NCBI GenBank assembly: GCA_905479815.1
Contig: CAJQOA010000230.1
Span: forward strand, 1 to 38,241
Direction of reading: 5' to 3'
Source of the DNA: an uncultured Psychroserpens sp.
GTDB lineage: Bacteria; Bacteroidota; Bacteroidia; Flavobacteriales; Flavobacteriaceae
Length of the DNA: 38,241 bases
How positions within the stretch are numbered: position 1 is the stretch's first letter; each line of letters begins with the position of its first letter. A program made the position numbers and the translations under genes. Below are positions 1 to 38,241 of this stretch, in pieces. Under the pieces are notes generated by a model. The model saw only the letters and a list, made by a program, of their open reading frames with translations, did not search any database and was not told where the DNA came from.

Positions 1-627
1 TTTAAAATGCAAAAATACTTTTGAGAGATATTGTACTGCAAAGGCGTCCTTTTCTGTAAACAATTCCTTTAAAAAACGCTCTACATATTTGATCTTTTTT
101 GTGCTCATATAGCGTTTCATTGGTATAAAGACTTTAAATAATGCTTTTAAAGGATTCCCATTTACAATATAAGCAGGCGCTGTTAAAAATACTTCTTTTA
201 TATTGGCGTCTTTTAATTCTAGAGCTTTTAGAATAATCAAACCACCAAACGAAAATCCTGCGAGCGTTACATTTTCTAATTTTAAATTATCAATAACTTC
301 GTGCAACCACTTGCCATAGTCATCATTTTTCATTGATAGTCGTGTTTCTGCACTTTTATTGGGTTGCGCCAATACATCAACTGCAAAAACTTGAAAATGG
401 ACGTCTAAACCTGAGTAGGTTTCTAAGGCTATTGGTGCACATCCATTTGATCCATGAACAATTAATATGGGTGGTTTTGTAGCATCACCTGTGATAATTA
501 CATTGGTTTTACCAAAAGACGTTTCAACCTCATGATATGTATAATTGATATTTAAATCCTCTAACTTTTGATTATAAAGGCTTAAAATTTCTGCTTTTCC
601 TGTTTCAGATGTATATAAGGATTCCAT
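1..627 (-). CDS. alpha/beta hydrolase, partial (3' end outside window)
   Basis: Reverse-strand ORF open to the window edge, starting ATG GAA TCC TTA TAT ACA; translation has 'PPILIVHGSNG' and nucleophile elbow 'LAGFSFGGL' (GxSxG). Confidence 0.8.
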   Translation of the reverse strand, partial: MESLYTSETGKAEILSLYNQKLEDLNINYTYHEVETSFGKTNVIITGDATKPPILIVHGSNGCAPIALETYSGLDVHFQVFAVDVLAQPNKSAETRLSMKNDDYGKWLHEVIDNLKLENVTLAGFSFGGLIILKALELKDANIKEVFLTAPAYIVNGNPLKALFKVFIPMKRYMSTKKIKYVERFLKELFTEKDAFAVQYLSKVFLHFK

Positions 628-728
628 TTTTGGTTAATAACGTATTTAGTGATTATTTTTGATTGAATTATATGTCTTTAAGACGATTTAGTAATACAAC
701 CGTTACACTGTTATAGTTTATGATTATT

Positions 729-2123
729 TTAAATTTTTTTTAAAATCCAATTAGAAATTTCTTTTAAAGCGGTTGGAGAAAATGATTGCTCAATTTTTCT
801 ATATTCATCCATCTTTCCTGTGTCGCACTCTTGAAAAAAGTGGTTTAAATTCTCAAGTTCCAGTATTTTATAATCTTCATTGCCTCCTTTGATTAATGCA
901 TTTCTTATGCCTTCTTGATTTATTTTTGCATTTACTTGAGTGTCTTTACTTCCATTTAACGACAATACAGGGATTTGTAATTTTTCAATTTCATCTGCTG
1001 GATTGTATTGTAAAAAATAGCGCGCCCAAGGCTTTAAACTTGTTTTTAACTGACTGTCTATAAATGAATTGATATTCTTTTCTGGCACATTTAAAGACGT
1101 TAAAATTGGTCTTAAAAATTCATTATAATGTGTGGTTAATTCCTTTTTAATTTCTAGTTCACTCTTATTTGAGGTTACAATTGCAATTGCTTTTCTTGTG
1201 TTTTTCTCATAAGCTTCTTCATCTTTAACCGGAAACTGTCTTAAGGATTTAGATTGCATGACAGACAATTCTGTTCCAGATATTCCTGTGGAAGCTAGTA
1301 ACACCATAAAAGCAACATCTTTTGAATTATTTGCCGCCAAAGGTGCGATAATACCACCTTCACTATGACCAAACAAACCAATATTTTTTAGATCTACATC
1401 GTTTCTAGTTTTCAAATAAGCGATTGCACTCAATACATCTTTAGAAAAATCTGCAGTTGTTGCATTTCCAAAATCTCCTGTAGATTCTCCATGACCACGA
1501 TCATCAAAACGCAATACTCCAATGCCTTGTCTTGTTAAATAATCAGACACTATTAAAAAAGGTTTATGTCCCATAAAACTTTCATCTCTGTCTTGTGGTC
1601 CACTTCCACTAATTAAAATGACCACTGGAAATTTTCCATTATCATTTGGCAATGTTAATGTACCTGCCAATTCTATTTTTGCTTCAACATTTTTAAAAAC
1701 GACGTCTTCTTCATAATAAGGATAAGGCTTCACAGGTTCCTGAGGTCGTCTTGCATCTTCAATTTTTACAGCGCCTTTTTTTAAGTTTAATACCAGTTCT
1801 ACGCCACCTTCTTTATAAATGCCTTCAAATTGTTGTGCTTCATTATTGAAAACGCCTTCATAGTTCATGCCTACATTAGAACCATCTATTATTAAGGTTC
1901 CATTTGTAAAAGATGTAGTTGAAGGTTTTATACCAGAAATTCTAAACGTTGGTACGTTCATCGTTGATGAATACTTAGAGTTTTCTTGTTCGATATTAAA
2001 AACAAATGTGATTTCTTTATCTCCTCTTTTAGTTGTTCCGCTCCAATCTCCTGAGATATCTTGGGAATATACGCTTACTATTGATAGTATAAATGCAATT
2101 GCAAATGTTACTATTGTTTTCAT
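729..2123 (-). CDS. secreted alpha/beta hydrolase (serine aminopeptidase / dienelactone hydrolase-like)
   Basis: ORF 729..2162; signal peptide best starts at internal Met (MKTIVTFAIAFILSIVSVYSQ). Motifs 'VVILISGSGPQDRDE', 'GVLRFDDRGHGES', 'LFGHSEGG' nucleophile elbow. Confidence 0.85.
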   Translation of the reverse strand: MKTIVTFAIAFILSIVSVYSQDISGDWSGTTKRGDKEITFVFNIEQENSKYSSTMNVPTFRISGIKPSTTSFTNGTLIIDGSNVGMNYEGVFNNEAQQFEGIYKEGGVELVLNLKKGAVKIEDARRPQEPVKPYPYYEEDVVFKNVEAKIELAGTLTLPNDNGKFPVVILISGSGPQDRDESFMGHKPFLIVSDYLTRQGIGVLRFDDRGHGESTGDFGNATTADFSKDVLSAIAYLKTRNDVDLKNIGLFGHSEGGIIAPLAANNSKDVAFMVLLASTGISGTELSVMQSKSLRQFPVKDEEAYEKNTRKAIAIVTSNKSELEIKKELTTHYNEFLRPILTSLNVPEKNINSFIDSQLKTSLKPWARYFLQYNPADEIEKLQIPVLSLNGSKDTQVNAKINQEGIRNALIKGGNEDYKILELENLNHFFQECDTGKMDEYRKIEQSFSPTALKEISNWILKKI

Positions 2124-2212
2124 TTTAGGTTGTTTTTTAGTTGGCCAAAAATTATTCGGCATTTAAGTTTTAAAATAAATAATGTGACTTTTTGTGTTTT
2201 CTTTGCGATTAA

Positions 2213-2665
2213 TTATAGCATGTTTCCAGCTGCTTTAGCTTGAGCATCCTTACGACGACCGATATATGCGCCAATGAACAATACCATACAAATTCCGAAG
2301 GAAACCCCTAAAGACTTTTCAAAACGCTCACCTATAAGCACTCCAAAAGCAACTCCAAATAATATTCCTAAGCTTACACTAGTGTTTGTGTAGTACCCTT
2401 TGGAAGTCAAAGAAAATGTATCCTTTAAATAGTTCTCAAATTGAGTTAGAGCTTTTTTAAAGAATTTTTTTCTGTTTTCTGGATTTGATTTTAACCCTAA
2501 ACTATCCAACTCCGTTTCTATAGATTGAATTTCATTAGTAGTGAATTCTCTCTTTTTTACTTTTATAAGAATATCAATAAATTGAGTATAAACTTTAATT
2601 TCAGATTTTTTAACTGTTTTTGCTTTTAAACTTTCAAAGAAGTTAATTGTATTTATAAGTGTCAT
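2213..2665 (-). CDS. hypothetical membrane protein with Gly-rich TM hairpin
   Basis: 150-aa ORF; C-terminal hydrophobic Gly-rich segment 'SLGILFGVAFGVLIGERF..LGVSFGICMVLFIGAYIG'; preceded by the same promoter-like element as the ECF sigma gene. Confidence 0.7.
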   Translation of the reverse strand: MTLINTINFFESLKAKTVKKSEIKVYTQFIDILIKVKKREFTTNEIQSIETELDSLGLKSNPENRKKFFKKALTQFENYLKDTFSLTSKGYYTNTSVSLGILFGVAFGVLIGERFEKSLGVSFGICMVLFIGAYIGRRKDAQAKAAGNML

Positions 2666-2767
2666 ATCTTTTAGTGTTTTCTTGGTTAGTGGTTCAATTC
2701 AAAAAATATTACACCTAAAATTTAATTTTTCTAAATATCTCTTTAAAAACACTTTATTTAATGGTCT

Positions 2768-3424
2768 TTAGCTTCTTAAGCTTTCTATATCAGTCATCAA
2801 TTCTTCTAGTTTTTTGAATACGCTTCCATAAACAATGTATAAATCCCATTTATAAATTCTACCTCCAAAAAGAGCAAGTAAACCTATTATTACTAGTGCT
2901 ATAATGATTCCTATTAGTGGTATTCCAAATATGAGATTGGTGTCTGGAAATCCAACAAGAATTTCACCTACAAGTCTTTCACCCATAGGCATTCCTTCTG
3001 CATCTTTAAACCAAAAGCCTAAAATCAATGAGATAAATATTATTGGATACAAAAATCTTGAGATTTTCTTATTGATAGTTACCTGTTTTTTTATCCATTG
3101 GTTAAATACCTTTAAATATTTATAACTACTCTCACCCAAGTCTATTTTCTCTAAGTCATTTAATAACTTCTTATTAATATAAACAAGAACTGAAAGGGTC
3201 ACAAAAAATATGATACCCATTATTGGTATGCCTACAAAAAATGAGATAACTAAAAAAGCAAATGAGAAGGCTACAATTGCAATCAAATTTATTTTAAACA
3301 TGCGTTTAAATTTATCAATGAGATGAATTGATTTTTGGTTGTATAGGTCGTTTATTTTAGGAACGACTAATGCGTCACTCTCAAGAAAACCTTCTTTCCA
3401 TATATTTTCAATTGATTTTTCCAT
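2768..3424 (-). CDS. multi-TM protein, candidate anti-sigma/regulatory partner of the ECF sigma factor
   Basis: 218-aa ORF overlapping the 3' end of the sigma gene; several hydrophobic segments; short cytoplasmic N-terminus. Confidence 0.65.
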   Translation of the reverse strand: MEKSIENIWKEGFLESDALVVPKINDLYNQKSIHLIDKFKRMFKINLIAIVAFSFAFLVISFFVGIPIMGIIFFVTLSVLVYINKKLLNDLEKIDLGESSYKYLKVFNQWIKKQVTINKKISRFLYPIIFISLILGFWFKDAEGMPMGERLVGEILVGFPDTNLIFGIPLIGIIIALVIIGLLALFGGRIYKWDLYIVYGSVFKKLEELMTDIESLRS

Positions 3425-3899
3425 CTAATATTTTTTTTAATCTAATTTTAATTCTTTTAACACGTACACCAATATTATTAGGATTTGTTCCTATGATTTC
3501 GGCAATTTCCTTTTGCGATTTTTCTTCTAAATAAAGCATAATAACGGCTCTATCTATTTCAGATAGTTTTCTAATGGCATCGTATAATAAATTTAGAGAT
3601 TCGTTTGAAAAAGCGTAGTTATTTTCGGTTGCTTCAGTAGCTATAGAATCAGATACAAAATGTTGAACATTATTTTTCTTTTTCTTAAGTAAGGTTAAAC
3701 AAACGTTTAATGAAATTCGATACACCCAAGTGCTCCATTGCGATTCCTCGCGAAAATTGTCTTTACTTCTCCAAATTTGCAAACACACTTCTTGGTAATA
3801 ATCTTCAAAATCTTGTTGTGAGTTGGTATACGCTCGACATAATTTGATGATTATTCCTGCAAAGGGTAAAATGGATGATTTGTAAAAATCGCTACTCAA
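3408..3899 (-). CDS. RNA polymerase ECF-type sigma-70 factor
   Basis: 163 aa; region 2 'DFEDYYQEVCLQIWRSKDNFREESQWSTWVYRISLNVCLTLLKKKK' and region 4 'LSEIDRAVIMLYLEEKSQKEIAEIIGTNPNNIGVRVKRIKIRLKKIL'. Annotated start is TTG. Confidence 0.92.
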   Translation of the reverse strand: MSSDFYKSSILPFAGIIIKLCRAYTNSQQDFEDYYQEVCLQIWRSKDNFREESQWSTWVYRISLNVCLTLLKKKKNNVQHFVSDSIATEATENNYAFSNESLNLLYDAIRKLSEIDRAVIMLYLEEKSQKEIAEIIGTNPNNIGVRVKRIKIRLKKILDGKIN

Positions 3900-4056
3900 T
3901 AGTGCTGTTTTTATTGGTTAGTGGCATAAATAATAAATTATTACACTCTAGTTTAAAATATATAAAAAAAAATGAGTTTGATTCAGTATGAGCTTCAAAC
4001 TACTATTATTTATAAAATTCATTTAGGCGATTATTGAGCATTTTATAGTATTAGCA

Positions 4057-5097
4057 TTAATTTATTTTCCAAATCTTAATAGTTTTATCTTTACTAGGAG
4101 TTGCTATTAATTTTCCGTCAGAACTAATGTCCATACCTAATCCAATATCATCTTTGTGTGCAGTAATTGTTTGTAGAATTGTTTCATTATTAATATCCCA
4201 AAGTGTAGCAACAGTAGGTATTGTGTAGCCCGTAAAATCAAATTTATCTTCTAATAATTCTCCAAGCATTTTTTTGTCAGTTCCACCAGCCAAAACTCTA
4301 TCATTACCAATAAATACTACGGAATGAATAGCTTCGTTTTCGCCTTTTAAAGTGTGCAATAAATTCCAAGTTCTGGTATTCCAAATTTTTACAGTTTTAT
4401 CATCACTCCCACTTGCTAATAATTTTCCATTTGGACTAAAGGCCATTGATAGTGGTACTAAGGAATGACCAATAATTGTTTGTGTTAACCTACCAGTTTC
4501 CACATCGTAAATTCTTATGGTATTATCGCTACCTGAAGTCACTAAATACTCTCCTGTAGGGTTAAAAATGACTTCCCAAATATTATGTGATGCTTCTCTA
4601 AATTGATATTTAATAACTCCTGTATTTACATCCCAAATTGTAACTATATCATCATTACCTCCAGCTGCAACTAAATCTCCATTTGGACTAAAATTAACAG
4701 ACCAAATCGTACCTTCTTTTCCGTCTAACACTTTTATAAGTGATCCAGAATTCACATCCCAAAGTCTTACTTTACCATCATAAGCACCAGTTGCAATACG
4801 TTTTCCGTTTGGACTAAAATCTACTGCTGGTGATCCTGTTTCATGTGGTAAATTATGCAATATTTCTCCTGTAATTCTATTCCAGATTTTTGTGTTCTCA
4901 TCTATCCCTCCACTGACCATTAATGTATCGTTAGGTGCAAACTTAACTTCCCAAACATCACCAGAATGTTGTGTGAATGTTTTCTTTAACTCAATATAAT
5001 TGCCTTCAACTAGCTTTGGTTGTTTAAATAATTGCAAATACACAACGCATGCTAAAATTAATACGAGTAAAAGCACTATGATTTTTGCTTTTTTCAT
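4057..5097 (-). CDS. membrane-anchored WD40 repeat protein
   Basis: N-terminal TM anchor (MKKAKIIVLLLVLILACVVYLQL) then repeated 'SPNGKLLASGSDDKTVKIWNTRTW'-type blades. Confidence 0.92.
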   Translation of the reverse strand: MKKAKIIVLLLVLILACVVYLQLFKQPKLVEGNYIELKKTFTQHSGDVWEVKFAPNDTLMVSGGIDENTKIWNRITGEILHNLPHETGSPAVDFSPNGKRIATGAYDGKVRLWDVNSGSLIKVLDGKEGTIWSVNFSPNGDLVAAGGNDDIVTIWDVNTGVIKYQFREASHNIWEVIFNPTGEYLVTSGSDNTIRIYDVETGRLTQTIIGHSLVPLSMAFSPNGKLLASGSDDKTVKIWNTRTWNLLHTLKGENEAIHSVVFIGNDRVLAGGTDKKMLGELLEDKFDFTGYTIPTVATLWDINNETILQTITAHKDDIGLGMDISSDGKLIATPSKDKTIKIWKIN

Positions 5098-5135
5098 TAT
5101 TGATTTAATAAAAGTTAATGTCTTGATTTCTAAAC

Positions 5136-5861
5136 TTAATACGATTTGCTATAAATCACAGGCATTTGTCCTTTCCATGTCCTCCATAAATCGTCATCAT
5201 TGATTAAACGAGCCATAAAATGACCAACATTTATACGACTCACTTTACCAGCGTTAAAAATGGCGCTTCTAATTGGTGAAGGATGTATCTCATAGTCGCT
5301 AACGTCTTCTTCGTTAATTAAGCCATCTGGTCGCACTGCAACCCATTCAATTGATGTATTATTTTGACCAATTTGTGTGCGTAAATAATCGGCTGCGTTT
5401 TCATTATCTACATGTGGTGGTAATAGTAAACGAAGCAATCCTATAACACATTTTTGAGCAAAAGAAATCGGTTCGTTTAAGTCGCGATTACGATTTCCTG
5501 TGGTGTTCATTAAAACAAACTTTGTTTGCCTTTGAAGATTATTTGATGTTATAGCATTGCATAGACGTTGCGTTGCATCTGTTACTAATTTTCTTGGTTG
5601 TCCGTAAATACCTTTCCAAGACATAGTATGACCAAGACAAGACGCAACGGCATTACAATCGCTTACAAGGGCGCTCATTTCTGTATCGCTTAGTTCTAAT
5701 ATACTTGCAGAGATTATTTGAAGATTTGCATTGGTTTTCCATGAATCTGGTAACTTTTCAGGAGATCTTACAATGACTTTTACGTTGTGTTTTTCAATTA
5801 GAAGTTGTGCTACTAATTGACGACCTGTGGCACCACTTGCGCCTACTATTAAAACTGTCAT
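5136..5861 (-). CDS. NAD(P)H-binding atypical SDR family protein
   Basis: N-terminal 'MTVLIVGASGATGRQLVAQLL' (GxxGxxG Rossmann). Confidence 0.85.
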   Translation of the reverse strand: MTVLIVGASGATGRQLVAQLLIEKHNVKVIVRSPEKLPDSWKTNANLQIISASILELSDTEMSALVSDCNAVASCLGHTMSWKGIYGQPRKLVTDATQRLCNAITSNNLQRQTKFVLMNTTGNRNRDLNEPISFAQKCVIGLLRLLLPPHVDNENAADYLRTQIGQNNTSIEWVAVRPDGLINEEDVSDYEIHPSPIRSAIFNAGKVSRINVGHFMARLINDDDLWRTWKGQMPVIYSKSY

Positions 5862-5958
5862 ATTATTTTTGATTGATTGATATGATTATAAGACGATATA
5901 ATACTACAATTGTTTCACTTTTAATGCATTTAAAAGTGAACGCATTATTCTTTCTGCT

Positions 5959-7011
5959 TTACAGATCCTTTGCTTTGCGTAAGATTTTAACAACACGTGT
6001 ATGTGTTATTTGCAATAAATTCCATTGGTAGCCTTCAAAATCGGTGGTGTTCATAAATTGAATGACGACCGCATCAATATCTTTATGGTATTCGGCCATG
6101 CTTTGGTAGCCTGGAACCAATCCTCCATGATTAAACTCATAAATTGAAGAGTAGACTTCCATTTCTTTTTCATTAAGCAATGACCCATCGTTTAAAGCTC
6201 TTAAGAATATACCAACGTCTTCAGCGGTAGCTAACATGCCTTGATTTTCAGTCTTGAAATCGTCTTCAATACCAACATAGTAACCACTCATAACATCGTC
6301 TAGATTTACTTCGCTAATTGAACCGAAAGTATTGTTGAGTCCCAGTGGTATTAAAATCTCCTCCTTGAAATATTGCTGACGGCTATAACCGACTACCTTC
6401 TCAATGATTCTGGAAAGCAACAAATAATTCGTATTTGAATACCCATAATCTTCGTTTGGCTCAAAGTCTGCTGGTAAATCAAGCGCATATTGAAGCACGT
6501 CTGTATTGGTGTTTGGTTGATTTTTCCAAAAATCAGCACTATCCGTATAATTAGGAATACCACTCTTGTGTTGCACCATCGCTCTCAAAGTGATGTTATC
6601 TGCATTTTCAATTCTTCCGACGAGTTCTGGGAAATAATCAGCGAGTGTTTTATCCAAAGATAAACGATTGTCATTAGCTAATCTGGTGATAGCAACTGCG
6701 ACATATAGCTTGCTTATACTTGCAATTTTGAATAAAGCTTTAGGGTTGACAGGTGTTTTAAGTTCTCGATTATCATAACCAGCGCCATAAAACGCTGGTG
6801 GCTTGCCAGATTCATCTACATAAACAATAACACCATCAAAACCATAACTTAAGGATTGATCGACTTGTTCTTGAACAGTATCTGGTAATGGCACTATCCA
6901 TGCCTTTACTAAAATCCAAGGCACAAACCATAAGGAAATCAAAGTCCCAACAAGTAAGACTACTCTAAAAATTTGTTTTCCTTTACTTGTCTTTGCTTTG
7001 GTATCGTTCAT
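5959..7011 (-). CDS. serine hydrolase, beta-lactamase / penicillin-binding-like family
   Basis: 'FKIASISKLYVA' (SxxK), 'YGYSNTNY' (YxN); N-terminal TM segment. Confidence 0.88.
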   Translation of the reverse strand: MNDTKAKTSKGKQIFRVVLLVGTLISLWFVPWILVKAWIVPLPDTVQEQVDQSLSYGFDGVIVYVDESGKPPAFYGAGYDNRELKTPVNPKALFKIASISKLYVAVAITRLANDNRLSLDKTLADYFPELVGRIENADNITLRAMVQHKSGIPNYTDSADFWKNQPNTNTDVLQYALDLPADFEPNEDYGYSNTNYLLLSRIIEKVVGYSRQQYFKEEILIPLGLNNTFGSISEVNLDDVMSGYYVGIEDDFKTENQGMLATAEDVGIFLRALNDGSLLNEKEMEVYSSIYEFNHGGLVPGYQSMAEYHKDIDAVVIQFMNTTDFEGYQWNLLQITHTRVVKILRKAKDL

Positions 7012-7174
7012 TACGTTACAAGATAATACTTTCTGTTATTATTAATTTGTGGTACAAATATATTTCAGAATAGAATAAAAATAAATTTTGAATTACCGAA
7101 TTGTAAGATATAAAGGATGAATTGATTTTAATACATAGAAGCTCGTGAACTCTGTCGAATCTTCGATTTCACTA

Positions 7175-7197
7175 AAAAGGTCTACCAGACCTTTTTT
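7175..7197 (-). terminator. palindromic intrinsic terminator downstream of the permease gene
   Basis: AAAAGGTCT-ACC-AGACCTTTT with flanking A/T runs. Confidence 0.65.
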
Positions 7198-7312
7198 TAA
7201 ACGCACTGCCCTGCTTTTTGCCACATCGAAGATTCACGAATACAACAAAACACAAATGCATAAGTACAGCTCAAGTTATATAAAATGGCTTTGTAACTTA
7301 TAAACGTGTTAT

Positions 7313-8599
7313 TTAATGTAATTTCTTTGAAGTTATAATAAAAAACGAAATACTTTTTCGTTTTAAAAACAGATATATTATAGCTCCCAATAAAAAAGAA
7401 TCTATAAAATACGCATGTGTTAATTGAAAAACCTCTAAATAAGTAAAAACAGTAATAACAGAGCTTAGTACCCAACTTATTAATGCTGGAAATTCCCATT
7501 TATTTATATCCTCTAAATTATATTTCTGCTTTTTGATCCAAAAGAAATGAATAAAATAAATTGAAGAAATTGATGGTGCTAAAATCCCTAAGAATTCTAG
7601 AAAATCAAATAGATAGGTAGCAAACCCTAATAATGCCAATATAGTACCAAATATACTAGACGCAATAGCTACCTTTTTGAAAGTCCAATTTTTGTTGATT
7701 GTGGTAAACGTTAGGCTTGCTGAATATAAATTAGTAGCATTGGTGCTCCAAGTCGCTATAAACAATAATATAAACGCAGGAATTACCAAATTGTACTGCT
7801 CCATTATTTTAATAATATCAACTTCACCAGTTTGAATAGATGGTACAGCACTAAGCATATAGGCCAAAGGTGTGCCAATGGTTAAACCCAATACTGAAAA
7901 TAAACTTTGTTTATCTGTTTTTATAAATCTAGAAAAATCGGCCATTAACACAGGAAATAAAACCGCAGCACCTATTAAAATTGACGTTGCTTCAAAAAGT
8001 GTCATTGAATTTCCTTTTGGAACATAGTCGAAAAGTTGCGATAGACTTTCTAAATCTGCTACAGAGAGGTAAAAGACATACCCTAAAAACGCCGTTAAAA
8101 TTGGTATAGAGAAATTGGCAAGCTTTTCAATACTGCGTAAGCCATAAACTGTTGTAATGGTTATAAATAGACTGGTTATAATAATGATAAGGGCCTTTGA
8201 TACAACGAAGTCAAAAGTACTTATTGAAGTATCATATATGGCAATTGCTAATAACTCTATAGCGACTGCAAACCAACCAATTAATGTAACACCGAAAATA
8301 AAATTGACAATTTTAGCTCCATATTCTCCAAAACTAAAATGTAGAATCATGTATGTTGATAACCGAGATCGATTGCCAATTAATGTGGTTGCCATACACA
8401 TTACAGTTAAAACAAATGTGGAAATACCAAATGCTATAAGCGCTTGCTTAAGGCCTAGATTGAGTGCTATTTCTGAACCTAAAAATAGTGTGGAAACTGA
8501 TAATCCTGTACTCGCAATAATGAAACCAACAACCCAGCCAGACACAAAGTCTTTAGGTTGTACTTTGGTAGTAGTGTACTGATTATTTTCTTCTTCCAT
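7313..8599 (-). CDS. NCS1 / cytosine permease (CodB-like) transporter
   Basis: 428 aa, about 12 TM; N-terminal 'VQPKDFVSGWVVGFIIASTGLSVSTLFLGSEIALNLGLKQAL' resembles CodB-type permeases. Confidence 0.75.
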   Translation of the reverse strand: MEEENNQYTTTKVQPKDFVSGWVVGFIIASTGLSVSTLFLGSEIALNLGLKQALIAFGISTFVLTVMCMATTLIGNRSRLSTYMILHFSFGEYGAKIVNFIFGVTLIGWFAVAIELLAIAIYDTSISTFDFVVSKALIIIITSLFITITTVYGLRSIEKLANFSIPILTAFLGYVFYLSVADLESLSQLFDYVPKGNSMTLFEATSILIGAAVLFPVLMADFSRFIKTDKQSLFSVLGLTIGTPLAYMLSAVPSIQTGEVDIIKIMEQYNLVIPAFILLFIATWSTNATNLYSASLTFTTINKNWTFKKVAIASSIFGTILALLGFATYLFDFLEFLGILAPSISSIYFIHFFWIKKQKYNLEDINKWEFPALISWVLSSVITVFTYLEVFQLTHAYFIDSFLLGAIIYLFLKRKSISFFIITSKKLH

Positions 8600-9643
8600 T
8601 TAATTATTTAAAAGATTAAGCGTAAATGGTTTTAAATCTGGATGACAAACGACTCCATTATCAAATATTTGAATAGCATCAAGATAAACACTTGCATTTG
8701 TAACAACACCATCAAAATGAGATTTTGCAACTTGGCCTAAAGGTGGCATATCCATTGGACTTGTATGCCCAAAACCAAAATCTACGCCTCCCCAAATGCG
8801 TTCGTCTTCTGCAACATCGCCACTCAATGCAGTTACTTTTGGATTCAAACCTAACATATTATGCGATATTTTGTACATGTTCGGATCATTAAAAGACGCT
8901 AAGTATGCTTTAAATTTTTCTGATGCTTCTTTTTCACCTTTCACATCAATAATTTCACTGTTTTTCATTATAAACTCTAATTGACTTCCTTTTTCTCCAT
9001 TTTGTAAAAAGTCAAAAACAATATTCCCGTTCATACTTGCTATTTTAGGAACAATGTTTACAAAACCTGGAGCAGTACCAAATTTTGGTTGAGAATAATC
9101 GCCATCGTCTATATCAAAGGCATAATTCAAATCAATATCATAAGACACATCAGTGCCGTTTTTGCTCGTAATTCTAACCGTTTTACAAGCCAATACTTTG
9201 TCTCGTGTTTTATTAAGTAATTGCTTTAAAGACTGAATATCGAAACCTGTAAATATGCGATCTAACGAATCAATAGAACTATTTCCAATAATTAAATAGC
9301 GTAGCTTTTTGTTATCTCGCATGGCAATTTCCCAAATGTCTGAATACAGAAGCACCATAGAATTTGCTTCAATCCAAACATCGGCTTTACATAAAGTTGC
9401 TGTTAAAGCTTCCGAAGGCCAATATTGCATTCCTGCTTGACTTTCTTTTTCTGCTCTTGGTACTAATATAACCATTGGTATTCCTCCAGCTGCTGAACTA
9501 GCTGATGCTAATGCATCAACAATAGTTCTGTCTGATGTTAAATCTGCTGTAATGGCAACTGTTTCTCCAGGTTTAACTTGAAACATATCTTCCATTAATA
9601 TTTTGGAAACTCTTGCTATTTTTGATTGTAAATTTTCTGTCAT
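8600..9643 (-). CDS. M29 aminopeptidase / 2,5-dihydroxypyridine dioxygenase (NicX)-like superfamily protein
   Basis: 'VKPGETVAITADLTSDRTIVDALASASSAAGG', 'WGGVDFGFGHTSP', and C-terminal 'SHFDGV' (HxD metal ligand pair). Confidence 0.65.
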   Translation of the reverse strand: MTENLQSKIARVSKILMEDMFQVKPGETVAITADLTSDRTIVDALASASSAAGGIPMVILVPRAEKESQAGMQYWPSEALTATLCKADVWIEANSMVLLYSDIWEIAMRDNKKLRYLIIGNSSIDSLDRIFTGFDIQSLKQLLNKTRDKVLACKTVRITSKNGTDVSYDIDLNYAFDIDDGDYSQPKFGTAPGFVNIVPKIASMNGNIVFDFLQNGEKGSQLEFIMKNSEIIDVKGEKEASEKFKAYLASFNDPNMYKISHNMLGLNPKVTALSGDVAEDERIWGGVDFGFGHTSPMDMPPLGQVAKSHFDGVVTNASVYLDAIQIFDNGVVCHPDLKPFTLNLLNN

Positions 9644-9718
9644 ATTCTTGGTAAAAACAGAGGGAATGTAAAGTTCCCTCTGTTAGTATTATTAATCAAT
9701 TTTAAAAATCAAAAACAC

Positions 9719-12073
9719 TTAAAATCTTACTGAAATTGCTGTTCCTAGAGACAAAGGTCTTCCTCTCCATCCTACATCATCTGGGCTACCAACAAATTCT
9801 CCTACTGAAAATTCTTGATAGTATTGTTTATCTGTTAGGTTTTTGCCCCAAATATCTAGTTTCCAGTTTTTGTATGATAATCCAATACGAGCGTCTAAAA
9901 GTGAATACGCATCAGATGTATGAATGTCTTGATTACTCTCATGCCAATAGGTTTTTCCAGTAGTATCTAAGTTTACAAAACCGTTGAATTTTATATTATC
10001 GGTAATTTTAAATGAGGATTCTAACCCGATAGCAAACGTGCTTACAGGTACGAAAGGCGTTTTATTTCCATTGTAATTAGTATTATCTGTGGTATCTCCA
10101 TTTGTACCTCCAGTTGTTCCCCCATCAACAATTTCTGCATCAGATAAACCAAAGTTTGCAAAGACGTCTAAATAGTTTGTTAATCTTGCACGAGACTCTA
10201 GTTCAAAACCAAATACTTTACTTTCGTCATAATTATAAACACCTGCAATAAAAGTGTTTAAATCTAAAATATATTGTTGCTGGTTAGTTAGTCTAGAACT
10301 AAATATGGAACCATTAAAAATTAAGCGATCATTCCAAGACGTTGTTTTAAAACCTAACTCGTAATTATCTGATGTTTCATCATCGAAACTTCCGTTAAAT
10401 AGATCTGTTGCTTGAGCATTGAAACCTCCATTTCTATATCCTCTACCATAATTGGCATAGAAAAGCACACCTTTTGAAGCTTGATATGATAGCGATAATT
10501 TAGGTTGAAACTCGTTGTTGTCTCTTTCTGAATTGGTAACAAATAAGATGTCATCTTGAGTGAATTTATCAATATCATATCTAAAACCAGCTGAAACCGT
10601 AAGCTTATCTGTTAATTTATAATCCCCAAAACCAAAGAGTGCAAGGGTTTTAGTTTCATTAACGTAATCTGCAGTATCGTATTCAAATGGGCCACCAAAA
10701 TCAACTCCTGTAGTTCCATTTTGATAAAAGTCTTTTTCAATTTTTTGATAGAATCCACCTAAACTCCAATCGAATTTTGTGTCTGTATTCGTGTTATTAA
10801 TACGTAATTCTTGATTAAATGTTTTCGTAGTAATGTCTTCACCTTGTGTTAAGCCATCAAGGGAAAGAAAATCTAAATCACCAATGGTTGAACGCTCTAC
10901 TTTATTAATAGATGTAATAGATTGTAATTTTACACTTCCAAGGTTATAATCCATTTTAATGTTCCCATAGTTGTTAATCATGTCTGATCTTCCAAGAACA
11001 TCTGCATCAATCACATTATTTCCCTCTGAAGGATTTGGATCTAAAACACCTCCTGGAAATTCGCCTTCAAAACCTGTAGGGTTAACTGAATAATAGGTTG
11101 CGCCACCATCAATTTTAAAATGCTGATACGTTGCTGCAACAGTAAATTTGCTAGAAAGCCTTGCTTTAATTTGGCCTCTAATATTAAAGTCTTCAGAGAA
11201 ATCTACTTTTTGATTTAAAAAATCATTGGTTAATAAGCCATCAAATGTTTTGTATTGTGTAGAAAAACGATAAAAAACTTTATCTTTTGAAATGGCACCG
11301 GAAGACACAAATTGAGCTTTCAAATTTCCACCGTTACCAAAACCAAATTTTACTTTATTGGACATCTTATTAGTTGGTTCTTTTGTATAAATATTTATTG
11401 CTCCACCAATTGCATTTTTACCATATAAAGCGCCTTGAGGTCCTTTTACTACTTCGACTAAAGCTAAATCGTAAAGCTCTTGACTTAATAAACTTGGATC
11501 TGGAATAGTAACACCATCAATAACAAATGCTAAAGGCGCATCTCCACCTCTAACTTGAGGAATTCCTCTAACAGTTATAAAGTTTAAACCAACTGCCTGT
11601 GCGGAATTAAATTTTAAATTAGGTACCAAAGTTGAAAATGAACTTATATCTGTAACACCAGCACTTTCAATACCTTCGCTATTTAATGCAGTAACAGATT
11701 CTGCTGTAGTCTGAATAGATTCTGTACGCTTTCTTGATTTACCTATGACTCCAGAAAAACCTCTAATTACAACTTCGTCTAAAGATTCTTCAGATTCATT
11801 TAGCTCAACATCAATTCGGTTTTGGTCACCAATAGTAAGCTCTTGCTTTTCATAACCAATATAAGAGAACACTAAAATAGCAGTGTTTGACTCTACTGTA
11901 ATTTCATAATTACCATTAAAATCTGTAATGACGCCATTAGAAGTTCCTTTTTCAATAATATTTACTCCAGGCATTGGTTCTCCTGTTTTATCTGTTACGT
12001 TTCCATTAACTGAAACTTGAGCAAAAGCTAAACTTGTAATTAATAGAAATAAGAAAAGGATATTTTTTTTCAT
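9719..12073 (-). CDS. TonB-dependent outer-membrane receptor
   Basis: Signal peptide, CarboxypepD_reg-like domain 'VSVNGNVTDKTGEPMPGVNIIEKGTSNGVITDFNGNYEI', plug 'VEVVKGPQGALYGKNAIGGAINIYTK', C-terminal beta-barrel ending in aromatic F. Confidence 0.95.
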   Translation of the reverse strand: MKKNILFLFLLITSLAFAQVSVNGNVTDKTGEPMPGVNIIEKGTSNGVITDFNGNYEITVESNTAILVFSYIGYEKQELTIGDQNRIDVELNESEESLDEVVIRGFSGVIGKSRKRTESIQTTAESVTALNSEGIESAGVTDISSFSTLVPNLKFNSAQAVGLNFITVRGIPQVRGGDAPLAFVIDGVTIPDPSLLSQELYDLALVEVVKGPQGALYGKNAIGGAINIYTKEPTNKMSNKVKFGFGNGGNLKAQFVSSGAISKDKVFYRFSTQYKTFDGLLTNDFLNQKVDFSEDFNIRGQIKARLSSKFTVAATYQHFKIDGGATYYSVNPTGFEGEFPGGVLDPNPSEGNNVIDADVLGRSDMINNYGNIKMDYNLGSVKLQSITSINKVERSTIGDLDFLSLDGLTQGEDITTKTFNQELRINNTNTDTKFDWSLGGFYQKIEKDFYQNGTTGVDFGGPFEYDTADYVNETKTLALFGFGDYKLTDKLTVSAGFRYDIDKFTQDDILFVTNSERDNNEFQPKLSLSYQASKGVLFYANYGRGYRNGGFNAQATDLFNGSFDDETSDNYELGFKTTSWNDRLIFNGSIFSSRLTNQQQYILDLNTFIAGVYNYDESKVFGFELESRARLTNYLDVFANFGLSDAEIVDGGTTGGTNGDTTDNTNYNGNKTPFVPVSTFAIGLESSFKITDNIKFNGFVNLDTTGKTYWHESNQDIHTSDAYSLLDARIGLSYKNWKLDIWGKNLTDKQYYQEFSVGEFVGSPDDVGWRGRPLSLGTAISVRF

Positions 12074-12192
12074 GATTATGCTAGTTTAATATAATGATTA
12101 GTTCTGATAAAAGTAATATTCAAAATATTAATTATTATTCATTCTAATTATTATAAATATTTTTAATAATTTTATAAAATAAATAGGAATTT

Positions 12193-13419
12193 ATGAAAAA
12201 TGGCTCATTATCAATAGTATTAACTTCTGAGTACTTCAAAATAATTTTAGAAAAAGTCCATGAAGCCTTTATGAGCAAGCATAATCTTGTTAAGCTTCCA
12301 AAAGCGTTACAATTATATGGTTATGGTGCATATAATGATAATAAACCTTCCTTAAAGAAAGATTTTGAAGACATTGGTTCTGAATTTATTAATGGAAAAT
12401 ATTTATATGATAAATCAAGAGAATTCGAAAAAGGAAAACCAATAATTAAGCTTAATCAACATTATAAAGATATTATTTTGCTTTATCTAGGGTATGATGA
12501 TTTTAAATATTTTCTTGATGACCATAAAACATCTAGTATTGAATATGAAAAGCAATATGATTTAATTTATAGGGATAATGAGGATAGAACTTATTACTAT
12601 CTGAATTACTATTTTGGAGAAGACAACACGATATTAAAAGGACAAACTATAATTTCAAATAATTGGAAAACAATTCAGCATATTTTTATATATCCATTAG
12701 ATGATGGTACTTTTAGAGAACATTATAGTAACGGAAGCATTAAGCGACAAGGAGATACTATCACAATAAAAACCAACACACTATCTGGAGAAAGATATAT
12801 TGATGGCGCTAGTGAGATATATTATATAGGACATAAATCACCTTCACATTTAAACTACTTGATAGGTACCTATTGCACTTTCGATATTTTTACTAATTCT
12901 GTTGCAGGACGCTCTATTCTTGAAAAATGTGAAAGTAAGCAGGTAATGGAAGAACAATCTAAAACACCTTTTATTCCGCCATATATTGCTTTAGAAATTA
13001 GAAATAAGCGTATTGTTAATAATAGTTTTGTGCCTAGAAATGCTTTAGAATTATCTAGCAATAGTCCTTATGCTTCTCTTTATGGTAAATTACCTGGAAC
13101 CTATGAGTTAATTTTTAATTATGATACTGGTTTTAAAGAGACTTTAAAATTTAAAATATTAGATACAAATTATCAGATTATCACTTTAACTGAAAATGTA
13201 TATATTGAAAAAGATAATATTGAATTGCTAAACAAAGGATCTGTAATAAATTTCAGATTTAGTTTTTCAGGTATTATAGCTCTTGAGAGAGTGAATATCT
13301 TTTTTAAAACCTACTTTCTCAAAAATGAAAGCGGCAAGCAAGAAGGTGTTTTTAGTGGCATTGATAATGAAAATAGGTTAATAAATGGAACTTTGACTGT
13401 AAACTATGTTCAGAATTAA
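12193..13419 (+). CDS. hypothetical protein; N-terminal HTH-like region and beta-rich C-terminal region
   Basis: Isolated 408-aa ORF; 'YKDIILLYLGYDDFKYFLDD' segment followed by beta-rich sequence; no family confidently recognised. Confidence 0.7.
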   Translation: MKNGSLSIVLTSEYFKIILEKVHEAFMSKHNLVKLPKALQLYGYGAYNDNKPSLKKDFEDIGSEFINGKYLYDKSREFEKGKPIIKLNQHYKDIILLYLGYDDFKYFLDDHKTSSIEYEKQYDLIYRDNEDRTYYYLNYYFGEDNTILKGQTIISNNWKTIQHIFIYPLDDGTFREHYSNGSIKRQGDTITIKTNTLSGERYIDGASEIYYIGHKSPSHLNYLIGTYCTFDIFTNSVAGRSILEKCESKQVMEEQSKTPFIPPYIALEIRNKRIVNNSFVPRNALELSSNSPYASLYGKLPGTYELIFNYDTGFKETLKFKILDTNYQIITLTENVYIEKDNIELLNKGSVINFRFSFSGIIALERVNIFFKTYFLKNESGKQEGVFSGIDNENRLINGTLTVNYVQN

Positions 13420-13577
13420 TTACGCCTTTCCAAACACATTCTACTACACTCCTATCGTCGTTTATTCATTATCTCATATTTCATTAACATAGTAGAGAAA
13501 CAGTTCTCAAGAAAAAAATAAAGAAAACTATAATAGCGTACTTCTGAAATTTTAAATACACGAGTATTTATACGTTA

Positions 13578-14282
13578 CTAACAATCATTAATCGGTTCTA
13601 ATAACGGACAAGTTCCTGCATTAGGAATTGTACTTTTAACAGGAGGATCTGGATAGTATTGCATGGTACGTTGCACTTTGACAGCACTAGCAGTTCCAGC
13701 AATTAACTCGACCAAATAAATGGCTTCATCAAGTCCAGAAGAAATGCCTCCTCCTGTAACTCTATTTCCGCTTTTTACATAACGTGGATGTCCATCTACA
13801 ACTGTCACTTTTGGATACTTACCAAAGCAATTAGTAAACGCCCAATGCGTTGTGATTTTATGATCATTCAATAAGCCTGTATTTGCAAGTAATATTGCTC
13901 CTTCGCAAACAGAACAGACCCAATCTGCCTTTGCTCCTGCGCTTTTCACATAGGCCGTATAAGGTGAATTTTTATCTTTAATTATAGTATTTAATGCTTT
14001 TGGACAGCCTCCTGGAACCCAAATTAAGTTAGGATGCTGTACATCTGTATTACAAAATGTAGATTCAACAGTAATTGTCACACCATTATTAGTTGTAAAA
14101 GTCCCTTCTTGTTTGCCAACATATTTTATAATAACCTGTTTTTGGAATGAATCGTCTGAGCCTAGCCAACTAAATATTTCACGAGGCGCTGCAATATCCA
14201 TTAAATCAACACCATCAAAAATGGGAATGACAATAAGAAATATAGGAAGCAATTGTTGTGCTTTAGTTTTTTCAGGTAGCAT
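13578..14282 (-). CDS. DJ-1/PfpI family protein
   Basis: 'IPIFDGVDLMDIAAPREIFSWLG', 'WVCSVCEGAILLANTGLLNDHKITTHW' nucleophile elbow, 'SGGGISSGLDEAIYLVE'. Confidence 0.9.
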   Translation of the reverse strand: MLPEKTKAQQLLPIFLIVIPIFDGVDLMDIAAPREIFSWLGSDDSFQKQVIIKYVGKQEGTFTTNNGVTITVESTFCNTDVQHPNLIWVPGGCPKALNTIIKDKNSPYTAYVKSAGAKADWVCSVCEGAILLANTGLLNDHKITTHWAFTNCFGKYPKVTVVDGHPRYVKSGNRVTGGGISSGLDEAIYLVELIAGTASAVKVQRTMQYYPDPPVKSTIPNAGTCPLLEPINDC

Positions 14283-14296
14283 ATTATATGTGTTGT

Positions 14297-14761
14297 TTAT
14301 CGTATTACAAAAAATGGACGTTTAAATAATTTTATGATTTTATCGCTAGTCTGCTTAGAGAAATTACTAAGCGCAATTAAAGATAGAATGATATACAACC
14401 AAAAGGTTTCACTAAGGTTTATATAATACGTTAGAAGCAAAATTGAAACTCCTAAACCATAAAAAATAATGCTTAACCATGCTTTGTTTAAATAGTGTTT
14501 CCGCAGTAATAAAAAGCTTCCAATACCTAATAGACCAAGAATAACATAACTCCAATTAGAATTATAACTAATCGACTCTAAGCCTATAAAACTAAACAGA
14601 GACGCATAGGCTGCCCAACACATTGGACATTTTGGAAATAGAAAAAGTAACACTACAGATAGACTATTTAACACACTCATTTTTTTACCACCTTTTGTAG
14701 GTGCTTTTTTTAATGAATTACGATTACTACAAGCGCAAGACGTTTTTTTAGATTTTTCCAT
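14297..14761 (-). CDS. small integral membrane protein with Cys motifs (MerC-like topology)
   Basis: 154 aa, about 4 TM; N-terminal 'SCACSNRN' and membrane-proximal 'FPKCPMCWAAY'. Confidence 0.65.
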   Translation of the reverse strand: MEKSKKTSCACSNRNSLKKAPTKGGKKMSVLNSLSVVLLFLFPKCPMCWAAYASLFSFIGLESISYNSNWSYVILGLLGIGSFLLLRKHYLNKAWLSIIFYGLGVSILLLTYYINLSETFWLYIILSLIALSNFSKQTSDKIIKLFKRPFFVIR

Positions 14762-14789
14762 CTGAAGTGAATTTTAGGTGTTATACATA

Positions 14790-16385
14790 TTAGTTTTTTG
14801 ACGTTGGTACTGGTACATCTTTATCCCAAGCTGCTTTTTTAAGCAACCAGCTAAAGTCACCAGATAATTGAGATGCATTTCCTTTGATTATGGAGTCATT
14901 TCTTGATATATATGAATTGATCAAATAGGCACTTGAATGGCAACCAACACAACTTTCTGTTCCAAAAATGGTCATATCAGATTGTGAGTTCTCCATAAGT
15001 CCAGCAACTTGGTTGCCGCCTTGGAAAAAAGTTTCCATAGAGATATTAGTAAGAAATGTCAAATTAGGCTTTCCTCCAGATTTATTGACCACACTTTCTG
15101 GTAAATGGTATTCTGTTTTTGTACTAATAGCTGGTTTTACATCTTGAGATACAGGATACTGTGTGTCAATTAATTGATAATACTGCCATATACTACCTTG
15201 TTGCTTAAAATAGTCTTGCATCATCTTATTGATTTGTTTGACACGAACAGGAATATCGATCATACGCTTAGATTGCGTTTTCATTATAGATGCATCTGCA
15301 TAATATTTATTGGTATCGTTAGTTATTTTCCAATAATCACCATGTTTTGTTGTATGATGCTCATAAGTGTTTCCTTTATTTGTAGCATCAACATTTACTG
15401 GACATGTTTCGCAATTAGGATCTGTAAGTGTTGGATGTATAACAACTGTCTCACCATCGACTTCAATAGTGTTTTGATCTAAATTGTCTATATGTTCAAA
15501 TGTTGACCACACCCATTGCTTACCTGTTGGTGTTTTTTGGCTGATATGAAAACCAATTAATCCAAGAAGTGCTTTTTTTGGTTGTCCTGTCGTTTCATTA
15601 ATAATATAACCTTCATCTCTAAAATAACGGTCTTTATGTGGATCTGAATCTTTTAAGATGCGCCAAGCAAGTTTAATCTCTGTCGCTCCAAGTTGCCCTT
15701 TTTCATAATTTCCCTTCGGAAAATTAGCTTCGGTATTGGTCTTTAAAAATTCTAATTGCCCGTTAATATTATAAAGTTTGTTATCTATAACGTAATCATA
15801 CTCTTCCTTGTTCATTAATACTTCATAAACAACAACTTCACCGTTTTGATCAAATAATTTTCCTGCAAAAGCCTGATCGGTTTCATCGGCAATATTATCG
15901 TGTCCTGTATGTGTTGGTGTTCTACTACTTAATAGTATTCTAGAACCATTATCATTAAGTAAACTTGATTTAAGACCTAAACCACTATCGGTTCTTGTAC
16001 TACCCCAAGCTGCTGGTTTTTTACCATCAGCACGATATACTTGAAAAGCTTCTTTCCATTGTAACCATGCAGGCGAACCATCATCTGTGAAATTTTGAAG
16101 TGCTTTTCCTTTAGCATCTAGAGGCCAATTTATGGCAACAAGCGCCTGCCAACTATAGATGTTATAAATTTCATTAAGTTGGTATATATCATCTGCTTCT
16201 TTTAATATTTTTTGTAACGCAGGATCTACATCTACTGGAATGTTTGGTGTAAATACTGCTGGAGCTTCAAGAACCACATAGTCACTTGTGTTTGTTTGAT
16301 TACAAGATGAAGCCAGGAAGAGGATAGATAGAACAATTGCTTTGGGCATGGTTCTAATAAATAATTTTGATATGTTTAATGTCAT
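14790..16385 (-). CDS. lipoprotein with c-type heme motif (cytochrome c-like family)
   Basis: Lipobox-like 'LFLASSCNQ' and C-terminal 'ESCVGCHSSAYL' (CxxCH). Confidence 0.75.
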   Translation of the reverse strand: MTLNISKLFIRTMPKAIVLSILFLASSCNQTNTSDYVVLEAPAVFTPNIPVDVDPALQKILKEADDIYQLNEIYNIYSWQALVAINWPLDAKGKALQNFTDDGSPAWLQWKEAFQVYRADGKKPAAWGSTRTDSGLGLKSSLLNDNGSRILLSSRTPTHTGHDNIADETDQAFAGKLFDQNGEVVVYEVLMNKEEYDYVIDNKLYNINGQLEFLKTNTEANFPKGNYEKGQLGATEIKLAWRILKDSDPHKDRYFRDEGYIINETTGQPKKALLGLIGFHISQKTPTGKQWVWSTFEHIDNLDQNTIEVDGETVVIHPTLTDPNCETCPVNVDATNKGNTYEHHTTKHGDYWKITNDTNKYYADASIMKTQSKRMIDIPVRVKQINKMMQDYFKQQGSIWQYYQLIDTQYPVSQDVKPAISTKTEYHLPESVVNKSGGKPNLTFLTNISMETFFQGGNQVAGLMENSQSDMTIFGTESCVGCHSSAYLINSYISRNDSIIKGNASQLSGDFSWLLKKAAWDKDVPVPTSKN

Positions 16386-16435
16386 AACGAGTATGTTTTG
16401 ATGGTTATATTTGTATTATATCAAAGTGATATAGT

Positions 16436-17956
16436 CTATTCATTTCTTAATAGTAATCTCACATTAATAGTAGGATTACCCATCATTTTATGAGGAAAAT
16501 GATCTCCAAAAGGTCCATGATCTATTGGTTCTATCCATGCTTCCAGTTTACCAGATTTTACATCTTTTAAAGGCAATTTGAAATCAACATGGACAATTGG
16601 ATTTTCTACACAATTAGGACATTTATCTACTTCTGAAGGTTGAAAAAATCCTTTTGAAGCGATTACTTTTCCGTCTTTTAATAAGTGTACACTAAAGCTT
16701 CCTGGAATTTTAATTCGATTGATACCTTTAACTCTAACATTAGCAATGTCGGTATCGATATGGAACTTCTCTGAAGCGGCCACTGAACCTTTTCTTTTTG
16801 CTGAAAATGAAGTCATAGCAATTTCGTTTATATTAACTGGAGAATCGTAATCAACATCTAAGTTTACGATTGAATCAACAATCTTAACAGTGTCAAGATT
16901 TGGTGGTGCGTCTGTAAATGGAGGTAAATTTTCTAAAACTGGTATCGTAAAAATGTTTCGACTATCAGTTGTGGTGATTGTAGAAAGCAAGCCATTGAGA
17001 TCAGTAGCATGCATTCCTTTTTGCCATTCCCAGAACATACGATCTATATTACAATGATAGAACCAGAAAATAGGATCGAAAGCTGCAACGTTTTGATCTG
17101 CCATTGTTGGTCCAATAGATACGTGACCAGCATCATGAGCAGCAATTGAGGTATCATTTGTAGCGCCTCCAAAAGCTTGTCCACCATGATAATCCTCCCA
17201 ATCTTTTTGTGTCTTAGCTCTTGTAAAGTCTGTGATTACATCATAGGCTTTGAACATGGCTTCCATTTGTTTTAAGGTATGTCGCTGTGTTTGATACCCT
17301 TTTTGATATTTAGTGTTTAAGGTTTCTGGAAGCGTATAACTTGCAAATGGTTCTTGGTTTAAAATGTCTGGAAATTCATTAAAAATATCCCAATATGGCA
17401 TTGTTACATTTTCACAACCTGGAACGCTACGTAATGCGTTTTCAAAATTGTAAATATACGATCGATGCCATGGATTATAGCCTGGAATGTGGTGCATGCA
17501 ATACGGATTTGGTAAACCATGTAATCCTGCTTGCATGAAGTAACTATTAGGATCACTAGAATCCAGTTTCATAAGCCCTGCAAACGCTTTCTTAAGTGTT
17601 TCAATTTCGCTAGACGATAGACTAGAAACATCTTTACGTACACGTCCTGCTGAAACTTCAGCCATAGCTTTAAGCCTACTACTTGCCTGTGCTGGTGGTG
17701 TTCCTTTAGGATACCCATTTGTCATCCAATCTAAAAATGTTTGTATTTGACTTTTAGACCAAGGGCCTTCGCCTCCTGGAGGTGGTGGTGGCATATTTCC
17801 TGCTGCTAATTGTCCATATATTCCTGGACCATTAGTTTTTACCGAATCATAATCATTTAATAGAACTCCATGAGGAGTCATATGATCTATATCTGTTTGT
17901 GTGAACATGTTGCGGATGCCTCCATACCAAGTTGATGCCGTAGTTATATCACTCAT
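16436..17956 (-). CDS. tyrosinase / polyphenol oxidase family protein with N-terminal cytochrome-like module
   Basis: CuA 'HHIPGYNPWHRSYIYNFENALR', CuB 'HDAGHVSIG...FDPIFWFYHCNIDRMFWEWQ'; N-terminal 'GGIRNMFTQTDIDHM...YDSVKTNGPGIYGQLAAGNMPPPP...WSKSQIQTFLDWMTNGYP'. Confidence 0.93.
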   Translation of the reverse strand: MSDITTASTWYGGIRNMFTQTDIDHMTPHGVLLNDYDSVKTNGPGIYGQLAAGNMPPPPPGGEGPWSKSQIQTFLDWMTNGYPKGTPPAQASSRLKAMAEVSAGRVRKDVSSLSSSEIETLKKAFAGLMKLDSSDPNSYFMQAGLHGLPNPYCMHHIPGYNPWHRSYIYNFENALRSVPGCENVTMPYWDIFNEFPDILNQEPFASYTLPETLNTKYQKGYQTQRHTLKQMEAMFKAYDVITDFTRAKTQKDWEDYHGGQAFGGATNDTSIAAHDAGHVSIGPTMADQNVAAFDPIFWFYHCNIDRMFWEWQKGMHATDLNGLLSTITTTDSRNIFTIPVLENLPPFTDAPPNLDTVKIVDSIVNLDVDYDSPVNINEIAMTSFSAKRKGSVAASEKFHIDTDIANVRVKGINRIKIPGSFSVHLLKDGKVIASKGFFQPSEVDKCPNCVENPIVHVDFKLPLKDVKSGKLEAWIEPIDHGPFGDHFPHKMMGNPTINVRLLLRNE

Positions 17957-18182
17957 TTTTATTGTGTGTTTTGGTTAGTTGTCTTTTAACACAATAAAGT
18001 TACAGAGAGTCTTCAACCTATTTACACGTATAAACACCTGTTTTATAAACACATATAAATACACTGGGTAAGAACAATGGAAAGGTAATCTCGATTTTGT
18101 ATAATGAGTATGCTCTTATCATCTTAGAAAACAGTTGACATAAAAATAAAGAAAATTTGATATTAATTACTTGATACACTTG

Positions 18183-18707
18183 TTAGATACGGTGATTATT
18201 ATCCCATGAAATCACGTCCAACCCACCTCCTAAGAAGGTCACACTACCTGCAGGTGTACCAGTTAAGAATTCAATATATATCTCAATAGTAAGAGGTTGA
18301 TGCAGGAATGGGTGTCTTTCTAAGAAGCCTCCATGCCAGTGATGCACATTTGCTTCACCATCGGGTATTATAATGAAGTCTTGTTTTACGTGTCTGCCTA
18401 CAATATTAGGCCGAAACTCATGCCTCATATTTCGACCTTCTCGCAAACGAATTATTGCTAGACGTGCATTTTCGTTCAGTTCCAAATTTAGGTGCAACTT
18501 CCTGACCAAAGTGCCTGTTCCATAACTATTATCACTTTGTATATATGGAACGCCTATATGAAACCAATTAGATGTCAATTCATGTGAAGTTGATTGTTGA
18601 TCAACTTGTAATCCCCAACCAAATCGTCCAATAAATGAAGTCTTTTCAGGATGTTGAATCTCAGTATGCACGCCTGAAGCCAAATGAAATGTAGTGATAA
18701 GTCCCAT
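18183..18707 (-). CDS. hypothetical protein, beta-rich
   Basis: 174-aa ORF with consistent codon use; no domain recognised ('NVHHWHGGFLERHPFLH'). Confidence 0.6.
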   Translation of the reverse strand: MGLITTFHLASGVHTEIQHPEKTSFIGRFGWGLQVDQQSTSHELTSNWFHIGVPYIQSDNSYGTGTLVRKLHLNLELNENARLAIIRLREGRNMRHEFRPNIVGRHVKQDFIIIPDGEANVHHWHGGFLERHPFLHQPLTIEIYIEFLTGTPAGSVTFLGGGLDVISWDNNHRI

Positions 18708-19001
18708 ATGCTAATAATTTTTAATTGATATATATTCTAAATTATGTTATTCGTCTATAATTCAGTTGATTATGTTAAATATAGTATAAATTCATAACAC
18801 TACGTTCCTATTGCCATCGTTGCCACATTATTGGCAATCATTTTAATTATGAAGCTGGAATTGGATATCGTTTTTGAGGTGATATAAAAACAAACTGATT
18901 TTTTTGAAGAAATAAATAATCACGTATTTAAAATTTTATTGATATCGGTTTTTTGAGTTGCGTCATATTTTTTTAGTTAATTTGTTTTATATTAAAGATA
19001 T

Positions 19002-21092
19002 ATGACAATCAAAACCACCAATCACTACGTTTTCGCACTACTTTTTATTTTTAGTTTCAGCTTTAGTTATGCTCAAATTAAAATTATCAATACGCCTCAA
19101 TGGGTCGTCAATCAATCTTATGAAGAAAAACCTGATATAGATTTAGATGAAATCTCATATGGTTTATTGACTTTGCTTAGTGATGAGCAAATTCATATTC
19201 CTAAAAAAGAACGCTATATCCGTTTTGTACGAAAAATAACAGATAATGTAGGTGTGCAAGATGGCTCAACAATATCTATTAATTATGACCCAACATATCA
19301 GCAACTGTTATTGCACAACATAACGGTTATACGACAAGGCAAAACTATTAACAAGCTTAATCTTAACGACTTTCAAACCATACGACAAGAGTCTAATGCA
19401 GAGAGTTATATTTATGATGGAAGTCTTAATGCTGTAGCCAACTTATCCGATATTCGCGATGGTGATATTTTGGATGTTAGCTATACCGTAAAAGGGTTTA
19501 ACCCTATTCATGGTAATAAATTTTCTCATGGTACGACACTTGACGATTATCAGCCTGTAGGTAAAATTAACTTTTATCTTATTTCTAAAAACAAGCTACA
19601 ATACAAAATGCTAAACACGGATTTAGAACCCGAAATAGCTAACACTAATGGTTACACCACTTATAATTGGCAAACAACATTAACTAAAACACCAACGTTT
19701 GAAGACAATATGCCAAATTGGTATTTGCCTTATCAAAACGTATTTGTTACCGATTATGAAAATTGGGATGCTGTTGTAGATTGGGCTTTAAGTATTTATG
19801 AAGACAATGTAGAACCATCAAAAGCGCTTAAAACAAAAATTGAGCAAATAAAAAACAGCTCTGAGTATGAAGGCGAACGCATTACAGCTACTTTAAAATT
19901 TGTGCAAGATGAAATTAGATATCTTGGTTTGGAGTCTGGTATTGGCGCATACCAACCGTTTTCTCCAAACAAAGTACTTAAACAACGCTTTGGTGACTGC
20001 AAAGATAAAAGTTGGTTAATGGTGACAATGCTTCGTAATATGGGCATTAAAGCCTACCCTGTGCTTATTAACTCAAGTTATGGAGAATCGCTTCATCAAT
20101 TTTTGCCATCACCAAAAGTGTTTGATCATGTCGTTGTAAAAGTTGTTGATAGTACAAGTACTGACTTGTTTTATGATCCAACAATTAGCAATCAATTTGG
20201 AAGTTATAAATCGGTTTCATTTCCAAATTACGGTAAAGCTTTAGTCATAAAAGACGGCGTAACTGCTTTAGAAAATATCACATCTAAAAGTAAAAATTTA
20301 GTTGAAGTATATGACACATTTGATTTGGCAACGGTTGGTGGTCCTGGGACATTAAACATTATGACGGTATATCGTGGTGGCGAAGCTGATGCGATGCGAG
20401 CAAGTTATAAATTGAATAGTTTATCCTCAATAAGTAAAGATTTTAAAAACTATTATGAAAGTCTTTACGATGGTGTTGAAGTATTAAAAGACCCCATTTT
20501 TGAAGACGATAGTATCGCTAACAAAATTCTCGTTGAAGAGTCTTACAGAATCAATAACATTTGGCAACCCATGGTTGCAAATGATAAAAATATAGCTGTT
20601 GAGTTTTCACCCTACAGTATTTTTGACATTTTTATTTCGCCTGATGACAAAGAACGAGAAACACCATTTGCGTTGTATTATCCAACACATAAAAAACATA
20701 GTATTACGATTAAACTACCACAACGATGGGGTATTGAGAAGGATAACATCAGCGTAAATTCTAAAAGTTTTGATTTTTCAATGCAAACCAAAATGAATCC
20801 ATCAAAAGACATTCTGTACCTCAATTATGAATACGAGAATAAGAGTGGCTTTGTTACATCTGAAGATTTTAAGGAGTATTACACAAAAATTAAAGAGGTA
20901 GAACAAATCATATCCTACTATATTTATATTCCTAAAAGCGAAGCGAAAAGTCTACGTTTTGACAAACCTATATTCACTGACGGGATGGCTAAAAGTGCCA
21001 CCTCACTATTTTATTGGGTTATAGGTATCATCGCTGTGATAGGAATTGGCTTGATCATTTTTGTTGTTCAAAGCAATAAAAACAGAGATTAA
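19002..21092 (+). CDS. DUF3857 + transglutaminase-like domain protein
   Basis: Signal peptide; DUF3857-type N-terminus; transglutaminase core 'RFGDCKDKSWLMVTMLRNMGIKAYPVLI' and 'FDHVVVKV'; C-terminal TM. Confidence 0.9.
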   Translation: MTIKTTNHYVFALLFIFSFSFSYAQIKIINTPQWVVNQSYEEKPDIDLDEISYGLLTLLSDEQIHIPKKERYIRFVRKITDNVGVQDGSTISINYDPTYQQLLLHNITVIRQGKTINKLNLNDFQTIRQESNAESYIYDGSLNAVANLSDIRDGDILDVSYTVKGFNPIHGNKFSHGTTLDDYQPVGKINFYLISKNKLQYKMLNTDLEPEIANTNGYTTYNWQTTLTKTPTFEDNMPNWYLPYQNVFVTDYENWDAVVDWALSIYEDNVEPSKALKTKIEQIKNSSEYEGERITATLKFVQDEIRYLGLESGIGAYQPFSPNKVLKQRFGDCKDKSWLMVTMLRNMGIKAYPVLINSSYGESLHQFLPSPKVFDHVVVKVVDSTSTDLFYDPTISNQFGSYKSVSFPNYGKALVIKDGVTALENITSKSKNLVEVYDTFDLATVGGPGTLNIMTVYRGGEADAMRASYKLNSLSSISKDFKNYYESLYDGVEVLKDPIFEDDSIANKILVEESYRINNIWQPMVANDKNIAVEFSPYSIFDIFISPDDKERETPFALYYPTHKKHSITIKLPQRWGIEKDNISVNSKSFDFSMQTKMNPSKDILYLNYEYENKSGFVTSEDFKEYYTKIKEVEQIISYYIYIPKSEAKSLRFDKPIFTDGMAKSATSLFYWVIGIIAVIGIGLIIFVVQSNKNRD

Positions 21093-21115
21093 TTATTATG
21101 AAATGTAGTTTGTAA

Positions 21116-22807
21116 CTATGCTTTTAACTCATCAATCAACCATAATGGTTCTTTGTTAAATCGCTTCCAATCTGCCTGTAGCGCAGTGTATAGTTTGTCG
21201 ATTTCAGAAAAATCTAGTGTTGCAAGATTTGGATCTGCTTTTAGTTTTAAGATATAATCCATCAGTTCATAGCACACGGTAAATTGTCCGCAGGCAATTA
21301 GTGTTTCCATTCTGTTTGCAGCAATATCTTTTTTGTCCCACCATAATGTAGTAGGCGTTTCTGAAGCTGTTAAACAAACACTTTGCAAGTTTGTACTTGG
21401 TGCAGGTTTAATCTCTTTGTTAAATGAGCTATTACTATATGGTGATTTTTGACCATTTAATTTGTAGACCGTTGCTGTAACACGTTTGTTATTTAACTCT
21501 TGTTTAGAGTAAAACAAATCATAACTTAATCGTCGCATTTGCTTTAAAAACACATCGTTTATCATAAGCATTGCCGATGTAAATCGCTCAGTAAGCATAC
21601 GCTGTACTAAACTTATTTCTAGCTTCTTAAATGTTAAGATGTCATCTAGTAAAGGTTCAGGGACATTATTTTTAAGCATCGATTTTAATTTAGAGGCTGC
21701 AGCGGCTTTTATAACTGAAGCTACTAACCCAAATACCGTTAATAGTAATCCAATACCCATTATACCACTTCCAACGATATATAAACCTGTAAACGCTGTA
21801 CCGCCAAAGATGAGCATGCTATTTAGTAGTATAATCACTAACCCTAATACAAAGGTAATCCAGTATAAAGGTTTGATGCTAAAGTATTCTAGCAACGTAT
21901 TTACAACACGTTTTACACTAGAACTTTTTTCTATTTTAGTCGTGTCTGGTTCCCAAGGCTTCATTTTGTAACTCCCAACGTCATTAACGATAATTAGGTC
22001 TAAACCACCTTCTATTCTATCGTTAATTAGCATCATACTCCCAATACCTTGATTGTCTGCGATACCACCATCCATAATTCCGATACCGTCATTAAAATGC
22101 TCTAACCCTTTTAAATTTTTGTATTCAGGACTATTGTGATCCTCAAAATAATCATCTGGAAATACTAAAGGTTCAAATCCCACAGGAAAACAAGATGAAG
22201 ACGCAATAACATCACCTAGTTTAACGTCATTGCGTAAGGCATTTACTTCTTTTTGATTGCTTTTGTATAATGGCGTGTTTCCAAAGTATCCTTTATTCTG
22301 AAAGCGATACGTTAAGCCAAAGGTGAAATCTGTAGCATTAAAACATACTTGTTCTAATTGTTTGATCTTATTTTTTTCGAAATGGAGAAACGAACCTTCA
22401 AAGACTGGCATGCCTTGATACGTTAACGCGAACGCATTAATTAACGATCGTTTTTTATAGGGATTTGCTTTCCAAACCTTATCATCTTCTAGCTTAGCAA
22501 TCGCGGTTTCTAAAAGCACGTCATTTTCTGGAGTAAACGTTGTATAAAAACGTTTAAAGAACTCCTTAAAATCATAATTGGGATCTTGGACTGCTTTTGC
22601 ATAAGCAACTCCGGTAAGTGTGCCTCCACTTACAGTACTTAGTGCTTTTACAGATTGTAGTAACGTTTTATCATTATAAGATACTTGCTCTAAATAAGAG
22701 ATCACACCTAATGCAAAAAAAGTGGCACGATACCCTCCTCCACTAAAACATAATCCAATATTTTGAAAAGGTTTAAAATTTGCATGTTTCTCTAATACGT
22801 CTGGCAT
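21116..22807 (-). CDS. patatin-like phospholipase with internal TM hairpin
   Basis: 'GLCFSGGGYRATFFALGVI' oxyanion motif, 'LSTVSGGTLTG' nucleophile, 'IMDGGIADNQG' DG catalytic Asp; TM pair 'PLYWITFVLGLVIILLNSMLIFGG...GIMGIGLLLTVFGLVAS'. Confidence 0.9.
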   Translation of the reverse strand: MPDVLEKHANFKPFQNIGLCFSGGGYRATFFALGVISYLEQVSYNDKTLLQSVKALSTVSGGTLTGVAYAKAVQDPNYDFKEFFKRFYTTFTPENDVLLETAIAKLEDDKVWKANPYKKRSLINAFALTYQGMPVFEGSFLHFEKNKIKQLEQVCFNATDFTFGLTYRFQNKGYFGNTPLYKSNQKEVNALRNDVKLGDVIASSSCFPVGFEPLVFPDDYFEDHNSPEYKNLKGLEHFNDGIGIMDGGIADNQGIGSMMLINDRIEGGLDLIIVNDVGSYKMKPWEPDTTKIEKSSSVKRVVNTLLEYFSIKPLYWITFVLGLVIILLNSMLIFGGTAFTGLYIVGSGIMGIGLLLTVFGLVASVIKAAAASKLKSMLKNNVPEPLLDDILTFKKLEISLVQRMLTERFTSAMLMINDVFLKQMRRLSYDLFYSKQELNNKRVTATVYKLNGQKSPYSNSSFNKEIKPAPSTNLQSVCLTASETPTTLWWDKKDIAANRMETLIACGQFTVCYELMDYILKLKADPNLATLDFSEIDKLYTALQADWKRFNKEPLWLIDELKA

Positions 22808-22916
22808 AATGTTGCTGTTATTGTTTAGTTAGTCTAAAATAGTTATTAATTAGACTAGTGTTATACGTAGAATTACCTGTTTTTATAAAATGGATATTGT
22901 GGCACTAAATTACAAT

Positions 22917-23939
22917 CTATTTTTGGCCTTTATAGTGAATGATAAAAAGCTCTTTTTTCTCTTCTTTACCAACTCCGTAACCTGCACCTAATTTCACATC
23001 ATATATTGGGATTTTAGTTTTGGACATTGAAATTTCTATACGTGTTAATAATTTAGCTATAGCTAGAGCTTGTTCTTTATTAGAACTGTCATAATACAAT
23101 ACGGTAGATGTATTTGAGAAAAACGATTTTTTTTCTTGCCAATCTGGATAAATATCTACGCCATAACCTTTGGCTTCTAATTTATCTTTAAAAGCATATT
23201 TAATTTTCTCATTGGTGTTATAACCATAAATTCTAACATAAAATTCATTATTAGTATCTGCAACAGAAGTAGGCTTTTCATGACCAAGTTCTAAAGCGTC
23301 TTGATTATTTTTAGATCTACTATTTGGAAATATTTTTAAATATTCAATATTTATATTATTATCTTTTAAACGCTTAACAAGTAATTTGACATCATTAATA
23401 TTTACGTTTTTCCCATAATATAAAGCATTCGTTTTTCGTTTGCCATCATCATTTACGACATCATGTAAATCTAAATGGAAATTTGGAGATTCAATACTCT
23501 TAATTGCCTGTTCTACACGATTACCATCTGCCCTACGCTTGTAATAACGTACTATAACTCTATTAGAAATAGATTTTATAGTATTTAATTGCACTTGAAT
23601 TAATTCAATTTTTTCTTTTGTATTTCCATTTAAGTTAGGTGAATTATTTAGCGTATTTACTTTTGCTTGGACTTCTTTAACAATTTGATTTACAGAATCC
23701 TCTATCTTTTTCTTCTCAATATATTCAATAGAATCACGTGCTATTTGGGCTTCCTTTTCTATTATTATATAAGCTGAAGTTTGGTCTACGACTTCTTGTT
23801 TTTCTTTTTTTGTATATATGTTATAAAGAAATAAGCTTGCAAAAACAATTAACCCAATAATTAGAAGCACAGAACCATTGCGACTAGTTTTCTTCTTTTT
23901 TGATTGATATTCTTTTAATTTTTCGTCTAATGTACTCAT
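22917..23939 (-). CDS. single-TM protein with two LytR_C/SPOR-like alpha-beta repeats
   Basis: TM 'NGSVLLIIGLIVFASLFLYNIY', coiled-coil linker, then two related units: 'ALYYGKNVNINDVKLLVKRLKDNNINIEYLKIFPNS' and 'TSTVLYYDSSNKEQALAIAKLLTRIEISM'. Confidence 0.7.
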   Translation of the reverse strand: MSTLDEKLKEYQSKKKKTSRNGSVLLIIGLIVFASLFLYNIYTKKEKQEVVDQTSAYIIIEKEAQIARDSIEYIEKKKIEDSVNQIVKEVQAKVNTLNNSPNLNGNTKEKIELIQVQLNTIKSISNRVIVRYYKRRADGNRVEQAIKSIESPNFHLDLHDVVNDDGKRKTNALYYGKNVNINDVKLLVKRLKDNNINIEYLKIFPNSRSKNNQDALELGHEKPTSVADTNNEFYVRIYGYNTNEKIKYAFKDKLEAKGYGVDIYPDWQEKKSFFSNTSTVLYYDSSNKEQALAIAKLLTRIEISMSKTKIPIYDVKLGAGYGVGKEEKKELFIIHYKGQK

Positions 23940-23954
23940 GTGTTCAAGTATTAT

Positions 23955-24902
23955 TTATTTAACAATGTCCCAAAACTGTTGTTTGATATTAGTAACTGTT
24001 TCATCAGCATTTGGTATTGGTGGAGTCTTAAGTCTTTCTAAAAAAGCAGAGATATCATTTTCTAACATTTCTAATAAACTTAAAGATTTTTCTATGCCGT
24101 CTAATTTGTCTTTAATCCATTTAATTAATCCAAGTGGCATAATACCAACAAGGGTGAATAATGTATCTTGGTCATTCAGTAATGAGGTTACAACAAGCCC
24201 TATAGAAGCTAAAACAGTAACTACAATTAAAATATGAAAATCACGTTTTCGTTTTTTACTTTTTGTTCTTGCTATTGTAAAGTTTTCCTCTGGAATAATA
24301 GTTAAAACAGACGCCTCATCTGTATTTTGACCAAACTGAAGATCTGTATTACCCAATAAAACGGGTATACTCTCTTCTCCAAAGCCTTCGATGCCTACAA
24401 CATCAATCGCTGTTTTAAATGCATCGCTAATAGATTTACCTTCAAAGAAAGAGGTGTAAAATGCTTTTGAAAATGTGGATGCAGTATCATTAGGGACTTC
24501 AGTATTCATCCCAATGATTGCTTGATCTTTGGTAACCCTAAAATCGCTTGTTTTCATCAAGCTAAAACACGCATTCATAAATACACATTTAAGATGTGGT
24601 TTATAATTTTGTATAAATTCACTAAACATCTCTATGGAAACTTCCTTTTTATAATTTTCCTCATCATGAAAGTATAAGACGCCTTCTTCACTTCCATGAC
24701 CAGAAATATGTAAAATATCTGGCTTGTAGCTTTCTAAGTCGCTATGAAGCATATCTTTAGTTACAGCACCTTTAGATTTTATCTCAAAATAGTCACGATT
24801 GGCAGAAGCGACACGTGCACTTTCTATATTGTTTTCTTCTACATCTAGAAATAGATTTGTAGTTCCTTTAGGATTAACTTTTATAAATAATATCTTTATC
24901 AC
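23955..24902 (-). CDS. CHAT domain (caspase-like) protease with C-terminal TM hairpin
   Basis: Catalytic dyad motifs 'ILHISGHGSEEGVLYF' (His) and 'LKCVFMNACFSLMKT' (Cys); 'GFGEESIPVLLGNTDLQFG'; TMs 'FHILIVVTVLASIGLVVTSLL', 'LFTLVGIMPLGLI'. Confidence 0.88.
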   Translation of the reverse strand: MIKILFIKVNPKGTTNLFLDVEENNIESARVASANRDYFEIKSKGAVTKDMLHSDLESYKPDILHISGHGSEEGVLYFHDEENYKKEVSIEMFSEFIQNYKPHLKCVFMNACFSLMKTSDFRVTKDQAIIGMNTEVPNDTASTFSKAFYTSFFEGKSISDAFKTAIDVVGIEGFGEESIPVLLGNTDLQFGQNTDEASVLTIIPEENFTIARTKSKKRKRDFHILIVVTVLASIGLVVTSLLNDQDTLFTLVGIMPLGLIKWIKDKLDGIEKSLSLLEMLENDISAFLERLKTPPIPNADETVTNIKQQFWDIVK

Positions 24903-24911
24903 AACGTCTAA

Positions 24912-25841
24912 TTATAGTGTTACATTTAATCTTACATCTTTGATATCTATGTCCTTATCTGAGCGCACATTAACTCCAGAAAGTATAAGTTCTTCAGGTG
25001 TGTCTTCTACAAATTTTTCGGTAGCTTCATGAAATTTTAAACCTGATAATTTTTCAATAAAATCAACTCTAACCTGATAGGTTTCTGCATCTTTAAAAGT
25101 CATAAACAAATCGGTGTCTTCTACCTCATGTCCGCGAACTGAAGGTTTTACAATGCGACGTTTTTCTAATATATTTTTCTGACTAGTTAAAAATGCTGTT
25201 CTATGTAAGACATTATCATTTTGATAATAAATCACTTTCCAGAAAAGGCAAGGAATTTGTATGATAGTGTCTCTTACTTCTGTCACAAAATTTGGATCAT
25301 TATCTCGAAATACTGGACCTGTAAATAAGTTTATTTTTATGTGTTCGGAAATTGTTTGATGATGTAATATATAATCTTCAATTTTTCGCCAAATGCCTCT
25401 ATTAAGTCGGTCTACTTGTGGCATTGCGTTTGTGTAAAAGAAGGTAGATTCTGCAGCAGCTACAGCTTTATCGCGATCATCTCCCCATTGTACATCCTCT
25501 CGTTTTGTAAGATGACCTTTATCAAAATCACTTTTATCAGCACTATATAATTCGTGACCCAATTGTTCTTCTTTAGGAATACGAGTGTCTTTTTTCCATC
25601 GATCACCTTTACCTGAGAACAGTTCTTTTCTTTTTATTTTCTGAAACTGATTACCATGAATATTACTAGCTGTGAAATAAGGGAATTTTCTGAAAGGATT
25701 GTGAAGTACACTGAAATTTATATAGTCTAATAAATAGGTAGAACGATTCAAACCATTTGTGATGAATTTCTCATCTTCCGTTGACGAAATCTCAGGGATT
25801 TGAACGTGATGTTCTCCCATAAAAGAATGTTTATAACTCAT
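24912..25841 (-). CDS. DNA/RNA non-specific endonuclease (ββα-Me NUC family), no signal peptide
   Basis: 'FDKGHLTKREDVQWG' (DRGH-like), 'ESTFFYTNAMPQVDRLNRGIWRKIEDYI' (N-rich metal-site helix). Confidence 0.9.
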   Translation of the reverse strand: MSYKHSFMGEHHVQIPEISSTEDEKFITNGLNRSTYLLDYINFSVLHNPFRKFPYFTASNIHGNQFQKIKRKELFSGKGDRWKKDTRIPKEEQLGHELYSADKSDFDKGHLTKREDVQWGDDRDKAVAAAESTFFYTNAMPQVDRLNRGIWRKIEDYILHHQTISEHIKINLFTGPVFRDNDPNFVTEVRDTIIQIPCLFWKVIYYQNDNVLHRTAFLTSQKNILEKRRIVKPSVRGHEVEDTDLFMTFKDAETYQVRVDFIEKLSGLKFHEATEKFVEDTPEELILSGVNVRSDKDIDIKDVRLNVTL

Positions 25842-25850
25842 TATTAAAAA

Positions 25851-25912
25851 TTATAAGTGTTTTATCTATAGGGAGATAACTCAAATATAGTGATTTTTTT
25901 TAACACTTATAA
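25851..25912 (-). promoter_or_regulatory. promoter/leader of the nuclease-CHAT operon flanked by an 11-bp inverted repeat
   Basis: TTATAAGTGTT (25851..25861) and AACACTTATAA (25902..25912); minus-strand TATATTTG (25889..25882) matches the Bacteroidetes TAnnTTTG -7 box; inner TTATCT-N6-AGATAA hairpin. Confidence 0.5.
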
Positions 25913-26039
25913 ATTCTATGATGTTCCTATCATCATTTAGTCATTGTTGCACATAACAACTTATAACTCTTACAAATGTGATGGTATTAAAATTTCCGAA
26001 GATTGTTTTGAAATGTTATAGAAACCCTTTTAAAATAAT

Positions 26040-26068
26040 AAAACTGCGATTGAAGACATCGCAGTTTT
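26040..26068 (+). terminator. perfect 11-bp stem-loop, intrinsic-terminator-like
   Basis: AAAACTGCGAT-TGAAGAC-ATCGCAGTTTT. Confidence 0.5.
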
Positions 26069-26251
26069 AACAAACTAACCAACTAAAAACCAACTTAATT
26101 TGGATTTATATTATTTATCAAGTGCCTTTTATAGTATAAGGCGCTTTATTATAAAACAACTTACTTTTAATTACTCCTGAAAAAAATGATATAATTTTTA
26201 ATTAAAAACTCATAAGAAGCTAATAATCAGCATTGAAAAGGTATAATCATT

Positions 26252-26407
26252 TTGAGATTTCTTAACCTTGATTGTATTAAAACTTTAGAAGATATAAAAC
26301 CTAAAGGCTTTGTATATGATGAATCTAAAGTATATTTGCAGACAGATTTGAAGCTAACAGATTTGAAGAAAACGATAGTAAAAGAACTAAAATATGGTGA
26401 TACCTAA
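26252..26407 (+). pseudogene. possible gene remnant or small ORF upstream of and overlapping thiE
   Basis: In-frame, coding-looking ...LNLDCIKTLEDIKPKGFVYDESKVYLQTDLKLTDLKKTIVKELKYGDT*, no ATG; stop overlaps the thiE start by 14 nt (ATGGTGATACCTAA). Confidence 0.35.
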
Positions 26408-27038
26408 ACTACATTATATATCGCAAGGGAATTCTCCAAAAGAACATTTAGACAACATACAAAAAGCATGTTCATCTGGTGTTGAATTGGTGCAATTACG
26501 TTTGAAAGATGTTTCAGAAAAGAAAACATTAAAAATTGCGACACAAGCTCGTGAGATTACGTCTCATTTTCAAACACGTTTAATCATTAACGATTATTAT
26601 AAAATAGCAAAAACGGTTAAAGCTGATGGTGTACATCTTGGAAAAACCGATGTATGCCCTACTCTAGCTCGTAAACATTTGTACACGTGGCAAATGATTG
26701 GTGGTACTGCAAATACACTGCAAGATTGTGAGGCTTTACTAGATAAACAGATTGATTATATTAGTTTAGGTCCTTTAAGAGCGACGACAACTAAAGCAAA
26801 TATAAGCCCTATTTTAGGTTTAAAAGGCTATTATGCTATTACAGATGTTTTAAAAACACCTATTCCAATTATTGCTGTTGGTGGCATTACAACAGATGAT
26901 GTTGCAGACTTGTTAGAAGCAGGAATTTCTGGTCTTGCAGTTTCTGAAGTGATTACTCATAATTTTGATTCTATAAAAACCTTTAATCAGTTGCTTAAAG
27001 CCTCTGTAACTGCTGAGCAACGTTATACGTTTGAATAA
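26394..27038 (+). CDS. thiE: thiamine phosphate synthase
   Basis: 'VQLRLKDVSEKK', 'LIINDYYKIAKTVKADGVHLGKTD', 'MIGGTANT', 'YISLGPLRATTTK', 'PIIAVGGITTDDV'. Confidence 0.9.
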   Translation: MVIPKLHYISQGNSPKEHLDNIQKACSSGVELVQLRLKDVSEKKTLKIATQAREITSHFQTRLIINDYYKIAKTVKADGVHLGKTDVCPTLARKHLYTWQMIGGTANTLQDCEALLDKQIDYISLGPLRATTTKANISPILGLKGYYAITDVLKTPIPIIAVGGITTDDVADLLEAGISGLAVSEVITHNFDSIKTFNQLLKASVTAEQRYTFE

Positions 27039-27154
27039 TTGTGTTGATATACTACATGTTTTTTTAAAAGAGTGTAACAATTTTGGTATAATGTATCTCC
27101 TTGTATAGACACCTATACTATCTTGTTCTAACAACTATAATAAATCTTAACACA

Positions 27155-28108
27155 TTGAAACCATTACTTTTTGTATTGTGTATTGTATTCTTTTTTGGAG
27201 TGTCTTCTATAGAGGCTCAAAAACTGAATGCTCATGGTGGTGTTATGCTTAAAGGCACAATTCTGCTAGGAAATCAAAACCAATGGTTACAGGTTGGTGC
27301 TTTTGGGTTTGGAGTTTTAAATTATGGAGATGCGTCTTTAGAAAGCGGACTTTCTTTTGTCTCTTATCAATTTGTGAAGCGACATACTAAAAAGTTAAAC
27401 GGACTCGCCTATTCATATGAGTTCTTTACTTTAGTTGGAATTGGTAAAAACTCTAATTTATTAGGATCTTCTGTTTCTAAACTCAACAATGAAGTCATTT
27501 TTAATGGCAATGGCGACACTGGTTTTGCAGGTTTAGGCTTTGGTTTTAGTAATGATAACTTGCCAAATACCTTAAAAAGTTATGGGATAAAAAATGGGCA
27601 ATTCATTATGCGTTTTAGTAATGCAAACCATAGTATTCATGGCATTTTTACAAACGATTTTAAATTTGGATCTTTATTTAATGGAGAACGTAGTGATTAT
27701 GCAACAACTGGTGCATTTTATATTGGCTACACCTCAATGTATGACAGACAACGTGTTTATCAAGCTGGTATTGGTGTCGAATTATTTACCTCACAGCCAG
27801 ATTATTCTAGACCACCTAGAAACCCAATAAATTCTGATGATGGACGCAAGAATGTTTGGTACACATTGCCTCCATATAAAGATCTATTTTATTCCAATTT
27901 GTATGCATATGGAGCTTTTCAAGATGGCAATTACTCTGTAAGTACGCGTATTGGTATTAATAGCCAGCATTTAGGTGCTTATATTCAAAATTTATTGCAT
28001 GATGGGATTGGATTAAATCCTCGTTTCCCTTGGGATGTCACTCAAAAAAATATACTGTTTATTGAAGCTACAGGAAGTATTAATCATACAATAACAGACC
28101 ATGATTAA
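27155..28108 (+). CDS. secreted beta-rich protein, resembles polymorphic toxin type 23 (Ntox23) domain family
   Basis: ORF 27101..28108; signal peptide fits start at 27155 (TTG; MKPLLFVLCIVFFFGVSSIEAQ). 'FIMRFSNANHS..NDFKFGS' and 'VSTRIGINSQHLGAYIQNLLHDGIG' recall Ntox23 C-terminal motifs. Confidence 0.5.
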   Translation: MKPLLFVLCIVFFFGVSSIEAQKLNAHGGVMLKGTILLGNQNQWLQVGAFGFGVLNYGDASLESGLSFVSYQFVKRHTKKLNGLAYSYEFFTLVGIGKNSNLLGSSVSKLNNEVIFNGNGDTGFAGLGFGFSNDNLPNTLKSYGIKNGQFIMRFSNANHSIHGIFTNDFKFGSLFNGERSDYATTGAFYIGYTSMYDRQRVYQAGIGVELFTSQPDYSRPPRNPINSDDGRKNVWYTLPPYKDLFYSNLYAYGAFQDGNYSVSTRIGINSQHLGAYIQNLLHDGIGLNPRFPWDVTQKNILFIEATGSINHTITDHD

Positions 28109-29036
28109 ACTAAAAAATACAGTTATAGTCGTCATAATACTTGTTTTTACAAGTTGCCAAACATACAATACGTTCTATGGTACAACGCATCATAAAGAGA
28201 CATTTGATTCTAAAAGTAAACGACTCGATTTAAGTCATCAAAATCTTAGTGCTATTCCTGAAGGTTTTTCGACATTGAAAGGGCTGAAAATGTTAGACCT
28301 TTCAGGTAATACAGATATAGATTTACAGCGTGTATTAGAATCTCTTCCATATCCAGAAAGACTTGAAGTGTTGATATTAGATAGTCTTAAAATCAATACA
28401 TTACCAAATAGTATTTTGTTGTTTAAAAATCTTAAACAATTGTCTCTATCTTATAATCCTAATCTAAATTTAGAAGCAACTTTTAAGCAATTGGATAATA
28501 TCCCTTTGGAGTTTTTGAACCTTCAAGGCAATGGCATTACACAGTTGCCAGAAAACATCACAGCGATAGAAACACTTAGAGATCTTAATTTATCTTATAA
28601 CCTGTTACATGATGAAAATAGCTATCGCTATTTAGGTCAATTGCCAAAACTATACTCCTTATGGTTAGATCATAATGGTTTAACGAAACTCCCAAAAACA
28701 GTTGGAGCACTCAACCAGATTACGTTTTTTTATATCGTTAATAATCAATTAACAGAATTACCCAAAGATATTGCTGAGATGAAAAGCCTACGTGTGATGC
28801 ATATGGGATTTAATCAATTTACAGTACTTCCTGAAGAACTTATGTCGGTTCCAAACCTACTAATGGTGCATATTAATAATAATCAAATAACGTCTATACC
28901 TCGAAGCTTTGGTACTGAGAAACACAGCCTATTCGCATTGTTATTTGATAATAACCCAATCCCAGAAAGCGAACAAAAATGGGCAGAAAAAGCGTTTAGT
29001 AGTTACTTTTTACTTTCATTTAAACAAGACTATTAA
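28101..29036 (+). CDS. leucine-rich-repeat lipoprotein
   Basis: Lipobox 'LVFTSCQTY'; repeats 'LRDLNLSYNLL', 'LYSLWLDHNGLTKLPKTVGAL'; start overlaps previous stop. Confidence 0.88.
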   Translation: MIKLKNTVIVVIILVFTSCQTYNTFYGTTHHKETFDSKSKRLDLSHQNLSAIPEGFSTLKGLKMLDLSGNTDIDLQRVLESLPYPERLEVLILDSLKINTLPNSILLFKNLKQLSLSYNPNLNLEATFKQLDNIPLEFLNLQGNGITQLPENITAIETLRDLNLSYNLLHDENSYRYLGQLPKLYSLWLDHNGLTKLPKTVGALNQITFFYIVNNQLTELPKDIAEMKSLRVMHMGFNQFTVLPEELMSVPNLLMVHINNNQITSIPRSFGTEKHSLFALLFDNNPIPESEQKWAEKAFSSYFLLSFKQDY

Positions 29037-29051
29037 ACTTTAGTAGACTTA

Positions 29052-29954
29052 TTATTTTAAGGGATCTTTTTTGCGAGATGTAATAAAATATACTCCTGTA
29101 AGTAAAACAATAGCAGCAATAATAGACTGCGTACTTAACGTTTCATCTAAAACATACCATCCTAGTATCATAGCAACAATAGGGTTTACATATGCTGATG
29201 TAGCAACTTTTTCTGTAGATACCTGTTTTAAAAGATAATTAAAAGCGGTAAACGCTCCAATACTACCAACGGTAATTAAAGCAAACATTGATAACTGCAC
29301 TCTCGGACTCCATGTTAAAGGAGATGTCCATTCTTCGCCTAATAACAGACTAGCAGAAGCTAATAAAATACTGGCAATACCCATTTGATAGCCTGTGCTT
29401 ACAAAATAGTTTTTTGGAACATCAGCTTTAGCAACAAAAACGCTCCCATAACTCCAACCTATAACACAAGTGAAAATCATAAAAATACCTAATAAGGTTT
29501 CTTCATTGGTAACCAATTCTTGTTGACTTACGAGAAGATACATTCCAATAATTCCGAGGGCAACACCTATTAAAGATTTAGGTTTCATCTTTTTATTATC
29601 CATTATTCGCATGAGTAATAACACAAATAAAGGTTGCGTAGATGCCAATAAGGCTCCAAAACCACTATCAACATATTTTAAAGCCCACACAAAAACGCCA
29701 TTACCATAGACCAAAAACAAAAACCCAACAAGCGTAGAGTTTAAAAGCTGTTTTTTCGTGATTTTAAGACTAAACTTTAAAGCTTTAGCAATTGCAAAAA
29801 TTAAAACACTTGCAATAGAAAACCTAACAGCTGCAAGGAATAAAGGTGGTAACTCTGTAACAGAAATTTTATTTAGCAAATATGTAGAACCCCAAATAAC
29901 ATAAATAGCTATAAACGCTATAATAATTAAAGTTTTAGAGTTTGATTTTTGCAT
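29052..29954 (-). CDS. EamA/DMT family transporter
   Basis: About 10 TM; 'FIAIYVIWGSTYLLNKI', duplicated EamA halves. Confidence 0.9.
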   Translation of the reverse strand: MQKSNSKTLIIIAFIAIYVIWGSTYLLNKISVTELPPLFLAAVRFSIASVLIFAIAKALKFSLKITKKQLLNSTLVGFLFLVYGNGVFVWALKYVDSGFGALLASTQPLFVLLLMRIMDNKKMKPKSLIGVALGIIGMYLLVSQQELVTNEETLLGIFMIFTCVIGWSYGSVFVAKADVPKNYFVSTGYQMGIASILLASASLLLGEEWTSPLTWSPRVQLSMFALITVGSIGAFTAFNYLLKQVSTEKVATSAYVNPIVAMILGWYVLDETLSTQSIIAAIVLLTGVYFITSRKKDPLK

Positions 29955-30211
29955 GTTTTGTTAGCGCTAATTATTTTGATTCAAGCAAATATACACTCTA
30001 TACTTATACGACAGCTAAGTATTCTATATGTTATATCAATCCTACTATATGGAAATGTTTAGTTGAAGTCTTAATGTGATGACCTTTTAAAACTTCCGAA
30101 TAAAAGACATTTGAAACTCCTATCTTATCGTATCTGAATGACTTTATCATTTTTATATAAAATCATTGCATATTTATATCTCAAAATGGCTTAAAAAACT
30201 ATATTCGCGCG

Positions 30212-31117
30212 ATGTGGATGTATTTAGGTTTATTGGCAGCACTTTTTTTAGGATTACACAATCTGTGCAAGAAACATGCAGTACAAGGTAACGAAGTGTT
30301 TCCTGTACTTTTAGGTACCGTTTCTAGTGGTTTTTTGTTTGTGGCTACATTTTATGTGCTATCTGTTTTTTATCCTGATTATGCTTTAGAACATGGTTAT
30401 GAATTTCAAGATATTGCGTTTAAAACACATGGCTTTATTTTTATAAAATCTTGCTTAATGGCTGGCTCTTGGGTATTGGCATATCAGGCATTAAAGCATT
30501 TGCCTATAACGATTGTGACACCTATTCGATCTGCTGGACCATTTTTCACTTTTATTGGTGCCATTCTCATCTATAAAGAAAGCCCTAATGTGTACCAATG
30601 GATTGGCTTTTTCTTAATTATATTTTCGGTGATTCTGTATTCTAGAATAGGAAAAAAGGAAGGCATCAACTTTAAACGTAATAAATGGATATTTGCCATT
30701 ATTGGCGCTACATTTTTGGGGGCTTCTAGTGGTTTGTATGATAAGTTTTTAATTCAAAATTTGAATTTAAATCCACAAACGCTACAGTTTTGGTTTTGTT
30801 TGTATACCATTCTCATATTACTAGTTATCTTAACAATAACTTGGTTTCCTTATGCTGAAAAACGAAAAGCGTTTAAATTTCGCTGGTCTATTATTGCAGT
30901 TGGTATTTTATTACAAGCTGCAGACTATTTTTACTTTAAAGCCTTACAAGATCCTGATGCTTTGATTATGTTGTTATCTGCCATAAAACGAAGCCAGATT
31001 ATCATTGCAGTTGTTATTGGTGGTTTAATATTTAAAGAAAAGAACAAACGACAAAAACTAATACCTCTTGTTGGTATTATGATTGGTGTGTTTTTGATCT
31101 TATATTCTACAAATTAG
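30212..31117 (+). CDS. EamA/DMT family transporter
   Basis: About 10 TM; 'LPITIVTPIRSAGPFFTFIGAILIYKES'. Confidence 0.85.
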   Translation: MWMYLGLLAALFLGLHNLCKKHAVQGNEVFPVLLGTVSSGFLFVATFYVLSVFYPDYALEHGYEFQDIAFKTHGFIFIKSCLMAGSWVLAYQALKHLPITIVTPIRSAGPFFTFIGAILIYKESPNVYQWIGFFLIIFSVILYSRIGKKEGINFKRNKWIFAIIGATFLGASSGLYDKFLIQNLNLNPQTLQFWFCLYTILILLVILTITWFPYAEKRKAFKFRWSIIAVGILLQAADYFYFKALQDPDALIMLLSAIKRSQIIIAVVIGGLIFKEKNKRQKLIPLVGIMIGVFLILYSTN

Positions 31118-31227
31118 GTTTTATCATCTTTAGAGAAATGAGTTAATAAGTTCATTATCAGTCAGTAAAATTAACTCATACTTTATATCAAATTATAATT
31201 ATTATATTCGTAAAAAATCCCCTTTTA

Positions 31228-32277
31228 TTGAATAAGTTCCTTTCCCTAATATTGGTGCTTACCCAAGCATGCTATGCGCAAGTGGGTATCGGTACAACAA
31301 GTCCAGATCCTTCGGCTATTTTAGACATTAGTTCTACAAATGGTGGTTTATTACTTCCTCGTATGAACCTAACACAACGTAATACTATAACCACACCTGC
31401 AATAGGTTTACTTATATATTTGATTGATGGAACTCAACAGTGTTTACAAGTGTATAATGGTACAGGATGGGAAAACATCTATTGCCCAACAACTAACACC
31501 ACACCTATGGCTTCAAGTGTTACTTTTAGTGGCACTATGAGTATTGGTAACAGCCTAACTGGTAGTTATAATTATGTAGATAATGAAGCTGATCTAGAAG
31601 GTACATCTATGTTTCAATGGTATCGTGCCGATGATGCTTCAAATACAAACGCAATTGCTATTACTGGGGAAAATGCAATTAGTTACACAACTTCTGCTAT
31701 AGATAATGGTAAATACTTGGCTTTTGGAGTAAAACCAATTGCACAAACTGGTGCTTTGACTGGTTCTGAAGTCATAAGTAGTTACTTAGGACCTATTACA
31801 AATGTCTCTAATGTTGCAAGAATTAATGAGTTTCACTATGATAATGCTGGTACAGATGTTAATGAATTTGTCGAAATAAGAATTACAGAAAACATCACCA
31901 ATCAACCTACTGATTTGTCTTTATACACTGTAGAGTTATACAATGGATCTAACCAAACACCATATGCAATTGAAACATTAGACAATTTCACACAAACATG
32001 TGATACAGCAAATTGTTATTATGTATGGGATGTTGCATTACAAAATGGAGCTCCCGATGGTATAGCATTAAGTGGGCCGTCTGGTTTCATTGAATTTATA
32101 AGTTATGAAGGTGCTTTTACGGCAGCATCTGGAACTGCAAATGGTATTAGCAGTACTAATGTTGGTGTTACTGAAACAGCATCTACCACTTCAAATGGAT
32201 CTATAGAGCGCACTAATAGTAATGGCTGGACTTCTAATGGAATTACGAACACAAAAGGCACTAGTAATAGTTTATGA
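31228..32277 (+). CDS. secreted protein: 'VGIGTxxPxxxLDI' module + Ig-like + lamin-tail-like (LTD) domain
   Basis: 'AQVGIGTTSPDPSAILDISSTNGGLLLPRM', 'YNYVDNEADLEGTSMFQWYRADDASN', 'ARINEFHYDNAGTDVNEFVEIRI'. TTG start. Confidence 0.75.
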   Translation: MNKFLSLILVLTQACYAQVGIGTTSPDPSAILDISSTNGGLLLPRMNLTQRNTITTPAIGLLIYLIDGTQQCLQVYNGTGWENIYCPTTNTTPMASSVTFSGTMSIGNSLTGSYNYVDNEADLEGTSMFQWYRADDASNTNAIAITGENAISYTTSAIDNGKYLAFGVKPIAQTGALTGSEVISSYLGPITNVSNVARINEFHYDNAGTDVNEFVEIRITENITNQPTDLSLYTVELYNGSNQTPYAIETLDNFTQTCDTANCYYVWDVALQNGAPDGIALSGPSGFIEFISYEGAFTAASGTANGISSTNVGVTETASTTSNGSIERTNSNGWTSNGITNTKGTSNSL

Positions 32278-33317
32278 TGCGGTTTATAAATTTTGTTTTA
32301 GTGTTAGTATGTTTATTCTCAAGTATATCTACATGGTCTCAAGTAGGGATAAATACAGTGACACCAGATCCTTCTTCGGTACTTGACGTAGTTAGTACGT
32401 CCCGTGGTGTTTTACCTCCAAGAATGACAAATTCACAACGCGATAATATAAGTGTAAGTTCTAGTGCATCTGGATTACTTATTTTTAATACTGATACGCA
32501 ACGATTAAATATTTATGATGGTGAAAAGTGGCATGCCATAAGCACAAATACAAATGCCTTAATATGCCCTACTTCTACTACAATTAATGAATTTTTAATT
32601 TGCATACAAACAAATTACACTCCAAACCAAACCTTAGGTTATGGTCCTGCAAGAGACATATTATATAGTGATATAGATGTAGATTCAAATACTCAAGAAT
32701 TATCAGGTATTTATACAGATTTTACTATTATTATGGATTATTCTACAGATCCAGATCCAAGTATACATGCACTCAATTTAGGTATAAATACAGAGCATGC
32801 TTATCCACAAAGTATGGGAGCTGGAAACGAGCCTGCCAGAAGTGATATGTTTAATATTTTCCCAAGTAGAATAGAAGCTAATTCTTCACGAAGTAATTGT
32901 CCATTTAATACTATAATAGATACAGATACTGAAACTTGGTTTTATTTAAATCAAGAATTAAATTTTATACCAGGAACAAATATCGATTTGTACTCAGAAA
33001 AAGATAACGAAGCGGTTTACACTTCTCTCTTAGCAAGTCAGCAATGTGATTTTGAACCTAGAGAAGACGTAAAAGGAGATATTGCTAGAGCCATCTTTTA
33101 TTTTTATACCATTTATAATGTTTCGAACTTAAATACATATTTATCGTATGCTAATGAGGCCTTTTTTGAAGCCATGAAAACGACACTCCTACAATGGAAT
33201 CTAGATGACCCAGTGGATCAGATTGAAATTGATAGAAATAATGCTATAAAAATATTACAAGGAAATGAAAACCCCTTTATTATAGATGCTTCACTAGCGT
33301 CTAGAATGTTTATTTAA
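32274..33317 (+). CDS. secreted endonuclease I family nuclease with N-terminal 'VGINTxxPxxxLDV' module
   Basis: 'NTEHAYPQSMG', 'ARSDMFNIFPSRIEANSSRSNCPF', 'CDFEPREDVKGDIARAIFYFYTIY'; ATGA overlap with preceding gene. Confidence 0.88.
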   Translation: MMRFINFVLVLVCLFSSISTWSQVGINTVTPDPSSVLDVVSTSRGVLPPRMTNSQRDNISVSSSASGLLIFNTDTQRLNIYDGEKWHAISTNTNALICPTSTTINEFLICIQTNYTPNQTLGYGPARDILYSDIDVDSNTQELSGIYTDFTIIMDYSTDPDPSIHALNLGINTEHAYPQSMGAGNEPARSDMFNIFPSRIEANSSRSNCPFNTIIDTDTETWFYLNQELNFIPGTNIDLYSEKDNEAVYTSLLASQQCDFEPREDVKGDIARAIFYFYTIYNVSNLNTYLSYANEAFFEAMKTTLLQWNLDDPVDQIEIDRNNAIKILQGNENPFIIDASLASRMFI

Positions 33318-33349
33318 TAACTATGGTTTTTAATTCATTTCGTGCCACA

Positions 33350-33380
33350 AAAAAAGCCCATCACATAGTGATAGGCTTTC
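33350..33380. terminator. bidirectional intrinsic terminator between nuclease and csp
   Basis: AAAAAGCCCATCAC-AT-AGTGATAGGCTTT hairpin between convergent genes. Confidence 0.7.
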
Positions 33381-33401
33381 AATTTTTTGGTTAAGCGTAT
33401 A

Positions 33402-33593
33402 TTAAATAACTTTTACGTTAATTGCGTTTAATCCTTTTTTTCCTTCAGTGAGATCAAATTCAACGTTGTCGCCTTCGCGAACTTCATCGATTAATCCTGA
33501 AATGTGGACAAAGTGATCTTTGTCTGAACCTTCTTCTGTTATAAATCCGAAGCCTTTAGCATCGTTGAAGAATTTTACTGTTCCTTTACTCAT
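33402..33593 (-). CDS. cold shock protein (CspA family)
   Basis: 'MSKGTVKFFNDAKGFGFITEEGSDKDHFVHISGL' RNP motifs; 33683 start rejected, start at internal ATG. Confidence 0.95.
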   Translation of the reverse strand: MSKGTVKFFNDAKGFGFITEEGSDKDHFVHISGLIDEVREGDNVEFDLTEGKKGLNAINVKVI

Positions 33594-33649
33594 AATTGTA
33601 ATATAATTTATTATTAATACTAACTGATATTCAATTACTGTGCCACAAA

Positions 33650-34642
33650 TTAAGATCTGGCCAATTTCCGAAGCGCAACCCATTGTTTTAGCATTTCTCT
33701 AGAATCTACTGCTGGGTAACCTAATACTGTTTTTCCTGCTGGTACATCATTCATAACACCAGAACCTGCTCCAACCGTAGCTCCAGAATGGATTGTCGTA
33801 TGATCTTTTATAGAAGCACTACCTCCAATCATAACACCATCACCAAGAGTTACAGAACCTGCTAAACCACTACTTCCAGCCATAATACAAGAACGACCTA
33901 AGACACAATTATGCGCAATTTGAACTAGGTTATCAATTTTGCATCCATCGCCTAGAATTGTAGAACTAAATTTTCCGCGGTCAACACAAGAATTAGCACC
34001 AATTTCTACACCATTACCTATAACGACATTCCCTATATGCGGAATTTTAACTAATCCTCTACCATCATCACTTGGACGATAACCAAAACCATCTGCTCCA
34101 ATGCTTACATTAATATGAAAAATACAATGACTACCAATCACAGAGCGTTCTCTAATTACTGTTCCAGACCAAACTGTTGTATGATCACCAATAGTTGTAT
34201 CATCTAAAACGGTCACATTTGGATACAGTATAACCCCTTTACCTAAAACCACATCTTTGCCAATGTAACAACCAGCTCCAACCCTACTGCCATCGCCAAT
34301 TGTTGCCGAAGCATCAATATTTGCTGAAGGATGTATATCTGTTTCAAAAACTGGCGCTTCTGGAGTAAACACTTCTAATAATTTTGCCATTGCTAAATCG
34401 GCATTTTTGACTTTTATAATAACTCGGTTGTCACCAGGTTCTAGATCGATATTATCATTTGAAATTGCTAGACTTGCATTAGAATCTGCCCACATTGCAG
34501 CATATTTTCTATTTCCTATAAATGTGGCTTGATTATTATTTGCTTTTTGGATTTGCTCTAATCCAGTAATATTATGAGATGTTTCTCCTAAAACTTCTCC
34601 ATTAAGTAGGGTGTTTATCTCTTGTATTGTCAATGATTTCAT
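33650..34642 (-). CDS. lpxD: UDP-3-O-(3-hydroxyacyl)glucosamine N-acyltransferase
   Basis: Left-handed beta-helix hexapeptide repeats and LpxD signature '[45 protein letters not shown]'. Confidence 0.92.
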
Positions 34643-34795
34643 TTACTCTAAATTTATCTATTGGTTAATTTGCTACAATATACAGAAATAGTAAGAAAAG
34701 ATCGCATGATGGTAATGCTTCGGAATTTCAAAATCAAGTAAATCTTTGTTAACATATAAGTTATGGACTTTTGAGCTTTGCACGCATCAAAAAAA

Positions 34796-34826
34796 AAACA
34801 CCTTCTTAATATACAAGAAGGTGTTT
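34796..34826 (-). terminator. intrinsic terminator downstream of the metalloprotease gene
   Basis: AAACACCTTCTT-N-AAGAAGGTGTTT with an A-run on the left (T-run on the minus strand). Confidence 0.75.
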
Positions 34827-34854
34827 CTATTTATTTTTCTTCGGAAATGTTAAA

Positions 34855-37338
34855 TCATTTAGGATCTAAGATGTCTTCAATACGTTTCGCCAAATCTCTG
34901 TAATGATACTTTGTAACTGTATTTACTTGTCTAGTTCCTGCTGCAGCCACTTGACGTTTTAATGTGTTTAATTCACCACGAACTAAAGCTCTAACATCAG
35001 ATTGTGAGACATTATAATAATCTCCATTTCGTCTAGATTCTAAATCTTCTGTCATTAAAAATGCCATACGATCTACATAACCGCGTTGCAAATTACGTCT
35101 ATAAACATCTACGTTTTTAGTAACATTAACTTCAGAAAACACACCTTTTCTTAGGTCTTGCATCATAGTTAACGCACTATAATTTGTAGCATCAATACTC
35201 TCATGATCTATTAAACGTCCTAATTTATCAAAACTCAATATAGCATTGATATACCTGCTTTGCAAACGCCTTAAACGTTCTGTGTATCCATTATAATCAA
35301 TATTTTGAAGCATGGTTTTATCAACTAACCAATTAGGTGTTTCAAACGCATTTTCATGAAGCCATTGCATCGATTGTTGTTGTAATGCTTTTGGGACAGC
35401 CTGATATGCAATACCTCCTTGGCTTGGTGTAATCAAGTTCTCCTCTACACCACCAACGTTTCCTAAAACATGACCAATATATCGGTTATAGCAACCTAGG
35501 AACTCACCATATAGTTCTTCTAGATCTTCGTAATTATTAGTTTGACTACTTGTCCACTGTGGAAGATTTTGTGCAACATACTTCAGATTTTTAAGTGCAT
35601 AATTTGACGCTTTAATGGCATCGTTACCTATATCTTCTGTTTGAGACGTAGGGTCAAATCTAGACCGTTGTTTTCCAAAGACATATTTAGCATCTCCAGC
35701 TTTTTCCATAATCCATTTGTCAAGCGTTGTACGTTCGGCTTCTGCTGAATACGCTCCAGGAATAGAACGATATCCCCAATTTATGGCATAGTGATCATAA
35801 GGTCCAATTTGGCGAATAAACCTTACATTTTGATCACCTGGTTGTGCTATATAATTGTATCGCGCATAATCCATAATCGTGGATGCAATCCCAAACTCTT
35901 GTGTAAAGGCTCCATTTCTATAATTCTCAACATCATACGCTTTACTTGCACTCATATTATGTGGTAAACCCAAAGCGTGACCAACCTCATGGGCAATTAC
36001 CATTTTCATCATTTCTCCAATATCTTCTGCAGGAGTATCTAACGTTCTTGCGCTAGGATTTGCTGCTCCAGTTTCTAATAAATAACGATTTCTGTATGAA
36101 CGTAAATGATTATGATACCAAATAATATCACTTTCAATAATTTCACCACTACGAGGATCAGAGACACTTGGCCCAATGGCATTTCTAGTTTCACTTGCCA
36201 CATAACGCACTACAGAGTAACGTACATCCTCGGGACTAAAATCTGGATCTTCCTCTTTAGTAGGTGGATATTTAGCAATAATGGCATTTTTAAAACCTGC
36301 ACTTTCAAAAGGACCTTGCCAAAGTTCAATACCTTCTTTTATGTATTTACGCAAACTCTCTGGTGTTGCAGGATCAAGATAATATACAATTGGTTTAACA
36401 GGTTCTACCAGCTCACCTCTTGCATAAGCTTCAGGATCTTTTGGTTCTAATTTCCAACGACGAATATAGGTTTTGCGGTCTGCTTTTAATTTTTCGCTTC
36501 CGTAATCGACTTGACTAAATGTAAACCAACCTACACGTTCATCTGCAAAACGAGGTTCCATTGGCTCTTCTGGCAATAGAATCATAGATTGATTAACTTG
36601 TAAACTAATGGTCTGAGCAGATTGTGCAGAAGGCGGTTTTGACGCATTATAGGTCATGTCTTGTAATACTTCTATATTCTGCGGAAAACTTTTCATGCTA
36701 TTAATGAAGCTTCGTGTTGGATCAAGATTACGAACCTTATAAGATGTTCTCAAATAACTTGGCAAACCACTAATAGCTTTCACATCAGATTTATAAAACT
36801 TCGTAACATCAACCACAACTGCGGTAGAATCTTTGCTGAATGCTGCAATATCAAATGCAAATAAAGTGGGTTCGTAATTATTTGATTTTACTGAAATACT
36901 AATTGGTAACTCTTCGTCTGCTACCGAATTATACGAACGTTCTTTAATCAAAATTTTCTTATCAAAACGTTCCCAAGCCACAAGACGTTCACCTGTTTTT
37001 GTTCCTGCATTAATATAACCACCTCCCAAATTAGCTGGAAGTTTTGCTATTCTACTCACTAAGAGCATATCTTTTCCTAAGTGTTCATTAGGGATTTCAA
37101 AATAGTACTTCTCGCCTACTTTATGAACTTTAAATAATCCGTCATCAGTAATAGCATCTTTAGTGATGACTTTATCGTAATCTTTAATTTTTCCTTGATT
37201 TTTTTTAGGAGTCACTTTTGGTATTACAGCTTCTGTTTTATTCTTCTTGTTGCGCTTATTCTTTTTAGACTGCGCTTGATGTGTTAGTGGCATTAAAGAA
37301 AAGGCTATTGCCAATGCATATAGAAACGTTTTTTTCAT
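34855..37338 (-). CDS. zinc-dependent metalloprotease (DUF5117/DUF5118-type)
   Basis: Signal peptide; 'MVIAHEVGHALGLPHNMSAS' zinc motif (HExGHxxGxxH); 'STIMDYARYNY' Met-turn. Confidence 0.92.
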   Translation of the reverse strand: MKKTFLYALAIAFSLMPLTHQAQSKKNKRNKKNKTEAVIPKVTPKKNQGKIKDYDKVITKDAITDDGLFKVHKVGEKYYFEIPNEHLGKDMLLVSRIAKLPANLGGGYINAGTKTGERLVAWERFDKKILIKERSYNSVADEELPISISVKSNNYEPTLFAFDIAAFSKDSTAVVVDVTKFYKSDVKAISGLPSYLRTSYKVRNLDPTRSFINSMKSFPQNIEVLQDMTYNASKPPSAQSAQTISLQVNQSMILLPEEPMEPRFADERVGWFTFSQVDYGSEKLKADRKTYIRRWKLEPKDPEAYARGELVEPVKPIVYYLDPATPESLRKYIKEGIELWQGPFESAGFKNAIIAKYPPTKEEDPDFSPEDVRYSVVRYVASETRNAIGPSVSDPRSGEIIESDIIWYHNHLRSYRNRYLLETGAANPSARTLDTPAEDIGEMMKMVIAHEVGHALGLPHNMSASKAYDVENYRNGAFTQEFGIASTIMDYARYNYIAQPGDQNVRFIRQIGPYDHYAINWGYRSIPGAYSAEAERTTLDKWIMEKAGDAKYVFGKQRSRFDPTSQTEDIGNDAIKASNYALKNLKYVAQNLPQWTSSQTNNYEDLEELYGEFLGCYNRYIGHVLGNVGGVEENLITPSQGGIAYQAVPKALQQQSMQWLHENAFETPNWLVDKTMLQNIDYNGYTERLRRLQSRYINAILSFDKLGRLIDHESIDATNYSALTMMQDLRKGVFSEVNVTKNVDVYRRNLQRGYVDRMAFLMTEDLESRRNGDYYNVSQSDVRALVRGELNTLKRQVAAAGTRQVNTVTKYHYRDLAKRIEDILDPK

Positions 37339-37660
37339 GTTGGGTTGGTTTTATTCTAATATTCCTTAAAATTAATGAAAACACATTAAGGTATAATAAA
37401 TTTCACAAAATTTTAATGTCTTTTATATGTCTGAATATAAAAACTGGAAAAATGATAAGAAATTACTATTAGTATTTAAGAAATTAATAAAAAATAAAAA
37501 AAAACATATAAATAATGTAGCTATCTAAAAATGTGATGTTTAAGTGATATTATAAACATATTTACTCCCCTAAAGTTCTCACAATTTTATGCATTGATAG
37601 TCCGTAATACAATTCTTCTCGTAGATATAGACGTAAACCAATTAAAACTAATTAAACATT

Positions 37661-38241
37661 ATGAAAAGAATTTCAGTAATAGTATTATCAGCTTTATTTC
37701 TTACGGCATGTGTTTCTAAAAAGAAATACCTAGCATTAGAACAAGATCATGGAGAATTAAAAAGTGAATTGACTAAAACTAAAGTCGAAAAAGAAGAGTT
37801 AGAATCTAAGTTTACTAAAATACAGCAACGTGTTGATAGTTATAATTCTAAGATTAATGAACTTACAGACGATAATAACGCTAAGTTAGTTTCAGTTGAT
37901 GGTGTTGTTATTTCAGAAAACCAAAAGAATGCGATGCGTGAATCATTAAAAAATGTTCCACCAGCATATATGTCAACTGCAAAGACGCTTAAAGATTCTA
38001 TGAATTTAGCGATGCAATTCAACTTAAAATCTTCAATTGAAAATATTGACGAAGATGACGATATCGCTATCAATATTGAAGAAACGGTTGTCATGATTTC
38101 TATATCTGACAAAATGTTATTCAACTCAGGAAGCTACAAGATAAGTGATAAAGCAAATGATATTTTACAGAAAATTGCTAACGTGATTAATTCTGAAGAA
38201 AGTCTTGATGTCATGGTGGAAGGTCATACTGATAATAAGTT
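37661..38241 (+). CDS. OmpA family lipoprotein, partial (runs off window)
   Basis: MKRISVIVLSALFLTACVSKKKYLALEQDHGELKSEL... lipobox, coiled coil, then OmpA '...SLDVMVEGHTDNK'. Confidence 0.9.
   Translation, partial: MKRISVIVLSALFLTACVSKKKYLALEQDHGELKSELTKTKVEKEELESKFTKIQQRVDSYNSKINELTDDNNAKLVSVDGVVISENQKNAMRESLKNVPPAYMSTAKTLKDSMNLAMQFNLKSSIENIDEDDDIAINIEETVVMISISDKMLFNSGSYKISDKANDILQKIANVINSEESLDVMVEGHTDNK

Follow-up and report, generated by a model that had tools for sequence, protein, structure and literature searches.

Four neighbouring genes that encode a nuclease, a protease, a membrane protein and a patatin-like phospholipase raise the question of whether they form one multi-effector system or only partly belong together. 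They lie at positions 21116 to 25841 of the window, by which we mean the whole stretch of 38,241 nucleotides that was analysed, and a first-pass annotation had read them as a single four-gene module. All four ORFs were confirmed on the minus strand, with their catalytic motifs intact. NUC (24912..25841, 309 amino acids) is a cytosolic DNA/RNA non-specific nuclease of the EndoG/Serratia type, with the beta-beta-alpha-Me fold. It is followed by CHAT (23955..24902, 315 amino acids, GTG start), a caspase-clan cysteine protease with His69 and Cys112, by a LytR_C-like protein (22917..23939, 340 amino acids), and by PATa (21116..22807, 563 amino acids), a patatin-like phospholipase with Ser60, Asp246 and two transmembrane (TM) segments (residues 317-366). 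The gaps of 9 bp (NUC/CHAT) and 15 bp (CHAT/LytR_C-like) agree with those given in the annotation, and 109 bp separate the LytR_C-like gene from patatin. Hydropathy also bears out its statements that three of the four proteins have TM segments (CHAT, the LytR_C-like protein and patatin, with none in NUC) and that the enzymes lack signal peptides, as NUC, CHAT and patatin have no N-terminal hydrophobic segment. Among the Pfam families that it named, Endonuclease_NS, CHAT and Patatin score above the cut-off and LytR_C scores below it.

The 109-bp gap contains an 8-bp perfect inverted repeat, TAGTCTAA-N12-TTAGACTA (22830..22857), directly upstream of the patatin start, and this element is operator- or hairpin-like. 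The sequence TATATTTG (25882..25889, minus strand), 41 bp upstream of the NUC start, fits the Bacteroidetes -7 consensus TANNTTTG and is a possible, weak promoter candidate for NUC-CHAT-LytR_C, such patterns being common. A promoter and terminator scan gave a result at chance level.

NUC matches Endonuclease_NS (PF01223) with an E-value of 5.7e-42, and H110, N138, N147 and E155 are invariant across 40 homologues. The solved proteins closest to it are EndoG, EXOG and Serratia nuclease, with mitochondrial EndoG the nearest by profile (E 7e-14). Outside the EndoG-like core is a conserved C-terminal extension (about residues 222-309) that holds two disordered segments, both visible in an AlphaFold model in which the active site is not seen to be blocked. 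Members of the NUC subfamily adjoin a CHAT protease in 22 of 57 loci, a trypsin in 13 and a caspase in 7, such that one of these proteases is adjacent or fused to NUC in 42 loci; counting loci not cut by contig ends, 8 have no recognisable protease. The NUC profile also retrieved a NUC-trypsin fusion relative (Bradyrhizobium, L068), and sister NUCs are found in TIR-caspase-NUC operons (loci L060, L061, L063, L064 and L066). Sister loci more generally contain TIR, EAD1/EAD11, GAP1-N1, NACHT and STAND parts. In the NUC tree, branches separate according to the type of protease, which requires 2 changes compared with 16.5 in shuffles. Because NUC neighbours proteases and its tree sorts by the type of protease, it is likely to be a protease-activated suicide nuclease, a reading based on co-occurrence and tree sorting.

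The CHAT domain (PF12770, E 4.2e-7) retains its H69/C112 dyad in 23 of 23 homologues, and its profile matches the solved CHAT protein 8tl0 (E 3.6e-18). Apart from this domain, the protein consists only of a C-terminal two-helix membrane tail (about residues 200-315; 23958..24305, minus strand). CHATs that lack the tail also lack a LytR_C-like gene directly 3', and one of them has a NACHT gene instead. A reading as four effectors acting in parallel is not supported: the LytR_C-like protein is not an enzyme, and CHAT more plausibly activates NUC than acts as a toxin in its own right.

The LytR_C-like protein scores 20.6 bits against LytR_C (PF13399), which is below the cut-off of 22.2, and any LytR_C match is present in 4 of 15 homologues. 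It is predicted to comprise a single N-in TM segment (residues 23-41; 23817..23873, minus strand), a long coiled coil, and two ectodomains of beta-alpha-beta-beta-alpha-beta topology; orientation is predicted from hydropathy and the positive-inside rule alone. Although the predicted topology is repeated twice, the profile comparison is weak (E 0.009), and tandem duplication was rejected. A structure search with this fold gave no significant match, the best partial matches being similar in the beta-alpha-beta fold only.

In the sample of 301 family genomes, a full LytR_C-like protein occurs only beside CHAT-NUC. Elsewhere the CHAT membrane tail is also joined to a TIR domain (five loci in other genomes, E 1e-12 to 1e-16). 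The gene that follows, 3-12 bp away wherever its start can be placed clearly, encodes a protein that shares the N-terminal TM/coil but has a different ectodomain. TIR-2TM loci with caspase-TPR-S contain the same membrane pair. The two-helix tail and the N-terminal TM/coil form a matched pair across loci, which is new here. Recurrence of this pair in five other genomes, with TIR replacing CHAT and another ectodomain, points to a modular transmembrane receptor, of which the LytR_C-like protein looks like the sensor half; the trigger of such a receptor would probably be periplasmic. The absence of a STAND or cyclase sensor, remarked on earlier, holds for the window version.

About 16 genomes, from many genera of marine Bacteroidota, carry the NUC, CHAT and LytR_C-like genes as a single three-gene set, and the genes remain adjacent even where the genomes are divergent. 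CHAT is found in 5 and NUC in 8 of the 301 sampled family genomes, and both are absent from the two sampled genomes of the same genus. The set is rare, transferable and accessory rather than part of the core genome, and the proposal of a membrane-associated module of the conflict or cell-death type is supported for the protease and nuclease set. Carriage by phages or plasmids was considered and rejected, with only distant CHAT or NUC matches and none in viral contigs.

We lean somewhat towards the view that these three genes constitute a transmembrane alarm and suicide module with patatin as an optional accessory, because of their adjacency, the protease partnering, the tree split, the conserved catalysis and the swapped TIR tail, and because precedents exist, predicted ones in NucA-trypsin systems and demonstrated ones in nuclease proenzymes that trypsin or caspase switches on. 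In this model, the LytR_C-like protein would be held in the membrane by its one N-terminal TM segment, with its coiled coil and both small ectodomains reaching into the periplasm, and would sense a disturbance of the envelope, for instance wall damage or the entry of a phage. Its TM/coil would pair with the two-helix tail, for which the matched domains are observed, so that the signal passes through the membrane and activates CHAT in the cytosol, probably through clustering of the protease. As the protease partnering suggests, CHAT would then cut the EndoG-like NUC, inactive until that point, probably in its disordered C-terminal segments, and active NUC would degrade DNA or RNA, such that the cell is killed or arrested. 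In some genomes, patatin may be a second effector, one that damages membranes and was drawn into the same chromosomal hotspot.

Patatin could also be a hotspot neighbour and nothing else, with NUC-CHAT-LytR_C and PATa being separate mobile accessory genes in the same variable region, and we give this reading not quite an even chance. PATa matches PF01734 (E 9.6e-12), and its GGG oxyanion motif, nucleophile S60 and DGG aspartate D246 are invariant in 20 of 20 homologues; 16 of the sampled family genomes carry PATa, and in 14 of these it is not adjacent to NUC or CHAT. The window and loci L014, L016, L109, L112 and L113 have common flanking genes and differing cargo. At lower window coordinates is a companion accessory block (13578..17956, minus strand) of a tyrosinase (16436-17956), a 531-amino-acid haem-c-motif lipoprotein, a 154-amino-acid protein and a DJ-1/PfpI protein, and in Psychroserpens this block again neighbours that patatin and that NUC-CHAT-LytR_C unit, in permuted order. 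The adjacency of patatin in the window may therefore stem from a shared integration hotspot. For an empty-site comparison, the flanking thiE and DUF3857 proteins were sought in two sampled congeners, which yielded no clear orthologues. A hotspot does not explain the Pareuzebyella locus, where PATa is beside TIR-caspase-NUC, or that of a Lewinellaceae MAG, where TIR-NUC-EAD11:CHAT faces LytR_C-EAD11:2TM-PATa, nor does it explain genome-wide co-occurrence at unlinked positions.

It is also conceivable, if rather doubtful, that the module answers envelope stress, predation or contact-dependent attack, or programmes the lysis of cells in biofilms, rather than answering phage infection. The predicted periplasmic sensor design would suit such a role, and PADLOC and NCBIfam name none of the four genes, core included, as a defence gene (the PADLOC SAVED_CHAT match spans the CHAT part only). 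However, the signalling parts in sister NUC loci are typical of counter-invader systems, and the distribution of the module is sporadic.

Less probable still is a true four-gene module in which CHAT also switches on patatin, and nuclease and phospholipase act together. PATa is near NUC in four unrelated contexts; it is close to the NUC-protease set in the window, in Psychroserpens (two genomes, at 4.6 kb on the same strand), and in the Pareuzebyella and Lewinellaceae loci. A different patatin, PATb, comes after LytR_C in Tamlana and in G145, and PATa occurs in 5 of 8 strong-NUC genomes versus 16 of 301 overall (P = 1.1e-5, the genomes not being phylogenetically independent). On the other hand, PATa is usually apart from NUC and CHAT, PATb likewise mostly stands alone, the gap with the inverted repeat precedes patatin in the window, and several adjacencies are explained by the shared hotspot. 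Rare co-occurrence of homologues, which the first-pass annotation had counted as evidence against a module, was thus not seen for the three-gene core in the neighbourhoods examined and was partly seen for patatin. Having read the neighbourhoods of its relatives, we rejected patatin as a fixed fourth gene of the core; it is a loose companion, accessory, with putative membership in the module. An ordinary role in housekeeping or nutrient scavenging, such as lipid turnover or the uptake or degradation of DNA, is very improbable. Enzymes of that sort do occur in the Endonuclease_NS and patatin families, but NUC has no N-terminal hydrophobic signal, its subfamily is linked to signalling domains, and the genes are rare and missing from both same-genus genomes.

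If the three-gene suicide module is real, CHAT and an EndoG-type nuclease would join a short list of protease-unlocked suicide nucleases, and trypsin, caspase and CHAT proteases would prove to be recurrent partners of a second nuclease fold. Most known triggers of such systems are cytosolic. The predicted receptor pair would give them an outward-facing sensor and put detection in the periplasm, which is directly testable through the matched membrane pair of a CHAT or TIR tail and its TM/coil partner. A more speculative extension is a bacterial transmembrane death-receptor family, with an interchangeable cytosolic enzyme (CHAT or TIR) on a two-helix tail, a TM/coiled-coil partner and an interchangeable periplasmic ectodomain, in which a surface event releases an EndoG-like nuclease via CHAT; by an equally tentative analogy, it would parallel receptor-triggered caspase death in animals. 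We found no description of a combination of CHAT and NUC with patatin or LytR_C in the open-access literature.

Several known systems share parts of this design. Type IV Thoeris, to which PMC12799240 refers, combines a TIR signal producer with a caspase-like protease. The TIR-caspase-NUC operons resemble it and contain a sister NUC, whereas the window locus is CHAT-based with no TIR in its four genes. The type III CRISPR CHATs (TPR-CHAT/Craspase and SAVED-CHAT) are CHAT proteases activated by a sensor, as is proposed for the CHAT here, but the window locus has no SAVED, TPR or CRISPR parts and instead has a membrane-tailed CHAT with a TM partner. NUC has the same fold and catalytic layout as mitochondrial EndoG, an apoptotic nuclease; unlike EndoG, it is bacterial, has its own C-terminal extension, and is proposed to be regulated by proteolysis rather than by mitochondrial release. 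Activation of nucleases by proteases has precedents: Kaur 2020 predicted it for NucA-trypsin, and Tuck 2025 demonstrated it for a nuclease of another fold. "System 3" of Kaur 2020 (PMC7159879) comprises conflict systems of a NucA-like endonuclease and a trypsin, with proteolytic deployment predicted by its authors. There, as here (PF01223), an Endonuclease_NS-family nuclease is encoded with a peptidase. System 3 uses trypsin or subtilisin, whereas the window peptidase is a CHAT and trypsin occurs with sister NUCs; the window locus also has no EAD1 and has a TM protein predicted to face the periplasm, and System 3 is mainly alphaproteobacterial, in contrast to the NUC-CHAT module of Bacteroidota. 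Tuck 2025 (PMC12799240) showed that proenzyme nucleases are activated by trypsin or caspase and have been repeatedly re-paired, with nuclease-protease pairs in Hachiman, AVAST, Lamassu, DRT and canu; its main text does not mention CHAT, patatin or envelope sensing. With a nuclease beside a protease, these pairs are works-like analogues of the window locus, although their nuclease has a metallo-beta-lactamase fold and NUC is of the Endonuclease_NS/EndoG type. In the pairs of Tuck 2025, the protease cuts insertions that gate the active site; NUC has two disordered segments, at residues 236-244 and 290-301, in a model that shows no blocked active site.

The four ORFs proposed as a single multi-effector module by the first-pass annotation are present at 21116-25841. 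All lie on the minus strand and run NUC, CHAT, LytR_C-like and patatin, with intergenic gaps of 9, 15 and 109 bp. Pfam models support three of these identifications (Endonuclease_NS, CHAT and Patatin score above cut-off); LytR_C falls below cut-off, and the name reflects a weak resemblance. Catalytic residues are kept throughout NUC homologues (H110/N138/N147/E155), in 23 of 23 CHAT homologues (H69/C112) and in 20 of 20 patatin homologues (S60/D246). The transmembrane (TM) segments previously claimed for three of the four proteins are evident from hydropathy: CHAT has one clear helix (224-242) and, after it, a weaker hydrophobic segment, the LytR_C-like protein has one (23-41), patatin two and NUC none. 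Among PADLOC and NCBIfam models, none identifies any of the four as a defence protein.

Among 301 sampled Flavobacteriaceae genomes, CHAT homologues occur in five, the window's own included, and the NUC subfamily (E < 1e-100) in eight; both sampled same-genus genomes lack CHAT and NUC. CHAT directly follows NUC in all four other CHAT genomes, and the LytR_C-like gene comes next in three. A genome-wide NUC scan yielded 56 loci, or 57 with the window. CHAT adjoins NUC in 22 of these, with a LytR_C-like gene immediately 3' of CHAT in 14 of the 22. When it was searched for alone across the 301 genomes, the LytR_C-like protein turned up in full length nowhere but beside CHAT-NUC: full-length matches came from four genomes, to which G158, itself represented in the query, is added. 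NUC-CHAT-LytR_C-like is a three-gene core. The module is genuine, accessory and rare in the family, and appears to be horizontally mobile. The window's genome also encodes a second, longer CHAT protein (G000:C220:2515-3306, locus L001; open frame 910 aa, E 1.1e-51).

The window's patatin family, PATa, is present in 16 of the 301 genomes and adjoins NUC only in the window and in Pareuzebyella, where it lies beside TIR-caspase-NUC; in the other 14 it sits amid unrelated genes. PATa occurs in five of the eight strong-NUC genomes (P = 1.1e-5, a statistic that ignores phylogeny), unlinked to NUC in three of the five. In two Psychroserpens outside the sample, PATa is 4.6 kb from NUC and adjoins a tyrosinase block that the window has in another order. 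Six loci (the window, L014, L016, L109, L112 and L113) represent a common hotspot: their flanking genes are shared, and they carry NUC-CHAT-LytR_C, PATa or both. A Lewinellaceae MAG carries two sets that face each other, TIR-NUC-EAD11:CHAT and LytR_C-EAD11:2TM-PATa; this locus (L036:205-5952) has all the parts together, joined by EAD11 adaptors. PATb, an unrelated patatin, follows LytR_C in Tamlana and genome G145, and elsewhere mostly stands alone. Of the four-gene co-occurrence first proposed, the neighbourhoods retain the recurrent three-gene core; patatin is associated with it and is a possible member.

In the tyrosinase block (window 13578-17956, minus strand), the tyrosinase gene is accompanied by those for a 531-aa lipoprotein bearing a CVGCH haem-c motif, a 154-aa protein and a DJ-1/PfpI protein. 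The block is kept in Psychroserpens at 60-80% identity, where it immediately adjoins the same patatin and NUC unit. A plus-strand 408-aa ORF (12193-13419) matching no Pfam family lies in the window's lowest-GC stretch (26%). It is 92.6% identical to a protein of another genus (L110:17569-18795), also ~7 kb from a PATa gene, and looks recently transferred.

CHAT ends in a membrane tail that forms a separate domain. A profile built from CHAT tails matched TIR fusions in genome G156 (E 4e-14) and in G280, G063, G202 and G285 (E 1e-12 to 1e-16; the G285 match was read from the tail part of the ORF alone). Four of the TIR-tail loci have a clear start; in these the gene that follows begins within 3-12 bp, and its product shares the N-terminal TM/coil of the LytR_C-like protein but has a different ectodomain. 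CHATs lacking the TM tail also lack a LytR_C-like gene directly 3'; in one case a NACHT protein comes next, and another CHAT carries EAD11 instead. We infer that the CHAT tail interacts with the LytR_C-like TM/coil, and that enzyme head and ectodomain are interchangeable. The LytR_C-like protein has a lysine-rich N-terminus, one TM helix, a long coiled coil and two domains, both ordered beta-alpha-beta-beta-alpha-beta; by the positive-inside rule, its bulk is predicted to be periplasmic. At its TIR-tail locus G156 has, in addition, a gene for a caspase/TPR-S protein, and homologous pieces flank three of the other TIR-tail loci. Loci combining caspase/TPR-S, TIR-2TM and TM-coiled-coil proteins (L164:4285-10646; L129, L130, L133 and L135) recur in Flavobacteriaceae and have the membrane pair in common with the window's CHAT system.

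A CHAT, trypsin or caspase partner, adjacent or fused, accompanies NUC in 42 of the 57 loci; seven of the remaining 15 are truncated where a contig stops. Trypsin lies beside NUC in 12 loci, 11 of which are GAP1-N1/EAD1-trypsin/NUC operons, and is fused to it in Bradyrhizobium (L068); caspase lies beside NUC in seven, five being TIR-caspase-NUC. On the NUC tree, the three protease groups need 2 label changes versus 16.5 in shuffles, and trypsin-partnered NUCs form a supported clade. NUC is a protease-partnered nuclease whose tree is sorted by protease type. Its nearest solved structures are EndoG, EXOG and Serratia nuclease. In the structure model (mean pLDDT 86.8), NUC has a conserved extension at its C-terminus that is not part of the EndoG-like core and contains two disordered segments, 236-244 and 290-301; the sequence of these segments varies with protease partner, a pattern confounded by phylogeny.

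The trypsin operon, in the order GAP1-N1/EAD1 protein, 381-aa unknown protein (no Pfam match), EAD1-trypsin and NUC, is conserved across Bacteroidota and one Parachlamydiaceae MAG (L040, L042, L043, L045-L047, L050 and L052-L054). The TIR-caspase-NUC operons (L060, L061, L063, L064 and L066) are Thoeris-like with an EndoG-type nuclease, and in most a 164-171-aa unknown protein comes next. At a Pedobacter locus (L039:8903-16999), two trypsins and an ATPase come after a NUC that has a long N-terminal extension, its nuclease domain starting at about residue 390.

The analysis shows that the genes stay linked, that their active sites are intact, that the nuclease tree sorts by partner and that the membrane domains match. 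The mechanism inferred is one in which periplasmic sensing would activate CHAT through the membrane pair, NUC would be cleaved and thereby released, and cell death would be the outcome. Precedents for such a mechanism are the NucA-trypsin systems predicted by Kaur et al. (PMC7159879) and, as a demonstrated case, MBL-nuclease proenzymes that are cleaved by a trypsin or a caspase (PMC12799240). Within the open-access literature, the passages of these two papers that were consulted describe no CHAT with an EndoG-type nuclease, envelope sensor or patatin. System 3 of Kaur et al. has trypsin, whereas the window's NUC partner proved not to be trypsin; canu has an MBL-fold nuclease, whereas NUC does not have the MBL fold. 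Because of these two differences the module lies outside the described families, which by analogy it would resemble in its working, as a protease-unlocked nuclease system whose receptor architecture is possibly new.
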